From: Aliiroseovarius sp. S1123
Lineage (GTDB): Bacteria; Pseudomonadota; Alphaproteobacteria; Rhodobacterales; Rhodobacteraceae
Direction of reading: 5' to 3'
Assembly (NCBI RefSeq): GCF_023015885.1
Contig: NZ_JALKBE010000004.1
Span: 1 to 64,000, forward strand
Length of the DNA: 64,000 nucleotides
Shown piece after piece: positions 1 through 64,000 of this stretch. Every line of letters starts with the position of its first letter. Positions within the stretch are counted from its first letter, which is position 1. Both the position numbers and the translations under genes were made by a program. The notes beneath the pieces were generated by a model. The model was not told the DNA's origin. It was given only the letters and a program-made list of their open reading frames with translations, and made no database searches.

Positions 1-95
1 ACTACAACACCAAACGACCGCATAGTGCTCTGGGCTACCGCCCACCGGCCCCTGAAACCATCGTCCCGATGGAACAAACGCCAATCATGCACTAA
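1..95 (+). CDS. IS3-family transposase OrfB, C-terminal fragment (cut by window start)
   Basis: Reading in the frame of position 3 gives a 30-residue tail ending at a TAA at 93-95. It contains YNTKRPHSALGYRPP, the hallmark C-terminal motif of the DDE integrase domain (rve) in IS3-family OrfB transposases, where the normal form is YNxxRPHSxLGYxxP. The product would catalyse transposition of the element. Only the tail is visible, so intactness and subfamily cannot be judged. The frame is continuous to the window edge and looks undamaged. Confidence 0.8.
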   Translation, partial: YNTKRPHSALGYRPPAPETIVPMEQTPIMH

Positions 96-129
96 CATTC
101 AAACTGGACCATTTAGGTGGGGCTGATCA
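1..129 (+). mobile_element. Right end of an IS3-family insertion sequence (partial)
   Basis: The window opens inside an insertion sequence. The last codons of an IS3-type transposase are present (positions 3-95), followed by about 34 bases that end in ctgatca near 129, a plausible outer end since IS3-family termini usually begin TG and end CA. The left end lies outside the window, so the terminal inverted repeat and target-site duplication cannot be checked and the exact boundary is inferred. Confidence 0.7.
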
Positions 130-180
130 ATCCATGCGACGACGTTCACTACGTGGAAGTATTTCCATGATCAGCTTTCG

Positions 181-212
181 ATAAAAGGCCTCGGAACATA
201 AAGTTCCGAGGC
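181..212 (-). terminator. Intrinsic terminator after the amino-acid binding protein gene
   Basis: A perfect 10-bp stem (188-197 with 203-212) around a 5-base loop is followed on the minus strand by CTTTTAT. It lies 15 bases past the stop of the binding-protein gene. In bzt/aap operons a hairpin after the first gene can also simply raise its expression relative to the permease genes, so partial read-through is possible. Confidence 0.75.
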
Positions 213-226
213 AGTCGGGGAAGAGT

Positions 227-1243
227 TCAGCGAATTGGTGCAGCGTAGCGTAGACCGCCATTCTTCCATGTATCGTTCAGGCCGCGACCCAACCCAAGCG
301 GCGTGTTTGGGCCAACATGGCGTTCAAAGGATTCACCATAGTTGCCAACGTTTTTCAGGATCTGATAGGCGAAGTCGTTGCTCAGCCCCAGCGGCTCACC
401 AAGGTCGCCATCGACGCCAAGGATTCGTCTGATTTCAGGGCTGGTGGTTTCCGCTCTGATCTGGTCAACGTTCTCGGATGTGATACCCAGTTCTTCGCCG
501 GTATCCATCACCCACAGAGACCACCGCACAACATCACCCCATTGGTCATCACCTTGACGCACAACCGGACCCAAAGGCTCTTTCGAGATAATCTCGGGCA
601 GGATCATGTGTTCATCGGCATTTGCCAATTGCACACGAGCGGCTGCAAGTGCAGATGCGTCGGTGGTATAAACGTCGCAACGACCGGCCTCGTAGGCCGC
701 AACCACTTCCGCTTCTTTTTCGAACGCAACAATCTTATAGTTCATGTTGTTGGCGTCGAAGTAATCCTTCAGGTTCAATTCAGTGGTTGTACCGGTTGAC
801 GTACAAACGGTAGCGTCGTTCAGTTCGAGCGCACTGGAAACACCAAGGTCTTTACGCACCATGAAACCCTGGCCGTCATAGTAGGTAACGCCGGTGAAAT
901 CGAGACCCAGGGCCGCGTCTCGGCTATAGGTCCAAGTTGTGTTGCGCGACAACATGTCGATCTCGCCACCCTGCAGTGCGGTGAAGCGTGTTTTCGCGGT
1001 CACAGACGTGTAGTCAACGGCGTCCGGGTCGCCGAAGACAGCTGCAGCAACGGCACGGCAGACATCAACGTCCAGCCCCTGAAAGTTACCTTCGTCATCT
1101 GGTGCGGCGAAGCCTGCCAACCCAAAATGCACGCCGCAGACGACTTTACCATTTGCGCGTACGTCATCCAAGGTTCCTGCGTTCGCAAAGCCCGCTGTCA
1201 AGGCAAGGGCAGCAGCCGTGCCGATTGTTTTGTACGTTTTCAT
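227..1243 (-). CDS. aapJ: General L-amino acid ABC transporter, periplasmic binding protein (AapJ/BztA type)
   Basis: 338 residues. A Sec signal peptide spans about residues 1-22 with cleavage expected after ANA. The mature part is a family-3 solute-binding protein; the length, the early VVCGVHFGLAGF segment and the long C-terminal tail match the AapJ/BztA branch, which binds glutamate, glutamine, aspartate and asparagine in the periplasm. The start is supported by GGGAGA five bases upstream of the ATG. The usual partners AapQ, AapM and AapP are not seen: a terminator and then an insertion sequence follow directly. The next gene on the other side, divergently placed, is an aspartase, which fits use of imported acidic amino acids. 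Confidence 0.88.
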   Translation of the reverse strand: MKTYKTIGTAAALALTAGFANAGTLDDVRANGKVVCGVHFGLAGFAAPDDEGNFQGLDVDVCRAVAAAVFGDPDAVDYTSVTAKTRFTALQGGEIDMLSRNTTWTYSRDAALGLDFTGVTYYDGQGFMVRKDLGVSSALELNDATVCTSTGTTTELNLKDYFDANNMNYKIVAFEKEAEVVAAYEAGRCDVYTTDASALAAARVQLANADEHMILPEIISKEPLGPVVRQGDDQWGDVVRWSLWVMDTGEELGITSENVDQIRAETTSPEIRRILGVDGDLGEPLGLSNDFAYQILKNVGNYGESFERHVGPNTPLGLGRGLNDTWKNGGLRYAAPIR

Positions 1244-1469
1244 TATATTCTCCCAAGTTTTGTTTGCAGGTGAGAAGACATCTCACCCACGCTGCTCAGT
1301 TCAGCAGAGTTCAGGGGGAATTGGTCTTTTGTAGACTTGCATCCGAGGTGCGCTAGTCTAATGCATTGTAGCGTCTGTTAGCATCATAAACCGGAATTGT
1401 TTGATTCCTTGGCTTGCTTCGAAATTCACCTCATCTAAAGCGGTAAACATGGCCCATAGGAGGATAATG

Positions 1470-2834
1470 ATGAGGCACGAAACAGACGCGTTGGGAACCC
1501 AGGACATTCCTGATCAGGCGAAATACGGCGTCCACACGAAGCGCGCCCATGATAACTTTTACATCTCCGGTCAACCTCTGGCCGCCTATCCAGAACTTGT
1601 CAAAGCCCTTGCCCAAGTGAAGTTTGCAGCCAGCCGCGCGAACAACACGTTAGGCGTATTGGACCATGAAAAGGCCACCGCCATACAAGCCGCCTGCGAT
1701 GAAATCATCGAAGGAGAGCATCACGCAGAATTCATCGTGGACATGATCCAAGGTGGGGCCGGGACATCGACAAACATGAATGCCAACGAAGTGATCGCCA
1801 ATGTCGGGTTGCTGAAACTGGGGCATGAACTGGGGGAGTATCACCATCTGCACCCGAACGATGACGTGAACTGCTCTCAGTCCACCAATGACGTTTACCC
1901 AACGGCCTTGCGTCTGGCCATTCTGTCCAACATCGAAAGCTTTACCGCCGCTCAGACCCATTTGCGTGACGCATTCGAGGCGAAAGCCGTTGAATTTGAC
2001 CCGATCATGAAAGTTGGGCGAACACAGCTTATGGATGCCGTGCCAATGACGCTGGGACAGGAATTCCGTTCGTTCTCAAACACAATTGATGAAGATATAG
2101 ACCGGTTGCGAGAAGCCGCGCTGCTTTTGCACGAGGTCAATCTGGGCGGCACCGCGATCGGAACCCGAGTAAATGCTCCAGAGGGGTATTCTGATCTCGC
2201 AATCACCGAATTAAGCAGGAAGTCGGATTTCCAGCTAAAGCCCGCTCTGAATTTCATCGAAGCGTCTTCTGACCTTGGGGCTTTGATCACGTTTTCCGGT
2301 ATCCTCAAAAGGATTGCCGTGAAACTCTCGAAAATCTGCAACGACTTGCGCTTGCTTGGCGGCGGGCCGCGTGCAGGACTTGCGGAGATCAGTCTGCCCG
2401 CCGTGCAGGCCGGGTCGTCGATAATGCCGGGGAAAGTCAATCCAGTGATCCCTGAGGTCGTTAATCAGGTGGCGTTTCAGGTCATCGGCAACGATCTAAC
2501 GGTCACAATGGCGTCTGAAGCCGGTCAATTACAGCTGAATGCAATGGAGCCTGTCGCGATCCTGAACATCTTGCAGTCTTTGCGCATTCTTCGACGGGCG
2601 ATGCGAACGCTCGCTGATAAGTGTGTTGTTGGCATTGAAGCAAACATTCCGCAATGTCGCAAATCTCTGGACAACAGTCTTGTTCTGGCGACTTTCTTGG
2701 TGCCGGAAATTGGATATGCGGCCGCATCGAGATTGGCAAAACATGCCATGGCAAATGGGGTATCCCTGACCGAATCCGCTCGTGAGCTCCAGATGGAGAT
2801 TGAAGACAAACTTGTGGCCCTGAACTCAGAGTAA
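1470..2834 (+). CDS. aspA: Aspartate ammonia-lyase (aspartase)
   Basis: 454 residues. Converts L-aspartate to fumarate and ammonia in the cytoplasm. The fumarase/aspartase signature GSSIMPGKVNP sits at about residues 315-325, and the N terminus (RHETDALGTQDIP, KYGVHTKRA) follows the aspartase pattern more closely than class II fumarase or argininosuccinate lyase. The frame is open further upstream, but AGGAGGA at 1458-1464 places the start at the ATG of 1470 (1467 is an adjacent alternative). The gene stands alone and diverges from the amino-acid binding protein, suggesting a catabolic pair. Class II fumarase remains a weaker alternative. Confidence 0.88.
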   Translation: MRHETDALGTQDIPDQAKYGVHTKRAHDNFYISGQPLAAYPELVKALAQVKFAASRANNTLGVLDHEKATAIQAACDEIIEGEHHAEFIVDMIQGGAGTSTNMNANEVIANVGLLKLGHELGEYHHLHPNDDVNCSQSTNDVYPTALRLAILSNIESFTAAQTHLRDAFEAKAVEFDPIMKVGRTQLMDAVPMTLGQEFRSFSNTIDEDIDRLREAALLLHEVNLGGTAIGTRVNAPEGYSDLAITELSRKSDFQLKPALNFIEASSDLGALITFSGILKRIAVKLSKICNDLRLLGGGPRAGLAEISLPAVQAGSSIMPGKVNPVIPEVVNQVAFQVIGNDLTVTMASEAGQLQLNAMEPVAILNILQSLRILRRAMRTLADKCVVGIEANIPQCRKSLDNSLVLATFLVPEIGYAAASRLAKHAMANGVSLTESARELQMEIEDKLVALNSE

Positions 2835-3582
2835 TCCAGAAACGGTTCCTTGTTCACATGACAGACTAAGAGTGTCTCGTGGGATCGTGCCAACATGTTA
2901 AACTGCGGGACAGGTCAAGAAAATTACTACTTGGTCAAAGGCGGTAACGAGGCATTCGTTGAGTTCAATAATGATCTAGCCTCTCGACTACTGCGTTTGA
3001 TGGCTGTGAGACATGTCCAATTCATAGGTGATATCTGTGTGGGTGGAACTGAGCTCAGCTCAGTCCACGCTTCGAGTGCCCATTCCACTAGCAGTGAGCG
3101 GAAAGCTGGAGAGCGTTGACAACTACACCTTTGAAACGCAGTAGTTGTGATCTTTGCTGCATTGCGGAAAAATTTGCTGCGCTTGCGAAGAAGTGCTGCG
3201 CCAGCGCAAGCCGAAAATCCAATGTCGGGTTTGTCCGCATTGCGGTCCTTGGTGCTTCGCGCAGCGAATGACGGCATTCCGCCCTTTGTGACAGATGTCG
3301 GGTCGATCAGTTAGCCACACCTCAGCTCGATGCAGCGGTTCACGATAAACCGAACTGGATTTGCATTGTGTGTTCCAAGTTCCAACGATGAAGAATATGT
3401 GCCGGCAAGTAAATTGATGATGAGTAGGCCGTTTCGGTTCTAAGAATCAATCCACAATGTCCCCTGCCCCGCACTTGCTTAGCAAAGCCATGTATACTGG
3501 TAGCTAAGCGGTAGCTATTAGAATACAGAGCGAGAAATCTCCGACATGAAAATCTTAAAGTTTCTGATATTACTTTATAATA
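2835..3582 (+). other. Long intergenic stretch without a convincing gene
   Basis: About 750 bases between aspA and tRNA-Arg. Short open frames exist on both strands (for example 2895-3119 plus and 3340-3612 minus), but none has a recognisable domain, a good ribosome-binding site or the codon use of the neighbours, and the minus-strand one runs into the tRNA. The part next to the tRNA 3' end (about 3480-3582) is noticeably AT-rich. Because integrating elements often enter at tRNA 3' ends, it could be debris of an old insertion, but I see no integrase remnant or duplicated tRNA end. Confidence 0.5.
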
Positions 3583-3659
3583 TGGCGATCCCTGAAGGAC
3601 TCGAACCCTCAACCTGCTGATTAGAAGTCAGCTGCTCTATCCAGTTGAGCTAAGGGACC
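3583..3659 (-). tRNA. tRNA-Arg (anticodon TCT)
   Basis: The minus strand folds into a full cloverleaf of 77 bases including an encoded CCA. The acceptor GGTCCCT pairs with AGGGATC (one G-U), the anticodon stem GCTGA/TCAGC encloses the loop CTTCTAA with anticodon TCT, which reads AGA, and the T-loop is GGTTCGAGTCC. The discriminator base is G. Confidence 0.97.
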
Positions 3660-3713
3660 GCTGGACGAAGCATTACCCCCGCCGGCGGTCCACTTTCAAC
3701 CTGAAAACGCGGC

Positions 3714-3893
3714 TTAGCCGTTGATCTGCTTGGCCACGACCCAAGATACCGGCAGCGCGACCACGAATCCTGCCATCGCGGACCACAGGATCGGTTGCAA
3801 TGTATCCTGCCCGATGGTCAGGGCTGCGACCATGAAAATCCCGGCCAGAGTGGCGCCGAGAAGGATATAGATGACGGCGGCAAGACGTAACAT
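3714..3893 (-). CDS. Small two-helix membrane protein
   Basis: 59 residues, starting MLRLAAVIYILLG. AAGGAG seven bases before the ATG at 3893 decides the start against the longer open frame. Two hydrophobic segments (about residues 4-24 and 33-53) predict a tiny inner-membrane protein with both ends on one side. It closely resembles the next gene upstream in layout and C-terminal motif (GFVxxLPVSxxVA), so the two look like tandem duplicates. Short proteins of this kind occur widely in Rhodobacterales and are sometimes misnamed CTP synthetase in databases; nothing here supports that activity. Function unknown. Confidence 0.75.
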   Translation of the reverse strand: MLRLAAVIYILLGATLAGIFMVAALTIGQDTLQPILWSAMAGFVVALPVSWVVAKQING

Positions 3894-3963
3894 GTTAATC
3901 TCCTTGCATAATATTTGCTGAGAGATTTGTGCGCACCCAAAGGCACCACGGCTTTGATCCTGA

Positions 3964-4158
3964 TCAATCGCCCGCCATTGCACGCGCGACATAGTAACTC
4001 ACCGGCAGGCCGATCACGAAGCCCAACGCCGCCGCGCCCAGAAGCGGCCACAGACCCGTCACGCCGTTCACCAATGCGATCACCACCAGCACCGACGCGA
4101 CGGTCGAGCCGATGATGCCGTAAAACGTGGCGACGATTTTCCAAAGCGGTGCGCGCAT
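3964..4158 (-). CDS. Small two-helix membrane protein, paralogue of its downstream neighbour
   Basis: 64 residues. Two hydrophobic stretches (about residues 8-30 and 36-58) and a C-terminal LPVSYYVARAMAG motif that matches LPVSWVVAKQING in the gene 70 bases downstream. AAGGAG precedes the ATG at 4158. The pair are on the same strand and probably co-transcribed. No family function is recognised; a role as a small membrane-complex subunit or regulator is only a guess. Confidence 0.72.
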   Translation of the reverse strand: MRAPLWKIVATFYGIIGSTVASVLVVIALVNGVTGLWPLLGAAALGFVIGLPVSYYVARAMAGD

Positions 4159-4204
4159 GGCGGGTCTCCTTCGCAGGCGGCATAGCCCACGGGGCCCGCG
4201 CTGC

Positions 4205-4711
4205 CTACTTCTTCTTCACAAACTGCGTCAGAATGACAATGCGCTGCCCTTCCACGCGGCCCTCGATATGCTCGGGGTTGTCCGCGACAAGGCTGATCCC
4301 CCGCACCGCCGTGCCGCGCTTCGCGGTGAAACCGGCGCCCTTCACCGGCAGATCCTTGATCAACACCACGTTGTCCCCCGCATTCAGCGTGACCCCGTTG
4401 CTGTCCTTATGCTGCGAGGCCGCGGCCACATTGTCGACCCACGCCTGCGTGTCCTCGTCCAGATAGACCTGATCCAGCAAATCCCGCGCCCACGCCGCAT
4501 CCAGCCGCTTCAACATCCGCACCGACAACACCTGAACCGCCGCATCCTCGGACCACATCGAGGACGCCAGCCCACGCCAATGATTTTCATCCGACGTGCC
4601 GTCGATCTGAGCAGCACAGGTGGCGCAGATCATGACCGAGGCGTCAGCGGGTCCGCCGGGAACGGGGAAAGAGGAAAGAGGCGCGTCAGCGGCGCAGAGG
4701 GGGCAAGGCAT
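4205..4711 (-). CDS. PhnA-like zinc-ribbon protein (YjdM family)
   Basis: 168 residues from the ATG at 4711, which has CGGAG upstream; the longer frame would begin with a proline-rich stretch unlike the family. An N-terminal zinc ribbon is formed by CPLC (residues 3-6) and CATC (about 30-33). The C-terminal half carries the compact PhnA domain with GDNVVLIKDLPVKGAG and ends FVKKK. The family was named for its place in the E. coli phosphonate region, yet it is not phosphonoacetate hydrolase and its molecular role is unsettled. No other phosphonate gene is nearby, so phosphonate use should not be inferred. Confidence 0.85.
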   Translation of the reverse strand: MPCPLCAADAPLSSFPVPGGPADASVMICATCAAQIDGTSDENHWRGLASSMWSEDAAVQVLSVRMLKRLDAAWARDLLDQVYLDEDTQAWVDNVAAASQHKDSNGVTLNAGDNVVLIKDLPVKGAGFTAKRGTAVRGISLVADNPEHIEGRVEGQRIVILTQFVKKK

Positions 4712-4855
4712 AGGGGCTCCGAGGTTGGGTGAGGGAGCTATAGGGGGGATTGGGAATGGAGGGAAGGGCACCGCCACCCTTAGAAGGAGCTAGCGTCACC
4801 CAACTTGCCACATAGCCTCTATCAAGCTTCATTGGAGCTATTGTCTCTGATTAGT

Positions 4856-6091
4856 CTAGGGGATTTTTGCGATCTCAGCCGCATCTGACCACCGCATGTA
4901 AAACATCAGAAACGGATTTGTCAGGTAAAGGTAATCATCAGACCATTCCAAGACCGGTTCGCCTTTGAGCTTTCTACGGGCAATAATTTCCATCTGCCCA
5001 AGAGCATTTGAGACTTCGTGCTTTTGAGGAACATCCACGTCCCGCAACAAATTCTGGAGTGCTTCACGAATTTTATCATAGTGCAACTTCGGCTTCGGGC
5101 CTGTGTTGCCCACCGCAACCAAAATCGCCTGATAGATGTCCAAAGAGCCCGTACCATCTCTCAACCGTCGAGGATTTCTCTTTGACCTTGACTGTGGGCC
5201 CTTCGCCAGTTTCTCAAAGGTCGGGAAACCAAACTGCTCGGAGACTTGCCGATAAATTGCTTCCCTGACCGTTTTTGTGGGCAGATAATCTCTGGCAGGT
5301 TTGATGGTCTCAGTTACACTGTAATTGAGACATAACCTGCCACAAAATCTCTGCATCAGAAGCGGGCTTCCCAACGATTCCGAACAAAACTCATCGATAG
5401 TTTCAGAAGCCATCTGCATCCCCAGTTTGGGAAATCCAATACTTGCAATCTCTTTGAGATCATTTTCCGACCACTCAGGGATATTGATATGCGAGTACCG
5501 CCCCTCCATTTCCGGCTCCGCACTAATTGCATCAAACGCTCGATGGGGCACTGCAATAAGGACAACTTGCAAGCCTTCAAATACTTCAGACTTCAAGGAC
5601 CTCACCACCTCTGTCTGAAGTTTGTCTTCGAGGTAGTGAAAGTCGTCCACGATGAGGGACAGGTCACGTTCCCTCATCACTTGTAAGATTTCCTTTTTAG
5701 TGGCACCGTTAAACTTAACGGTCTTTCCATCCGAGACTTGTGTCTTTAGGCCAATTACGGCTTTGAAGCTGGCTGAAATGCTAACTTTCTCGGAAATAGT
5801 TTCTTCATCGGGCAAATCAAGATTGCGAAGAAGGCCGCCCCAAAAGTCATCGCTTCCGTCAACTTGACCGCCATCAATCCAAACTGAATCCCGCTCAGAA
5901 ATTACTTTCTTACAGAGAACCGTTTTGCCTGATTTTGTCGGACCTGTAATCGCAACAATCTTATAACCTTCAGCAAGTTCATTTCTCAGCGAACTTTCAA
6001 GGCTTAAATGTTCTCGATCAATATAAGTAACCGTCGGCATTCCACCTGCCACGAATACATTTTTCAGCTTCATTCTCTTCAAAAACCTCAT
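4856..6091 (-). CDS. P-loop ATPase of unknown function (AAA/STAND-like), AT-rich
   Basis: 411 residues from the ATG at 6091 (GAGG six bases upstream); a TTG at 6121 and an ATG at 6073 are possible starts. Walker A is GPTKSGKT (residues 50-57) and Walker B is LIVDDFHYLE (about 146-155). A basic linker with SRSKRNPRR lies near residue 310, and the end LYLTNPFLMFYMRW resembles the C-terminal winged-helix edge of archaeal-type AAA ATPases. No effector domain (nuclease, TIR, protease) is fused. Base composition is clearly more AT-rich than the flanking genes, and it stands alone between the PhnA-like gene and lepA, so recent transfer is likely. It could be a defence-type ATPase, but that is inference. 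Confidence 0.75.
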   Translation of the reverse strand: MRFLKRMKLKNVFVAGGMPTVTYIDREHLSLESSLRNELAEGYKIVAITGPTKSGKTVLCKKVISERDSVWIDGGQVDGSDDFWGGLLRNLDLPDEETISEKVSISASFKAVIGLKTQVSDGKTVKFNGATKKEILQVMRERDLSLIVDDFHYLEDKLQTEVVRSLKSEVFEGLQVVLIAVPHRAFDAISAEPEMEGRYSHINIPEWSENDLKEIASIGFPKLGMQMASETIDEFCSESLGSPLLMQRFCGRLCLNYSVTETIKPARDYLPTKTVREAIYRQVSEQFGFPTFEKLAKGPQSRSKRNPRRLRDGTGSLDIYQAILVAVGNTGPKPKLHYDKIREALQNLLRDVDVPQKHEVSNALGQMEIIARRKLKGEPVLEWSDDYLYLTNPFLMFYMRWSDAAEIAKIP

Positions 6092-6263
6092 GTAAGCCTC
6101 GATTGAGAAACGAGCAACCAACTAGCTCGCGATCCAATCTTTGGACGTATTGAAAGCACACTAGATAGTGACTTTCAACGCTAGAGAGAAACTCAATCTG
6201 GACTTCGCGGAACACCAAGATGAGAACTCACTATTTTCTCCGAAGTTCCCTTCCCCAACGGAA

Positions 6264-6286
6264 TAAAAAAGGCCGCTGACGCGGCC
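6264..6286 (-). terminator. Intrinsic terminator of lepA
   Basis: GGCCGC/GCGGCC stem with a 4-base loop (6271-6286), followed on the minus strand by six T residues (6265-6270). It starts about 10 bases past the lepA stop. Confidence 0.85.
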
Positions 6287-6296
6287 GTTTTCATTC

Positions 6297-8096
6297 TCAA
6301 TCGTCCATCTTCAGCGCGTTGATAAACGCTTCCTGCGGGATATCCACCTTGCCGAACTGGCGCATTTTCTTCTTACCGGCCTTCTGCTTCTCCAGCAGTT
6401 TCTTCTTCCGGGTCGCGTCGCCGCCGTAACACTTGGCGGTCACGTCTTTGCGCATTGCCGACAGCGTCTCGCGGGCGATGACTTTGCCGCCGATGGCTGC
6501 TTGGATCGGGATTTTGAACATGTGGCGCGGGATCAGGTCTTTCAGCTTTTCGCACATGGCGCGGCCACGCTGTTGGGCGCGGTCGCGGTGCACCATGGTT
6601 GACAGCGCGTCCACCGGCTCGTCATTCACAAGGACCGACATTTTCACAAGGAAATCCTCGCGATAGCCGAGCATCTGGTAGTCGAAGCTGGCATAACCTT
6701 TGGTGACCGATTTCAGGCGATCATAGAAGTCGAACACAACCTCGTTCAGCGGCAGGTCATAGACAACCATCGCGCGCGAACCCGCATAGGTCAGGTCCAT
6801 CTGGATACCGCGGCGGTCCTGACACAGTTTCAGCACGTCGCCCAGATATTCGTCGGGCACAAGGATGGTCGCTTTGATGCGCGGCTCTTCCAGGTGGTCC
6901 ACAACCGAAAGGTCGGGCATGTCGGCGGGGTTGTGCAGCTCGATCATCGAGCCGTCTTTCAGATAGACGTGATAGATCACCGAGGGGGCAGTGGTGATCA
7001 GCTCGATGTCATATTCGCGCTCGATCCGGTCGCGGATGACTTCGAGGTGCAGAAGGCCAAGGAAGCCACAGCGGAAACCGAAGCCCAGCGCGGCGGAAGT
7101 CTCCATTTCATAGCTAAACGACGCGTCGTTCAGGGCGAGCTTTTCGATGGAATCGCGCAGGTCTTCGAACTCGGCGCTATCCACGGGGAAGAGGCCACAG
7201 AACACCACGGGCTGGGCAGGCTTGAAGCCGGGCAACGCGTCTTCGGTGCCCTTCTTCTCATGCGTGACCGTGTCGCCCACGCGGGTGTCACGCACCTGTT
7301 TGATCGATGCAGTCAGAAAGCCGATCTCGCCCGGGCCCAGCACGTCAATCGGCTGCATCTCAGGCGTGAAGACACCGACGCGATCAACGGGGTAGACAGC
7401 GTTGGTCGAGAGCATGCGGATCCGCTCGCCCTTCTTCAGCTTACCGTCGATCACGCGGATCAGAACGATCACGCCCAGATAGGCGTCGTACCAGCTGTCG
7501 ACCAGCATGGCCTTCAGCGGCGCATCGGGGTCGCCTTGCGGGGCGGGCAGTTCGTTGACGATGGCTTCCAGCGTCTCGCGGATACCCTGCCCGGTTTTGG
7601 CGGAGACCTGAATGGCGCCGGACGCATCAATACCGATCACATCCTCGATCTGCTCGGCCACGCGGTCACAGTCGCTGGCAGGCAGGTCGATCTTGTTCAG
7701 AATCGGCACGATCTCGTGATCCGCATCGATGGCCTGATAGACGTTGGCCAGCGTCTGGGCTTCCACACCTTGGGTCGAGTCGACAACCAGCAACGACCCT
7801 TCGACCGCGCGCATCGAGCGGCTGACCTCGTAGGCGAAGTCAACGTGGCCGGGGGTGTCGATCAGGTTGAGGATATAATCCTCGCCATTCTCGGCCGTGT
7901 ATTCGATGCGAACCGTGTTCGCCTTGATGGTAATCCCGCGCTCGCGCTCGATATCCATACTGTCGAGCATCTGCTCTTTCATGTCCCGGTCGGCAACGGT
8001 GTTCGTCTCTTGGATGAGACGATCAGCCAACGTGGATTTGCCGTGGTCAATATGCGCCACGATCGAGAAATTGCGGATGTGTTTCAGGTCGGTCAT
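6297..8096 (-). CDS. lepA: Elongation factor 4 (LepA) GTPase
   Basis: 599 residues, the normal length. A ribosome-associated translational GTPase thought to act on stalled or back-translocated ribosomes. G1 is AHIDHGKST near residues 14-22, G3 is DTPGHVDF, and G4 is NKIDLP. The C-terminal domain holds the LepA-specific basic tail ([23 protein letters not shown] split over the last 50 residues). The gene is monocistronic with its own terminator. No irregularity is seen. Confidence 0.97.
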
Positions 8097-8255
8097 AAGA
8101 AGGGGATATGAGGCGCTTTCGCCCTCTCGTCAAGCGCGCCAAACAACACTGAGCAGCGGCACTCCTCAGAGTTTAAGCTATCCTGCGGAATAATTGGCCT
8201 GAAAGTGCCATTCGTGGTAGTTTTGACGGTACTCATACATTTTTTTAAACACACT

Positions 8256-9248
8256 ATGGATTTCACGATGCCTTTGACAGAATTGCCGAGCCACACCTTT
8301 TCCGGGGCCATGTACAACCCGGACCTGATTCACGCGAACACATTGAACGCATTGCTGGGAGAAGAGAGCGAACCCGCCGAGAAGGAAGAAAGCAGTCTTC
8401 CGCAAGATCTGGCCGAATTGCTAGACGAAGGGGGGACTCATGAACAGGCCATGGCGGCACTGGAAAAGGCGGTTCTATCCGGAACATTCTTGGACGATGA
8501 TGATTTCGTGGTCAAAACCAACTCGGAGAACCCACAGGCCATATGGAACGACATCAAAAATGACATTTCAAATGCGCCCGTTCTAACGAGAGTTGACCCA
8601 AAACTGGTTGAGCAAAACGTCGACAGTTTCCGCATCTTCGAAATCACTGAAGAAGATGACCGAATGCATCTGTTTATCAATGGGGCCTTGGCGGCAGATC
8701 TCCCTTTGGGGGCCATCAGCAAGACAGATTTTGAGAAAATTATTGTTTTCATTCAGGGTGTCCTCGATTCAATCTCGCTTGCCTTCGCCTTGCTGGGAAT
8801 TGGCGTCGCCAAAGGAAAAACATGGGCCACGGATCTGGCTGACAATCTAAAACGGCCCAAAAGCTGGTTAAGCACCGCAAAATCCGCTTTCGGGAAATTC
8901 ACAAGTGCTTATGCCAAATACAAAAGATATTTGGCCGACAGCCCCGAAGAAACAAAGAAGGCCCGCAAGCAGGATGCCGCGACGAAAGCCATGGACCTGT
9001 TCGCAAGCGCTTATCTTGGTTTCGTAGGTGTGATTCTTAAGACCGCTTGGCGCATCGTAAAGATGGTCCTCACATTGATATTCGGGAATATCAGAGAAGT
9101 TCTGAGGCTCCTGTGTCAATTGACCAAAGCCGCGATTGAATGGGCGGGAATGGGCGCGGCCAAGCTTGCATTTGCTATCATTGACGCCATTTTGGCAGCA
9201 ATTGCCGTCTGGGATGATGTGGCCAAATGGAAAGAGCTAAAGTCCTAG
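8256..9248 (+). CDS. Unknown protein with hydrophobic C-terminal region
   Basis: About 330 residues from the ATG at 8256; a GTG at 8205 and an ATG at 8268 are alternatives, and none has a clear ribosome-binding site. The first 150 residues are acidic and soluble. A hydrophobic segment follows near residue 170 (GVLDSISLAFALLGIGV), then a basic amphipathic stretch, then two or three long hydrophobic or amphipathic helices (residues about 250-325). No domain is recognised. Base composition is less GC-rich than the flanks. The arrangement of a soluble head and a late hydrophobic bundle recalls membrane-inserting effectors, but there is no secretion tag or immunity partner, so no function is claimed. 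Confidence 0.7.
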   Translation: MDFTMPLTELPSHTFSGAMYNPDLIHANTLNALLGEESEPAEKEESSLPQDLAELLDEGGTHEQAMAALEKAVLSGTFLDDDDFVVKTNSENPQAIWNDIKNDISNAPVLTRVDPKLVEQNVDSFRIFEITEEDDRMHLFINGALAADLPLGAISKTDFEKIIVFIQGVLDSISLAFALLGIGVAKGKTWATDLADNLKRPKSWLSTAKSAFGKFTSAYAKYKRYLADSPEETKKARKQDAATKAMDLFASAYLGFVGVILKTAWRIVKMVLTLIFGNIREVLRLLCQLTKAAIEWAGMGAAKLAFAIIDAILAAIAVWDDVAKWKELKS

Positions 9249-9274
9249 CCTCAGGGCTTATGGTCCGGCAGCCC

Positions 9275-9730
9275 CTACCCCATCGGCAGCACATTCCGCT
9301 TCACCATTGTCCGCAAGGTAAAACTCGACCGCATCCGTGCGATGCCGTCGACGCGCATCAATTTCTCTTCCATGAAGTGGTCGAAGGTGGTCAGGTCGGC
9401 GACGACGACGCGCAGAAGGATGTCTCGGTTGCCGCTCATCAGGTGGCACTCCATCACCTCGTCCATGCGCGATACGGCGCGTTCGAATTTGGTGACGGCC
9501 TCGCCCATTTGGCTTTCCAGTTCGACCGAGATGAAGACCGTCACAGGCAGGCCGAGCTTGGCTTGATCGACGCGCGCGCCATAGCCGGTGATCACCCCGG
9601 CCTCTTCCAGCGCAGTGATGCGGCGGGCGCAGGGTGTCGGGGACAGGCCGACAGCGCTGGCGAGGTCGCCCAGCTTCTGGCGCCCATTCTCTTGCAGGGC
9701 GGCGATGATGCGGCGGTCGATGGCGTCCAT
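9275..9730 (-). CDS. Lrp/AsnC-family transcriptional regulator
   Basis: 151 residues from the ATG at 9730. An N-terminal helix-turn-helix (DRRIIAALQENGRQKLGDLASAVGLSPTPC split across residues 4-35) is followed by the RAM ligand-binding domain (about 60-145). It is transcribed away from the amino-acid dehydrogenase gene, and the 124-base gap holds a 20-bp palindrome. By the usual logic of this family it probably senses an amino acid and controls the dehydrogenase, and may repress itself. The ribosome-binding site is weak. Confidence 0.88.
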   Translation of the reverse strand: MDAIDRRIIAALQENGRQKLGDLASAVGLSPTPCARRITALEEAGVITGYGARVDQAKLGLPVTVFISVELESQMGEAVTKFERAVSRMDEVMECHLMSGNRDILLRVVVADLTTFDHFMEEKLMRVDGIARMRSSFTLRTMVKRNVLPMG

Positions 9731-9822
9731 TAGGTTTTTCTCGTTATGGCGTCTTTTGCATAAGATAATCTCTAACATTTCACGAGTCGACGCCTGATTT
9801 TGGTGAATTTCCCCCAGTCCAC

Positions 9823-9842
9823 GTTGTTAGCCTGTTAACAAC
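9823..9842. promoter_or_regulatory. 20-bp palindrome, candidate Lrp-family operator
   Basis: GTTGTTAgcctgtTAACAAC is a perfect 7-bp inverted repeat with a 6-base spacer. It sits directly before the ribosome-binding site of the dehydrogenase gene and 93 bases upstream of the divergent regulator start. Binding here would block transcription or early elongation of the dehydrogenase. The link to the regulator is inferred from position. Confidence 0.45.
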
Positions 9843-9854
9843 AGGGAGGACATC

Positions 9855-10904
9855 ATGAACATTACACAAGTGGCATCGCACACCCACGAAAGCGTCTACC
9901 GCGTCGAAGCAGCCGAGTTTGGGCTGGTCGGATTTATCGCTATCCACTCGACCGCGCTTGGCCCGGCGGCGGGCGGGTTGCGGATGAAACCTTACGGGTC
10001 CGAGGGCGAAGCGCTGACCGATGCGCTGCGTTTATCCGAGGGCATGACCTATAAGAACGCGGCGGCGGGGCTGCCCTTGGGTGGCGGGAAATCGGTGATC
10101 ATGGGCGATCCGAACACGCTGAAAACACCCGAACTGCTGCGCGCTTTCGGGAAAGCCGTTGAGGCCTGCGAAGGCCGCTACTGGACGGCCGAAGACATGG
10201 GTATGACGCCGGCGGACATGGCCGAGGTAGCGAAGGAGTCGCGCTACGTCGCCGGGCTGGCGGACGGCAAGTTCGCGTCGGGCGACCCCTCTCCGATCAC
10301 TGCGCGCGGGATTTTCAACGCGATCCGTCAAGTGTCCAAGCACGCTTTGGGCGATGCGTCGTTGAAGGGCCGCGTGATTTCGGTTCAGGGGTTGGGGCAT
10401 GTGGGCTGGAACCTGTGTCACCGTCTGAAAGCCGCGGGCGCCGAGCTGATCGTCACCGACGTCGACCCGGCCCGCGTACAGGCCGCCGTCACATCATTGG
10501 GGGCAACGCCCGCATCGCTGGACGAAATCTATGCGGTCAAGGCCGACATTTTTGCGCCCTGCGCGATCGGCGGCATACTGAACGCGGATACAATTCCGAT
10601 GTTGAAGGTGAAAGCCGTGGCGGGCGGCGCCAACAACCAACTGGCCACGCCTCAAGACGCCGAGCTGCTGCACGGCCGCGGCATCCTCTACGCTCCTGAT
10701 TTTGTCGCAAATGGTGGCGGCATTATCAACGTCGCGACCGAGATCCTTGAGATCGAAAACCAAACCGACTGGGTGAACGAGAAACTGCGCGCCCTGGACA
10801 AGTCCATGGGCGATATCCTGACAAGCGCGTGCCAAGCTGATGTCAGTCCGGTCGTGGTGGCACAGGATGTGGTCACGCGCTCGATGACCTCTTTCGCGGC
10901 ATAA
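9855..10904 (+). CDS. Leucine/valine/phenylalanine-type amino acid dehydrogenase
   Basis: 349 residues. NAD-dependent oxidative deamination of a branched-chain or aromatic amino acid to its 2-oxo acid and ammonium in the cytoplasm. The Glu/Leu/Phe/Val dehydrogenase signature is seen as LPLGGGKSVIMGDP (about residues 74-87) containing the catalytic lysine, followed by AEDMGM, and the Rossmann fold begins near VISVQGLGHVGWNL (about 174-187). GGGAGGA gives a strong start at 9855. The length is that of leucine dehydrogenase rather than glutamate dehydrogenase. A divergent Lrp-type regulator flanks it. Exact substrate preference cannot be read from the sequence. Confidence 0.88.
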   Translation: MNITQVASHTHESVYRVEAAEFGLVGFIAIHSTALGPAAGGLRMKPYGSEGEALTDALRLSEGMTYKNAAAGLPLGGGKSVIMGDPNTLKTPELLRAFGKAVEACEGRYWTAEDMGMTPADMAEVAKESRYVAGLADGKFASGDPSPITARGIFNAIRQVSKHALGDASLKGRVISVQGLGHVGWNLCHRLKAAGAELIVTDVDPARVQAAVTSLGATPASLDEIYAVKADIFAPCAIGGILNADTIPMLKVKAVAGGANNQLATPQDAELLHGRGILYAPDFVANGGGIINVATEILEIENQTDWVNEKLRALDKSMGDILTSACQADVSPVVVAQDVVTRSMTSFAA

Positions 10905-10911
10905 CGTGAAA

Positions 10912-10943
10912 GGCGCTGTCCGCTCCGTCGTACGGACAGCGCC
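10912..10943 (+). terminator. Hairpin after the dehydrogenase gene
   Basis: An 11-bp perfect stem (10912-10922 with 10933-10943) and a 10-base loop lie just past the stop. Only a short gTTTTg follows, further on, so termination may be incomplete. Confidence 0.55.
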
Positions 10944-11051
10944 GACAACCGAGTTTTGAACTTCGAGGAAATTGCATCTGGCGCATTCTGTCGGTATCCT
11001 GTGTGCAAATCGGGCAGCAGACCCGAACAGGCAGACTTGTAAGGTGATGGA

Positions 11052-11357
11052 ATGAAACGAGCAGTTCTTGCAGTGACCTTGACGGCCGCGATGCTATCAG
11101 GACCATCGGCCTATGGCGGCACGATTGAACGCGCCTGCTTGAAGGCGGATCGCCCCGATGCCACGCGTTCCCTGTGCCGCTGCATTCAAAAAGTTGCCGA
11201 TGCAACCCTGTCGGGCGGTGAACGTTCGAAAGTGGCCAAGTTCTTCAGCGACCCGCACAAAAGCCAATCTACACGCCAGTCCGACCGGCGCTCGGACGAG
11301 CAGTTCTGGAAAAGATACAAGCGGTTCGGCGAACTGGTGTCGCAAAACTGCAGTTAA
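11052..11357 (+). CDS. Small exported protein of unknown function
   Basis: 101 residues. A signal peptide covers about residues 1-22 (cleavage after SAYG or nearby). The mature part has four cysteines (CLK, LCRCI, NCS), suggesting two disulfides in the periplasm, and a basic C-terminal half with FFSDPHKSQ and FWKRYKRFG. Similar cysteine-bearing small exported proteins are common in Rhodobacterales; I know of no assigned function. Its TAA overlaps the stop of the convergent phosphatase gene by a few bases. Confidence 0.72.
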   Translation: MKRAVLAVTLTAAMLSGPSAYGGTIERACLKADRPDATRSLCRCIQKVADATLSGGERSKVAKFFSDPHKSQSTRQSDRRSDEQFWKRYKRFGELVSQNCS

Positions 11358-11806
11358 GACAGCTGCGCGATTAGTCCCAATGATGCCGCCTGAACCAGAT
11401 CCAGTGTCTGGTCAAAATCACGCGTGTAATACGGGTCCGGCACGTGATCCACGCCGACCTCGGGTGCGAAATCAGTGAAGATCTGGACGGGCGTTTGCGA
11501 TCCCTTTGGCCGCAGACGTTCGATATTGTCGAGATTGCTGTCATCCATACCGATAATCAGGTCGAACGTCTCAAAATCGCGAGACGTGAACTGACGTGCG
11601 CGCAAGTCGGATAGGTCGACCCCCCGCGCTTTAGCCGCGGCCTGCATCGGTGCATAAGGTGCTTCCCCAACATGCCAATCCGACGTCCCGGCGCTGTCGG
11701 TCACAACCTCAAGCCCTGCTTCGGCGGCAAGCGTGCGAAAGACACCTTCGGCGCTCGGGGAGCGGCAGATATTACCGAGGCAGACGAAAAGAACACGTGT
11801 TGTCAT
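11354..11806 (-). CDS. Low-molecular-weight protein-tyrosine phosphatase
   Basis: 150 residues. The phosphate-binding loop CLGNICR (C9 to R15) with the following Ser is the catalytic signature, and the general acid lies in DPYY near residue 118. The length is that of the family. It would dephosphorylate tyrosine residues on cytoplasmic or membrane proteins; no exopolysaccharide kinase gene is adjacent, so a polysaccharide role is not supported here. The gene ends head-on with the small exported protein gene. Confidence 0.93.
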   Translation of the reverse strand: MTTRVLFVCLGNICRSPSAEGVFRTLAAEAGLEVVTDSAGTSDWHVGEAPYAPMQAAAKARGVDLSDLRARQFTSRDFETFDLIIGMDDSNLDNIERLRPKGSQTPVQIFTDFAPEVGVDHVPDPYYTRDFDQTLDLVQAASLGLIAQLS

Positions 11807-11841
11807 AGGGGCGTTGTAGCGGCGCGGGTCGGGGCTGTCAC

Positions 11842-12075
11842 CTACCCGTCCTTGCGCCAGACCATTTTCATATAAAGGCGCCCGCCCCGCAGCTCGTCAC
11901 ACATTTGGTCAATGCGCTTTTGCCGTGTCTCGGGGCGTTTAGCCCGGGCGATCCAGCCAAGATAGTCGTTCCGCTGATAGGGCGGGCGCGCGTCATAGGC
12001 GGGCCTCAGCCCTTCGGCGTCCAGACGGGTCGCAATATCATCTGGCATGGGGTGGATCGGGCGTTTCAAGGTCAT
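11842..12075 (-). CDS. Short YdeI/OmpD-associated-like protein
   Basis: 77 residues from the ATG at 12075; a TTG at 12111 would add 12 residues. The segment YLGWIARAKRPETRQKRI matches the C-terminal YdeI/OmpD-associated motif, in which an aromatic-rich helix is followed by KRxETRxxRI. Family members are normally much longer, so this is either a stand-alone C-terminal domain or a shortened copy. Function is not known. Neither start has a clear ribosome-binding site. Confidence 0.65.
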   Translation of the reverse strand: MTLKRPIHPMPDDIATRLDAEGLRPAYDARPPYQRNDYLGWIARAKRPETRQKRIDQMCDELRGGRLYMKMVWRKDG

Positions 12076-12180
12076 TGGATTAAATTGCAATACACATAGT
12101 TCGCAGGTCAACGGGCGCCCTTTCGCTTAACATGAAGATCGTGTCTTGCGGCGCCCTTTGCACTGGGTCAAAAGCACTGC

Positions 12181-12831
12181 ATGTCGCGTGCAAAACCTTA
12201 CTCTTTGAACTGTCCAATTTCCCTATCCCTTGACCTTCTGGGCAACCGTTGGGCGCTGCATGTCCTGCGCGAGCTGCATGCGGGTCCATCCGGCTTTGGC
12301 AAGCTGCGTGATGGGTTGCCGGGGATTGCGACCAATATGCTGTCTGCCCGTCTGGCCGAACTGGTCGAGGCAGGCTTGGTCTCGAAATCCGGGCGCGTCT
12401 ATGCGCTGACGGAACGCGGACAAGCGACACGCGGGATCCTGTTCGAACTCGCGCGGTTCGGCCGGGATATTTCTGCACCCCAGGATGCCGCCTTAACCGA
12501 TGCGCCCTCGTCGCGGGTCGCCGTGCTGGCAGGTGCGATTGAACGCGCCGCTGGGCCGCTCGATGAGTTGCGCGCCGAGATCTGGCTGGACGATGCGCCG
12601 TTCTCGCTGACGGTTTCGCAGGGGCGGGCGGCCATGGTGGCGGGCTCTATGCCGCTGGCGCCAGTGCGGCTTGGCTTTGCGTGGAAGGACCTCGAGGCCG
12701 TTGCACAGGGCGAACAGCGCGTGGCCAATTTCGCCGCCCAAGGCGAGATCGCCGCGCAGGATCCCTTGCAAGTGGCCGCGTTGCTTGATCTGTTGCAAAA
12801 GGCAATGGACATCTATGGCGGCTTTAAATGA
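12181..12831 (+). CDS. HxlR-family transcriptional regulator
   Basis: 216 residues. An N-terminal winged helix of the HxlR type covers about residues 8-95, with the characteristic LLGNRWALHVLRELHAG and the late LTERGQATR. The C-terminal half (about 110-215) is an extra domain, likely ligand-binding and reminiscent of an SCP2-like fold, which occurs in a subset of HxlR proteins. The stop overlaps the start of the sirtuin gene (ATGA), so the two are translationally coupled. Confidence 0.86.
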   Translation: MSRAKPYSLNCPISLSLDLLGNRWALHVLRELHAGPSGFGKLRDGLPGIATNMLSARLAELVEAGLVSKSGRVYALTERGQATRGILFELARFGRDISAPQDAALTDAPSSRVAVLAGAIERAAGPLDELRAEIWLDDAPFSLTVSQGRAAMVAGSMPLAPVRLGFAWKDLEAVAQGEQRVANFAAQGEIAAQDPLQVAALLDLLQKAMDIYGGFK

Positions 12832-13517
12832 CACATATCCTGATCCTGACCGGCGCTGGCATTTCGGCTGAAAGCGGGTTGGGAACGTTTCGCGACGTCG
12901 ACGGGCTTTGGACGAAATACGATCTGGAAGACGTGGCAACGCCCGAAGGCTTTGCCCGTGATCCCGCGCTGGTGCACGCGTTCTATAACGCCCGACGCGC
13001 CAATTGTCTGGACGCTGCCCCCAACGCTGCCCATGACGCTTTGGGCCGCTTGCAAGCCCAGCACACAGGCCGCGTGACGCTGGTCACGCAGAACGTCGAC
13101 GACCTGCATGAACGCGGCGGCGCGACAGATGTGATCCATATGCATGGGGAACTGGCGGGGGCACTCTGCGCGCAGTGCGACCATCGTTGGCCCGCCCCGC
13201 GCGAGATGTCTCCGTCCGCCCCCTGCCCCAGTTGCAACGTCCCGCGTACCCGCCCCGATATCGTCTGGTTCGGAGAGATGCCCTATCAGATGGACATGAT
13301 CTATACCGCGTTGGGCGAGGCGGACCTGTTCGTCGCCATCGGCACCTCGGGCACGGTCTATCCTGCCGCTGGGTTTGTGGGCGAAGCACGCGCCATGGGC
13401 ATTCCGACGCTGGAACTAAATCTGGAACCCTCAGACACAGCTGGCATCTTTGACGATGCACGCTTCGGCCCCGCGACTACGATCGTCCCCGCTTGGGTGG
13501 ACGAGGTATTGGGCTAG
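12828..13517 (+). CDS. cobB: NAD-dependent protein deacylase, sirtuin class
   Basis: 229 residues. Removes acyl groups from lysines using NAD. Visible are GAGISAESGLGTFR (residues 9-22), TQNVDDLH with the catalytic region near residue 86, the active-site His in MHGEL (about 107), and four zinc cysteines as CAQC and CPSC. Y53 and R56 form the YxxR motif that in SIRT5 and bacterial CobB reads acidic acyl groups, so desuccinylase or demalonylase activity is plausible. It overlaps the HxlR regulator by four bases and is probably its operon partner. Confidence 0.93.
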   Translation: MTHILILTGAGISAESGLGTFRDVDGLWTKYDLEDVATPEGFARDPALVHAFYNARRANCLDAAPNAAHDALGRLQAQHTGRVTLVTQNVDDLHERGGATDVIHMHGELAGALCAQCDHRWPAPREMSPSAPCPSCNVPRTRPDIVWFGEMPYQMDMIYTALGEADLFVAIGTSGTVYPAAGFVGEARAMGIPTLELNLEPSDTAGIFDDARFGPATTIVPAWVDEVLG

Positions 13518-13523
13518 TCCGCC

Positions 13524-13556
13524 AAAAAGGAAAGGCCGCAGCGATACGCTACGGCC
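13524..13556 (-). terminator. Intrinsic terminator for minus-strand transcripts
   Basis: A 9-10 bp stem with one mismatch (13534-13543 with 13547-13556) is followed on the minus strand by TTTCCTTTTT. It would stop transcription coming from the copper-chaperone operon before it runs into cobB. A second GC-rich hairpin lies at about 13583-13620. Confidence 0.6.
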
Positions 13557-13639
13557 ATCCGAGGGTGACGAACCCCCTTAAGGGGCACGGGGCTGGGGAC
13601 GCATAATCGCCCCGCACCCCCAATTCTGAATGGCTGTCC

Positions 13640-14173
13640 TTAGTTGGAGACCGCAGCGCCGTGGTTCATGGCGCCTTGACCCTCGCCCATTTTACCATCT
13701 TCAGGCTTGCCGTGCTGCATGCCGCCACCCATCGGGTTGCGATTCAGATCGACCGGGATCTCGACGGTCATCTCACCGGCTTTTTCAAACACCAGCGTCA
13801 CAGTCAGGGTTTCGCCATCCACGAAGGGCGCGTTCAGGCCCATGAACATCACGTGGTCGCCACCGCGCTTCAGCGCGTGCATGCCGCCAGCGGCAATGGG
13901 GAAGCCCTCTTCGACTTCCATCATCTTCATTACGCCGTCACCCAAATCTTTGTGGGTATGCAGCTCGACCCGCTTGGCGGCATCAGATTTCGCGGCGATC
14001 AGGCGATCATCTTCTGCGCCGTGGTTCATGATCTGGAAGAAGGCGGCACCGGCCTTGGCATTCATGCCCGAAGCACGCGCATAGGCGTCGTTGATCATGA
14101 TGTCACCCGCGAAAGCAGGCATGGAAAGAAGGGCAGCTGCACCGGCAGCCAGAACGGTTTTCATACGGAACAT
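13640..14173 (-). CDS. Periplasmic copper chaperone, PCu(A)C family
   Basis: 177 residues. A signal peptide spans about 1-22 (SMPAFAG). The PCu(A)C domain has the copper-binding histidine and methionines, including GGMHALKRGGDHVMFMGL at about residues 95-115. The tail is rich in Met, His and Gly (MGGGMQHGKPEDGKMGEG), which would add metal-binding capacity. Family members deliver Cu(I) to the CuA or CuB site of cytochrome c oxidase. AAGGA precedes the ATG. The upstream gene on the same strand is a small exported protein 42 bases away, likely in the same operon. Confidence 0.92.
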   Translation of the reverse strand: MFRMKTVLAAGAAALLSMPAFAGDIMINDAYARASGMNAKAGAAFFQIMNHGAEDDRLIAAKSDAAKRVELHTHKDLGDGVMKMMEVEEGFPIAAGGMHALKRGGDHVMFMGLNAPFVDGETLTVTLVFEKAGEMTVEIPVDLNRNPMGGGMQHGKPEDGKMGEGQGAMNHGAAVSN

Positions 14174-14215
14174 AGTCTTGTCCTTAGGTCTTTGGGTTGG
14201 TCTTGATTGAAGGGA

Positions 14216-14563
14216 TCAGACCAGCGCCGGGGGACCTCGGGCAGACGGGGACAGTTCATCCCGACCCGGCATGGCGACAGCACGCGAAGGGACGATGCGC
14301 GCAATCACCCGTGTTTCGGGCATATCCAGGGATGGAAGGAAAAATGAGACCGCAAAGATCGACGTGCCATCGGGGCACAGGTGCACCGATTCGATGGGCT
14401 CGCCATCGGGACCAAGCGTGATGGTGGTCATGCCGGTACCGGTACACAGCACCATTTCGAACGCACCATTCATATCCGGGTTTTCACCACGGGCATCCGC
14501 CAGCGCAAAGCTGGTGATTGTCAGCGCAAAGGCCAGAACATATGCAAATACCGCACGGATCAT
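14216..14563 (-). CDS. Small exported DUF2946-like protein
   Basis: 115 residues. An N-terminal signal or anchor helix covers about residues 3-22. Two cysteines appear as VLCTGTGM and HLCPDG, spaced roughly as in DUF2946 proteins, and the end is GPPALV, also like that family. DUF2946 genes often travel with copper genes, and this one lies directly upstream of the copper chaperone on the same strand. A role in periplasmic metal handling is inferred from context only. Confidence 0.65.
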   Translation of the reverse strand: MIRAVFAYVLAFALTITSFALADARGENPDMNGAFEMVLCTGTGMTTITLGPDGEPIESVHLCPDGTSIFAVSFFLPSLDMPETRVIARIVPSRAVAMPGRDELSPSARGPPALV

Positions 14564-14631
14564 GTCCCCTAGCTATGCCGCTTTTTCAGGGGCGACAAGT
14601 GACAAAATGTAACAGGTAGGGCACACGCGAA

Positions 14632-14661
14632 AACCGCCCGCAGCCAAGGGCCGGGGCGGTT
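14632..14661 (-). terminator. Intrinsic terminator of rpmB
   Basis: An 8-bp perfect stem AACCGCCC/GGGCGGTT closes a 14-base loop and is followed by TTTTC on the minus strand, about 30 bases past the rpmB stop. Confidence 0.75.
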
Positions 14662-14693
14662 CAAAATCTGGTCGATCCAGAAAAGCGCGGGGC

Positions 14694-14981
14694 TTAGGCG
14701 GCTGCCTGAGCTTTCGCGATTTCTTTCTTGATCTTCAGAGCGTTGGCCGACAGCTCAACGTCTTTGGCTTTTGCCAGGAACGCGTCCAGACCACCACGGT
14801 GGTCAACCGAACGCAGGGCAGCAGCCGAGATGCGCAGTTTGAATGCGCGACCCAGTGCTTCCGACTGAAGCGTCACGTCGTTCAGGTTCGGCAGAAACCG
14901 GCGGCGGGTTCTGTTTTTGGCGTGGCTGACATTGTTGCCAGTCATCGGGCCTTTTCCGGTCAGTTCGCAAACACGCGACAT
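14694..14981 (-). CDS. rpmB: 50S ribosomal protein L28
   Basis: 95 residues. Begins [21 protein letters not shown], the conserved L28 start, followed by the basic [11 protein letters not shown] segment and the alphaproteobacterial C-terminal extension ending in AKAQAAA. A structural protein of the large ribosomal subunit. It is monocistronic here, without rpmG, and has its own terminator. Confidence 0.97.
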
Positions 14982-15150
14982 GGCTCTTATCCTTGCTCTC
15001 TCGGGCCAGATTGGTGAGATTTCAGCGCGCCCTCGCGCCGCTCACGTCCAGCCGGTCAATACAAACGGGCACTGCCACGGCAGCGCCCCGAATTCCGTCC
15101 GCGGTGAATAGACGCCTTATCGGGGGACGTCAAGTGAGTCGCGGGGCAGC

Positions 15151-15171
15151 GGGGCAGGAAATTTCCGCCCC
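15151..15171 (-). terminator. Hairpin after the ABC exporter gene
   Basis: GGGGC/GCCCC stem enclosing a GGAAATTTCC palindrome, 12 bases beyond the stop. There is no T-tract, so it may stabilise the mRNA end rather than terminate. Confidence 0.4.
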
Positions 15172-15182
15172 ACCGCAATTGT

Positions 15183-17012
15183 TTACTCTTCGGCTAGGAA
15201 ACCGCCGGATTGGCGCTCCCACAGACCGGCATAGATCCCTTTGGCGGCCAGAAGTTCATCATGGCTGCCGTCTTCGATCACCCGGCCCTGATCCAGCACC
15301 ACGATCCGGTCCATCTGGGCGATGGTGGACAGGCGGTGCGCGATGGCAATCACGGTTTTGCCCTCCATCATCCCATAGAGCGTTTTCTGGATCGCGGCCT
15401 CGACCTCGCTGTCCAGCGCCGAGGTGGCTTCGTCCAGCACCAGAATAGGCGCGTTCTTCAACATCACGCGTGCGATGGCGACACGCTGACGCTGACCACC
15501 CGACAGTTTCACACCGCGCTCGCCCACATGGGCGTCATAACCGGTGCGCCCTTTCGGGTCTTCCAGCGACTGGATGAAGGCATGCGCCTCGGCCCGTTCG
15601 GCGGCGGCAATCATCTCGGCCTCACTGGCCGAGGGACGACCGTAGAGCAGGTTAGCCCGCACGGATCGATGCAGCAGCGAGCTGTCTTGCGTGACCATCC
15701 CGATCTGCGCGCGCAGGCTGTCTTGCGTCACGCCCGCCACGTCCTGACCGTCGATCAGGATGCGCCCGCCTTCCGGATCGCGAAAACGCAGAAGCAGATT
15801 CACAAGGCTGGATTTGCCCGCACCCGAGCGCCCAACCAGACCAACCTTCTCGCCCGGATGCACCGCCAGTGTCACGTTGTCCAACCCACCCGAGCCTTTT
15901 CCATAGTGATGGGTCAACCCGTCGAACTGGATCTCGCCCTTGGTCAGCGCCAGCGCCGGGGCGTTCGGAGCATCAACCACCTCATGTTCGACCGAGATCG
16001 AGCGCAGCCCTTCACGGATCACGCCCGCATGTTCGAACAGACGCACCGTGACCCACATGATCCAGCCGGACATGCCGTTCAGACGAATGGTCAGGGCCGA
16101 AGCCGCAGCAACCTCGCCCACGGTGACGACGCCGCGGGTCCAGAACCAGATCGAGGTGCCCAGAACGCCGGTGATCAGAAGCCCGTTCAGCACGTTCAGG
16201 CCAAAGCTGAGTTCCGTCATCAGGCGCAGGAAGCGCTGGAACCGCAGGCGGTGGCGCTTGAGGGCAGACAGGACATAGCGTTCTTCGCTTTCACCCTGAG
16301 AGAACAGTTTGACGCTTTCGATATTGGCATAGGCATCGACGATCCGCCCCGACAGAAGCGACCGCGCGTCAGACCATTTTTCCGACGCGGACGCCACGCG
16401 CAGGGCAATCCAACGCGTATAGGCCACGTAAAGCACCAGCCAAATCAACAAAGGCACCGCAAGGCGCGGGTCGATCTGGCTGAGGATCATGGCCGCGGCG
16501 ATGACATAGGTCAGGGCGAACCAGATGCCTTCGAACGCCATATAGGTGCCATCCTCGACCGCGCCACCCAACTGCATCACGCGGTTGGACAATCGCCCGG
16601 CAAAGTCATTCTGGAAAAAGCCCATGCTTTGCCCCAGCAGATGCTTATGCGCCCGCCAGCGGACCTGATCGTGCAGGTTGCCCACAAGGGTTTGCTCCAG
16701 CAGCAGGTGGTTCAGCCCGATGGTGGCAGGACGCAGGAAGAGGATAAACAGGGCGGCCAGCAGCAGCTCAAACCCGTGGGAGGCGAAGAAGCTTTCGGTG
16801 GTACTGCTATCCATCAGGTCGATCACGCGACCCGAGTAGAAGATCAGGCTGGTTTCAATCAGGGCGACGATGACGCCCGACATGGCCATGAACGCCATCA
16901 GCCTACCGAAACCGTCATATTGTGATTTCAGATAGGGCCACAGCGTGGTGGGAGGTGTTTCGTCCGACGAAGGACGGAATGGGTCGATAAGATTTTCGAA
17001 AAACCGAAACAT
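15183..17012 (-). CDS. ABC exporter, fused permease and ATPase (MsbA-like)
   Basis: 609 residues. The N-terminal half (about 1-330) is a six-helix exporter domain. The ATPase half shows Walker A GRSGAGKSS (about 393-401), the signature LSGGQRQR (about 500), Walker B ILVLDEATSALD (about 521) and the switch histidine in AIAHRLST. As a half-transporter it must dimerise. Substrate cannot be read from sequence: lipid, peptide or drug export are all possible. A GC-rich hairpin (15151-15171) follows the stop. Confidence 0.9.
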   Translation of the reverse strand: MFRFFENLIDPFRPSSDETPPTTLWPYLKSQYDGFGRLMAFMAMSGVIVALIETSLIFYSGRVIDLMDSSTTESFFASHGFELLLAALFILFLRPATIGLNHLLLEQTLVGNLHDQVRWRAHKHLLGQSMGFFQNDFAGRLSNRVMQLGGAVEDGTYMAFEGIWFALTYVIAAAMILSQIDPRLAVPLLIWLVLYVAYTRWIALRVASASEKWSDARSLLSGRIVDAYANIESVKLFSQGESEERYVLSALKRHRLRFQRFLRLMTELSFGLNVLNGLLITGVLGTSIWFWTRGVVTVGEVAAASALTIRLNGMSGWIMWVTVRLFEHAGVIREGLRSISVEHEVVDAPNAPALALTKGEIQFDGLTHHYGKGSGGLDNVTLAVHPGEKVGLVGRSGAGKSSLVNLLLRFRDPEGGRILIDGQDVAGVTQDSLRAQIGMVTQDSSLLHRSVRANLLYGRPSASEAEMIAAAERAEAHAFIQSLEDPKGRTGYDAHVGERGVKLSGGQRQRVAIARVMLKNAPILVLDEATSALDSEVEAAIQKTLYGMMEGKTVIAIAHRLSTIAQMDRIVVLDQGRVIEDGSHDELLAAKGIYAGLWERQSGGFLAEE

Positions 17013-17204
17013 GGTGCGCTCCGCGCGCTAAAGGGTAATACAAAGGATAATCGGGGCTAACGGCAGCCCAACAGGACCAGCGTCTAGTGTCGCGGTGGGG
17101 TCCTGAACTGATTCATCCTGCATTCTCCTGCATGTTTCGAGGTTACGCTAACCCAGCTGTTGGCGCCAATCAACCCCTGATGGCAGAGCGCTATATTTCA
17201 ACTG

Positions 17205-18185
17205 TCAGACGCCAGTTTTTAAGAAGGCCAGCATCTCGTCCGCAGCGCGCGAGGCGGACAATTCGCCTGCCGCCACCTGCCCGCCCAGCGCGTCAATCCG
17301 CGCGCGGGCGCTGCCGGTTTCCAGTGCAGACAACAGGCCGATGCGCAGATCTTCTTCGAACCAATGACGGGCCTGCGCGGCGCGGCGCTTTTCCCAGTGG
17401 CCATGCTCGCGCCGCCATGCGACCAGCTCTTCCATCGTCTCCCACGCTTGGGGCAGTCCATCATGGGTAACGGCGGATACCATCAACGCCTTGGGGAAGC
17501 CTTCGGGGTCATAAACACGCTTGCGCAACAAGCGCAGGGCACCTGCATAGTCCGCACAGGTGCGCATCGCGGTTTCTTTCAGCGGCCCGTCTGCCTTGTT
17601 CACCAGGATCACGTCGGCGATCTCCATGATGCCGCGCTTCACGCCTTGCAGCTCGTCTCCGCCGGCAGGGGCCAGCAGCAAAAGGAACAGGTCCGACATC
17701 TCGGCGACCATGGTTTCGGATTGGCCGACGCCCACGGTTTCAATCAGCACGATGTCAAATCCTGCGGCTTCACACAGCGCCACGGCCTCGCGGGTGCGGC
17801 GGGCCACCCCGCCCATTTGTGCCTGCGACGGCGAGGGGCGGATAAAGGCGTTCTTCTCGCGGCTCAGGCTTTCCATGCGGGTCTTGTCACCCAGAATGGA
17901 CCCGCCCGAGCGGGCCGAGCTTGGGTCAACGGCCAGCACCGCAACTTTCAGGCCCTTTTCAATCAGGAACATACCGAAGGCTTCGATGAAGGTCGATTTA
18001 CCAACGCCGGGCGTTCCGGACAGACCGATGCGCAGGGCCTGGCGGTTTTCAGGCGCAGTGGCTTCCAGAAGCTCGACCGCCTGCGCGCGGTGATCGGCGC
18101 GGCCGCTTTCCACCAGCGTGATGGCACGTGCCAAGGCACGGCGTTCGCCTGCAATCACCCGTTTGGCCAGATCCTGAATATCCAT
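17205..18185 (-). CDS. meaB: Methylmalonyl-CoA mutase-associated GTPase MeaB
   Basis: 326 residues. A G3E-type P-loop GTPase that protects and reloads the B12-dependent methylmalonyl-CoA mutase. Walker A is GTPGVGKST (about residues 57-65), followed by VLAVDPSSARSGGSILGDKTRM in pieces near 85-105, switch II DIVLIETVGVGQSE (about 145) and NKADG for guanine recognition. The mutase itself is not in the window, but methylmalonyl-CoA epimerase is at 42.1 kb, so the pathway is present. The gene diverges from hrpB. Confidence 0.93.
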   Translation of the reverse strand: MDIQDLAKRVIAGERRALARAITLVESGRADHRAQAVELLEATAPENRQALRIGLSGTPGVGKSTFIEAFGMFLIEKGLKVAVLAVDPSSARSGGSILGDKTRMESLSREKNAFIRPSPSQAQMGGVARRTREAVALCEAAGFDIVLIETVGVGQSETMVAEMSDLFLLLLAPAGGDELQGVKRGIMEIADVILVNKADGPLKETAMRTCADYAGALRLLRKRVYDPEGFPKALMVSAVTHDGLPQAWETMEELVAWRREHGHWEKRRAAQARHWFEEDLRIGLLSALETGSARARIDALGGQVAAGELSASRAADEMLAFLKTGV

Positions 18186-18316
18186 GTCGCCTCCCTTTTC
18201 CGGGTCTGTTCATGCCGTGCCGAAACGCCCCTGTCCAGAGCCTCGGCGGATGTTAGCGCCGATGTGCGGTGTGATCTGGGCTGGACCCGAGGTGCAGAGC
18301 GTCGGATAAGGACGGA

Positions 18317-20770
18317 ATGACGACCCAATTGCCCATACACGACGCCATTCCAGCGCTGCTTCAGGCGCTGCGGGAACAGGGCCGTGCAGTGCTGATGGCG
18401 CCCCCGGGCGCGGGTAAGACAACGGTCGTGCCGTTGGAGATGCTCAAGGCGGGAGCCTTTGACGGACGGCTGATCATGCTAGAGCCACGACGCTTGGCTG
18501 CGCGTGGGGCCGCCGAACGAATGGCGCAGACGCTGGGCGAGAAAACCGGAGAAACCGTGGGCTATCGCATTCGCGGCGAGGCAAAGGTATCCAAATCCAC
18601 CCGGATCGAGGTTGTGACCGAGGGCATCCTGACGCGGATGCTGCAATCTGACCCCTCGCTCGAGGGCGTCGGCGCGGTGATCTTTGACGAGTTTCACGAG
18701 CGCTCTCTGAACGCCGATTTGGGGCTGGCGCTGACATGGGAAGCGATGGGCGCGCTGCGGGATGACCTGAAACTGGTTGTGATGTCCGCCACACTGGACG
18801 CCGACCCGGTGGCACGACTATTGGACGACGCGCCGATTGTGCGCTCGGAAGGGCGGGCCTTTCCGGTCGAAACACGGCATCTTGAGCGGCCTTTGTCGAA
18901 GGGCGCGCGGTTGCCGGAAGCCACCGCAGATCTGGTGCTGAGCGCGTTGGCCGAAACCGAGGGCGGGGTGCTGGTCTTCTTGCCCGGCGAAGGTGAAATC
19001 CGCCGCTGTGAAGCCGCGCTAAAGGGGCGGCTCCCAAGCAACTGCCACCTGCACACGCTTTATGGCGCGATGGATTTCGCCGCGCAGCGCGCAGCCATTC
19101 AACCCGCGAAAGACGGACGCAAGATCGTGCTGGCAACCGCGATTGCCGAGACCTCTCTGACCATTCAGGACATTCGTGTGGTGGTGGATGCAGGACAGGC
19201 GCGGCGCGCTCGGTTCGATGCCGGTTCAGGTATGTCCCGACTGGTGACCGAACGCGTATCGAAGGCCGAAGCCGAACAACGCCGTGGCCGTGCGGGTCGT
19301 GTCGCCCCCGGCACATGCTATCGGCTTTGGACCAAGGGCGAGGATGGCGGGATGCCCCCCTTTGCGCCTGCCGAGATTGAAACCGCAGACCTTGCCCCCT
19401 TGGCGTTGGAACTGGCTGGCTGGGGCAGCCCGGATGGGTCGGGATTGGCGTTTCTGACACCGCCCAATACGGGCGTATTGGCGGAAGCGCAGGCGCTTTT
19501 GCACGGGCTGGGCGCGCTGGATGATGCTGGGCGGATCACAGATCACGGAAGGAAACTGGCGCGCCTTCCCCTGCATCCGCGCCTTGGGCATATGCTGCTG
19601 ACCGCCGGTCCAGACGCCGCCGATCTGGCTGCGCTTTGGAGCGACCGCGACCCCCTACCCCGTGGATCCTCGATGGACCTGACCCTTCGGCTTGAGGCGA
19701 TCCGCGACCCAAGGGGCTTTGCAGCCAAACGGGGCATTCAGGCGAACCGGGGTGGTATTGAACGCATCCGAACCGAAGCCAAGCGCCTGCGCCGGATGGC
19801 AGGGGATGCGTGCCCTGATCTAAGCACAGCACAGATGGCGGCTTTGGCCTATCCCGACCGGGTGGCCTTGCGCCGCCCCGGTGACATCCCGCGTTTTGTA
19901 ATGTCCGGCGGCAAGGGTGCCGTCATGGACGAAGGCGACGTGCTGGCCGGATCGCGTCTGCTGGTGATCACCGACACGGACGGCAACCCGCGCGAGGCGC
20001 GCGTGCGACAGGCGGTCCAGATCAGCGAAAACGAATTGCGCGAACAGTTTGAAGATCAGATCCGCTGGGTCGACAGTTGTGCGTGGTCCAAGCGCGAGGG
20101 GCGTGTGATTGCGCGGCGACAGGAATGTCTGGGCGCGGTGGTGCTGGATGACCGGATCTGGAAGGACGCGCCTAAAGATATCGTGGCCCACGCGATGCTC
20201 GACGGTGTGCGCGATCTGGGGTTGCGGCCCTCGGACGCTGCCAAGCGCTTCATCGCACGGGTCGAGCTTGTGCGGGCCGGTGGGGACAGTCTGCCCGAGA
20301 TGACCGAGCCCACATTGATGGGCACGCTCGAGGACTGGCTTCTGCCACACTTGTCTGGCGTGAAAACCACCGCCGACTGGAAGAAGTTCGAGATACTCGA
20401 TGCCCTGCGCGCGATGCTGGACTGGAACCAGATGTCGCGACTGGATGCCGAGGCGCCAGCTCATTTCATCACGCCGCTGGGGCACAAGACGCCCATCGAC
20501 TATTCCGGCGACACGCCCGAGATCAGCCTGCGCCTGCAAGAGATGTTCGGCGTCACCCGCCATCCCACAGTGGGCAAAACTCCACTGCGGGTGACATTGC
20601 TGTCACCCGCGCGCCGACCAGTACAGACCACGACGGACATCCCGAACTTCTGGGCGACCAGCTATGCTGACGTGCGCAAGGACATGCGCGGACGCTACCC
20701 AAAACACCCCTGGCCCGAGGATCCCACGGTCGCGGACCCGACCCTACGCGCCAAACCGAGGGGCAAATAG
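18317..20770 (+). CDS. hrpB: ATP-dependent helicase HrpB
   Basis: 817 residues, the family length. A DEAH-type RNA-helicase-like protein: Walker A PPGAGKTT (residues 29-36), motif II DEFH (about 125-128) in place of DEAH, motif III SATLD, and motif VI QRRGRAGR (about 318-325). The HrpB-specific C-terminal domain follows, ending in the conserved KHPWPEDP region. The cellular substrate of bacterial HrpB is not well established. Confidence 0.94.
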   Translation: MTTQLPIHDAIPALLQALREQGRAVLMAPPGAGKTTVVPLEMLKAGAFDGRLIMLEPRRLAARGAAERMAQTLGEKTGETVGYRIRGEAKVSKSTRIEVVTEGILTRMLQSDPSLEGVGAVIFDEFHERSLNADLGLALTWEAMGALRDDLKLVVMSATLDADPVARLLDDAPIVRSEGRAFPVETRHLERPLSKGARLPEATADLVLSALAETEGGVLVFLPGEGEIRRCEAALKGRLPSNCHLHTLYGAMDFAAQRAAIQPAKDGRKIVLATAIAETSLTIQDIRVVVDAGQARRARFDAGSGMSRLVTERVSKAEAEQRRGRAGRVAPGTCYRLWTKGEDGGMPPFAPAEIETADLAPLALELAGWGSPDGSGLAFLTPPNTGVLAEAQALLHGLGALDDAGRITDHGRKLARLPLHPRLGHMLLTAGPDAADLAALWSDRDPLPRGSSMDLTLRLEAIRDPRGFAAKRGIQANRGGIERIRTEAKRLRRMAGDACPDLSTAQMAALAYPDRVALRRPGDIPRFVMSGGKGAVMDEGDVLAGSRLLVITDTDGNPREARVRQAVQISENELREQFEDQIRWVDSCAWSKREGRVIARRQECLGAVVLDDRIWKDAPKDIVAHAMLDGVRDLGLRPSDAAKRFIARVELVRAGGDSLPEMTEPTLMGTLEDWLLPHLSGVKTTADWKKFEILDALRAMLDWNQMSRLDAEAPAHFITPLGHKTPIDYSGDTPEISLRLQEMFGVTRHPTVGKTPLRVTLLSPARRPVQTTTDIPNFWATSYADVRKDMRGRYPKHPWPEDPTVADPTLRAKPRGK

Positions 20771-20886
20771 CCACATAAACCGGCCCTAAATACCTGATCA
20801 CGGCCCATTTACTTGCAATTCAGTCGCAATCAGCTATTTAACAGCGCAACATATATAAGAACGAGCAAGAATACCGCAGGCCCACC

Positions 20887-21345
20887 ATGTCGTCGCTTTT
20901 GAAACAAGCTTGGGACGAAGTCCTATCGCCAATGCTGAAACGCCCCAGCCGTCCTCAGGTTGCGGCGCTGTGCTATCGTGGCCAAGGCGATGACAAGGAA
21001 GTTCTGCTTGTGACGTCTCGTGGAACCGGACGCTGGATCCTGCCCAAGGGCTGGCCAATGGAAGGCGTGAATGACGCCGAAGCCGCTGCTCAGGAAGCCT
21101 GGGAAGAGGCTGGCGTCAAGAAAGGTCAACTGGATCGCGCCCCGATCGGCGAATACAGCTACCCCAAGGAACTGGATGACGGCAGCCTGACGCGCTGTTC
21201 CGCCACGGTATTTCCGATGAAGGTCAAGAAGCTGGAAAACGACTTTCCCGAGGCCGACGAACGCACCCGTGCGTGGGTGTCGCCCGAAGAGGCTGCCGGA
21301 ATGGTCCAGGAAAAAGGTTTGCGCAAACTGTTGCGCGATTTCTAA
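20887..21345 (+). CDS. Nudix hydrolase
   Basis: 152 residues. The Nudix box begins at GWPMEG (about residue 58) and continues with AAQEAWEEAGV, close to the canonical GX5EX7REUXEEXGU although the usual Arg is Gln. The layout, with LVTSRGTGRWILPKGWP before the box, matches the diphosphoinositol-polyphosphate phosphohydrolase-like subgroup found in alphaproteobacteria; the bacterial substrate is probably a nucleoside diphosphate derivative or diadenosine polyphosphate. It lies upstream of the phosphate transporter with about 130 bases between. Confidence 0.88.
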   Translation: MSSLLKQAWDEVLSPMLKRPSRPQVAALCYRGQGDDKEVLLVTSRGTGRWILPKGWPMEGVNDAEAAAQEAWEEAGVKKGQLDRAPIGEYSYPKELDDGSLTRCSATVFPMKVKKLENDFPEADERTRAWVSPEEAAGMVQEKGLRKLLRDF

Positions 21346-21427
21346 TTTCCCTACGCCACATGGCATTTCCATCACAGAATCTGTTGCAATCGTTGGCCTG
21401 ACAAGCTAGCGCGGGCGCTGAATTGTG

Positions 21428-21454
21428 ACGGTCGTGTAACGACCGTGTGACAAG
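21428..21454 (-). promoter_or_regulatory. Pho-box-like triple repeat before the phosphate transporter
   Basis: On the minus strand three heptamers, TTGTCAC, TCGTTAC and CCGTCAC, are spaced exactly 11 bases apart, the period of PhoB sites (consensus CTGTCAY with 4-base spacers). The outer two match six of seven positions. On the plus strand the same bases form the perfect inverted repeat ACGGTCGTgtaACGACCGT. The site ends 19 bases before the ATG, a place where binding would more likely repress than activate. PhoB repression of pit is known in Sinorhizobium; its use here is inferred. Confidence 0.45.
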
Positions 21455-21473
21455 CAGCTTGCGAGGATGGGAC

Positions 21474-22955
21474 ATGAGCGGCGAGAATAGCGGCAACCAG
21501 TGGAAGACACTGGACAAGGACCTGAACAAGATCACCCAGGTGGAATATGCAACCCAACTGGTGGCGCGTCCGCTGGTCGGCATGGGCGTGGCTTTGGCGT
21601 TCATCGTGATTGCTGCCCTGGGTGCGGCTGTGTTCTTTGGTCAGACCCCCACATCGCTGGTTGTCGTGATCGCCGCCGCCTTCGGCGCCTATATGGCGCT
21701 GAACATCGGCGCAAACGACGTAGCAAACAACATGGGGCCTGCGGTAGGTGCAAACGCGCTGACAATGGGTGGCGCCATCGTGATTGCTGCGCTGTTTGAA
21801 AGCGCTGGCGCGCTGCTGGCAGGTGGTGACGTTGTGTCGACCATTTCGAAGGGAATCATTGATCCGTCAGGCTTTGAGCACTCGCGCACATTTGTCTGGG
21901 CGATGATGGCTGCGCTGATTTCGTCGGCGATGTGGGTAAACCTTGCCACGTGGGTTGGCGCGCCTGTATCGACCACACACTCGGTTGTGGGCGGCGTCAT
22001 GGGCGCGGGCATCGCAGCCGCGGGATTTGCCGCGGTCAGCTGGCCCACCATGGGCAAGATCGCTGCAAGCTGGGTGATCTCGCCGGTTTTGGGGGGCGTC
22101 GTTGCCGCCATGTTCCTGGCCCTGATCAAACACAAGATTGTTTATCAGGAAGACAAGATCGCCGCTGCCAAACGCTGGGTGCCGATCCTGATCGGGATCA
22201 TGGCCGCTGCTTTTGGTGCATATCTGTCGATCAAAGGCCTGAAGCGGGTCGTCAAGATCGACCTCGGCACAGCACTTTTGATTGGCGCGGCAGTTGGGGC
22301 CGTCGCTTACGTCGTTACCGCGCCGCTCATCGCCCGTCAGGCTGAAGGGCTTGAGAACCGCACCAAATCGCTGAAGACACTCTTTGCCCTGCCGCTGATT
22401 TTCTCGGCAGCCCTGCTGTCCTTCGCGCACGGCGCCAACGACGTGGCAAACGCTGTCGGTCCGCTGGCCGCCATCGTGCACGTAGAAAGCGTGGGCGACT
22501 TCGCCGCCAAGGTTTCAATCCCCACATGGGTCATGGTCATTGGTGCGTTCGGGATCAGCTTTGGCCTGATGCTGTTCGGCCCGAAACTGATCCGGATGGT
22601 GGGCAGCCAGATTACCAAACTGAACCCGATGCGCGCCTATTGCGTTGCGCTTTCGGCAGCGATCACCGTGATCGTCGCCAGCTGGCTGGGCCTGCCCGTC
22701 AGCTCGACCCACATTGCTGTGGGCGGCGTCTTTGGCGTCGGCTTCTATCGCGAATTCCACATGGAGCGCCGCCTGCGCAAATCCATGGCCGCACGCCCCG
22801 AAGTGAAACGCGTGCCACCGGAAGAACGCCGCCGCCGCAAGCTGGTACGCCGCTCGCACTTCATGACCATCGTGGCAGCATGGGTGATCACAGTACCCGC
22901 CGCAGCGACAATGTCGGCAGTGATCTTCTATCTGCTGAACGCCCTCGTGGCGTGA
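21474..22955 (+). CDS. pit: Inorganic phosphate transporter, PiT family
   Basis: 493 residues from the ATG at 21474, chosen because GAGGA lies seven bases upstream; the open frame extends 27 bases further. About eleven membrane helices are predicted. The duplicated family signature appears as GANDVANNMGPAVGA (about residue 79) and HGANDVANAVGPLAA (about 319). These are low-affinity, proton- or metal-coupled phosphate permeases of the inner membrane. A basic loop (EERRRRKLVRRSH) precedes the last helix. No PhoU-like partner gene is adjacent. Confidence 0.93.
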   Translation: MSGENSGNQWKTLDKDLNKITQVEYATQLVARPLVGMGVALAFIVIAALGAAVFFGQTPTSLVVVIAAAFGAYMALNIGANDVANNMGPAVGANALTMGGAIVIAALFESAGALLAGGDVVSTISKGIIDPSGFEHSRTFVWAMMAALISSAMWVNLATWVGAPVSTTHSVVGGVMGAGIAAAGFAAVSWPTMGKIAASWVISPVLGGVVAAMFLALIKHKIVYQEDKIAAAKRWVPILIGIMAAAFGAYLSIKGLKRVVKIDLGTALLIGAAVGAVAYVVTAPLIARQAEGLENRTKSLKTLFALPLIFSAALLSFAHGANDVANAVGPLAAIVHVESVGDFAAKVSIPTWVMVIGAFGISFGLMLFGPKLIRMVGSQITKLNPMRAYCVALSAAITVIVASWLGLPVSSTHIAVGGVFGVGFYREFHMERRLRKSMAARPEVKRVPPEERRRRKLVRRSHFMTIVAAWVITVPAAATMSAVIFYLLNALVA

Positions 22956-22979
22956 TCAACGGAAACATAGAAACGAATA

Positions 22980-23001
22980 AGGGCGCCCGTTGAGGCGCCC
23001 T
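22980..23001 (+). terminator. Terminator after pit
   Basis: A perfect 8-bp stem AGGGCGCC/GGCGCCCT with a 6-base loop, 25 bases past the stop, followed by ATTCTAT. Confidence 0.65.
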
Positions 23002-23040
23002 ATTCTATGGCAAATATAAAAACTGCGAAGGTTTCACATC

Positions 23041-23269
23041 TTAGCCATAGTGCAGACTTAGCACGATCATGAAGTAAGCTATGATTATCCGCAGTATTAT
23101 AAGCGCCGAAACCGATAGCCAAAAGGCCCACCGAGAGACGTTTCGAGCCAACATCTCATAGCGTTTGCTTGCCAGCTTAACGTAAGCAAAGTGACCTGAA
23201 ACACCGATTGCGACGAACCAAACAAGCCAGAACCAAGGCCGAAACTAAACTGGCTAGTTCCTCAAACAC
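23041..23269 (-). pseudogene. Small membrane protein gene, apparently frameshifted
   Basis: A GTG at 23269 follows GGAAGGA at a good distance and opens a frame with a hydrophobic start (FEELASLVSALVLACLV). About 50 bases on, that frame loses its character and ends, while the next frame carries on with WFVAIGVSGHFAYVKLASKR and a second hydrophobic helix to a TAA at 23041-23043. The span of 229 bases is one more than a multiple of three, so a single inserted base near 23220 would explain it. The intact product would be about 75 residues with two membrane helices. A sequencing error, or a gene starting elsewhere, is possible. The rest of this 365-base gap holds only the pit terminator. Confidence 0.4.
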
Positions 23270-23320
23270 TCTCGATCCTTCCCAGTAGTTCGCCCGAAGA
23301 CGGTCCCAAAATTACTCTAT

Positions 23321-24247
23321 TTACTTCCCCAAGCACCAGCGCATCACGGCCTTCTGCGCGTGAAGCCGGTTCTCGGCTTCGTCGAAGATCACCGATTGCG
23401 GACCATCCATGACCGAGTTCGTGACTTCTTCTTCCCGGTGCGCGGGCAGGCAGTGCATGAACAGCGCGTCGGGTTTGGCGTGCGCCATCAGCTCGTCATT
23501 GATCTGATAGGGGCGCAGCAGGTTGTGGCGACGTTCACGAGCGGACGGCGCGTCGTGCATCGAGACCCACGTGTCCGCAACCAGAAGGTCGGCACCTTCC
23601 ACGGCTTTCACCGGATCGCGCACAATCTCGACATTCACGCCTTTGGCGCGCGCTTCTTCGACAAAACCCATTTCCGGATCCAGCGATTCCGGCCCGGTGA
23701 AGGTCAGGTCGAACCCGAACTGGCCCGCGGCATGCAGGAAAGACGCGCAGACATTGTTGCCGTCGCCGGCCCAGACCACTTTCTTACCCTCGATCGAGCC
23801 GCGATGTTCTTCATAGGTCAGGATGTCGGCCATGATCTGGCAGGGGTGCGAGCGGTTGGTCAGCCCGTTGATCACCGGCACGTCAGCGTATTCCGCCATC
23901 TCAAGCAGCGTCGCCTCTTCAAAGGTCCGGATCATGATCATGTCGACATAGCGCGACAGAACCTTCGCAGTATCCGCAACGGTTTCGCCGTGGCCCAGCT
24001 GCATTTCCGAGCCGGACAGAACCATGGTTTGCCCACCCATCTGGCGCACACCCACGTCAAAGCTGACGCGGGTCCGGGTCGAGGGCTTTTCAAAAATCAG
24101 CGCAACCATATGACCGTCGAGCGGCTTTTCGTCGTCCAATGCACCCTTGGGGCGACCTGCGCGCGCGGCTTTGATCCGGTGTGCTTCCGAGATGATGTTT
24201 TTCAGGTCGCTCGTATCGGTGGCGTTAATGTCAAGGAAATGTGTCAT
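23321..24247 (-). CDS. argF: Ornithine carbamoyltransferase
   Basis: 308 residues. Makes citrulline from ornithine and carbamoyl phosphate. The carbamoyl-phosphate motif STRT is at residues 56-59 ([12 protein letters not shown]), HPCQ follows near 133, and the ornithine-binding HCLPAHR lies near residue 270. Its start overlaps the argD stop (ATGA, 24244-24247), so it is translationally coupled to argD. carB at 31.3-34.6 kb supplies the carbamoyl phosphate. Confidence 0.97.
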
Positions 24248-25425
24248 GTGCTCTGGCCCTCCACGGCCTTGGCAGCGGTTTCAAGGCGGGTGACCGCCTG
24301 CGAGATGTCTTCGTCTTCGATGGTCAGTGCGGGCAGGATGCGCAGCACGTTGTCGCCCGCGGGCACGCACAGCAACTGCGCGTCATAGCATTTCGCCAGC
24401 ACGTCCATATTGGTCGCCTTGCATTTCAGGCCCAGCATCAAGCCCGACCCGCGCACTTCTTCGAATACAGCAGGGTGCTCGGCCACAAGGCCTTCCAGCT
24501 TCTGGCGGAACAGACCTGCCTTGCGGCTGACCTCGGCAAGGAACGCAGGATCGGCGACGATCTCGGTCACTTTCGAGCCGACCGCACAGGCCAGAGGGTT
24601 GCCGCCATAGGTGGATCCGTGGGTGCCAGCGACCATGCCGCTTGCCGCATCTTCGGTCGCCAAAACAGCGCCCAGCGGGAAGCCCCCGCCGATGCCTTTG
24701 GCAACCATCATGATGTCCGGCGTGACGCCCGAGAACTCGTGCGCGAACAGCTTACCGGTCCGGCCCATGCCGCACTGTACTTCGTCAAAGATCAACAAAG
24801 CGCCCGCATCGTCACAAGCGGCACGGATAGCTTTCAGCTCGTCATCCGGCACGGGGCGAATGCCGCCCTCGCCCTGTACGGGTTCGATGATCACGGCGGC
24901 CACGTCGCCCTCGGCCAGTTCATTGGTCAGACCATCAAGGTCACCGAACGGCAGATGCGTGAAGCCCGGCAGAAGCGGGCCGAAACCTGCGGTCAGCTTT
25001 TCGCCACCTGCAGCGGCAATGCCTGCGGACGACCGGCCATGGAACGAACCGTCAAAACCGATGATCCGCGCGCGCTCCTCGCCTTTGTCAGACCAGTACT
25101 TCCGCGCCATTTTCACGGCGAGTTCACAGGCTTCCGTGCCCGAGTTCGTAAAGAACACTGTGTCCGCAAAGGTCAGATCGACCAGCTGATCCGCCAGCCT
25201 CTGTTGCTGCGGGATCTTGTAAAGGTTCGACACATGCCAAAGCTTCGCACCCTGTTCGGCCAGAACCTGAACCAGCGCAGGATGGGCATGGCCCAGCGCA
25301 TTCACCGCGATGCCCGCGCCCAGATCCAAATATCGCTCGCCCCCATCCGTAACAAGCCAGCTGCCCTGACCGCGCTCGAAAGCAAGGTCTACACGGTTAT
25401 AGGTCGGCAGAAGCGACGGGATCAT
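24244..25425 (-). CDS. argD: Acetylornithine aminotransferase
   Basis: 393 residues. PLP-dependent class III aminotransferase of arginine synthesis, often also serving lysine synthesis as the succinyldiaminopimelate enzyme. The PLP region shows [15 protein letters not shown] (about 208-222) and the Schiff-base lysine in [11 protein letters not shown] (about 242). AAAGGAT lies seven bases before the ATG at 25425. argF follows with a four-base overlap. Between the start and about 25600 upstream lie a terminator-like hairpin and an arginine-rich leader frame, which suggests control by attenuation. Confidence 0.96.
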
Positions 25426-25440
25426 GGTCGTATCCTTTAC

Positions 25441-25476
25441 AAAAAAGAAGCCTTTGCGTGCCGGATGGCGGGCTTC
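25441..25476 (-). terminator. Terminator-like hairpin in the argDF leader (candidate attenuator)
   Basis: On the minus strand GAAGCC (25476-25471) pairs with GGCTTC (25452-25447), an inner GCC/GGC pair can form in the loop, and six T residues follow (25446-25441). It lies between the arginine-rich leader frame and the argD ribosome-binding site, so it cannot end any upstream gene and would block argD transcription when formed. The 6-bp outer stem is moderate in strength. Confidence 0.6.
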
Positions 25477-25546
25477 AAGTCAACATTTTCCAGAGGGTTT
25501 CTGAGGGGTTTGCGCAAACGGAGCGCAGGATCAAACGAACGGGACG

Positions 25547-25600
25547 TCAGGCGCGGGTGCGTCGGCGTCGGGTTTCAGCGATATGCAGGCGTTTGATCAT
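25547..25600 (-). CDS. Putative arginine-rich leader peptide of argDF
   Basis: A 17-codon frame on the minus strand, MIKRLHIAETRRRRTRA, ending in TGA. Six codons are Arg, using CGC and CGA, with four in a row. It ends about 70 bases before the terminator-like hairpin. A 9-bp perfect pairing joins its codons 2-4 region (25590-25598) to 25529-25537, and a 12-bp palindrome (25508-25519) can compete for the second strand. This is the layout of a ribosome-dependent attenuator sensing charged tRNA-Arg. Weak points: no Shine-Dalgarno before this ATG (a TTG at 25645 is an alternative start) and no clear anti-terminator reaching the last hairpin. Confidence 0.5.
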   Translation of the reverse strand: MIKRLHIAETRRRRTRA

Positions 25601-25673
25601 GGGGGCGGGATAGGGGATCGCACCCGTGCTGTCCAGCCTTTTCAAACCAGATACCTATGCGTAGGAGAGAAGG

Positions 25674-26549
25674 ATGGAAACGCGCAACGCTCCCCTCGCT
25701 GCCGTCGGCTTCATGCTGGTGGCCACCGTGTTCATCGCGGGCACGACGCTGATGGCGAAGCTGGCGGGGAAAGATCTGTTGGGCGATCCGCTGCACCCGG
25801 TCCAGATCACGCACGGACGGTTTACCTTTGCGTTTCTGGCGATTGGCAGCTTCGCGTTGTTTCGCCGGTTGCGCATCACGCGCCCGAACATGAAACTTCA
25901 TGCCGCGCGGTCTGCCGCCGGATTTGTGGGCGTGACCTTGATGTTTGCCGCCGCCACGCTGATCCCGTTGGCGGATGCCACTGCGATTTCGTTCCTGAAT
26001 CCGGTCTTCGCGATGCTGCTGGCCATCCCACTGCTGGGTGAACGTGTCGGCCCGTGGCGCTGGCTGTCTGTGGCCATGGCGTTGACGGGCGCGCTGATCC
26101 TGATCCGCCCGGGCGCCAGCAGCTTTGACCCTGCGGCGTTTCTAGCCCTCGGGGCGGCAGCGCTACTAGGGCTCGAGACCATCTTCATCAAACGGTTGGC
26201 CGGGCGCGAAGCGCCCTTGCAGATCCTTGTCATCAACAACGCCTTCGGTCTGACCATCGCCACGTGCGCGGTGCTGTTCGTGTGGCAAGCGCCCACGCCC
26301 GCGCAATGGGGCGTGCTGGCAGCGCTTGGCTTCATGATGGCCGCGGCGCAGGCGTGCTATGTGCAGGCGATCCGGCGCGCCGATGCCAGCTTTGTCGTGC
26401 CGTTCTCGTATGCAACACTGATCTTCGCCGCCCTCTATGACTTTGGCCTGTTTGGCGTGGCGCCCGGGTGGCTCAGCGCGCTTGGAGCGGGGATTATCGT
26501 GGCGGGTGGTGCCATTCTGGCGTGGCGCGAAGGACGACAGGCCAAGTAA
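25674..26549 (+). CDS. EamA-family (DMT) permease
   Basis: 291 residues with about ten membrane helices in two EamA repeats (residues about 8-140 and 150-285). GGAGAGAAGG sits just before the ATG. Proteins of this type export amino acids, nucleobases or related metabolites, and the substrate cannot be predicted here. It is divergent from argD, so export of an arginine-related metabolite could be imagined, without evidence. The segment FLNPVFAML in repeat one is typical of the family. Confidence 0.88.
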   Translation: METRNAPLAAVGFMLVATVFIAGTTLMAKLAGKDLLGDPLHPVQITHGRFTFAFLAIGSFALFRRLRITRPNMKLHAARSAAGFVGVTLMFAAATLIPLADATAISFLNPVFAMLLAIPLLGERVGPWRWLSVAMALTGALILIRPGASSFDPAAFLALGAAALLGLETIFIKRLAGREAPLQILVINNAFGLTIATCAVLFVWQAPTPAQWGVLAALGFMMAAAQACYVQAIRRADASFVVPFSYATLIFAALYDFGLFGVAPGWLSALGAGIIVAGGAILAWREGRQAK

Positions 26550-26656
26550 AGCGGCTTCTTGGCTTGTATCCGCCGCGTGGGTGACTAGTATAGGGCCTTG
26601 TGAATTCAAAGGGGCCTGACCGAGAACGGCCGCCCCCAAGCAGACGGGAAGAAAGC

Positions 26657-27247
26657 ATGTCCTGGACCGACGAGCGCGTAGAAATCCTGAAGAAGATGTG
26701 GGGCGAGGGTCAATCGGCCTCGGTCATCGCGAAGGAACTTGGTGGTGTGACCCGCAATGCGGTCATCGGCAAGGTGCATCGTCTGGGCCTATCCAACCGC
26801 TCGAGCGGTGGCAGCAAAGCCCCTGCTGGCGACAAGGCAACGGCCAAGACAGCCGCCAAGCCTAAGGTAGCGGCCAAGCCCAAGGCTGCCCCGAAGAAAG
26901 CCGCTGAACCTGCGCCGAAAGCCGAAGAGGCGCCAGTGGCGGACGCCAAACCAGCAACGCCCGCGCGCAAGGCGATCATTCCGGCAGGCCAACCCCTGCC
27001 CCCGCAGCCTTCGGCCAACGAAATCAGCCCCGAGGCCCTGGCCAAAGTTAGCGAAGTGGAAAAAGGCGCCAAGCGTCTGAACCTGATGGAACTGACCGAG
27101 AAGACTTGCAAATGGCCTGTGGGCGACCCGGCCACCGATGACTTCTGGTTCTGCGGTCTGGGCGTCCAGCAAGGCAAACCCTATTGCGAGGCGCATGTGG
27201 GCGTGGCGTTCCAACCGATGTCCTCGCGCCGCGACCGCAAACGGTAA
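26657..27247 (+). CDS. gcrA: GcrA cell-cycle regulator
   Basis: 196 residues from the ATG at 26657. The N-terminal DNA-binding region begins [15 protein letters not shown] and includes [20 protein letters not shown], both diagnostic. An Ala/Lys/Pro-rich linker follows (about 55-115), and the C-terminal part (about 150-196) holds CKWPVGDP and FCG...YCEAH, the sigma-70-contacting domain. GcrA stimulates sigma-70 promoters, favouring GANTC sites methylated by CcrM, in the alphaproteobacterial cell cycle. The linker is longer and more repetitive than in Caulobacter. Confidence 0.95.
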
Positions 27248-27351
27248 GCGACCGCGACACAGTTTTTCGAAAGCGCGTCCCACCGGGCGCGCTTTTGCAT
27301 TCCACCCCCGCGCCCTTCCCATCGCGCACAGCTTTAGCTATACGGCCCGCC

Positions 27352-28746
27352 ATGACTGATCCTGTAAATCCGCCCAACCTGCGTCCCGACCTTGCCCCCA
27401 AGGCCCGCTTTTCCGAGCCCGCCCGCGCGGGTCAGCCCACCGTGGGCATGGTCAGCCTTGGCTGCCCAAAGGCGCTGGTCGACAGCGAACGCATCCTGAC
27501 CCGCCTACGCGCCGAGGGCTATGCGATCAGCCCCGACTACTCCGGTGCCGATGCAGTCATCGTAAACACCTGCGGGTTTCTTGATTCAGCGAAGGCCGAA
27601 AGCCTTGAAGCGATCGGAGAAGCCCTGAATGAAAACGGCAAGGTGATCGTCACCGGCTGTCTGGGCGCGGAAGAGGATTACATCCGCGGCACCCATCCCA
27701 GCGTCTTGGCCGTCACCGGCCCGCATCAATACGAGCAGGTGCTGGACGCCGTGCACGGCGCCGTGCCGCCCAGCCCCGACCCGTTCATCGACCTGCTGCC
27801 CGCCACCGGCGTCAGCCTGACCCCGCGCCATTACAGCTATCTGAAGATCTCGGAAGGCTGTAACCACAAGTGCAAGTTCTGCATCATCCCCGACATGCGC
27901 GGGAAACTGGCCAGCCGCCCGGCCCATGCGGTCGTCCGCGAGGCCGGGAAACTGGTGGATGCGGGCGTGAAAGAACTGCTGGTGATCAGCCAAGATACCT
28001 CGGCCTATGGCGTCGACATCAAGCACGCGGAAGAACGCGGCCACCGCGCCCACATCACCGATCTGGCGCGTGACCTTGGCGCGCTGGGTGCGGGTAAAGA
28101 CCTGTGGGTGCGCCTGCACTATGTCTATCCCTACCCGCATGTGCGCAATCTGATCCCGCTGATGGCCGAGGGGCTGATCCTGCCCTATCTGGACATCCCC
28201 TTCCAGCACGCCCACCCGGACACGTTGAAACGCATGGCCCGCCCGGCAGCAGCATCCAAAACGCTGGACGAGATCGCCGCGTGGCGCGCGGACTGCCCGG
28301 ACATCACCCTGCGCTCGACCTTCATCGTCGGCTACCCCGGCGAGACCGAAGAAGAATTTCAGACCCTTCTGGACTGGATGGACGAGGCCCAATTGGATCG
28401 CGTCGGCTGCTTCCAATACGAAAACGTCGATGGCGCACGCTCCAACGACCTGCCCGACCACGTCCCCGCCGAGGTCAAACAAGACCGCTGGGACCGTTTC
28501 ATGGAGAAAGCGCAGGCGATTTCCGAAGCCAAACTGGCCGCGAAAGTCGGACAGATGATGGACGTGATCGTCGACGACATCGACGAAGACGGCATCGCCA
28601 CCTGCCGCACCAAAGCCGACGCGCCCGAGATCGACGGCAACCTGTTCATCGACGACGGCACCGAGGGGCTTTCGGTCGGGGATATCGTGTCCGTCGAAGT
28701 GGATGAGGCGGGGGAATATGATCTGTGGGGGCAGCTCACGTCATAA
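27352..28746 (+). CDS. rimO: Ribosomal protein S12 methylthiotransferase RimO
   Basis: 464 residues from the ATG at 27352. A radical-SAM enzyme that adds a methylthio group to an Asp of S12. The N-terminal cluster uses the cysteines in [19 protein letters not shown] and TGCLGAE; the radical-SAM motif is CNHKCKFC (about residue 170); a TRAM domain ends the protein. [12 protein letters not shown] identifies RimO rather than MiaB. It follows gcrA with about 100 bases between. Confidence 0.96.
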
Positions 28747-28811
28747 ACCAAGGGTTGCCCCTACCACCACCTCGGCTAGATTGTGGCCGAACCAACCGGA
28801 GGCATTTCCAC

Positions 28812-29288
28812 ATGAAGCGACGTATCGGAATGGCATTGGCCCTTAGCTTGGCCGCTTTGGCGGGGTGCCAATCGAACAGTGGCCTGGAAAGTCAGTTTAT
28901 GCTCAGGACATCCACCGCGACTGCCTGTGGTCCAATGGCAGCCGCCCGGGTCGAGCAGGAGCTGGCGGCGGTTGAGACGCTGCGCCGTGGCTATGACCGG
29001 TTCCAGATCCTCCGTAACACCGTGGCCAACAGCACCCGCGCATCCGTGACGGGTCCAACCCATGCGAACCCCTATGCCACCGCCGACACATCCAGCCCCT
29101 CGGCCAATGGCAATGTCACCTATTTCGGCAACCAGCGGGTTGTTATGACTGGCGCGCATGAGGCTATGATGTATGTCCAGATGTTCAAGCCACGCGACCG
29201 CGGCTACAAGACTGCGATCGACGCCCGCGAGGTATTGGGCCCGGATTGGAAAGCCACCGTCGCGCGCGGCATCTATTCCTGCAACTGA
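28812..29288 (+). CDS. Putative lipoprotein of unknown function
   Basis: 158 residues from the ATG at 28812, which has GGAGG at a good distance. A lipoprotein signal peptide ends in the lipobox LAGC, so Cys22 would be lipid-modified. The mature part has a Ser/Thr/Pro-rich stretch in the middle and single cysteines (TACGP and the terminal YSCN). No domain is recognised. It lies between rimO and a DUF4864 gene, all on one strand. Confidence 0.75.
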   Translation: MKRRIGMALALSLAALAGCQSNSGLESQFMLRTSTATACGPMAAARVEQELAAVETLRRGYDRFQILRNTVANSTRASVTGPTHANPYATADTSSPSANGNVTYFGNQRVVMTGAHEAMMYVQMFKPRDRGYKTAIDAREVLGPDWKATVARGIYSCN

Positions 29289-29338
29289 TCCAAACCGCAG
29301 CTCGCTCCGTATTCGTCTTCGTAAAGGAGGTGATACAC

Positions 29339-29740
29339 ATGAGGTTTCCAACATCTCTTCTGCTGGGCTTGGCGTTGATGCTGACCCCAGTCTATGCACA
29401 AGACCAAAGCATCGAGGATGTGATCTCGTCCCAGATCGACGCGTTCGGGGCGCAGGATGCGGACACGGCATTTTCCTATGCCTCGCCTAATATTCAGAAC
29501 CTGTTCGGCACGCCCGAAAACTTCGGCCTAATGGTGCAGAATGGCTATCCCATGGTGCAGAACCCGTCCGAGGTGGAGTATGTCGATCAGATCACCAATG
29601 GCAGCTATACGCTTCAACGTCTGCGCATTCAGGATCAGTCCGGCAAGGACCATTGGTTCGCATACGAAATGATCGTTATCGATGGCAAATGGCGGATTAA
29701 CGGCGTCTATCGGATCGACCCGATTGGGCTGAGCGCCTGA
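29339..29740 (+). CDS. DUF4864 exported protein
   Basis: 133 residues. The long AAAGGAGGTGA at 29322-29332, an almost full match to the 16S anti-Shine-Dalgarno sequence, fixes the ATG at 29339 and predicts strong translation. A signal peptide covers about residues 1-20 (PVYAQ). The mature part is a small NTF2-like fold of the DUF4864 family: IEDVISSQIDAFGAQDADTAFSYAS followed by GYPMVQNP and a last strand WRINGVYRID. Periplasmic location is expected; the function is unknown. Confidence 0.85.
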   Translation: MRFPTSLLLGLALMLTPVYAQDQSIEDVISSQIDAFGAQDADTAFSYASPNIQNLFGTPENFGLMVQNGYPMVQNPSEVEYVDQITNGSYTLQRLRIQDQSGKDHWFAYEMIVIDGKWRINGVYRIDPIGLSA

Positions 29741-29750
29741 ACTTTGGCGC

Positions 29751-29769
29751 ACTCTCGCAAAACGAGAGT
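29751..29769 (+). terminator. Small hairpin between DUF4864 gene and desaturase
   Basis: Perfect 7-bp stem ACTCTCG/CGAGAGT with a 5-base loop, 11 bases past the DUF4864 stop. No T-tract follows. Confidence 0.35.
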
Positions 29770-29848
29770 TCCCCACATATTCCAGAATTCGCTTGATATG
29801 TTGACGCGATAGTCTATCCGAATGGCCTGACACCACAAAAGCAGGCCA

Positions 29849-30883
29849 ATGACAGAGCTCTCAAGCATTCCGCTCCCGCAAGACGAAGACCTTACCGCCC
29901 GCGATTGGGTCAGAACGCTGGCCAAGTATCGCGAACCCAGCACGCTACGCAGCTCGTTCGAGCTGGTCGTCAGCGCGGTTCCGTTTCTGCTGCTCTGGGC
30001 GCTCGCGTGGTATTGCCTGTCGATCAGCCCATGGCTGAGCCTGGGCATTGCGCTTTTCAACGCGGCATTCCTGTTGCGCCTGTTTGCCATCCAGCATGAC
30101 TGTGGACATGGTTCGGTCTTCAAAAGCCGGACCGTCAGCGATTGGGTTGGCCGGGCGATCGGGGTCGTCACCCTGACGCCTTACGACGTCTGGAAACGCA
30201 CGCATTCGATCCACCACAACTCCGCCGGCAATCTGGGCAAGCGCGGGATTGGGGACATCATGACCCTGACCGTCGCCGAGTACAAAGCGCTGTCGCCACT
30301 ACGGAAGTTTCAGTACCGGGTGTATCGCAACCCCATCACGCTGTTCGGCTTTGCACCCGGCTATCTGTTCCTGCTGCAAAATCGTCTGCCTTTCGGCTTG
30401 ATGAACGCCGCGAAATACTGGATCAGCGCCATGGGAACAAACCTCGTCATCGTCGCAGCGCTTGTTTTGATCTGGTATTTTGGTGGGCTGATGCCTGTCC
30501 TTCTGATCTTCCTACCCACCACGCTTCTGGCCGCCACCGCAGGTATGTGGTTGTTCTATATCCAGCACCAGTTTGAAGAGACACACTGGAAGGCCGAGGA
30601 AGACTGGCAGCTGCACGATGCGGCGTTGCATGGCAGCTCGCACTACGTAATGCCCGCCATCCTGCAGTGGTTCAGCGCGAATATCGGCATCCACCACGTG
30701 CATCACCTACACAGCCGCATCCCGTTCTATCGCCTGACAGAAGTCCTGAAGGAAAACGAATATCTGGCGACGATCAACCGGATGACGATCCGTGAAAGTC
30801 TGGCCAGTGCGCGACTGCATCTGTGGGATGAGAAAAGCAAGAAACTGATGTCATTCAGCCAGGCGCAGCAGCTTTACGGTTAG
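29849..30883 (+). CDS. Fatty acid desaturase (membrane di-iron type)
   Basis: 344 residues. The three histidine boxes of membrane desaturases are HDCGH (83-87), HSIHH (119-123) and HHVHH (282-286). Four to six membrane helices lie between them. The pattern and length fit acyl-lipid delta-12/omega-6-type enzymes, which introduce a double bond into membrane fatty acids with electrons from ferredoxin. The second box, followed by NSAGNLGKRGIGDI, is typical of this branch. The stop overlaps that of the convergent lipoprotein gene (TTAG). Confidence 0.9.
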   Translation: MTELSSIPLPQDEDLTARDWVRTLAKYREPSTLRSSFELVVSAVPFLLLWALAWYCLSISPWLSLGIALFNAAFLLRLFAIQHDCGHGSVFKSRTVSDWVGRAIGVVTLTPYDVWKRTHSIHHNSAGNLGKRGIGDIMTLTVAEYKALSPLRKFQYRVYRNPITLFGFAPGYLFLLQNRLPFGLMNAAKYWISAMGTNLVIVAALVLIWYFGGLMPVLLIFLPTTLLAATAGMWLFYIQHQFEETHWKAEEDWQLHDAALHGSSHYVMPAILQWFSANIGIHHVHHLHSRIPFYRLTEVLKENEYLATINRMTIRESLASARLHLWDEKSKKLMSFSQAQQLYG

Positions 30884-31197
30884 ATCCCGCTTGGGACGCT
30901 GAACAGAACCCAGCCATCGATCCGCGCGACCTCGACGCCGCCGGTGTCCACTTGGAACACGCCCAGACCTTCATAGTCTGCTGGGCAACCGACCAGTGTG
31001 GCCGTGTGGTCCAGATAGTTGATGGTCAGTTCGTTCTCGCCCAGCTTTTCGCATTCATCCGCCGGGTCGCGATATCCACCCATCAACGGCAGGTCCGTGA
31101 CGTTGGTGGTGGGCGTCGTGGATGGCTGCATCAGCTGACATCCGGACAACAGACCGACAACCGCGACGGGCAAGACCATGGGGGCAAGGGGTTTCAT
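30880..31197 (-). CDS. Putative lipoprotein
   Basis: 105 residues from the ATG at 31197, chosen because GAAGGAG precedes it. The lipoprotein signal ends in the lipobox LSGC (Cys19). The mature protein has two further cysteines (DECEKLG and VGCPADY). The segment DECEKLGENELTINYLDHTATLVGCP followed by a beta-rich end (VEVARIDGWVLFSVP) recurs in other Rhodobacterales small exported proteins; no function is known. Its TAA overlaps the desaturase stop. Confidence 0.72.
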   Translation of the reverse strand: MKPLAPMVLPVAVVGLLSGCQLMQPSTTPTTNVTDLPLMGGYRDPADECEKLGENELTINYLDHTATLVGCPADYEGLGVFQVDTGGVEVARIDGWVLFSVPSGI

Positions 31198-31266
31198 CAC
31201 TGCTCTCCTTCTTGTTGGGGAAAGCATAGCACAGCCCGCCCATATCAAACGAGATTTTCGCCAAAC

Positions 31267-31299
31267 CACGAAAAAGGGCGCGGAATTGCCGCGCCCTTT
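31267..31299 (-). terminator. Intrinsic terminator of carB
   Basis: A perfect 11-bp stem (31273-31283 with 31289-31299) with a 5-base loop, followed on the minus strand by a T-run (TTTTTCG). It lies 22 bases past the carB stop. Confidence 0.85.
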
Positions 31300-31320
31300 G
31301 CTCTGTCTTGTCTGGTGGGC

Positions 31321-34300
31321 TTACGCCTCTTGTAGCGCCTTGACCGTGATCTCGCGTTCACCGCGGACCTTCATCGCGCGGGCGGCGGCATGGCTGCCTG
31401 CCAGCGTGGTGAAATAGGGGATCTTGTCCATCAGGGCGACGTTGCGCATCTCGCGGCTGTCGCTGACGGACTGCGCGCCCTCGGTCGTGTTCATGACCAG
31501 ATGCACTTCGCCATCTTTCATGATGTCGATGATCATGCGGCCCGGCTCATAGGCTTTCGCCACAACATCAGCCTCGACCGCGTTTTCAGCCAGGAACTTG
31601 GCCGTGCCCGAAGTCGCGATAATGCGGAAGCCCTGCTCGATCAGCATCTGGGCGGTCTCGACCAGTTGCGCGGTCTTGTCGCCATCCTTGATCGACAGGA
31701 ACACGGTGCCTTCGGTCGGCAGCATGGTGCCTGCGCCCAGCTGTGCCTTCAGGAAGGCCATCGCAAAGTCCTTGTCCGCGCCCATAACCTCGCCGGTCGA
31801 GCGCATTTCCGGGCCAAGGATCGTGTCGACGCCGGGGAAGCGGGCGAAGGGCAGAACGGCCTCTTTCACCGCATAGGTGTCGATGTTGGGATCAACCAGA
31901 TCGAACGCGTCCAGCTTCTCGCCCGCCATGACGCGCGCCGCGATCGAGGCGATGGGCGACAAAACCGCCTTGGCCACGAAAGGCACGGTCCGCGAGGCAC
32001 GCGGGTTCACTTCGATCAGATAGATCTCGCCATCTTTCACGGCGAACTGCACGTTCATCAGGCCAACCACGTTCAGGGCCAGCGCAAGCTCGCGCGACTG
32101 GCGGCGCAGCTCTTCGATGATGTCTTCCGACAGGCTGTAGGGCGGCAGCGAACACCCCGAATCGCCCGAGTGGACGCCGGCTTCTTCAATGTGCTGCATG
32201 ATGCCTGCGACGTGTACGTCCTCGCCATCGGACAGCGCATCGACATCAACCTCGATTGCGCCGGACAGATAGCTGTCCAGCAGCACCGGGCTGTCGCCCG
32301 ACACCACAACAGCTTCGGCGATGTAGCGTTTCAGCTGGCCCATGTCGCGGACGATCTCCATCGCGCGGCCACCAAGTACGTAGGACGGGCGGATCACCAG
32401 CGGGAAGCCAATGTCCTCGGCAATTTCAAGCGCCTGTTCATCGGTCGAGGCGATGCCGTTCTTCGGCTGTTTCAGGCCCAGCTTGTTGACCAGATCCTGG
32501 AACCGCTCGCGGTCTTCGGCCAAGTCGATGGCGTCCGGGGTGGTGCCCAGGATCGGAATACCTTCGGCTTCCAGCGCATTGGCCAGTTTCAGCGGAGTCT
32601 GACCACCGAACTGCACGATCACGCCATGCAGCGTGCCGTTGTCCAGCTCGACACGTAGGATTTCCATCACGTGTTCAAAGGTCAGCGGTTCGAAATACAG
32701 ACGATCCGAGGTGTCATAGTCGGTCGACACGGTTTCGGGGTTACAGTTGATCATGATGGTCTCGTACCCGCGTTCGGTCAGCGCGAAACAGGCGTGACAG
32801 CAGCAGTAGTCGAATTCGATCCCCTGCCCGATACGGTTCGGGCCACCGCCCAGAATGACGACCTTTTTGCGGTCGGACGGGCGGGCCTCGCATTCAACCT
32901 CGCCCATCATCGGGGCTTCATAGGTCGAGTACATGTAGGGCGTTTGCGCTTCGAATTCCGCCGCGCAGGTGTCGATGCGCTTGAACACAGCGTTCACGCC
33001 CACGTTCCGGCGTACGTCGCGCACGTCTTTTTCGGTGCGGCCCGACAGCTTGGCCAGGCGTGCATCGGTAAAGCCCATCATCTTCAGCTTGCGCAGACCT
33101 TCAGCGGTCAGCGGCAGGCCGTTTTCACGCACTTCGTTTTCGACATCCACGATCTCGCGGATGCGATCCAGGAACCACGGGTCAAACGCGGTCACGCGCT
33201 GGATGTCGGAGTTCGACATGCCAAGGCGCATGGCTTGCGCAATCTTCAGGATGCGGTCGGGACGCTGCTCGGAAATCGCTTTGACGATGGCAGCCTCTTC
33301 CGGCGCACCTTCGATTTCGACCTCGTCAAAGCCGGTCAGGCCCGATTCCATCGACGCCAGCGCCTTCTGCATCGATTCGTGGATGGTGCGGCCGATCGAC
33401 ATGGCCTCGCCCACGGATTTCATCGCGGTGGTCAGTTCGGGCTTGGAGCCGGGGAACTTCTCGAAGGCGAATTTCGGAATCTTGGTGACGACATAGTCGA
33501 TGGTCGGCTCGAACGAGGCAGGCGTGACCTTGGTGATGTCGTTGTCCAGCTCGTCCAGCGTATAGCCAACAGCCAGCTTCGCAGCGATCTTGGCGATCGG
33601 GAAACCCGTGGCCTTGGAGGCCAGCGCCGAAGACCGCGACACGCGCGGGTTCATCTCAATCACGACCATGCGGCCATCAGCCGGGTTCACAGCCCACTGT
33701 ACGTTCGACCCGCCGGTTTCCACGCCGATCTCACGCAGCACGTTGATCGAGTGCGTGCGCATCAGCTGGTATTCCTTGTCGGTCAGCGTCAGCGCGGGCG
33801 CGACGGTGATCGAGTCGCCCGTGTGCACACCCATCGGGTCCACGTTTTCGATCGAGCAGACGATGATGGCGTTGTCGGCAGTGTCGCGCACGACCTCCAT
33901 CTCGTATTCTTTCCAACCCAGCAGGCTTTCATCCACAAGGATCTGGTTCACCGGCGAGGCATCCATGCCAGTGCGGCAGTAATGTTCGTATTCTTCGCGG
34001 TTATACGCCACACCACCGCCGGTGCCGCCCAAGGTAAAGGCGGGGCGGATGATCGCGGGCAGACCGATGTCGTCCAGCGTCTCCAGCGCCGTCTTCACGC
34101 CAGCGTCCAGATCAGCTTGACCCTTTTCATTGGTCGGTGCGGTCACGATGGTCGCGCGCGGGTTCTCGATGCCCAGACGGTCCATCGCTTCGCGGAACAA
34201 TTTGCGGTCTTCGGCCATCTCGATGGCGTCGCGCTTGGCGCCGATCAGTTCCACGTTGAACTTGTCCAGAACGCCCAGATCGTCCAGCTCCAGCGCGGTG

Positions 34301-34590
34301 TTCAGACCGGTCTGACCGCCCATGGTCGGCAACAGCGCATCGGGGCGCTCTTTCTCGATGATCTTGGCGACGACTTCTGCGGTGATCGGCTCGATGTAAG
34401 TGGCGTCGGCCAGACCCGGATCGGTCATAATCGTCGCCGGGTTCGAGTTCACCAGAATGACACGGTAGCCTTCTTCGCGCAGCGCCTTACAGGCTTGTGC
34501 ACCCGAGTAGTCAAACTCGCAGGCCTGCCCAATAATGATGGGCCCCGCGCCGATGATCATGATCGAGTTGATATCGGTTCTTTTTGGCAT
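31321..34590 (-). CDS. carB: Carbamoyl-phosphate synthase large subunit
   Basis: 1089 residues from the ATG at 34590, with GGGGGA upstream. Makes carbamoyl phosphate from bicarbonate, ATP and ammonia channelled from CarA, for arginine and pyrimidine synthesis. Two homologous ATP-grasp halves (about 1-400 and 555-940) are joined by the oligomerisation domain, and a C-terminal MGS-like allosteric domain completes it. Landmarks are [17 protein letters not shown] at the start, its repeat [17 protein letters not shown] near 570, and the ATP-grasp end [20 protein letters not shown]. carA is not in the window. A strong hairpin (34616-34640) lies in the leader. Confidence 0.97.
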
Positions 34591-34615
34591 GGTATCCCCC
34601 ATCGGCAGACTGAAC

Positions 34616-34640
34616 GCGCGCGGGAATCCCAACCGCGCGC
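34616..34640 (-). promoter_or_regulatory. Hairpin in the carB leader
   Basis: A GC-only 8-bp stem GCGCGCGG/CCGCGCGC with a 9-base loop, 26 bases before the carB ATG. A second stem, CAGGG/CCCTG, lies at about 34653-34672 just after the preceding gene's stop and may be that gene's terminator. Whether the first hairpin regulates carB is not known. Confidence 0.35.
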
Positions 34641-34695
34641 AAATTGTCGTGGGTTATAGACACCAGCAGGGTTTCTGCAAGCCCTGTTTGCTGTT

Positions 34696-35964
34696 TCAAC
34701 CACGATGATTTCGCGCCGTCAGCAAAAGGGCAAGCGCCACGGCTGCGATCAGGGCCAGATGCAGATAGACCTCGCCGTAGCCCGCAAGCGGTGTACCCAG
34801 CAGCCACAAGTAGACCGGCAGGCTGGTAAGAACCGCGCCGCCCAGCAAAACAAGGCGCACGCGGGGGCTTGGCGAAAGACCAAGCGAGATCAACGCCAAC
34901 AGCGCGGGCAATATCAGATAGTGAAGCCACGATAGCGATGCGGTTGTCACGACCAACAGAAAAAGCAGCGTAAACCGGACCCACAGTCGGATCGGCGGCA
35001 ATACGGCGCGCGTGCAGAACCAGATGGCAAGCATTCCGACGATCAGAATGGCGCGGGCAGCGATGCCCAGCCAAACGGGTTTCCCTATTAATTCAGGACG
35101 TTCGATCTGCCACTGAACGTCACCCGTCGCCGCTTGCCCGATATGATAGAGTACCGTTTCCATCCCGATCCCCAACCGACTGATCGAGATCTGTGTCGAC
35201 AGATGCCCGACCCGCTCTAGCAAGGCCTGATGCATCGGCCACCCTGCGACGATCACCGAAAGACCGGCCAACAATGCCCCCGCCAGCACGAATGCACCCA
35301 GCGCGCGCCAGCGATTTTCCATAACGAACAGCACTACCAGCATCGCGGGCATCAGTTTGATCGCCGCCGCCAATGCCAGCACGGATCCCGCCGGGATGTC
35401 TTTGCCAAGGCCGAGCAGGTACAGGCAAAGCATCAAAAGGAACGAGACCAGGATCTGCGGCTGCCCCAACTGAAAGGAAAGCGAACCAAACGAGGTGTAT
35501 CCGGCCAGAATGGCTCCGATCAGGCAAAAGGTAGCGAAGGGAATCATACGCGTGTGGGCAGCAGATGCGATCCGGCAGGCCATTTCATACGCCATGAAAA
35601 TCATGCCGATGATCGCCCCTAGAAAAGCGATCAGACAGCTGTTCGCGAAGCTTGCAAAGGACACGGCGCCGGCCCACGGCCCCAGAACCGCAGCCCAAAG
35701 CGGCGGATAGACATAGGCCGGCAACAGGTTCGCCTCATACCCCTGCGCCCGCGCCAGTTCGCGCCACTCGGGATGGGCCTGATCCCAGAATGCCTGACCA
35801 TCCGGGGCGTAAACCAGATCATGCGCCCCGGCGTCAAAGAAATAGGCTGCGAAATAAAGCGCCGACAGATCCACCGGCCAGTTGCCCCAATAACTGCGAA
35901 CCGCCAAGGCGACGAAACCGGCAAGAACGACGACGCCCAAGACCCTGTCCATCCGATCCGTCAT
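34696..35964 (-). CDS. GT87-family (DUF2029) membrane glycosyltransferase-like protein
   Basis: 422 residues with about ten membrane helices. The first periplasmic loop carries the conserved LYFAAYFFDAG...LVYAPDG and YVYPPLWAAVLGP, typical of DUF2029/GT87, a GT-C fold family related to mycobacterial polyprenol-phosphate-mannose mannosyltransferases. In proteobacteria the acceptor is unknown. It would take a sugar from a polyprenyl carrier on the periplasmic side. It precedes carB on the same strand with about 105 bases between; the two are functionally unrelated. Confidence 0.83.
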   Translation of the reverse strand: MTDRMDRVLGVVVLAGFVALAVRSYWGNWPVDLSALYFAAYFFDAGAHDLVYAPDGQAFWDQAHPEWRELARAQGYEANLLPAYVYPPLWAAVLGPWAGAVSFASFANSCLIAFLGAIIGMIFMAYEMACRIASAAHTRMIPFATFCLIGAILAGYTSFGSLSFQLGQPQILVSFLLMLCLYLLGLGKDIPAGSVLALAAAIKLMPAMLVVLFVMENRWRALGAFVLAGALLAGLSVIVAGWPMHQALLERVGHLSTQISISRLGIGMETVLYHIGQAATGDVQWQIERPELIGKPVWLGIAARAILIVGMLAIWFCTRAVLPPIRLWVRFTLLFLLVVTTASLSWLHYLILPALLALISLGLSPSPRVRLVLLGGAVLTSLPVYLWLLGTPLAGYGEVYLHLALIAAVALALLLTARNHRG

Positions 35965-36226
35965 CGGGCCAGCCTTTCAGGTTGGCGCGTCTCGGGGGAT
36001 ATAACTGCGTGATCAAATTGCCCGACCATTCGGTCTTTGCCTCGAAACCTACTGCCCAGCCGCCAGAGTGGGCCAATTGGTTTTTTCTAGCCAGCGCCGA
36101 AGCTGACTCCAAGAAAATTGCACCTTGTGGCGGCTCTTTTGCGCCATTGGTGCCGCTGCGGCTTGACTTTGCCCGCCAAGGCAGGTGTATCGGCCCGAGA
36201 CTTAAATCCGCTCGTGGGAGCCTGAC

Positions 36227-38077
36227 ATGCACGCCTATCGCAGCCACACCTGTGCTGAACTGAACAAATCCAACGTCGGTGAGACCGTCCGCCTGTCGGG
36301 CTGGGTCCATCGTGTCCGCGACCATGGCGGCATCCTGTTCATCGACCTGCGCGACCACTATGGCGTGACGCAGGTTCTGTGCGACCCCGACAGCCCCGTC
36401 TTCGCCGAGATGGAGAAGGTGCGCTCGGAATGGTGTATCCGCATTGACGGCAACGTGAAGGCACGCGACGCAGATCTGGTGAACGACAAGATCCCGACCG
36501 GTGAAGTCGAAGTCTTCGTCCGTGACCTTGAAGTGCTGGGCGACGCGGGCGAGCTGCCGCTGATTGTCTTTGGCGATCAGGAATACCCGGAAGAGACCCG
36601 CCTGAAATACCGCTATCTGGACCTGCGCCGCGAGGCGATGCAGGAAAACATGAAGCTGCGCTCGGACGTTGTGGCCTCGATGCGCAAGCGTATGTGGGAT
36701 GCGAACTTCCGCGAATACCAGACGCCGATCATCACCGCCTCGTCGCCTGAAGGCGCGCGTGACTTCCTGGTGCCGTCGCGCCTGCACCCGGGCAAGTTCT
36801 ATGCCCTGCCGCAGGCCCCTCAGCAGTTCAAACAGCTGATGATGGTTGCTGGCTTCGACAAATATTTCCAGATCGCGCCGTGCTTCCGTGACGAAGACCC
36901 GCGCGCTGACCGTTCGCCGACCGATTTCTATCAGCTGGACATGGAGATGTCCTTTGTCGAGCAGCAGGACGTGTTCGACACGATCGAGCCGGTTCTGAAA
37001 GGCGTGTTCGAGGAATTCGGCGGTGGCCGCAAGGTCGATCAGGACTGGCCGCAGATTTCCTATAAGGACGCGGCGCTGTGGTATGGCACCGACAAGCCGG
37101 ACCTGCGCAACCCGATCAAAATGCAGATCGTCTCGGATCACTTCCGTGGCTCGGGCTTTGCGATCTTCGCCAAGCTGCTGGAAAACGAAGGCACCGAAAT
37201 TCGCGCCATCCCCGCCCCGAAAGGCGGCTCGCGCAAGTTCTGCGACCGCATGAACAAATTCGCACAGCAAGAAGGCCTGCCCGGCATGGGCTATATCTTC
37301 TGGCGCGAGAAGACCGCCGATGGCGTCGCACAAGAACTGGGCATTTCGGTGAAAGAGGCTCAGGCCAAGCTGAAATCCGGCGAAGTCGAAGGTGGCATGG
37401 AAGCCGCTGGTCCGCTGGCCAAAAACATTGGCCCGGAACGCACCGAAGCCATCCGTCAGCAGCTGGGCCTGAACGTGGGCGACGCTGCCTTCTTCTTGGG
37501 CGGCAAGCCGAAAGCCTTTGAAGGTGTTGCAGGCCGCGCCCGCGCCGTCATCGGTGACGAGCTGGGCCTGACCGACAAGGACCGCTTTGCCTTCGCTTGG
37601 ATCGTGGACTTCCCGATCTACGAGGCCGACGAAGAAACCGGCAAGATCGACTTTGAACACAACCCGTTCTCGATGCCGCAGGGCGGTATGGACGCGCTGA
37701 ACGGCGATCCGCTGGACGTACTGGGCTATCAGTACGACCTGGCCTGTAACGGCTACGAGCTCGTGTCCGGTGCAATCCGGAACCACAAGCCTGAAATCAT
37801 GTTCAAAGCCTTCGAACTGGCTGGCTACGGCAAGGACGAGGTCGAGAAGCGTTTCGGTGCTCTGGTCAATGCCTTCCAGTACGGCGCCCCGCCCCACGGT
37901 GGTTGTGCTGCCGGTGTGGACCGTATCGTGATGCTGCTGGCGGATCAGGAAAACATCCGCGAAGTGGTGATGTTCCCGATGAACCAGCGCGCCGAAGACT
38001 TGATGATGAACGCGCCTAGCGATCCGATGAACGAACAGCTGCGTGAACTGCACCTTCGGGTCATTCCGCAAGAATGA
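36227..38077 (+). CDS. aspS: Aspartyl-tRNA synthetase
   Basis: 616 residues. Class II synthetase of the bacterial long type: an N-terminal OB-fold anticodon domain (about 1-110, [15 protein letters not shown]), motif 2 with [11 protein letters not shown] (about 219-229), the GAD insertion domain (about 300-430) and motif 3 with GVDRIVMLL (about 564-572). Many alphaproteobacterial AspRS enzymes are non-discriminating and also charge tRNA-Asn; this cannot be settled from the window. The antisense strand has a very long open frame, which is a codon-usage shadow. Confidence 0.97.
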
Positions 38078-38171
38078 TCTGATCACTGTCATCGCATATC
38101 AATAATTCCCCTGGCACAATCGGGCTTGCCTGCACATGTTGTGCACGCCAGTCTGGTGCCAGGAGATCTTG

Positions 38172-39557
38172 ATGTCTTTCGACCCACGTATTGCACAGAA
38201 CCGTTTCGGGTTTGGACCGGGACCGGGCTTCGAACCACCACGCTCTGCTCAGCAGATGCTGAACCTGTTGGCGGAACCGGACAAGCAGGCAAAACGCTTT
38301 CCCATCGCGGGCTTTGTCGACATATACGGTGATCTGAAAGAGATCCGGAAACTGAACAAAGCCCTTCGCAAAACGCGCGGCGCAGGAGGCACCGGCTTCA
38401 AAGCCGCTAAATCCGCTCGCAAAGAAAAATACCGCGAGATGGGGCACAAGCGGGACGCGTGGTTTCTGGCTGCAGTGGCCCGCTGCATCACGGCCGAGGA
38501 TGCGTTTCGCGAGCGCCTGGTGCGTTTCTGGGCCGATCATTTCACCGTCGTCGGCAAAGGGCAGCTGTTCAGAGGCGTGGCCTCGACCTTTCCCGAAGAC
38601 GTCGTCCGCCCCCATGTCACCGGACGTTTTTCCGACATGCTGCGTGCCAGCACCACCCATCCGGTGATGCTGCACTATTTGGATCAACTGTCCTCCGCCG
38701 GGGAAGGAAGCAGGCTGGCCACGCAGGGCAAACGCAGTTTGAATGAAAACCTGGCGCGCGAAATACTTGAGCTTCACACGCTTGGCGTTGATGGGGGCTA
38801 TACCCAGACCGATGTGCGCGCCTTTGCCAATCTTCTTACCGGGCTTTTCTTGGGGAAAGATGGCCGCTTTGTTTTTCGTCCACACAGGGGTAATCCGGGG
38901 CCAGAAGTCATCCTGGGAAAATCCTATGGGGTGCAGGCACCTCGGGCCGACGACATTTTCGAGGCGCTGGACGACATTGCCCGCCACCCGGCCACTGCGC
39001 GCCATATTGCGCGCAAACTGGCCACGCATTTTGTCGCCGATGACCCGGACCCGGATCTGGTAGACGCCTTGACCGTCAGCTTCATGGACAGCGATGGCGA
39101 TCTGATGGCGCTTTATGAGACCTTGTTGACCCATCCTGCTGCATGGGTGCCCCAGCAGACAAAGATCAAGCAGCCCTTCGATTTCATCGCATCAGCGGTG
39201 CGGGCTTTGGGCGTGCCGGTCAACACGCTGTCAGCCCTCAAGCCCAACGAGCGCAATCTGCTGTTCTTCGGGCCATTGAAACTGATGGGGCAACCGTGGG
39301 AAAGCCCAAGCGGCCCCGATGGCTGGCCCGAGGACCCCGCCCATTGGATCACGCCACAAGGTCTTGCGGCGCGCATCCAGTGGGCGGTCTCGGCCCCTTC
39401 ATCCTTTGACACCAAGCTGCCTGATCCGCGCAATTTTGTGCAGACTGCGCTTGCCGGACAAGCCTCCGAGGCGACCCTATTCGCAGCCCGCGCCGCCGAA
39501 ACCCGCTGGGAGGGGATCGGGATCATCCTGTCCTCGCCCGAATTTCAACGCCGCTAG
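38172..39557 (+). CDS. DUF1800 family protein
   Basis: 461 residues; AGGAG nine bases before the ATG at 38172 sets the start. The DUF1800 domain fills most of the protein: RFWADHFTV, then LNENLAREILELHTLGVDGGYTQ and DVRAFANLLTG, all family hallmarks. No obvious signal peptide. DUF1800 genes nearly always precede a DUF1501 gene, as here, with 13 bases between, so the products very likely act together. Their biochemical role is unknown. Confidence 0.92.
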   Translation: MSFDPRIAQNRFGFGPGPGFEPPRSAQQMLNLLAEPDKQAKRFPIAGFVDIYGDLKEIRKLNKALRKTRGAGGTGFKAAKSARKEKYREMGHKRDAWFLAAVARCITAEDAFRERLVRFWADHFTVVGKGQLFRGVASTFPEDVVRPHVTGRFSDMLRASTTHPVMLHYLDQLSSAGEGSRLATQGKRSLNENLAREILELHTLGVDGGYTQTDVRAFANLLTGLFLGKDGRFVFRPHRGNPGPEVILGKSYGVQAPRADDIFEALDDIARHPATARHIARKLATHFVADDPDPDLVDALTVSFMDSDGDLMALYETLLTHPAAWVPQQTKIKQPFDFIASAVRALGVPVNTLSALKPNERNLLFFGPLKLMGQPWESPSGPDGWPEDPAHWITPQGLAARIQWAVSAPSSFDTKLPDPRNFVQTALAGQASEATLFAARAAETRWEGIGIILSSPEFQRR

Positions 39558-39570
39558 GAAGGAGAACGCC

Positions 39571-40806
39571 ATGACGAAACACAACTCCCTGTCCCGACGC
39601 GGTTTTCTGAAAAATGCTGGTGTTCTGGGCTGCTCGCTGGCCGCAAGCCCGTTGGTCACGCCGGTCAGTCTGGCCGCAACCCCGGGCGATCTTCGACTGG
39701 TAGTCATCGTCTTGCGCGGCGGGATGGATGGCCTTGATCTGCTGCGCCCGGTGGGTGACCCCCTGTTCTCGGGCCACAGACCGGACCTGTCGTCGACGGA
39801 CCCGAAACTTCCACTGACAGATTTCCATGCACTGCACCCGGCGGCAGACAAACTGTACGATCTCTGGGCGGCGGGCGATCTGGCCTTCGGCCAAGCGGTC
39901 TCGACCCCTTATCGCGACAAGCGCAGCCATTTCGATGGGCAGGATATTCTTGAGGCGGGTATTGGCGCGGGTGGCGCGATACGGGATGGGTGGCTGAACC
40001 GATTGGTCCAGACGATGCCCGACACACAGTTCCGCACCGCACTGGCGGTCGGTCATGAGGATTTGCTGATTCTCAGCGGGGCTGCTGCAACGTCTGGATG
40101 GTCCCCGGATGTAACCCTGCCTCTGTCCGAAGCCTCCCGGCTGTTAATGACACGGGTATACGAAAATGACCCGCTGTTCTCTGCCGCTTTGGGCGAGGCC
40201 GTCAATCTGACCGATATCCTGCGTCCAGAGCTATTGCTGAACGCTGATGATGGGCCGAACGACCCGTCGGGCATCATGTCGGACGCCGTGATGATGGCCA
40301 AGGAACACGGCGGCACCAAGGGCGTCGCATCGTTCACCGCCGACATGCTGAAACAGGACACACGCATCGCGTCGTTCTCGATCGGGGGGTGGGACACTCA
40401 TGTGGCGCAAGCGGGGAATTTCAAGCGGGCCCTTGGGACATTGCAAGACGCGATCATGACCTTGAAGACCGAACTCGGCCCGATCTGGGGCAAGACCACA
40501 GTCTTGGCTATGACCGAGTTCGGGCGCACGGTTCGCCAAAACGGTAGCAAGGGTACGGATCACGGGACCGGAGGCACAGTGATCGTGGCCGGCGGTGCCG
40601 TGCGCGGTGGCAAAATCTACGGAGATTGGCCAGGGTTGGCGGAAGAAGATCTGTATGGTCGCCGCGACCTGATGCCGACTGCTGACATCCGCCTATATGC
40701 GGCGGCGGCAATGCAAGGGCTGTTTAATGCAACCCCATCCGAAATCGAAGACACCATCTTCCCCGGGTTGGACCTGTCGCCCGGCCTTCCCAAGATCATC
40801 GTGTAA
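39571..40806 (+). CDS. DUF1501 family protein with Tat signal
   Basis: 411 residues from the ATG at 39571 (GGAAGGAG upstream). A twin-arginine signal SRRGFLK is followed by a hydrophobic stretch (about 15-37), so it is exported folded to the periplasm. The DUF1501 domain begins LVVIVLRGGMDGLDLL and later has GWDTH and AMTEFGRTVRQNG, placing it in the alkaline-phosphatase/sulfatase-like superfamily. It is the partner of the DUF1800 gene just upstream. Substrate unknown. Confidence 0.92.
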   Translation: MTKHNSLSRRGFLKNAGVLGCSLAASPLVTPVSLAATPGDLRLVVIVLRGGMDGLDLLRPVGDPLFSGHRPDLSSTDPKLPLTDFHALHPAADKLYDLWAAGDLAFGQAVSTPYRDKRSHFDGQDILEAGIGAGGAIRDGWLNRLVQTMPDTQFRTALAVGHEDLLILSGAAATSGWSPDVTLPLSEASRLLMTRVYENDPLFSAALGEAVNLTDILRPELLLNADDGPNDPSGIMSDAVMMAKEHGGTKGVASFTADMLKQDTRIASFSIGGWDTHVAQAGNFKRALGTLQDAIMTLKTELGPIWGKTTVLAMTEFGRTVRQNGSKGTDHGTGGTVIVAGGAVRGGKIYGDWPGLAEEDLYGRRDLMPTADIRLYAAAAMQGLFNATPSEIEDTIFPGLDLSPGLPKIIV

Positions 40807-40822
40807 TTGGAGAAAAAGAATA

Positions 40823-40845
40823 GGGCGCGCTTTGTTAGCGCGCCC
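40823..40845. terminator. Hairpin terminator between DUF1501 and pilin genes
   Basis: A perfect 8-bp stem GGGCGCGC/GCGCGCCC with a 7-base loop. On the minus strand TATTCTTTTT follows, so it serves the pilin gene best and may also stop the plus-strand transcript. Confidence 0.65.
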
Positions 40846-40883
40846 GATACTCATAACAGCAGAACAACTACAATAAGGTCAGG

Positions 40884-41066
40884 TCAACCTGCCAAAGACT
40901 GCATTTCGATGATTTGGCCCGTCGCCTCGCCCACCGGCGCATTGGGTTCGACCACCGCAAGAACCACAGCCGTCACCATCATGACCGCGCCCGCAATCAA
41001 TACGGTCCAGTCAACAACGGCGTTGCCCAGCTCTTCATCAGCAAATTTCTTGATCAGGTTTTGCAC
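40884..41066 (-). CDS. Flp-type pilin-like small protein
   Basis: 60 residues. A short basic leader MQNLIKKFADEELG ends in Gly14, followed by NAVVDWTVLIAGAVMM, which matches the type IVb/Flp prepilin pattern (cleavage after Gly, acidic residue at mature position +5, then an aromatic and a hydrophobic helix). Here +5 is Asp instead of Glu and the next residue is Trp instead of Tyr. The C-terminal part is short. No tad secretion genes, prepilin peptidase or second pilin gene lie in the window, so assembly would depend on genes elsewhere. Confidence 0.72.
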   Translation of the reverse strand: MQNLIKKFADEELGNAVVDWTVLIAGAVMMVTAVVLAVVEPNAPVGEATGQIIEMQSLAG

Positions 41067-41185
41067 GATATCAACCTCGCAAATTGAATCAAATACCTTT
41101 CCTCATTGTCTAGAGTGCCCCCGAAAAGGGGCGGAAATGAGGAAGGCCGAGGTTTATTTCGTGCCAGAATTCCCGAATTCACTAC

Positions 41186-41905
41186 TTAGAGATGCCGTCG
41201 CTCCCTCAATCGGTCTTCTACAATATGCGTCACATGGGCCATGTCGGCCCCCGTGGATCGCCCGGCATTTCGGGCGGCAGCAAGTCGTTTGGCGGCAGCT
41301 GCAAGCGCCTGATCATGGGCAGAGCACGCCAGCCCACCCAGAAACTGCGCGACATAATCCTGTGTCGCACCGTCGTCGCCCGCGCGCATGATCTGCGCCA
41401 GGTGCGACAGGTCATCCTGCAGCGCCAACGCATCCGGAGCGATCACATCATTCACAAGAGTGCGTGGACTGACGGACCTTTCCTGATGTGGCAAGATACT
41501 CAGAATCGCCTGCTGAAACGCGGCAAGGCTTTCGACGGGCTTCTCAAGGAATCCATCCGCCCCTGCATCAAGCGCGGCATCGCGGGTGCCGGCATCACCG
41601 CTCATCCCAAGGATCACGGGCACGCGGATGGCATCGCCCGAAAGCTCTTCGATCAAGTCCGCGCCGAACCCGTCCGGCAGACCCATATCCACAATAACGA
41701 CCGTGGGTCGATAGACACGAAGATGTCGATGCGCGGCGGCCAGATTGTCGGCCCGCCGGATCCGCGCGCCAGAACGCAAGCACAACAGGCGGATCGCCTC
41801 GGACGCAAAGCGGCTGTCTTCGACCACCAGAACAGTCATCCCGTTCAGGGGGCGCTCGGCGGTCGGCGGTTGGGTCATCATGAAGGCTTCCAGATCATCG
41901 CTCAT
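41186..41905 (-). CDS. Response regulator with unusual C-terminal region
   Basis: 239 residues; AAGGAG fits the ATG at 41905 better than the one at 41911. A receiver domain covers about residues 22-145, with acidic E29/D30, the phosphoacceptor D73 and the conserved K122 in FLEKP. The C-terminal 90 residues are Ala-rich and helical (DLSHLAQIMRAGDD, HDQALAAAAKRLAAAR) with no DNA-binding motif; they may be a degenerate phosphotransfer-like bundle. No histidine kinase is adjacent. It lies on the same strand as the pilin-like gene, 119 bases upstream. Confidence 0.85.
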   Translation of the reverse strand: MSDDLEAFMMTQPPTAERPLNGMTVLVVEDSRFASEAIRLLCLRSGARIRRADNLAAAHRHLRVYRPTVVIVDMGLPDGFGADLIEELSGDAIRVPVILGMSGDAGTRDAALDAGADGFLEKPVESLAAFQQAILSILPHQERSVSPRTLVNDVIAPDALALQDDLSHLAQIMRAGDDGATQDYVAQFLGGLACSAHDQALAAAAKRLAAARNAGRSTGADMAHVTHIVEDRLRERRHL

Positions 41906-42063
41906 CTTCATGCTCCTTTCGGAATCAGCTTGCCGCAAAACTGCCTAACAACCGGTTAACCTGTGAAACGCAGCGGCATTCCCGGCCTGTGGCACAGTGC
42001 CGCTTGCCCTGAGGGGGCCGCTTATGCATAAGCAGCACAGCATTTGAATTGGGAGAGACAAAG

Positions 42064-42468
42064 ATGATCGGACGCCTGAACCACGTAGCCATCGCCGTAC
42101 CGGACCTTGAGGCCGCAAGCGCACAATACCGCGACACGCTGGGTGCCAAAGTGAACGCACCGCAGGACGAGCCCGACCACGGTGTAACCGTTGTGTTCAT
42201 CGAACTTCCCAACACCAAGATCGAGCTGCTCTACCCGCTGGGGGACAACTCGCCCATCGCTGGCTTCCTGGAAAAGAACCCATCGGGTGGCATCCACCAC
42301 ATTTGTTACGAGGTTGACGACATTCTGGCCGCACGTGACCAACTGCAAGCCTCGGGCGCCCGTGTTCTGGGTACGGGCGAGCCGAAGATCGGCGCGCACG
42401 GCAAGCCGGTTCTGTTCCTGCATCCGAAAGACTTCACCGGCACTCTGGTGGAACTGGAACAAGTCTGA
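42064..42468 (+). CDS. mce: Methylmalonyl-CoA epimerase
   Basis: 134 residues. A VOC-fold, metal-dependent enzyme that interconverts the 2R and 2S forms of methylmalonyl-CoA and, in ethylmalonyl-CoA-pathway bacteria, also ethylmalonyl-CoA. Metal ligands are seen in LNHVAIAV (His near 6), GGIHHICYEV (about 79) and the final LVELEQ. The start follows GGGAGAG. The stop overlaps the start of the next gene (TGATG), and the pairing with a DUF1467 gene is usual in Rhodobacterales. MeaB at 17.2-18.2 kb belongs to the same pathway. Confidence 0.95.
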   Translation: MIGRLNHVAIAVPDLEAASAQYRDTLGAKVNAPQDEPDHGVTVVFIELPNTKIELLYPLGDNSPIAGFLEKNPSGGIHHICYEVDDILAARDQLQASGARVLGTGEPKIGAHGKPVLFLHPKDFTGTLVELEQV

Positions 42469-42743
42469 TGTCGATTACCGCCGCCGCCGTCCTTTATGTG
42501 GTGATCTGGTTCGTGACCATGTTCGTGGTCCTGCCGATCCGTTTGCGCACCCAAGGCGACGAGGGCGAGATCGTACCCGGCACCCATGCCGGAGCCCCGG
42601 CCAACTTCAAACTGGGGCGTACGCTTGTGATCGTGACCATCGTAGGGACGATTGTCTGGGCGATCATCGCTGGCATCATCATGTCCGGTTGGATCGGGGT
42701 CGAGGATATCGACTGGTTCGACCGCTACGAGGACACCAGCTGA
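42468..42743 (+). CDS. DUF1467 small membrane protein
   Basis: 91 residues with two membrane helices (about 5-25 and 50-72). VIWFVTMFVVLPIRLRTQGDEG is the hallmark of DUF1467, and VPGTHAGAPANFKLGR joins the helices. It is translationally coupled to mce by a one-base overlap, a conserved arrangement in alphaproteobacteria, but no role has been assigned. Confidence 0.9.
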   Translation: MSITAAAVLYVVIWFVTMFVVLPIRLRTQGDEGEIVPGTHAGAPANFKLGRTLVIVTIVGTIVWAIIAGIIMSGWIGVEDIDWFDRYEDTS

Positions 42744-42755
42744 TAAGAAAAGAAA

Positions 42756-42776
42756 AGGGCGCCTACGAGGCGCCCT
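42756..42776. terminator. Bidirectional terminator
   Basis: A perfect 8-bp stem AGGGCGCC/GGCGCCCT with a 5-base loop lies between the convergent DUF1467 and EI24 genes. On the minus strand it is followed by TTTTCTTTTC, on the plus strand by GTTTCG. Confidence 0.75.
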
Positions 42777-42784
42777 GTTTCGTT

Positions 42785-43471
42785 CTAGCGCCCTGCAAGG
42801 CGGTGGAACATATGCGTGAAGCTTGCCGCCCCCAGAATGGGGATCAGCAGGTTCACCAGCGGCACCGACAGCGGCACCGCCAACAAGCACCCGGCAAACC
42901 AAATCTGTGCATTATGGCGGCGGCGCAGGGCGTGGGCGTCTGCGCGGGGCATCCTGCGCATGGCCGCCATGGTGAAGTATTCTCGTCCCAGAAGGTAGCC
43001 GTTCACCGCGTAGAACAGGATCGGAGCCAGCGGACCCACGAAGAAGAACAGGATCAGGGCGATCAGGTTCACGCCGACAATCACGCCGAAAAAGCCAAGG
43101 CTCTCGCGGATGTCGTTTAGAAGCGACGTCTCGGGGTTGGGCGGCAGGTGCGGATAGTGCTTGGCCTCGACCGCGTCGGCGACCTCGTCCAGAAACAGAC
43201 CAGTAAACGCACCCGCGACAGGCACCATCAAGACGACGGACAGCACCAGCATCAAAAGGATCGACGCCCAAAGCGCCAGCCCGTTGACCCACGAGATCTC
43301 GCCCACGAAGGGTAGCGACAGCGTGTCGGGAACCAGAAAGCCCACAAGCCATGTCATCGCGATGGTGATCGCGGCCAGAAGGCCGACGGTCAGGCCAAGG
43401 CCCTTCAGCAGAACATTACGAAAGCGCGGGTCGCTAAGTTGGCCGAGGGCGCGGAAGAAATCGTCAAACAT
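42785..43471 (-). CDS. EI24-domain (CysZ-like) membrane protein
   Basis: 228 residues with about four long membrane helices, including the segment around FTGLFLDEVADAVEAKHYP that typifies EI24/CysZ proteins. CysZ transports sulfate in gammaproteobacteria; in alphaproteobacteria the substrate is untested and no cysteine-synthesis gene is near. The start overlaps the stop of the nitroreductase gene at base 43471, so the two are one transcription unit. Confidence 0.87.
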   Translation of the reverse strand: MFDDFFRALGQLSDPRFRNVLLKGLGLTVGLLAAITIAMTWLVGFLVPDTLSLPFVGEISWVNGLALWASILLMLVLSVVLMVPVAGAFTGLFLDEVADAVEAKHYPHLPPNPETSLLNDIRESLGFFGVIVGVNLIALILFFFVGPLAPILFYAVNGYLLGREYFTMAAMRRMPRADAHALRRRHNAQIWFAGCLLAVPLSVPLVNLLIPILGAASFTHMFHRLAGR

Positions 43472-44049
43472 TAGCTTTCAATCCAAGTGGTGATGGCGTC
43501 CAGATCCGGGCGCGGGCGTTCGGGCGGGGCAACGGTTTCGGTGCCGATATGGATGATGCCTGCAACGCTTTCGTGACTGTCCACGCCAAAGGCAGCACGG
43601 GTAAAGTCTGCGTCAAAGCTGGCCCAGCCAGACAGCCAGTTCGCCCCCCAGCCCGAGGCCAAGGCGGCGTTCAAAAGCGCCAGACAGACGGCACCTGCGG
43701 AATAGGTCTGCTCGATCTCCGGCACTTTCTCGCTGTCTACCGGGCTTGCCACAACGACAACAGCCGAGGGGCTGCGGTCATAGGCGATCTGCTCTTTCTC
43801 GATCTTTGCCGCATCAAGACCCAACGCGGCACCGCGTTCCGCCACAAGCGCGTGCGCGCGCATAAGCGCGGGCTTTTCCAGCACCACAAAGCGCCACGGC
43901 TCCAGCTTGCCGTGATCCGGCGTGCGGGCGGCGGCGGTCAGGATGGTTTTGATGGTCTCGCGATCCGGGCCGGGACCGGTCAGGGTCTTGGCTGGGCGGG
44001 ACCGGCGGGTCAGAAGGAAATCAAGCGCCGCTTGGTTGCGTTCAGGCAT
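43471..44049 (-). CDS. Nitroreductase family protein (YdjA-like)
   Basis: 192 residues from the ATG at 44049 (AAGGA upstream). A single-domain FMN flavoprotein: LLTRRSRPAKTL near residue 12 binds the flavin phosphate, AARTPDHGKLEPWRFVVL follows near 42, and the second FMN region is GAVCLALLNAALASGWGANWLSG in pieces near 125-145. This pattern belongs to the short YdjA subgroup of NAD(P)H oxidoreductases, whose natural substrate is not known. It overlaps the EI24 gene. Confidence 0.9.
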   Translation of the reverse strand: MPERNQAALDFLLTRRSRPAKTLTGPGPDRETIKTILTAAARTPDHGKLEPWRFVVLEKPALMRAHALVAERGAALGLDAAKIEKEQIAYDRSPSAVVVVASPVDSEKVPEIEQTYSAGAVCLALLNAALASGWGANWLSGWASFDADFTRAAFGVDSHESVAGIIHIGTETVAPPERPRPDLDAITTWIES

Positions 44050-44148
44050 TGTTTTGTCCTTGGTCAGAGCAATATCTTGCTTGGCCGCGGGACGCGGCTG
44101 GCTTGGGGGATATGTCGGGTCTGCGCGGCCCGACGTCAAGATGTTAAG

Positions 44149-45261
44149 TCACTTTACATTGAAGAAATCAGACAGGTCGGCCAGCTGATCGGAAAAGAAG
44201 GCTTCCGCCTTGGCGTTGGGCTGCCGGATGGCGAAAGCCTCGGCCAGAGGATCGGGGGCGTGAATGCCTGCGCCCGACATCTCTTCCAGCACGGCGTGGC
44301 CGCAGAAGGGGACGTAGACCTCGGAATAGCCACCTTCATGCGCCATCATCACACGCCCGTCGCAAATGTCATCCGCCAGCGCCATCACCATGCGGGTCAT
44401 CTGGCGGAATGTGTCGGCGGTCGCCAACATGCAGGACAGCGGGTCAATCACCGCCGCGTCATAGCCGTTGGCGACCACGATCACCTCGGGTTCATGGGCG
44501 CGGATGGCAGGCAGGATGATCCGCTCCATCGCTTCCAGATAGGTCGCATGCCCCGCGCCCGGCGGCAGCGGAAGGTTCATATTGGCCCCCTGCCCTTTCC
44601 CCTCGCCCCGCACATCCGCGTCACCGGTATCCAGCGGATAGTTGCGTTCTTGGTGAATCGAGATGGTCAGCACATCAGGATCATCCAGAAAGATCGCCTC
44701 GGTCCCGTTGCCGTGATGCACATCCCAATCCAGCACGACAAAGCGCTTGGCGAGGCCTTTGGCCTGCGCATTGCGGATCGCGATGCCCAGATTAGCCAGC
44801 AGGCAGAACCCGTTCGGGAAATCCGGCAGACAGTGATGCCCGGGCGGGCGAGAGAGGGCATAGGCGTTGTCGACATCGCCCCGAAGAACGGCTTCCAGCG
44901 CGGCGACGGACAGACCTGCCGACAACGCCGAAATCTCGAACCCGCCTTGGCCGAAGGGGGTGCGCAGGCCCAGCTCGCCTCCGCCCGTGTCCGAGGCCGC
45001 TTTGAAGTCGGACAGGAATGAAGCTGGATGGACGCGAGCGAGGGTTTCGATATCCGCCACGGCAGCAGTGCGCAGGTCCAACGCGCCAGACAGCCCGGTG
45101 ACGTCCATCAGGTTCTTCAGGCGCCGCTTGGTTTCGGGGCTTTCCGGCAGACCGCCCGCAGCCAAAGGCTGCACCAGCCCACCCACGGGCAGCGTACCCG
45201 CATAATTGCCGCCCGAATGCCAAAAGCACTTCTCGTCCCAGAAAAACCCTGTCTTGCGCAT
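44149..45261 (-). CDS. Histone deacetylase / acetylpolyamine amidohydrolase family protein
   Basis: 370 residues from the ATG at 45261, set by GGAGG upstream. A zinc-dependent amidohydrolase of the class II HDAC fold. The active-site run is seen as SRPPGHHCLPDFPNGFCLLAN in pieces near 134-155 and the metal-binding DWDVHHGNGTEAIF near 175-188; the second metal Asp lies in NGYDAAVIDPL near 265. Bacterial members deacetylate polyamines or unknown small molecules. It diverges from a DUF167 gene. Confidence 0.9.
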   Translation of the reverse strand: MRKTGFFWDEKCFWHSGGNYAGTLPVGGLVQPLAAGGLPESPETKRRLKNLMDVTGLSGALDLRTAAVADIETLARVHPASFLSDFKAASDTGGGELGLRTPFGQGGFEISALSAGLSVAALEAVLRGDVDNAYALSRPPGHHCLPDFPNGFCLLANLGIAIRNAQAKGLAKRFVVLDWDVHHGNGTEAIFLDDPDVLTISIHQERNYPLDTGDADVRGEGKGQGANMNLPLPPGAGHATYLEAMERIILPAIRAHEPEVIVVANGYDAAVIDPLSCMLATADTFRQMTRMVMALADDICDGRVMMAHEGGYSEVYVPFCGHAVLEEMSGAGIHAPDPLAEAFAIRQPNAKAEAFFSDQLADLSDFFNVK

Positions 45262-45335
45262 GCCGCCCTCCGTCATTTCCTGCACAGTGACCCACGGCCC
45301 TTGCGCCGTCCAGCCCCGCGCGGCACTCTGCGCCC

Positions 45336-45593
45336 ATGAAGAAGGGCGAGCTGTCATATCTGGCGAAAGAAGGCGCGCGGATCGCTGTCCGGGTCACCCC
45401 GAAAGCATCGCGTAACGCGGTCACGCTGCGCGACGGTCAAATCCGCGTCCAGACCACCACCGCGCCCGAGAACGGCAAGGCTAACAAGGCGGTCGGGAAG
45501 CTGCTAGCCGACGCGCTTGGGATCGCAAAATCGCGCCTTGAACTGGTCCAAGGCGCGACATCGAAAGATAAGGTGTTTCAGATCAACGGGTGA
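45336..45593 (+). CDS. DUF167 (YggU-like) protein
   Basis: 85 residues. The DUF167 core is visible as RVTPKASRNAVT, the invariant APENGKANKAVGKLLADALG (about residues 46-65) and SRLELVQGATSKDKVF. The family has a small alpha/beta fold and no known function. Its stop abuts the stop of the convergent DUF805 gene. Confidence 0.92.
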   Translation: MKKGELSYLAKEGARIAVRVTPKASRNAVTLRDGQIRVQTTTAPENGKANKAVGKLLADALGIAKSRLELVQGATSKDKVFQING

Positions 45594-46022
45594 TCAGTCA
45601 CCGACAGTCGGGATCGACGACGGGGCATAGTCTCTGTCATCATAATCCGCCGGGACATCGTTGAACGGGTCATTGCCGAATTGGTTCGGACCTTGGGTGC
45701 CGGGCTGGCACATCCAATAGATCAGAACGATCCAGCCAACGATCGGCACAAGGATCAGCAGCATCCACCATGCGGATTTGTCGATATCATGCAAACGGCG
45801 CGACGTGACGGCGAGGCTTGGCAAAATGGTCGCTAGCGAGAACAGGTCGCTCAGCGGCGAGAACATGCTTTCCCAGCCAAAGAAAATGCTGTCCACAATT
45901 CCCAGAGCGATCGACGCGAGGACAAGGAACAGGGAAAACCACCAGTATTCGCTTCGGATCGCGCGGCCCGAGAAGGTTACGTATTTCTGAAGGCAGGTTC
46001 TAACAGATGTCTGAAAATCCAT
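45594..46022 (-). CDS. DUF805 membrane protein
   Basis: 142 residues with about four membrane helices. The family pattern is clear: SGRAIRSEYWWFSLFLVL near residue 17, SRRLHDIDKSAWWMLL near 80, and YWMCQPGTQGPNQFGNDP after the last helix. Function unknown. It lies 28 bases downstream of plsY on the same strand. Confidence 0.92.
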   Translation of the reverse strand: MDFQTSVRTCLQKYVTFSGRAIRSEYWWFSLFLVLASIALGIVDSIFFGWESMFSPLSDLFSLATILPSLAVTSRRLHDIDKSAWWMLLILVPIVGWIVLIYWMCQPGTQGPNQFGNDPFNDVPADYDDRDYAPSSIPTVGD

Positions 46023-46049
46023 CGGGACTATTCCTTATTACGTGGGACG

Positions 46050-46655
46050 CTACTTGCGCCCAATGCGTGGCTCTTCGCCAGAGATGATGCGCGCAATATT
46101 CGCGCTGTGGCGGTAGAAAATCAAGGCAGCCAATGCAACTGAAATTAGAACAAGGCTGTTCCAGCCAAACACCAAAGCGATGACCGGCGACAGCGCCGCT
46201 GCGACCAACGCGGCAAGCGAGGAGATGCGGAAGATCAGCGCAGTAACCAACCATGTGGCACAAGCGGCCAGCCCCAGTGGGAAGGCCAGCGCCAGCATGG
46301 TGCCCAGCCAAGTGGCAACGCCTTTGCCGCCTTTGAAGCCCAAAAATACCGGGAAACAGTGACCAAGGAACGCCGCGAAGCCTGCCAGTTGGGCGGCGTC
46401 CTCGGCAAAGAGCGCGCGGGCCAGCAGAACGGCGGCGCCGCCTTTTCCGGCGTCTCCGATCAGGGTCAAGAAGGCGGCGGGTTTGTTCCCAGTGCGCAGC
46501 ACGTTGGTGGCGCCGATATTGCCCGACCCGATCTGGCGCAGATCGCCCAGACCGAACAGCCGTGCCATAACGATGCCAAAGGGGATCGAGCCCAGCAGAT
46601 AGCCTGCGACGGCCACACCAATCAGCAGCGGAAACGAGGTGAGCAGATCAGGCAT
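46050..46655 (-). CDS. plsY: Acyl-phosphate glycerol-3-phosphate acyltransferase
   Basis: 201 residues from the ATG at 46655. A five-helix inner-membrane enzyme that makes lysophosphatidate from acyl-phosphate and glycerol-3-phosphate, the first step of phospholipid synthesis. The three PlsY motifs are seen: GSIPFG near residue 21, SGNIGATNVLRTGN near 43, and GKGVATWLG near 105. It overlaps the end of pyrX by eight bases and is probably translated from the same mRNA as the pyrimidine genes. Confidence 0.95.
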   Translation of the reverse strand: MPDLLTSFPLLIGVAVAGYLLGSIPFGIVMARLFGLGDLRQIGSGNIGATNVLRTGNKPAAFLTLIGDAGKGGAAVLLARALFAEDAAQLAGFAAFLGHCFPVFLGFKGGKGVATWLGTMLALAFPLGLAACATWLVTALIFRISSLAALVAAALSPVIALVFGWNSLVLISVALAALIFYRHSANIARIISGEEPRIGRK

Positions 46656-47919
46656 CTTCGCCCCCAAACACACGTTCTCCGCCGACCCATGTGCCCAGCA
46701 CCTTGCCCTCCATCCGCGCGCCGTCGAACGGCGTGTTCTTGGATTTCGAGTTCAGCTTGAAGCGGTCCAGCACGAAGGGCGCGTCCGGGTCGAACAGGAC
46801 CAGATCGGCGGGGGCGCCGATAGTCAACTCTCCGCCCGGCAGGTTAAAGCGTCGGGCCGGGTTCAAGGACAGCGCGCGCCAGAGCGTAGGCAGGTCGATC
46901 AGACCCGCATGCACCAGACGCATCGCGGCGGGCAGAAGGGTTTCCAGCGCCACCGCGCCCGAGGCTGCTTCCTCGAAAGGAAGGCGTTTGCTTTCTTCAT
47001 CCTGCGGCGTGTGCATGGACGAGATGATGTCGATCAGGCCCGAGGCCACGGCCTCGACCATCGCAAGGCGGTCATCTTCGCTGCGCAAGGGCGGCTTCAC
47101 TTTGAAGAAGGTGCGATAGTCGCCAACGTCCAGCTCGTTCAAGGTCAGGTGGTGGATGTTCACCCCGGCCGACACGTCAACGCCCGCCGCCTTGGCACGT
47201 TCCAGCGCAGGCAGCGATTTCGCGGTGGATAGGCTGTCAGCGTGATAGGCGACGCCCGTCATCTCGGCCAGCACCAGATCACGTTCCAGCCCCATTCGTT
47301 CAGCCTGAGGGCTAACGGCGGGCAGACCGCGCAAGGATGCAAACTTGCCCGAGGTTACGGCTGCCCCTTTGGACAGCTGCGGATCCTGAGGGTGGCCGAT
47401 GATCAGCGCACGCAACGAGCGGGCATAAGTCATGGCGCGGGAATAGACTTTGTTGTCGGTCACCACATGGTCGCAATCGGTAAACGCAATCGCGCCCGCA
47501 TCCAGCATAAAGCCCATCTCGACCATCTCGCGGCCTTCGCGGCCTTTGGTCAGGGCGCCCATTGAATGCACGTTCACAGGGGTTACCTGCCCCGCGCGGC
47601 GGGTGACGAAGGACAATGTCTCGGGCGTATCCACAGCGGGGGTGGTGTCGGGACGAATGACCATCGTGGTCACGCCGCCCGCCGCAGCCGCCAGCCCGGC
47701 GGTGCGGAAGCTTTCCTTGTGCCGCTCGCCCGGCTCGCCGATCTTCACGCCGATATCCACGATGCCGGGGGCCAAACATTTGCCGCCGCAGTCGATGACA
47801 TCGCCTTCCTCGCCCGCATTCACGCCGGTGATCAGACCGCCTTCGATGGTCAGGCTGCCAATCTCGTCCGTGCCGGTTTCCGGGTTGATCAGGCGGGCAT
47901 TTGTGAAGGTAGTGGTCAT
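46648..47919 (-). CDS. pyrX: Dihydroorotase-like protein, probably non-catalytic (PyrX/PyrC')
   Basis: 423 residues from the ATG at 47919 (AAGGAG upstream). It has the type I dihydroorotase fold, but the metal-binding HxH after the first strand is replaced: DIGVKIGEPGERHKE carries Gly57 and Lys59 where histidines should be. The catalytic Asp of TDHAPH is also lost (SMHTPQ). Such proteins, known from Pseudomonas and other bacteria as PyrC' or PyrX, have no dihydroorotase activity and act as structural partners of aspartate transcarbamoylase. The place in the pyrB operon fits. A working dihydroorotase must be encoded elsewhere. Confidence 0.9.
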   Translation of the reverse strand: MTTTFTNARLINPETGTDEIGSLTIEGGLITGVNAGEEGDVIDCGGKCLAPGIVDIGVKIGEPGERHKESFRTAGLAAAAGGVTTMVIRPDTTPAVDTPETLSFVTRRAGQVTPVNVHSMGALTKGREGREMVEMGFMLDAGAIAFTDCDHVVTDNKVYSRAMTYARSLRALIIGHPQDPQLSKGAAVTSGKFASLRGLPAVSPQAERMGLERDLVLAEMTGVAYHADSLSTAKSLPALERAKAAGVDVSAGVNIHHLTLNELDVGDYRTFFKVKPPLRSEDDRLAMVEAVASGLIDIISSMHTPQDEESKRLPFEEAASGAVALETLLPAAMRLVHAGLIDLPTLWRALSLNPARRFNLPGGELTIGAPADLVLFDPDAPFVLDRFKLNSKSKNTPFDGARMEGKVLGTWVGGERVFGGEDA

Positions 47920-47929
47920 CTCAGTCTCC

Positions 47930-48388
47930 TTACGCGCCTCGCGCACGATCAATCGCGGCTTGGGTGGCCTTGGCGTCGGCCTGATATTTCAACATGTATT
48001 TGTCGCCAGACAGGGTGACCAACTGAGCCGCAGTGAAGATCACGTTCACCTTGGCGATCGAGGTCAGCAGAATGGTGCGCCCATCCGGACCGATCATGCG
48101 GCGGTTGGTCAGGTGCCACGTGAAGCCCAGCTGTTCCTTGGCGACATAAAGCCCGCGCACAGCAATCGCAGCGACAGACCCGATGATACCCGTCCAGGCA
48201 TGCGGATTGCCCATCGCCATCAGCGCGCCCGAGATCACGAGCGCCCCCAGCGCGGCCAGCATCACGTGCTCTTTCACATAGGTCGGCGTGTTGCCCGAGA
48301 AGCTGTCGATCAGCTTTTCACCCGGTTCAAGCTCGGGGCTGACCTGGCTTTCCAGACGGGGTTCCAGTTCGAACTCTTGCTCAGACAT
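47930..48388 (-). CDS. Membrane protein with PH-like domain
   Basis: 152 residues from the ATG at 48388, eight bases inside pyrB; GAGGG precedes it. Residues about 20-30 hold [13 protein letters not shown], typical of bacterial PH (bPH2) proteins, followed by two membrane helices (about 43-80), and a strand-rich C-terminal part with [16 protein letters not shown] and [18 protein letters not shown]. Function is unknown. It sits between pyrB and pyrX with overlaps or short gaps, which suggests constant co-expression. Confidence 0.8.
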
Positions 48389-49343
48389 AGACACCCTCGG
48401 TCCGGTTTTCGCGTTCGGCTTTCAGGTTGCGCGCCAGAAGGTCCATCGCCGCCATGCGTACGGCGACGCCCATTTCGACCTGCTCTTGAATAACCGATCG
48501 GTTGATGTCGTCGGCGATGGTGCCGTCGATCTCGACCCCGCGGTTCATCGGGCCGGGGTGCATGACGATGGCGTCATCCTTGGCGTGGGCCAGCTTTTCA
48601 GCGTCCAGACCATAGCGGTGATAATACTCGCGCTCGGAGGGGATAAAGCCGCCATCCATCCGCTCGCGCTGAAGGCGCAGCATCATGACAACGTCGGCGT
48701 CTTTCAGACCCTCTTCCATGTCGTCATAGACCTCGACCCCGAACTGGTCGATCTGGCTGGGCATCAGGGTCGGCGGGCCGACCAGACGCACGCGGTTCTC
48801 CATCTTGCCCAGAAGGATAAGGTTCGAGCGGGCAACGCGGCTATGCGCAATGTCTCCGCAGATCGCGACGGTCAGGCGGTGCAGACGGCCCTTTTCGCGC
48901 CGGATGGTCAGCGCATCCAGAAGTGCCTGCGTCGGGTGCTCGTGCTTGCCATCGCCTGCGTTCAAGACGGCGCAGTTCACCTTCTCGGCCAAAAGGTTTA
49001 CCGCGCCGGAATGAGGGTGGCGCACGACCAGCAGATCCGGGTGCATCGCATTCAGCGTCAACGCCGTATCAATCAGCGTCTCGCCCTTCTTAATGGACGA
49101 CGCCTGCATCGCCATGTTCATAACATCCGCACCCAGACGCTTGCCGGCGATCTCGAACGAGGCCTGCGTGCGGGTGGAGTTCTCGAAGAACATGTTGATC
49201 TGCGTCAGTCCTGCCAGCACATCCGAGCGTTTCTGCGCAGAGCGGTTCAAATCAACATAACTGTCGGCAAGATCGAGAACAGTTTTGATCTCTTCGGGGT
49301 GAAGCTGTTCGATCCCCAGAAGATGTCGTTGGCGGAATGTCAT
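48381..49343 (-). CDS. pyrB: Aspartate carbamoyltransferase catalytic subunit
   Basis: 320 residues from the ATG at 49343, with CGGAGG upstream. Makes carbamoyl-aspartate in pyrimidine synthesis. The carbamoyl-phosphate motif STRT lies in [13 protein letters not shown] (about 51-63); [10 protein letters not shown] (about 136) and the late [11 protein letters not shown] (about 265) complete the active site. There is no pyrI regulatory gene; the partner is instead the dihydroorotase-like protein two genes on, as in dodecameric PyrB-PyrC' complexes. Confidence 0.97.
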
Positions 49344-49469
49344 ACGGGCCTCCGTCCTGTGTTCCACGCGCTTATAGTTTCGGGCGCGGGGTTCGTCTAT
49401 CCCTTGTGTGCGCACATGGTGCAATCGTGGGGCGTTTACCTTCCCTGCGGCTGCACTTAGGCTGCGCAC

Positions 49470-50297
49470 ATGGAATCGGCACAAGACTGGCACAGCGCAA
49501 AAGCGCTTTTGGAATGGCAGATCGAGCTGGGCGCGGTGGATGCAATTTCCGACGCCCCGGTGGATCGCTATGCCTTGGCGCCAGCCGAGCCGAAACCTGC
49601 ACCAAAACCTGCGCCCAACGCCCAGAAATCCGCGCCGGTCGAGCTGCCGAAGCGCGCCGCCCCGACACCTCCGCCAGCCGAGCCTAGGATCGACTATGTC
49701 GCGCTAGCCAAACAGGCCGCTGCGGGCGCTCAGGATCTGGATGGGCTGAAAGCCGCAATGAAAGCCTTTGACGGCTGCGAGCTGAAGAAAGGCGCGCGGA
49801 ATACGGTGATTTCCGACGGCAACCCCGCCGCCCGCGTGATGATCATCGGCGAAGCGCCGGGCCGGGACGAGGATATCGAGGGCCGCCCCTTCGTGGGTCG
49901 CGCAGGCCAGCTTCTGGACAAGATGTTCGCCGCCATCGGCATGGGGCGCGATGTGCCCCTGTCCAAGGATGCCGTCTATATCACCAACGTCATGCCGTGG
50001 CGCCCGCCGCAAAACCGCGATCCATCGCCCGAGGAAATGGCCATGATGGTCCCCTTCCTCGAACGCCACGTGCAACTGGTCGCGCCCGAGCTGATCGTTT
50101 TGATGGGCAACACCCCTTGTCAGGCCGTCCTCGGCAAGCGCGGCATCACCCGCCTGCGCGGCAACTGGGACAGCCAGTGGGGCAAGCCGATCATGCCCAT
50201 GTTCCACCCCGCCTATCTGTTGCGCAATCCCGCCGCCAAGCGCGAGGCATGGGCAGATCTTCTCGAAATCCAAGCGAAATTGAACGAGGGCGCATAG
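49470..50297 (+). CDS. Uracil-DNA glycosylase, family 4-like, with most Fe-S ligands missing
   Basis: 275 residues. A Pro/Ala-rich linker (about 35-72) precedes the catalytic domain. Motif 1 is GEAPGRDED (128-136) and the late motif is HPAYLLRNP (246-254), both as in family 4 enzymes that excise uracil from DNA. Family 4 normally holds a 4Fe-4S cluster with four cysteines. Here only C103 is kept; the other positions appear to be F100, W177 (in TNVMPWRPP) and M193. The protein may therefore lack the cluster. It diverges from pyrB. Confidence 0.87.
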
Positions 50298-50319
50298 CCC
50301 ACTTAAAACAGGCCACACC

Positions 50320-50868
50320 ATGTCCCACATCCCCGCCGACAACCAACGCGAGTTCATCCCCGTCCGCATCGCGGTATTGACTGTCTCGGACAGCCGCTCG
50401 ATGGACGAGGATCGTTCGGGCGACACCTTGGTCAAACGCTTGGAAGATGCCGGGCACCTGCTGGCAGATCGCAAGATCATTCGTGACGAGCGCGGCGAGA
50501 TTGCGGACCAACTGCGCGCGTGGTCGTTGGACCCCGAAATTGACGTTGTGATTTCCACCGGCGGGACAGGCCTGACCGGGCGTGATGTCTCGGTCGAGGC
50601 GCATCGCGATGTCTATGAAAAGGAAATCGAGGCATTCGGGACGGTCTTCACCATCGTCTCGATGAAAAAGATTGGTACCTCGGCGGTGCAAAGCCGCGCC
50701 ACCGGGGGCGTCGCCAACGGCACGTACCTCTTTGCGCTGCCCGGCAGCCCCGGTGCCTGCAAGGACGCGTGGGACGAAATTCTGGTGCATCAGCTGGACT
50801 ATCGCCACCACCCCTGCAATTTCGTCGAGATTTTTCCACGTTTGGACGAACACAAGCGACGGAAGTAA
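50320..50868 (+). CDS. moaB: Molybdenum cofactor biosynthesis protein MoaB
   Basis: 182 residues. A MogA/MoaB-type fold that adenylylates molybdopterin before molybdate insertion. Family marks are TVSDSRSMDEDRSGDTL (about 21-37), STGGTGLTGRDV (about 79-90) and LPGSPGACKDAW (about 143-154). It follows the glycosylase gene by 22 bases, without a strong ribosome-binding site, and may be translated from the same mRNA. No other molybdopterin gene is in the window. Confidence 0.94.
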   Translation: MSHIPADNQREFIPVRIAVLTVSDSRSMDEDRSGDTLVKRLEDAGHLLADRKIIRDERGEIADQLRAWSLDPEIDVVISTGGTGLTGRDVSVEAHRDVYEKEIEAFGTVFTIVSMKKIGTSAVQSRATGGVANGTYLFALPGSPGACKDAWDEILVHQLDYRHHPCNFVEIFPRLDEHKRRK

Positions 50869-50990
50869 TCCGCTCATCCGTTTGATCCGTATGGATCATA
50901 TAGGCCGACGCTATCGCACCTGTGACCACACGCCGCTTGCCCCGGCCTGTGGGCCACGTCAGGATGGCATCGGATGAGACGGAGAGATGT

Positions 50991-52448
50991 ATGCGATTTC
51001 TGGGACGCAGCCTGATTGGGCTTTTCCTGCTGGCTGCCACGATCGGCCTTTTGGCGATGGCCGGACTGATGGTGCAATCGGCCTTCAAGGCGCGCGCGGA
51101 TCGCGACAACGCCGCCCCTTCGGGCCGTGAACGGGTGTTTTCGGCCAACGTTGTGATGCTTGAGCCGTCGACAATCACTCCGATCCTGTCCTCCTTCGGA
51201 GAGCTGGCCACACGCCGCAGTCTGGACATCCGCGCCCGTGCCTCGGGCACCGTGGTCGAGATGTCGGAGGCTTTCGTGAATGGCGGACAAGTCGACGAAG
51301 GCGCGTTTTTGCTGCGCATCGACCCCACAGATTACAAAGCCGCGCTTTCGCTGGCGGAAACTGATCTGACCCAGTCCGAGGCCGAGCTGCGCGATGCGAC
51401 AGCCGCTTTGGATCTGGCGCGTGACGACCTGGACAACGCCCGGCGTCAGGCCGAGCTACGCGACGCCGCGCTGGCCCGCCAGAACGATCTTGTAGGCCGG
51501 GGTGTCGGCACCGAAGCAGCCGTTGAAAACGCAGCACTGGCGGCAGCATCCGCTGCGCAAGTCGTGCTGGGCAAACGGCAAGCCGTGATCACCGCCGAAG
51601 CCCGTGTCGCCACTGCCGAAGCCACCCTGTCGCGTCGCGAAATTGCCCGTGACGAGGCCCAGCGCCGTCTGGACGAGACCGAGATTCGTGCCGCATTCGC
51701 AGGCACCCTGACAGATGTAACCGTTCTGCGTGGTGGGTTGGTTGCACCAAATGAAAAGCTGGGGCGGCTGGTCGACCCCAACAAGCTCGAGGTCGGATTC
51801 CGCGTTTCGACCGCTCAATATGCGCGGCTTCTGGCAGACAACGGCGCGCTTTCTGACCTGCCGGTAACGGTCCGGCTGGAAGCCACTGGCGTGGACCTGA
51901 CCGCCACTGGCCGGGTGGACCGCGAAAGCGCAAATGTGGGCGAAGGGCAGACGGGCCGGATGCTCTTTGCCAATCTGGACGCCACGCCGGGCTTGCGCCC
52001 GGGGGATTTCGTGACGGTTGAACTGTCCGAGCCGCCGCTGGACCAAGTGGTGCGCCTGCCCGCGACCGCGCTGGATGCGTCCGGCAGCATCCTCCTTCTG
52101 GGCGACGAGGACCGCTTGGAACGCGCACAGGTGACGTTGCTCCGCCGCCAAGGGGACGACGTTCTGGTGCGTGGTACAGGCCTTAACGGGCGCGAGGCGA
52201 TCACCAAACGCAGCCCGGTTCTGGGCGAAGGCATTCGCGTACGCCCCGTACGCGATGGCAAGCTGGCCCCGGAAGCCAAGCCCGAAATGGTTGCCTTGGA
52301 CCCCGCCCGAATTGCGCTGTTGAAAAGCTTTGTGGAAAGCAACACACGGATGCCCGAAAGCGCCCGCGATCGCATCCTGCGCCAGTTGGACGAGGGCGAA
52401 CTGCCCGCTGACACCTTAGCGCGGCTTGAGAAAAATATGGGGAACTGA
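50991..52448 (+). CDS. RND efflux periplasmic adaptor (membrane fusion protein)
   Basis: 485 residues from the ATG at 50991 (GGAGAG upstream). One N-terminal membrane helix (about 9-31) anchors it. The body has the lipoyl/hairpin layout of HlyD/AcrA adaptors: VEMSEAFVNGGQVDEGAFLLRIDP, a long coiled-coil hairpin of Ala, Arg and Glu (about 120-235), then beta-barrel strands. The last 45 residues form an unusual charged helical tail (DRILRQLDEGELPADTLARL). The permease follows after three bases. No outer-membrane TolC gene is adjacent. Confidence 0.9.
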   Translation: MRFLGRSLIGLFLLAATIGLLAMAGLMVQSAFKARADRDNAAPSGRERVFSANVVMLEPSTITPILSSFGELATRRSLDIRARASGTVVEMSEAFVNGGQVDEGAFLLRIDPTDYKAALSLAETDLTQSEAELRDATAALDLARDDLDNARRQAELRDAALARQNDLVGRGVGTEAAVENAALAAASAAQVVLGKRQAVITAEARVATAEATLSRREIARDEAQRRLDETEIRAAFAGTLTDVTVLRGGLVAPNEKLGRLVDPNKLEVGFRVSTAQYARLLADNGALSDLPVTVRLEATGVDLTATGRVDRESANVGEGQTGRMLFANLDATPGLRPGDFVTVELSEPPLDQVVRLPATALDASGSILLLGDEDRLERAQVTLLRRQGDDVLVRGTGLNGREAITKRSPVLGEGIRVRPVRDGKLAPEAKPEMVALDPARIALLKSFVESNTRMPESARDRILRQLDEGELPADTLARLEKNMGN

Positions 52449-52451
52449 TCC

Positions 52452-55400
52452 ATGACCCCAGCCACCGGCATCCTGTCATATTTCACCCGCCACGCCACGG
52501 TCGCCAACCTGCTGTTGGTGATCCTGATGGCGCTTGGCATCGCCAGCTATCCGCAAATGCGGGCGCAGTTCTTCCCCGATGTGATCGTGGAAAGCGTCAC
52601 GGTCACGACCAGTTGGCAGGGCGCCGGGGCCGAAGATGTTGACACCGCCATCGTCCAAGTGATGGAGCCTTCGCTTCTGGCTGTGGACGGCGTGTCCAGC
52701 GTCAGCTCGCGCGCCTTCGAGGGCCGCGCCCGGATCGAGATGGAGTTCGAACCCGGCTGGGACGTCAATCAGGCTGCCGATGACATTCAGGCCGCGGTGG
52801 ACGAAATCACTGACCTGCCCGAGGACGCCGACACGCCCCAAGTGCGGCGCGGTGTGTGGCGCGACAGCGTGACGGATGTAGTGATCTCGGGCCCTGTCGC
52901 CATCGAACAACTGGGCCGCTTTGCCGACGAAATGGTGATCCGCCTGTTCGAACGCGGCGTAACCCGCACCTCGATCCGCGGCTTCGCCGCCCCGCAAACC
53001 GTGGTCGAAGTCACCTCGCTGTCGCTGATCGAAAACGATGTGACCATGGCCCAGATCGCCGAGGTCATCGCCGGCGCGGTCAGCACGAACCCGGCGGGCA
53101 ACGTATCTTCGGGTTCGGCACGGGTGCGCACGGGCGACCCCAAACGGACGCCGGATGACATCGCCGCTCTGGTCCTGCGCGCCAATCCCGACGGGTCGAA
53201 CCTGACCATCGGAGACGTCGCAACCGTCCGCGTCGAAGGCGTGAACCGCAACCGGTCCTATTTCGTGGGCGACGATCCGGCGATGGCGCTGAACGTCTCG
53301 CGCTCGGCCCAAGGGGACGCGATCGAGCTGCAAGAGATCGTGGAAGAAATCCGCGCCGAGATGCTGGAAACCTTGCCCGAAGGTGTCGAGATCGAGCTGA
53401 TGCGCACGCGATCCGCCCTGATCTCGGCTCGTCTGAAAATGCTGACTGAAAACGGGCTTCAGGGGCTTGGGCTGGTGCTGCTTCTGCTGTTTCTGTTCTT
53501 GAATGCCCGCACAGCATTCTGGGTGGCGGCCGGCATTCCAGTGGCCATGACCACCGCCGTTTTCTTGATGTATATGTCCGGGATCACGATCAACATGATC
53601 TCGCTTTTTGCGCTGATCATCACGCTGGGGATCGTGGTGGATGACGCCATCGTGGTGGGCGAACACGCCGATTTCCGGGCGCGCAGGTTGGGCGAAAGCC
53701 CGTTCACCGCTTCCGAGAACGCTGCACGGCGGATGTTCCCACCGGTCTTTTCCGCCACCCTGACCACGATCATCGCGTTCTTCGGCCTGACCTCGATCGG
53801 GGGACGGTTCGGAGACCTTATCACCGATATCCCCTTTACGGTGATCGTGGTGCTGGCGGCGTCCCTGATCGAGTGCTTCCTGATCCTGCCACACCACATG
53901 GCGCACGCACTGACCCACACCGCCAAGGAACATTGGTATGACTGGCCCTCGCGGCAGGTAAACAAAGGCTTCCGCTGGGTGCGGGATAATCTGTTCCGTC
54001 CGTTCATGGCGCTGGTGATCAAGGCGCGCTATCCGGTGATTGCGGCGACCATCGTGATCCTTGCCAGCCAAGCGTCGATCTTCATTCGGGGCGACCTGAC
54101 CTTCCGCTTCTTCAGCGCGCCTGAAAGCTCGTCAATCACCGCGAACTTCGCGATGGCCGAAGGCGCAACCCGCGCCGACACCCGCGCCATGTTGGACAAC
54201 GTGCAGCGCGCCGTGGAAGCAACCACCGCCCAATTCGAAGCGGAATATGGCGCGGACCCCGTGGCCAGCGCACTGGCACAGATCGGCGGCAATGCGGGGC
54301 GCGGCCTGTCGGGCGTGGACAACAAGGACGCCGACCTTCTTGGGTCCATCGTGGTCGAGCTGATCGACGCCGACCTGCGCCCCTACTCCACGTTTGAACT
54401 CGTCTCGGCCCTGCAGGACGCGATCGTGAATCACCCGCTGCTCGAGGTCCTGTCCTTCCGCGGTGGTCGCTTCGGTCCGGGCGGAGACAGCCTTGACGTC
54501 GATCTGTTCGGCGCAACCTCGGAGGCATTGAAGGCCGCCGCAGAAGACTTGAAAATTCAACTGATCCAGTATCCTGAAGTTTCAGCGCTGGAAGACAGCC
54601 TGAGCTATGACAAGGAAGAGCTGATTTTGGACCTGACCGCGCAGGGCAAGGCGCTGGGGTTCACTATTTCAGACCTCAGCCGCGTGTTGCGCAATCGCTT
54701 GAACGGGGTCGAGGCTGCGACCTATCCCGATGGCACCCGCTCCGCTGAAATTCGGGTCGAAATTCCGGACGGCGAGCGCTCCGCCGATTTCCTTGAACGG
54801 ATGCAGCTGCGCACGCAGGCGGGCGCCTATGTCAGTCTGGCCGATCTGGTGTCGGTCCAAACGCGTCAAGGCTTTGCCACGGTCCAACGTGAAAATGGCA
54901 TTCGGATGGTCAATGTTTCGGGCGATATCAGCGAAGACAATCCGGCCCGCGCCGAGGAAATCCAACGCACGATCGAGACCGAGATCCTGCCCACCTTGGC
55001 CGAGACCCACTCGATCGAATACCGCATCGGCGGGCTGGCCGAACAGCAGAAAGATTTCCTGTCGGATGCCCGCACCGGCCTGATCTTGGTGTTGCTGGGG
55101 ATCTTCCTGACGCTCGCTTGGATTTTTTCAAGCTGGACACGGCCCTTGGTGGTGATGTCGATTATTCCGTTTGGGCTGGTAGGCGCGATTTACGGCCATG
55201 TGCAATGGGGTGTTCCGTTATCCATGTTCTCGGTCGTGGGTCTGATCGGGATGACGGGGATCATCATCAACGATTCCATCGTGCTGGTGACCACCATCGA
55301 CGAATACGCGAAGGAACGCGGGATCATTCCGGCGATTATCGAAGGCACCGCCGACCGCCTGCGCGCGGTGATGCTGACCACCTTGACCACCGTGCTGGGG

Positions 55401-55775
55401 CTGATGCCTCTGCTTTATGAAACCTCGCGGCAGGCACAATTCCTGAAGCCCACGGTGATCACGCTGATCTATGGGCTTGGGTTCGGGATGGTTCTGGTGT
55501 TGTTGATCGTGCCGTCGCTGATCGCCATTCAGACCGACATCGGCAAGATGCTGGCCACGCTGCGGCGTCTTTGGCAGGGGCGCGGACGTGCTGCGGCAAA
55601 ACCCGCGGCCCGTGTGACCGGGCTGGCCGCAGGCGCAATGCTGCTGACGTTTATTGGATCCGTCGCGATGTGGGGCGCAACCAACGGCGCAATCCTGCGC
55701 GCGGTTTTGATATGTGGAGCGATTGCGGTGATCAGTATGGCGGCGGCCTATGCCGGCCAACGCCGCGCAGGGTGA
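52452..55775 (+). CDS. RND-family efflux permease
   Basis: 1107 residues, twelve membrane helices in two halves with large periplasmic loops (about 35-330 and 560-880). The proton-relay Asp pair appears in GIVVDDAIVVGE (about residue 395), and the second half repeats MTGIIINDSIVLVTT. Family members expel drugs, solvents or lipids with an adaptor and a TolC channel. The C-terminal 60 residues add two helices beyond the core. Substrate unknown. Start and stop are tightly coupled to the adaptor gene. Confidence 0.93.
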   Translation: MTPATGILSYFTRHATVANLLLVILMALGIASYPQMRAQFFPDVIVESVTVTTSWQGAGAEDVDTAIVQVMEPSLLAVDGVSSVSSRAFEGRARIEMEFEPGWDVNQAADDIQAAVDEITDLPEDADTPQVRRGVWRDSVTDVVISGPVAIEQLGRFADEMVIRLFERGVTRTSIRGFAAPQTVVEVTSLSLIENDVTMAQIAEVIAGAVSTNPAGNVSSGSARVRTGDPKRTPDDIAALVLRANPDGSNLTIGDVATVRVEGVNRNRSYFVGDDPAMALNVSRSAQGDAIELQEIVEEIRAEMLETLPEGVEIELMRTRSALISARLKMLTENGLQGLGLVLLLLFLFLNARTAFWVAAGIPVAMTTAVFLMYMSGITINMISLFALIITLGIVVDDAIVVGEHADFRARRLGESPFTASENAARRMFPPVFSATLTTIIAFFGLTSIGGRFGDLITDIPFTVIVVLAASLIECFLILPHHMAHALTHTAKEHWYDWPSRQVNKGFRWVRDNLFRPFMALVIKARYPVIAATIVILASQASIFIRGDLTFRFFSAPESSSITANFAMAEGATRADTRAMLDNVQRAVEATTAQFEAEYGADPVASALAQIGGNAGRGLSGVDNKDADLLGSIVVELIDADLRPYSTFELVSALQDAIVNHPLLEVLSFRGGRFGPGGDSLDVDLFGATSEALKAAAEDLKIQLIQYPEVSALEDSLSYDKEELILDLTAQGKALGFTISDLSRVLRNRLNGVEAATYPDGTRSAEIRVEIPDGERSADFLERMQLRTQAGAYVSLADLVSVQTRQGFATVQRENGIRMVNVSGDISEDNPARAEEIQRTIETEILPTLAETHSIEYRIGGLAEQQKDFLSDARTGLILVLLGIFLTLAWIFSSWTRPLVVMSIIPFGLVGAIYGHVQWGVPLSMFSVVGLIGMTGIIINDSIVLVTTIDEYAKERGIIPAIIEGTADRLRAVMLTTLTTVLGLMPLLYETSRQAQFLKPTVITLIYGLGFGMVLVLLIVPSLIAIQTDIGKMLATLRRLWQGRGRAAAKPAARVTGLAAGAMLLTFIGSVAMWGATNGAILRAVLICGAIAVISMAAAYAGQRRAG

Positions 55776-55783
55776 TAGAGTCC

Positions 55784-55864
55784 AGAGGGGGCTTTGCCCC
55801 TCTGCGCTTCGCGCATTCACCCCAGGATACTTGAAACAAGAAAAAGAGAGGGCGTCGCCCTCTC
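55784..55864. repeat. Double-hairpin intergenic repeat, copy A, plus adjoining hairpin
   Basis: Just past the permease stop lies a 7-bp hairpin AGAGGGG/CCCCTCT (55784-55803), then TGCGC/GCGCA (55803-55815), then a tail CCCCaGGATA...CAAGAAAAAG. The same order occurs at 62256-62316 with different stem bases, which points to a conserved structured element. A third perfect stem, GAGAGGGC/GCCCTCTC (55846-55864), follows here only. The first hairpin may also end the RND transcript. The remaining 200 bases up to 56066 hold nothing I recognise. Confidence 0.6.
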
Positions 55865-56066
55865 CTTCAAGCTTGCGCTTTTCCTTGTGCGGTCATCGGC
55901 GTCCCCGCCTGTACCGCCCCTCTACGATGACACGTAATGGTTAAGAAACTGTACTCGCTTTTCTTGTTAGAAATATCCTCGCCGAAGGCTTAGAATCTGC
56001 CGAGCACAGCGAGGCCACCCCCAACCGGGTGACATGCCGTCAGGCATGGCGCACGGGCGGGAGGGT

Positions 56067-57137
56067 TCAGTCGAACGTTCCCGTAACGCGCCCCAACAGC
56101 ATAAAGGCCCGCGCGGTACGGGTATCCGCCATGGCCGCCAAATCCGCGTCTGATGCGTTCTTTTCAAACTGCGCATAGGTCTGATCGAAGCGGCGCAGGA
56201 AATGGTGGGCCGTGTCGCGGAAGACCGGATCCTTGCGCATCCGCCCAGCCGTCAGAGCCAGAGAAGAGCGGTCGCGGATCCCGCCCAGCGCGGCAATCTC
56301 TTTTCCACGTTCCCCTGCGGCAAACTTGCGCCAAACTTCGGGGCGGGCGCGGTCGGGACGTAGGTCGTCCATATAGATACCGTCCTGCGATAACAGCGTC
56401 AGAATATCTTGCGCCGCCTGTACCAGCCCCGCGACCTGCCGGTCTTCAAGTGCGCGGCGCAGCGCGCGGAAGCCTTCGGCGTCCTGAGCATGTTCAGGGA
56501 AATGCATCGCGCGGATGAAATCCTCAATCGACAGGGGCGGGATCATATCCTCGGCCGGGGTGCCAAGCTCAAGCTTCGTTTGATCCCCCGGATCTTTCGG
56601 CGTTTCTTCGGGGCCCATTGCGGGCGCAATTGGCGCAGGATGCGGGTTGGTCAGGCTGGGCATTCCGGGGCGAATCGACACAAACGTGGCCAGCGCCGTT
56701 TCCGTCCGGCGCGAGACCTTGGCGATTTCTTCCAGTTTCTGTTCGACCTTCGAGGCCTGCGCACCGGTGCCACCCATGCTTTGTTGCTGCTGCAGATACG
56801 CGGTGCGCATCCCGTCGATCGCCGCTTTCAACCGGGTACTTTCCTGCCGCATGATCCGGGCCGAGCGCATCGCGGCAACCGCCACCCAGATCAACGCAAC
56901 GGGCATTGCAATCGCCACGACGACCATCACGAACCGCAGCGGGTCAAACTCACCCTCAGCCGGACCGGTCCCCATTACGATGAAGAACATTGTACAGGCC
57001 GCGAGCCAGACAAAGGACAGGGCAAGGCCGATCACTTCGGCCACGGAAAGCGAGGACGCCTCGTCCAGCAACTCCAAAGGAGCGGTCCCCTTTGGCGGGA
57101 ACCGCTTGGTGTCCTGTGTCTGGGGCTTGTCTGCCAC
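56067..57137 (-). CDS. Conserved-looking membrane protein of unknown function
   Basis: 356 residues. Two membrane helices (about 33-53 and 68-88) are followed by a coiled-coil-prone stretch (about 92-150, with ARIMRQESTRLKAAIDGM and LQQQQSMGG), a Pro-rich linker, and a helical C-terminal domain (about 195-350). No domain name is recognised. It starts two bases before the end of greA on the same strand and is likely co-transcribed with it. The layout of two N-terminal helices plus a coiled coil suggests a structural membrane role, unproven. Confidence 0.75.
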   Translation of the reverse strand: MADKPQTQDTKRFPPKGTAPLELLDEASSLSVAEVIGLALSFVWLAACTMFFIVMGTGPAEGEFDPLRFVMVVVAIAMPVALIWVAVAAMRSARIMRQESTRLKAAIDGMRTAYLQQQQSMGGTGAQASKVEQKLEEIAKVSRRTETALATFVSIRPGMPSLTNPHPAPIAPAMGPEETPKDPGDQTKLELGTPAEDMIPPLSIEDFIRAMHFPEHAQDAEGFRALRRALEDRQVAGLVQAAQDILTLLSQDGIYMDDLRPDRARPEVWRKFAAGERGKEIAALGGIRDRSSLALTAGRMRKDPVFRDTAHHFLRRFDQTYAQFEKNASDADLAAMADTRTARAFMLLGRVTGTFD

Positions 57138-57139
57138 GG

Positions 57140-57610
57140 TCAGATCCAGTCGATGCTCAGGATTTCATATGCTTTCTCGCCGCCCGGGGTGCGGACCTCG
57201 ACGCTGTCGCCTTCTTCCTTGCCGATCAGGGCGCGGGCCAGCGGCGACTTGATGTTCAGCTTGCCGCTCTCGATGTCGGCCTCGGGTTCGCCAACGATCT
57301 GATAGGTCTTCTCTTCGTCGGTATCTTCATCCACGATGGTGACAGTCGCCGAGAACTTGACGGTACCGGACATGTTCGACGGATCGATTACCTCGGCCAG
57401 CGACAGGATGCCTTCCAGCTCTTTGATGCGGCCTTCGATGAAACCCTGCTTTTCGCGGGCGGAATGATACTCGGCGTTCTCTTTCAGGTCGCCAAGCTCG
57501 CGCGCGGTGGCGATCGCCTCGATAATCGCAGGGCGTTCCACAGACTTAAGCTGCTTCAATTCGTCATTCAGCGCGGTGTGGCCCGCGCGGGTCAAAGGTA
57601 TTTTTTCCAT
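57140..57610 (-). CDS. greA: Transcription elongation factor GreA
   Basis: 156 residues from the ATG at 57610. Rescues backtracked RNA polymerase by stimulating transcript cleavage. The N-terminal coiled coil carries the tip motif around [16 protein letters not shown] (about 41-56) with the acidic residues that enter the polymerase channel; the C-terminal FKBP-like domain ends with [21 protein letters not shown]. The length is standard. It precedes the unknown membrane gene. Confidence 0.96.
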
Positions 57611-57716
57611 CAAACCTGTTCATTTATTATCGCCCGGCGCCATGGCCCCTGACAGCGTGTCCTCATTACGGCTCGGTCGGATTGAAAATCTCGCAATTCG
57701 GCGCGGTTTGCAACGG

Positions 57717-57827
57717 CCTTGTTTGCCTGCGCGATTGGATCCGAAATTGAGCAATCCGACCCCTTGTCGCCAGTGTCAGCGCAAACAAGGGCGTGGTTCG
57801 GCAAATTTGTCGGAAACACGCCCTTGT
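57717..57827. ncRNA. Structured intergenic segment with competing inverted repeats
   Basis: Three segments can pair in two exclusive ways. CCTTGTTTGC (57717-57726) is perfectly complementary to GCAAACAAGG (57781-57790), while ACAAGGGCGTG (57785-57795) is perfectly complementary to CACGCCCTTGT (57817-57827); both pairings need 57785-57790. A small GATTG/CAATC stem lies between. The segment is in the 293-base gap between greA and ETF-QO, both divergent, about 75 bases before the ETF-QO ATG. It may be a regulatory 5' leader or an independent RNA, on either strand. No known riboswitch is recognised and no T-tract follows. Confidence 0.35.
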
Positions 57828-57903
57828 AACGTCGTGTCCTGATTGACCCGACCTGTGCGTCAAGCTAACGATCTTGCGAAACGGATCGACCGGGGAAAAG
57901 ATT

Positions 57904-59556
57904 ATGAGCGACATCGAACGCGAAAGCATGGAATACGACGTGGTCATCGTGGGCGCAGGCCCCGCAGGCCTGTCCGCCGCCATTCGTCTGAAACAACAAG
58001 ACCCAGACCTTGAGGTCGTGGTGCTTGAGAAGGGCTCGGAAGTGGGCGCACACATCCTGTCGGGTGCCGTGCTGGACACCTGCGGCCTGGACAAGCTGAT
58101 CCCGGACTGGAAGGACAAGGGCGCACCGATCAAGACGGAAGTGAAGAAAGACAACTTCCTTGTGCTTGGACCGGCAGGTCACCTGCGCGTGCCGAACTGG
58201 CCGATGCCGCCCCTGATGAACAACCACGGCAAATACATCGTGTCGATGGCGAATGTCTGCCGCTGGATGGCCGAGCAGGCTGAAGAGCTGGGCGTGGAAA
58301 TCTTCCCCGGTATGGCCGCATCGGAACTGGTCTACGGCGAAAATGGCGAAGTAAAGGGCGTCGTTGCCGGTGTCTTCGGTCTGGAAGCTGATGGTTCTTA
58401 CGGCCCCAACACCGAGCCGGGCATGGAACTGCACGGCAAATACGTCTTCATCTCGGAAGGTGTACGCGGATCGCTGGCGAAAGAGATCATCGGCAAGTAC
58501 GACCTTCAGGCTGGCCGCGACGTTCAGAAGTTCGGCATCGGCATGAAAGAGATCTGGGAGATCGACCCCGCCAAGCACCGCGAAGGCACTGTGACCCACA
58601 CGATGGGCTGGCCGCTGGGTTCGAACGCCGGTGGTGGCTCGTTCATCTATCACCTGGAAAACAACCAAGTGTTTGTCGGTTTCGTTGTTCACCTGAACTA
58701 TAAGAACCCGCACCTGTATCCCTACATGGAATTCCAGCGCTTCAAGCATCACCCGGAAATCGCCAAGCTGCTGGAAGGCGGCAAGCGCGTGGCCTACGGC
58801 GCGCGTGCGATCTCGGAAGGGGGCTATCAGTCGATGCCGAAAGCATCGTTCCCCGGTGGCGCACTGCTGGGCTGCTCGGTCGGTCTGGTAAACGTGCCGC
58901 GCATCAAGGGCAACCACAACGCCATGCTGTCGGGCATCGCTGCTGCTGACGCGGCTGTGAAAGCCATCAAGGCAGGCCGTTCCAGCGACGAGCTGAACGA
59001 TTACGAAGAAGAGCTGCGCACCGGCGACGTCGCGAAGGACCTGAAGAAGGTCCGCAACGTGAAGCCCCTGTGGTCGAAATACGGCCTGACCGCATCGCTG
59101 ATGCTGGGCGGTCTAGACATGTGGGTGCAGTCGATCTTCAAGTTCTCGCCCTTTGGCACCGTGAAACACGGGAAAAACGATGCGGAAGTCACCGGCAAGG
59201 CAGCGGACTATCCCGAAATCGACTATCCGAAGCCCGATGGCACGCTGTCGTTTGACCGCCTGACCAACGTGTCCTTCGCGGCCACCAACCACGAGGAAAG
59301 CCAGCCCTGCCACCTGAAGCTGGCCAACCCGGACCTGCCGATCTCGGTCAACCTGCCCGAGTTCGCCGAGCCCGCGCAGCGCTACTGCCCGGCCGGAGTC
59401 TACGAAGTGGTGGAAGAAGAAGGCAAAGACCCGCGCTTTGTCGTGAACTTCCAGAACTGCGTCCACTGTAAAACCTGCGACATCAAGGACCCCAGCCAGA
59501 ACATCACCTGGACGGTTCCGCAGGGTGGCGACGGACCGAACTATCCGAACATGTGA
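57904..59556 (+). CDS. Electron-transfer flavoprotein-ubiquinone oxidoreductase
   Basis: 550 residues from the ATG at 57904. Passes electrons from reduced ETF to ubiquinone at the inner membrane, serving fatty-acid and amino-acid oxidation. The FAD-binding VIVGAGPAGLSAAIRL starts near residue 14. The ubiquinone-binding and GG motifs lie mid-protein, and the single 4Fe-4S cluster is held by cysteines in YCPAGVYE and NCVHCKTCDIKDP near the end. The length is typical. A terminator follows. Confidence 0.96.
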   Translation: MSDIERESMEYDVVIVGAGPAGLSAAIRLKQQDPDLEVVVLEKGSEVGAHILSGAVLDTCGLDKLIPDWKDKGAPIKTEVKKDNFLVLGPAGHLRVPNWPMPPLMNNHGKYIVSMANVCRWMAEQAEELGVEIFPGMAASELVYGENGEVKGVVAGVFGLEADGSYGPNTEPGMELHGKYVFISEGVRGSLAKEIIGKYDLQAGRDVQKFGIGMKEIWEIDPAKHREGTVTHTMGWPLGSNAGGGSFIYHLENNQVFVGFVVHLNYKNPHLYPYMEFQRFKHHPEIAKLLEGGKRVAYGARAISEGGYQSMPKASFPGGALLGCSVGLVNVPRIKGNHNAMLSGIAAADAAVKAIKAGRSSDELNDYEEELRTGDVAKDLKKVRNVKPLWSKYGLTASLMLGGLDMWVQSIFKFSPFGTVKHGKNDAEVTGKAADYPEIDYPKPDGTLSFDRLTNVSFAATNHEESQPCHLKLANPDLPISVNLPEFAEPAQRYCPAGVYEVVEEEGKDPRFVVNFQNCVHCKTCDIKDPSQNITWTVPQGGDGPNYPNM

Positions 59557-59582
59557 TCGTAACCGATCAAAAAAGCGACAAA

Positions 59583-59607
59583 GAGGGGCGGCCAAGTGCT
59601 GCCCCTC
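59583..59607 (+). terminator. Intrinsic terminator of ETF-QO
   Basis: A perfect 7-bp stem GAGGGGC/GCCCCTC with an 11-base loop, followed by ATTGTTTT, 27 bases past the stop. Confidence 0.7.
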
Positions 59608-59672
59608 ATTGTTTTCAACTGGAAGGCACATTAGGTTTTACGAACGTAAACCTGCTGCGACTTAAGGAATTT

Positions 59673-61400
59673 ATGCCCTTGTTCCGCCTGACATCTTCGG
59701 CCCTGCGCCGCCTTGCCCTTCCGACCCTTCTGGCCGCACAATACGTTGTTGGAACTGCCGCCTATTCGGACAGTGCGGCGGGGGCATATCTTGCCGCACG
59801 GCACGCCGATCTGTCGCGCAATTTCCCGGAGATGGTGGATTACGGCACCCGCGCGATCGCGCAAGACCCACAGAATTTGGACGTGCTTGAAGGGCTGATC
59901 GTCGCCCAGATCGCGCTTGGCAAGCTGGACGATGCGCTGCCGTACGCGCGTAGACTGGCCTCGGTCAGCGCGGACAACCAGATCGCCGCGCTTGTGCTGT
60001 TGGGCGATGCGCTGAAGAATGGCGACTGGGACACGGCGACCGCGTTGGTGGGCACCAAAGTGTCGATCGCCCCTGTGATTGACCAGATGATTCAAGCCTG
60101 GATCCGCATCGGCCAAGGCAAAATGTCGGACGCGCTGGCGATTTTTGACGCGATGGGTGAAGACAACGCGAGCCACGGATTCACCCTGTATCAAAAGGCG
60201 CTGGCGCTTGCCTATGTTGGTGACTTCGAAGGCGCGGCACGCATTCTGGGGGGTGAGAACGGCGCGCTGCAGCTAAACCGCTCCGGCCTGCTTGCTCATG
60301 CCCAGTCACTTAGCCAAAGCGACCAGCAGGACAAAGCGATTGAGCTGATGACGGCCGCACGCACCGGCATGTCCGATGCCGAAGTCGAACAAATGATCGC
60401 GGATCTCGAAGCCGGGAAGACGCTGGACTTCACCATCATCCGCGCGCCACAGGACGGCATTGCCGAGCTTCTGTTTGCCGTGGCCGAGTCGGTCGGCCCT
60501 GAAGGCGACCAAACTGGCATCCTTCTGTACAACCGAGTGGCCGAGCATCTTGCGCCAACCCATGCCGGGGCTCTGGTCCTGTCGGCCCAGATCCTTGAAG
60601 ACATGGGCCACCATGATCTGGCGATCGAGAGCTATGGCCGGGTGCCGCAAGATAGCTTTGCCTATCAACACGCCGCTCTTGGCCGCACCGATGTGCTACG
60701 CCGCGCCGACCGGCTGGATGAAGCGACCGGCGAGTTGCGCACGCTGGCCGAAACTTTCCCGGACACGCTGCGTTTTCGCGTGGCGCTTGGGGATACGCTG
60801 ATGCAGCAGGACCGCTTTGCCGAAGCCCGCGATGCCTATGACCTTGCCATCGCCGGATTCGAAACCGACATTCCCACCCAATGGCCCACCTATTTCCAGC
60901 GCGCCATTGCGGCCCACAAGCTGGGTGACTGGCCCGCCGCCGAGGCAGGTTTCCGCAAGGCGCTAGAGCTCAGCCCCGAGCAGCCCACGGTCCTGAACTA
61001 TCTAGGCTATTCGCTGGTTGAACGTCGCGAGAAACTGGACGAGGCACTGAACATGATCGAACGCGCCGTCGCGGCACGCCCTGATCGCGGCTATATCGTA
61101 GACAGTCTGGGCTGGGTGCTCTACCGTCTGGGCCGCTATGACGAGGCCGTCGTGCAAATGGAACGCGCAGTAGAATTGGATCCGGTGGAACCCATCCTGA
61201 ACGACCATCTGGGCGACACCTATTGGGCCGTTGGCCGCAAACGCGAAGCCGAGTTCCAATGGAGCCGCGCCCTGAGTTTCATCACCGATGACACTGACCT
61301 GACCGAGCTGGACCCCGACCGCATCCGCCGCAAGCTTGAGGTTGGACTGGACGCGGTTCTGGAAGAAGAAGGGGCAGATCCCCTGAGCGCCTCGGAATGA
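59673..61400 (+). CDS. TPR-repeat protein, exported
   Basis: 575 residues; AAGGA before the ATG at 59673 sets the start. A basic N-terminus and a hydrophobic segment (about 8-32, RRLALPTLLAAQYVVG) suggest export to the periplasm. At least six TPR-like helix pairs follow, the clearest in the C-terminal third (DWPAAEAGFRKALELSPEQPTVLNYLGYS and RYDEAVVQMERAVELDPVEP in pieces). Such proteins scaffold envelope complexes; the partner is not known. It overlaps ispE by four bases. Confidence 0.87.
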   Translation: MPLFRLTSSALRRLALPTLLAAQYVVGTAAYSDSAAGAYLAARHADLSRNFPEMVDYGTRAIAQDPQNLDVLEGLIVAQIALGKLDDALPYARRLASVSADNQIAALVLLGDALKNGDWDTATALVGTKVSIAPVIDQMIQAWIRIGQGKMSDALAIFDAMGEDNASHGFTLYQKALALAYVGDFEGAARILGGENGALQLNRSGLLAHAQSLSQSDQQDKAIELMTAARTGMSDAEVEQMIADLEAGKTLDFTIIRAPQDGIAELLFAVAESVGPEGDQTGILLYNRVAEHLAPTHAGALVLSAQILEDMGHHDLAIESYGRVPQDSFAYQHAALGRTDVLRRADRLDEATGELRTLAETFPDTLRFRVALGDTLMQQDRFAEARDAYDLAIAGFETDIPTQWPTYFQRAIAAHKLGDWPAAEAGFRKALELSPEQPTVLNYLGYSLVERREKLDEALNMIERAVAARPDRGYIVDSLGWVLYRLGRYDEAVVQMERAVELDPVEPILNDHLGDTYWAVGRKREAEFQWSRALSFITDDTDLTELDPDRIRRKLEVGLDAVLEEEGADPLSASE

Positions 61401-62227
61401 GCATCACCAAAGTTTTCGCCCCCGCGAAGGTGAACCTGACCCTGCATGTCACAGGGCAGCGACGCGATGGGTATCACCTGTTGGACAGCCTTGTGGTCTT
61501 CGCCGATGTAGGCGACCGGATCACTGTGATGCCTGCTGAGTCGAACCGACTTGAGGTTATTGGCCCGCGCGCCGAGGGCGTGCCGGCGGATGGCACGAAC
61601 CTTGTCGCCCGCGCGGCGGATCTGTTTGGCGTGCCGGTACATATCGTCTTGTCGAAACACCTACCGGCTGCGGCGGGGATCGGCGGCGGAAGCTCGGACG
61701 CGGCGGCGACCATCTTGGCGCTCTCTGACTTAGTCGGCGACACGCGTCTACCCGAAGGCGTCGCAGAGCTTGGTGCAGATGCGCGCGTCTGCCTGATGCG
61801 GCAAGCCGCCCGGATGCGCGGGATTGGCGAGGACGTCGCCCCCTGCCCCGGCCTGCCGCCCTTGTTTGCGGTGCTGGCAAATCCGGGTGTGGACGTGCCA
61901 ACCCCAGAGGTGTTCAAAGCGCTGGAAAACAAGCAGAACCCGCCCATGCCCAAACGGATCCCGCAGGGCATGAAAACGGGTGCGTTCATCGACTGGCTGG
62001 CAACCCAACGCAACGATCTGGAAACCCCAGCCATTGCGCGGTCTGGGATCATTCAGGTTGTACTGGACGCCTTGGCAGCCTTGCCCGGTTCACGACTGGC
62101 GCGGATGTCGGGGTCCGGGGCGACGTGTTTTGCGTTGTTCGAAACCGAGGACGCGGCGCACGCCGGGGCGGCCGCGCTGGCAAAGGCGCAACCTGACTGG
62201 TGGGTCGAAGCTGCGAAACTATCGTAG
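61397..62227 (+). CDS. ispE: 4-diphosphocytidyl-2-C-methyl-D-erythritol kinase
   Basis: 276 residues. A GHMP kinase of the MEP isoprenoid pathway. Motif 1 is FAPAKVNLTLHV (about 6-17), the ATP-binding motif is LPAAAGIGGGSSDAAAT (about 91-107), and motif 3 is MSGSGATCFALF (about 236-247). The ATG overlaps the TPR gene stop (ATGA). The product feeds the polyprenyl diphosphate synthase encoded convergently 93 bases away. Confidence 0.96.
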   Translation: MSITKVFAPAKVNLTLHVTGQRRDGYHLLDSLVVFADVGDRITVMPAESNRLEVIGPRAEGVPADGTNLVARAADLFGVPVHIVLSKHLPAAAGIGGGSSDAAATILALSDLVGDTRLPEGVAELGADARVCLMRQAARMRGIGEDVAPCPGLPPLFAVLANPGVDVPTPEVFKALENKQNPPMPKRIPQGMKTGAFIDWLATQRNDLETPAIARSGIIQVVLDALAALPGSRLARMSGSGATCFALFETEDAAHAGAAALAKAQPDWWVEAAKLS

Positions 62228-62237
62228 GGCTGCCGGT

Positions 62238-62316
62238 GGCTCACTTCGTGAGCCTAGGGGGCTCTGCCCCCACGCCTAAAGGCGTCCCCCCGGGATATTT
62301 CTAGCAAGAAAATGAG
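62238..62316. repeat. Double-hairpin intergenic repeat, copy B
   Basis: After a local hairpin GGCTCAC/GTGAGCC (62238-62254) come GGGGGC/GCCCCC (62257-62271), ACGCC/GGCGT (62272-62285) and the tail CCCCCCGGGATATTTCTAGC with AAGAAAATGAG. The order hairpin, hairpin, GGGATA tail matches copy A at 55.8 kb, although the second stem differs in sequence while keeping its pairing. It lies between the convergent ispE and polyprenyl synthase genes and may act as a shared terminator. Confidence 0.65.
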
Positions 62317-62319
62317 CGC

Positions 62320-63315
62320 TTAGTTCAGGCGCGCGACCACGTAATCTGCAATGTCGTGCAGCATGTGGCGGATCGGGGCGTCGGGCAGTGCAGTCAGGGC
62401 GGATTTGGCTTTGTCCGCCCAAGCGATCGCTTCGGCGCGGGTGTCTTCCAGAGCACCGTGCTTGTTCAGCAGCTCCAAAGCATGCTCAAGATCGCCCTCT
62501 TCCTGACGACCTTTTTCGATCGTGCGGGTCCAGAAGGCGCGCTCTTCGTCGTTTGCCTTGGCCACAGCTTTGATCAGCGGAAGCGTCAGTTTGCGTTCGC
62601 GGAAATCGTCGCCGATGTTCTTGCCGGTGGCGTCGCCGCCCCAATAATCCAGAAGGTCATCCACGATCTGGAAGGAAATACCCAGCGCGTCGCCGTAGTC
62701 GAACAGTGCCTTCACCTGATCTTCGGGTGCACCCGCAATGACACCGCCCACCTCGGTCGCGGCCGAGAACAGCGCAGCGGTCTTGCCGCGGACAACCTGA
62801 CGGTAGATCTCTTCATCCGTCGACAGGTCTTGGGCGGCGGTCAGCTGCAGCACTTCGCCTTCAGCGATCGTGGCCGAGGCGTTGGACAGGATGCGCAGCA
62901 CGTCCAGCGAACCGGTGTCGGTCATCAGCTGGAACGAGCGCGAGAACAGGTAGTCACCCACCAACACGCTGGACTTGTTGTCCCACAGCAAGTTCGCGGT
63001 CGGGCGACCACGCCGTTGGGCGCTTTCGTCCACCACGTCATCATGCAGAAGGGTTGCGGTGTGAATGAACTCGACCGTCGCCGCCAGATGGATGTGATAG
63101 GGGCCGTCATAGCCACACAGACGCGCGGCCGCCAAGGTCAGCATCGGGCGCAGGCGCTTGCCGCCCGCATCAACCAGATGCGCAGTCACTTCGGGAATAC
63201 GCGGCGCATGTTTCGAGGCCATCCGCTCGCGAATCAGCGTGTTCACGGACTCCATATCCTCGGCCAAATGCTGGCCCAGACGCTCATGCGGTTTATGTGC
63301 AGCTTCGATCAGCAT
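62320..63315 (-). CDS. Polyprenyl diphosphate synthase (ubiquinone side chain, IspB-like)
   Basis: 331 residues from the ATG at 63315, which has GGAAGG at a good distance; a GTG six bases earlier is less likely. A trans-prenyl synthase that builds the long isoprenoid tail of ubiquinone, decaprenyl in most of this order. The first Asp-rich motif is DDVVDESAQRRGRPT (about 89-103) and the second is DDLLDYWGG (about 216-224). Chain length cannot be fixed from sequence alone. Confidence 0.93.
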   Translation of the reverse strand: MLIEAAHKPHERLGQHLAEDMESVNTLIRERMASKHAPRIPEVTAHLVDAGGKRLRPMLTLAAARLCGYDGPYHIHLAATVEFIHTATLLHDDVVDESAQRRGRPTANLLWDNKSSVLVGDYLFSRSFQLMTDTGSLDVLRILSNASATIAEGEVLQLTAAQDLSTDEEIYRQVVRGKTAALFSAATEVGGVIAGAPEDQVKALFDYGDALGISFQIVDDLLDYWGGDATGKNIGDDFRERKLTLPLIKAVAKANDEERAFWTRTIEKGRQEEGDLEHALELLNKHGALEDTRAEAIAWADKAKSALTALPDAPIRHMLHDIADYVVARLN

Positions 63316-63374
63316 CTTCACCTTCCCGTCAACCGGCTCGACAAATGGGCGGGGATGCCCTTATCTCCGAAAGC

Positions 63375-63590
63375 ATGAAAGAGCTTCTGAGAACCACGGA
63401 TCCAACCATGATCCCCTTCGTCACCGCCCTTCTTACAGGCGAGGATATAGCTTGCTTTGCGATGGACGTCCATATGAGTGCACTGGAAGGATCCATTGGC
63501 ATTTTGCCGCGCCGTCTGATGGTGCGTGACGAGGATCTGTTCATCGCCCGCGCCATCCTGCGCGACCATGACATCGCCTTTGAAAGCTAA
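63375..63590 (+). CDS. DUF2007 small protein
   Basis: 71 residues. The DUF2007 pattern (signal-transducing-protein-like, GlnB-related fold) is seen as VTALLTGEDIACFAMDVHMSALEGSIGILPRRLMV in pieces, then EDLFIARAILRDHDI. Function unknown. It lies seven bases before the methyltransferase gene on the same strand, divergent from the polyprenyl synthase, an arrangement I regard as typical for the order. The ribosome-binding site is weak. Confidence 0.85.
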   Translation: MKELLRTTDPTMIPFVTALLTGEDIACFAMDVHMSALEGSIGILPRRLMVRDEDLFIARAILRDHDIAFES

Positions 63591-63596
63591 AGGGAC

Positions 63597-64000
63597 ATGA
63601 TGCATCCCGACGATCTGACACAGGACGATTTTCTGGGCGGGCAACTTGTGTTGACGCAGCCCAGAACGGGCTATCGCGCGGGCGTCGATCCGGTGTTTCT
63701 GGCAAGCGCAGTCTCTGCCCAATCCGGTCAGTCGGTGCTGGAATTGGGTTGCGGTGTCGGGGCGGCGTCCTTGTGTCTTGGGCGACGCGTGCCGGGGTTG
63801 GAGCTTCACGGGATTGAGCGTCAGGCAGATCATGCGGAAATGGCGCGCAAGAATGCGGAAGACAACGGAATTTCGCTGACCGTACATGATGGGGATTTGG
63901 CGCAGATGCCCGAGGCTTTGCGTGCCCAAAGCTTTGATCATGTGATTATGAACCCGCCCTATTTCGACCGGACACGGGGCAGCATGTCGCCGCATGATGC
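63597..64000 (+). CDS. tRNA1(Val) N6-adenine methyltransferase-like protein (cut by window end)
   Basis: The frame opens at ATGATG (63597; 63600 is an alternative) after AAGGG and stays open for 134 codons to the window edge. TGYRAGVDPVFLASAV near residue 24 and the SAM-binding LELGCGVGAASLCLGRR (about 48-64) are followed by the catalytic motif NPPYF (about 120), the pattern of TrmN6/YfiC enzymes that methylate A37 of tRNA1(Val). A related rRNA or tRNA N6-adenine methylase is the alternative. The C-terminal half is not visible. Confidence 0.87.
   Translation, partial: MMHPDDLTQDDFLGGQLVLTQPRTGYRAGVDPVFLASAVSAQSGQSVLELGCGVGAASLCLGRRVPGLELHGIERQADHAEMARKNAEDNGISLTVHDGDLAQMPEALRAQSFDHVIMNPPYFDRTRGSMSPHD

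Follow-up and report, generated by a model that had tools for sequence, protein, structure and literature searches.

Ribosome-mediated attenuators that respond to amino acids control the his, trp, leu, thr, phe and ilv operons, and these systems share a layout in which a short leader open reading frame (ORF) carrying consecutive codons for the end-product amino acid precedes the biosynthetic operon, and a hairpin with a U-rich tail lies before the first gene. The leader described here, upstream of argD in Rhodobacteraceae, has the same layout, but its end product is arginine and an antiterminator was looked for and not found. An arginine-synthesis gene that responds to arginine through an upstream peptide is known from fungi, where the arginine attenuator peptide is a conserved peptide that stalls ribosomes at high arginine, as opposed to a run of Arg codons at which they would stall at low arginine. 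In bacteria, the usual regulator of arginine synthesis is ArgR.

Several described bacterial leaders resemble the argD leader in part. In Sinorhizobium meliloti, also an alphaproteobacterium, the transcript of trpL, which encodes peTrpL, starts at the ATG of a 14-amino-acid leader ORF (PMC7298713), an arrangement that is predicted for the argD leader as well; as described there, trpL differs in carrying Trp codons in place of Arg codons and in having a terminator/antiterminator switch. The leader uORFC-8-2 comes from the same order, Rhodobacterales, and shares with the argD leader a tandem-codon ORF in the first stem and predicted attenuation, but its codons are for Cys, it precedes the tRNA synthetase gene cysS, and its consensus ends in a U run (PMC8632094). 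The argD leader has Arg codons before argD and is thus not a member of that group, which is defined by tandem Cys codons before cysS. Consecutive Arg codons that sense arginine shortage are described for orf34 (DUF2618) of Salmonella speF, but this leader controls ornithine decarboxylase rather than arginine synthesis, encodes a conserved 34-amino-acid peptide, has a Shine-Dalgarno sequence, lies far from the main gene and acts via Rho and RNase G (PMC6386406). Judged by their length (13-18 amino acids in 154 of 184), the absence of a conserved core and the argD context, the argD leaders are set apart from orf34/DUF2618. In addition, carA of Pseudomonas aeruginosa is described as having a leader peptide (PMC4997734), and the main text of a survey of premature terminators makes no mention of arginine or argD (PMC2965389). 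Among the matches listed in the open-access PMC literature, judged by titles and the beginnings of abstracts, we found none that describes a leader before argD in Rhodobacterales; such a description may exist in other papers.

Results

The argD-argF locus and its upstream region

The window, a 64,000-nucleotide stretch of the Aliiroseovarius sp. S1123 genome, contains argD and argF on the minus strand. The identities of both genes by NCBIfam and Pfam are secure, with profile matches exceeding the curated cut-offs. The features discussed below, in the order in which they would be transcribed, are as follows.

25607..25635, minus strand: predicted promoter P1, with -35 TGGACA at 25635-25630, a 17-nt spacer and -10 TATCCC at 25612-25607 (sequence and logo)
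25547..25600, minus strand: leader frame, predicted to be leaderless, encoding MIKRLHIAETRRRRTRA with six Arg codons (sequence and comparison)
25590..25598, minus strand: SL1 5' strand GATCAAACG, in leader codons 1-4 (sequence and swap test)
25529..25537, minus strand: SL1 3' strand CGTTTGATC, past the leader stop (sequence and swap test)
25511..25527, minus strand: SL2, predicted hairpin TGCGC..GCGCA (folding; weakly supported)
25484..25510, minus strand: linker from SL2 to TTGAC, its TTGAC-proximal part C-rich and G-poor in relatives
25458..25483, minus strand: conserved TTGAC-N16-GGCAC element, with TTGAC at 25483-25479
25441..25476, minus strand: SL3, candidate weak intrinsic terminator, with arms GAAGCC at 25476-25471 and GGCTTC at 25452-25447 and six T at 25446-25441 (sequence, folding and swap test)
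24244..25425, minus strand: argD, acetylornithine transaminase (NF002325, 590.9 bits)
23321..24247, minus strand: argF, ornithine carbamoyltransferase (TIGR00658, 375.9 bits), overlapping the argD end

An EamA-type transporter gene starts at 25674, upstream of P1, and is divergent. Downstream of the six-T run, AAAGGA is followed by the argD ATG at 25425, and across relatives a Shine-Dalgarno-like sequence precedes 161 of 165 argD starts. The gene next after argD was argF in 68 of the 74 loci examined. None of 4227 Rfam models matches 25380-25700 at E values up to 5. The argD upstream sequence of a same-genus genome (G003, locus L005) is identical to that of A. halocynthiae (L031).

A sequence-only reading of this DNA had proposed a possible arginine attenuator, beginning with a 17-codon minus-strand frame in which six codons are for Arg, four of them in a row. 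This frame is confirmed: the DNA ATGATCAAACGCCTGCATATCGCTGAAACCCGACGCCGACGCACCCGCGCCTGA, read from 25600 to 25547, encodes this peptide, and 121 nt separate its end from argD.

An Arg-codon leader is conserved upstream of argD in Rhodobacteraceae

To be scored as a leader, an ATG frame of 8-24 codons had to carry a run of at least two Arg within its last eight residues. Upstream regions of Rhodobacteraceae argD were drawn from two collections and came to 198 loci. Removing 7 whose upstream sequence was identical, 2 that had under 300 nt upstream and 19 additional congeners left 170. As argD was matched in 241 of 246 family genomes and loci were taken from the first part of a list of the better matches (28 new and 60 more, with one contig-edge locus skipped), less similar argD genes are under-sampled, and some genera may be represented twice. 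A run of at least two Arg was present in 163 of these 170 regions and a run of at least three in 133, compared to 5.0% and 0.5% of dinucleotide shuffles (n=3400) and to 12 and 0 of the 170 reverse complements. In the subset of whole genomes from different genera (n=96), the corresponding counts were 93 and 76. On the excess over shuffles, a chance origin of the leader frame was rejected, and the comparison across relatives establishes both the frame and its Arg run. The proposal of an Arg-codon leader ahead of argD-argF, for which an alignment of relatives had been suggested as a check, is therefore borne out across the sampled Rhodobacteraceae. The seven regions lacking a leader (L092, L094, L095, L104, L155, L159 and L187) count against a sensor function.

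The same test was applied to other alphaproteobacterial families, represented by the best 27 of 95 matching genomes. Here, 2 of 27 regions had a run of at least two Arg, neither of them with TA at the -10 place, and none had a run of at least three. A loose filter had given 3 of 17 and 8 of 27 outside Rhodobacteraceae (five genomes being in both sets), and the leader was rejected as a feature of these families on the strict test. Two other-family argD regions (L260 and L262) have upstream frames of greater length that carry RRRR or RRR close to their end; these fail the length test and are perhaps due to chance.

The leader peptides, examples of which are MIKRPNTAQCNRRRR, MDNRAPLFVRRRR, MTQGFAKTGLRRRR and MTHATRIRRA, vary outside the Arg run, while Arg itself is kept despite shifts in codons, run length and position. 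Since it is mainly the arginines that are kept while the rest drifts, the pattern fits codons that are counted rather than a peptide that folds, and the conserved run within a drifting peptide suggests sensing of arginine shortage. Some leaders, such as L057, L070, L076, L131 and L134, end in RRS or RRDI, with two consecutive Arg rather than RRRR, and may represent a weaker or different sensor.

Codon choice within the leaders differs from that in argD. CGU, CGC and CGA are decoded by one tRNA-Arg, and CGA is the slowest of them. The 757 Arg codons of the 165 non-congener leaders were 47% CGC, 41% CGA, 7.7% CGT and 2.6% CGG, compared to 55% CGC, 7.0% CGA, 11% CGT and 24.6% CGG among 1198 Arg codons of argD from 75 loci, so that the leader seems tuned to one tRNA. 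The sole tRNA gene detected in the window is a tRNA-Arg with anticodon TCT (3583-3659, minus strand), presumably not, by the decoding rules, the isoacceptor needed for the leader codons. The nucleotide string CGACGCCGACGC is common among leaders, and the Arg region pairs with bases past the stop in folding, so this string may have a role in RNA structure as well. Both observations would also fit an Arg run that is a side effect of an RNA structure element, or a peptide that acts as such, with arginine not being sensed at all; given that Arg is kept while the runs differ in codons, length and position, we consider this very improbable.

Transcription is predicted to start at the leader ATG

In the window, six bases separate TATCCC from the leader ATG. 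An ATG-aligned logo of 184 leaders, congeners included, displayed T at -35 (84%), T at -12 (58%), A at -11 (70%) and C at -1 (83%), and TA occurred at -14 to -10 in 149 of 165 leaders, compared to 10% at random offsets within leaders. For this logo, the choice of start was optimised over nested ATGs; a repeat restricted to the 101 of 165 leaders in which one ATG alone is possible gave the same result. A scan for E. coli-type consensus promoters listed none at P1. The comparison establishes the position of the predicted promoter, and because the spacing between P1 and the leader ATG is canonical, RNA synthesis is predicted to begin with the A of that codon (25600). A Shine-Dalgarno-like sequence precedes just 10 of 165 leaders. 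Its absence in the window had been listed as a weak point of the attenuator proposal; the observation is true, and is now explained by a leader that is predicted to be leaderless.

The leader start pairs with the region past its stop

The first reading had also noted a 9-bp perfect pairing and a competing 12-bp palindrome. The pairing, termed SL1, is confirmed, with GATCAAACG perfectly complementing CGTTTGATC. Structure tests covered the 155 non-congener leaders (of 165) that have TTGAC between -80 and -45. Running RNAalifold on MAFFT-aligned leader parts yielded no consensus structure because spacing varies, and we therefore compared native duplexes with duplexes whose arms had been exchanged between genomes, for 1194 window pairs in the 155 sequences. 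The strongest signal of all 1194 pairs (z -6.7) came from the leader start paired with positions 8-18 nt past the stop; overlapping windows came next, and SL1 stands out from a distribution with a standard deviation of 1.0 and an opposite extreme of +3.9. A coarser scan gave z -5.4 for SL1 and -2.7 for SL2, with an opposite extreme of +4.3. The longest Watson-Crick helix at SL1 averaged 5.31 bp in native pairs and 4.20 bp in swapped pairs, and helices of at least 7 bp were found in 29 of 155 native cases compared to about 6 swapped ones. These longer helices comprise 20 different strings, some nested, including GATCAAACG/CGTTTGATC, GTTCAAACG/CGTTTGAAC and GAACGGAA/TTCCGTTC, indicating that the pairing is kept in relatives by compensatory changes on both sides. 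Folding of the whole leader from the window sequence alone was not unusually stable (z -0.06); as single-sequence folding is at the level of shuffles, the case against chance rests on the comparison, and it is by comparison that SL1 is shown.

The palindrome GTTTGCGCAAAC is present at 25519-25508, while the hairpin predicted there, SL2, is TGCGC..GCGCA at 25527-25511 and is weakly supported, with a self-fold of -4.95 compared to -3.02 when shuffled.

SL3 and the means by which a stall might be relayed

The hairpin SL3 and its six-T tail had been proposed as the terminator of the attenuator. For the window alone, folding of the SL3 region gave z 0.45, and a terminator scan of 25000-26500, confined to loops of 3-8, returned none (shuffles averaging 2.0). 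Across relatives, the terminator-like score averaged 13.1 compared to 9.2 for shuffles, and at least three T were found in the six bases past SL3 in 62% of the 155 sequences, with 11% expected. The U-tract is strong in Aliiroseovarius, moderate elsewhere and poor in many relatives. In the swap test, SL3 only just stands out (z -4.0, opposite extreme +3.9), and in the coarser scan its z was -5.4 (opposite extreme +4.3). Pairs in fixed register, tested on 105 of the 155 sequences, were barely above those of swapped arms (inner 0.499 vs 0.486, outer 0.538 vs 0.506), and we therefore do not claim base-pair covariation in the detail of SL3. The role of SL3 as a terminator is thus supported, but more weakly than the leader itself: the hairpin and six T before the argD ribosome-binding site are present in the window, and a hairpin with a T-rich tail is kept among relatives, but it is weak. 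In other-family argD regions (L200/L252, L257, L256, L205 and L207), hairpins with T runs were seen by eye, either between the region of the TTGACA promoter and argD or immediately upstream of argD; they may represent another kind of terminator or attenuator.

In an attenuator of the his/trp type, a stall at the Arg codons would release a strand for pairing with the 5' arm of SL3, and this antiterminator would block the intrinsic terminator. The Arg-codon leader fits this scheme, as do the hairpin and T-rich tail, which exceed shuffles before argD and end in a clear six-T run in the window. However, the swap scan of 1194 window pairs in 155 sequences and the coarser scan revealed no covarying pairing that competes with SL3. 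We also refolded the 155 leaders, masking an assumed ribosome footprint over either the Arg codons or the stop; the SL3 5' arm paired with its 3' arm at 0.38 in the naked, Arg-stalled and at-stop states and at 0.33 with the start blocked. Given that no rival to SL3 covaries and that SL3 is unmoved by masking, a classical antiterminator is not supported, and with the U-tract weak in many relatives, we regard a his/trp-type switch as doubtful. The lack of a clear antiterminator, already conceded in the original proposal, therefore stands, and of the "arginine attenuator" the sensor, with its conserved Arg leader, is well supported, and the classical terminator/antiterminator switch is not. Masking further indicated that outer SL1 pairing was 0.17 naked, 0.20 Arg-stalled and 0.08 at the stop. 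The outer helix is thus kept during a stall on the Arg codons and declines with the ribosome at the stop, so that any SL1 switch might work in either direction, a point against the sensor reading. Masking also indicated that the inner pairing of Arg codons with bases past the stop was lost in both the Arg-stalled and at-stop states.

Termination could instead depend on Rho, which would load on a C-rich, G-poor stretch after fast translation of the leader and stop transcription near argD, unless prevented by a stalled ribosome. Folding and swap tests showed no switch at SL3, consistent with this scheme, and a combination of an upstream ORF with Rho-dependent attenuation has been proposed in Sinorhizobium meliloti (PMC12218461). 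At -13 to -8 before TTGAC, the linker consists of 48-61% C and 3-8% G; G remains at 3-8% over -16 to -8 and reaches 28% at -24. However, this C-rich stretch measures about 10-15 nt, compared to 70-90 nt for a usual rut site as given in the same source (PMC12218461), and a ribosome on the Arg codons would leave it uncovered, so that Rho, too, is a questionable candidate. A further alternative is that the leader acts on the stability of the mRNA or on translation of argD, and not on termination. The precedent is Salmonella speF, where arginine is sensed at Arg codons by way of RNA conformation and RNase G (PMC6386406), and the distance from the SL3 end to the argD start, about 20-25 nt in most regions, would be compatible with it. 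We nonetheless think control at this level unlikely, as the argD Shine-Dalgarno sequence, present in 161 of 165, is not strongly paired in folding and no covarying pairing with the argD start was detected.

A conserved TTGAC-N16-GGCAC element lies between leader and argD

TTGAC was found at -90 to -45 in 162 of 170 Rhodobacteraceae regions, and six of the seven regions without a leader keep it, not all with GCAC. TTGAC-N16-GGCAC is conserved as sequence and not as base pairs, and its GGCAC is unexplained by pairing. In other families (the best 27 of 95), TTGAC lay within -230 to -30 in 23 of 27 regions and was accompanied by a usual -10 at N16-18 in 19 of 27, GATACT in 7 of them, and it fell at -90 to -45 in 3 of 27. 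Because the other-family TTGAC is mostly further upstream, its shared descent with the Rhodobacteraceae TTGAC is something that we infer. In Rhodobacteraceae, a usual -10 accompanies TTGAC at that place in 1 of 170 regions and over -230 to -30 in 4 of 170, and GCA/CAC occupies the -10 place in 144 of the 162 TTGAC-bearing regions. Judged by these sequences, the element looks like an old argD -35 whose -10 was replaced by GCAC.

TTGAC-N16-GGCAC could act as a promoter that bypasses the leader, in which case argD would be driven mainly from this site and the leader and P1 would be minor. The near-constant presence of TTGAC, also in regions without a leader, and its role as the -35 of an ordinary promoter in most of the other-family regions speak for such an arrangement, but the near-absence of a canonical -10 in Rhodobacteraceae speaks against it, the conservation of the Arg leader would be left unexplained, and the motif is not common in the genome. 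We therefore consider it quite unlikely that this promoter prevails. As a general promoter type of the window's genome, TTGAC-N16-GGCAC was rejected, with 9 matches compared to 14 for the reversed control.

ArgR and other arginine genes

ArgR (TIGR01529) was detected in 0 of 61 Rhodobacteraceae genomes, in a search whose control found it in 9 of 14 known genomes. Many gammaproteobacterial groups are described as conserving ArgR, and other classes as lacking it (PMC5343134). Besides argD, the arginine genes checked for a leader were argG, argC and argJ. No Arg leader was present before argG (3 genomes), argC (4) or argJ (4, where the start is uncertain in places, as in L228). While the missing leaders at these genes count against a sensor function, they also suggest that the control point may be argD-argF.

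Discussion

Based on the data presented above, we consider it probable, at roughly 0.7, that the Arg-codon leader is a ribosome-mediated arginine sensor controlling argD-argF. RNA synthesis would begin at the leader ATG, with its A as the first base; a ribosome would load straight onto the 5' end of the leaderless RNA and translate the variable N-terminal part, followed by the CGA/CGC Arg run at or near the stop. With ample arginyl-tRNA, the ribosome would complete the leader and depart, after which RNA polymerase would tend to stop ahead of argD, at SL3 and its U-rich tail and/or through Rho on the C-rich linker. With scarce arginyl-tRNA, the ribosome would wait on the Arg codons and prevent the inner SL1 pairing from closing, while polymerase would continue into argD-argF. 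We infer the stalling, the termination, the direction of the response and the relay of the stall; options for this relay are termination at SL3 via timing or coupling, Rho acting on the C-rich linker, or control of stability.

A broader scenario, which we put forward tentatively, would join these elements. Rhodobacteraceae, in which ArgR was not found, may have rebuilt the control of arginine synthesis: the ordinary argD promoter known from other Alphaproteobacteria would have lost its -10, and a new upstream promoter that starts directly on the leaderless Arg leader would have replaced it. Arginyl-tRNA would then be sensed through pairing of the RNA 5' end with the region past the stop, in place of a classical antiterminator, and TTGAC-N16-GGCAC would be a second, family-specific control element.

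A family-wide Arg-codon leader offers a direct, testable answer to how arginine synthesis is controlled where ArgR is not found. If this reading is true, arginine would be added to the biosynthetic end products that are sensed by ribosomes on a leader, in a system with a leaderless start and no detectable antiterminator.
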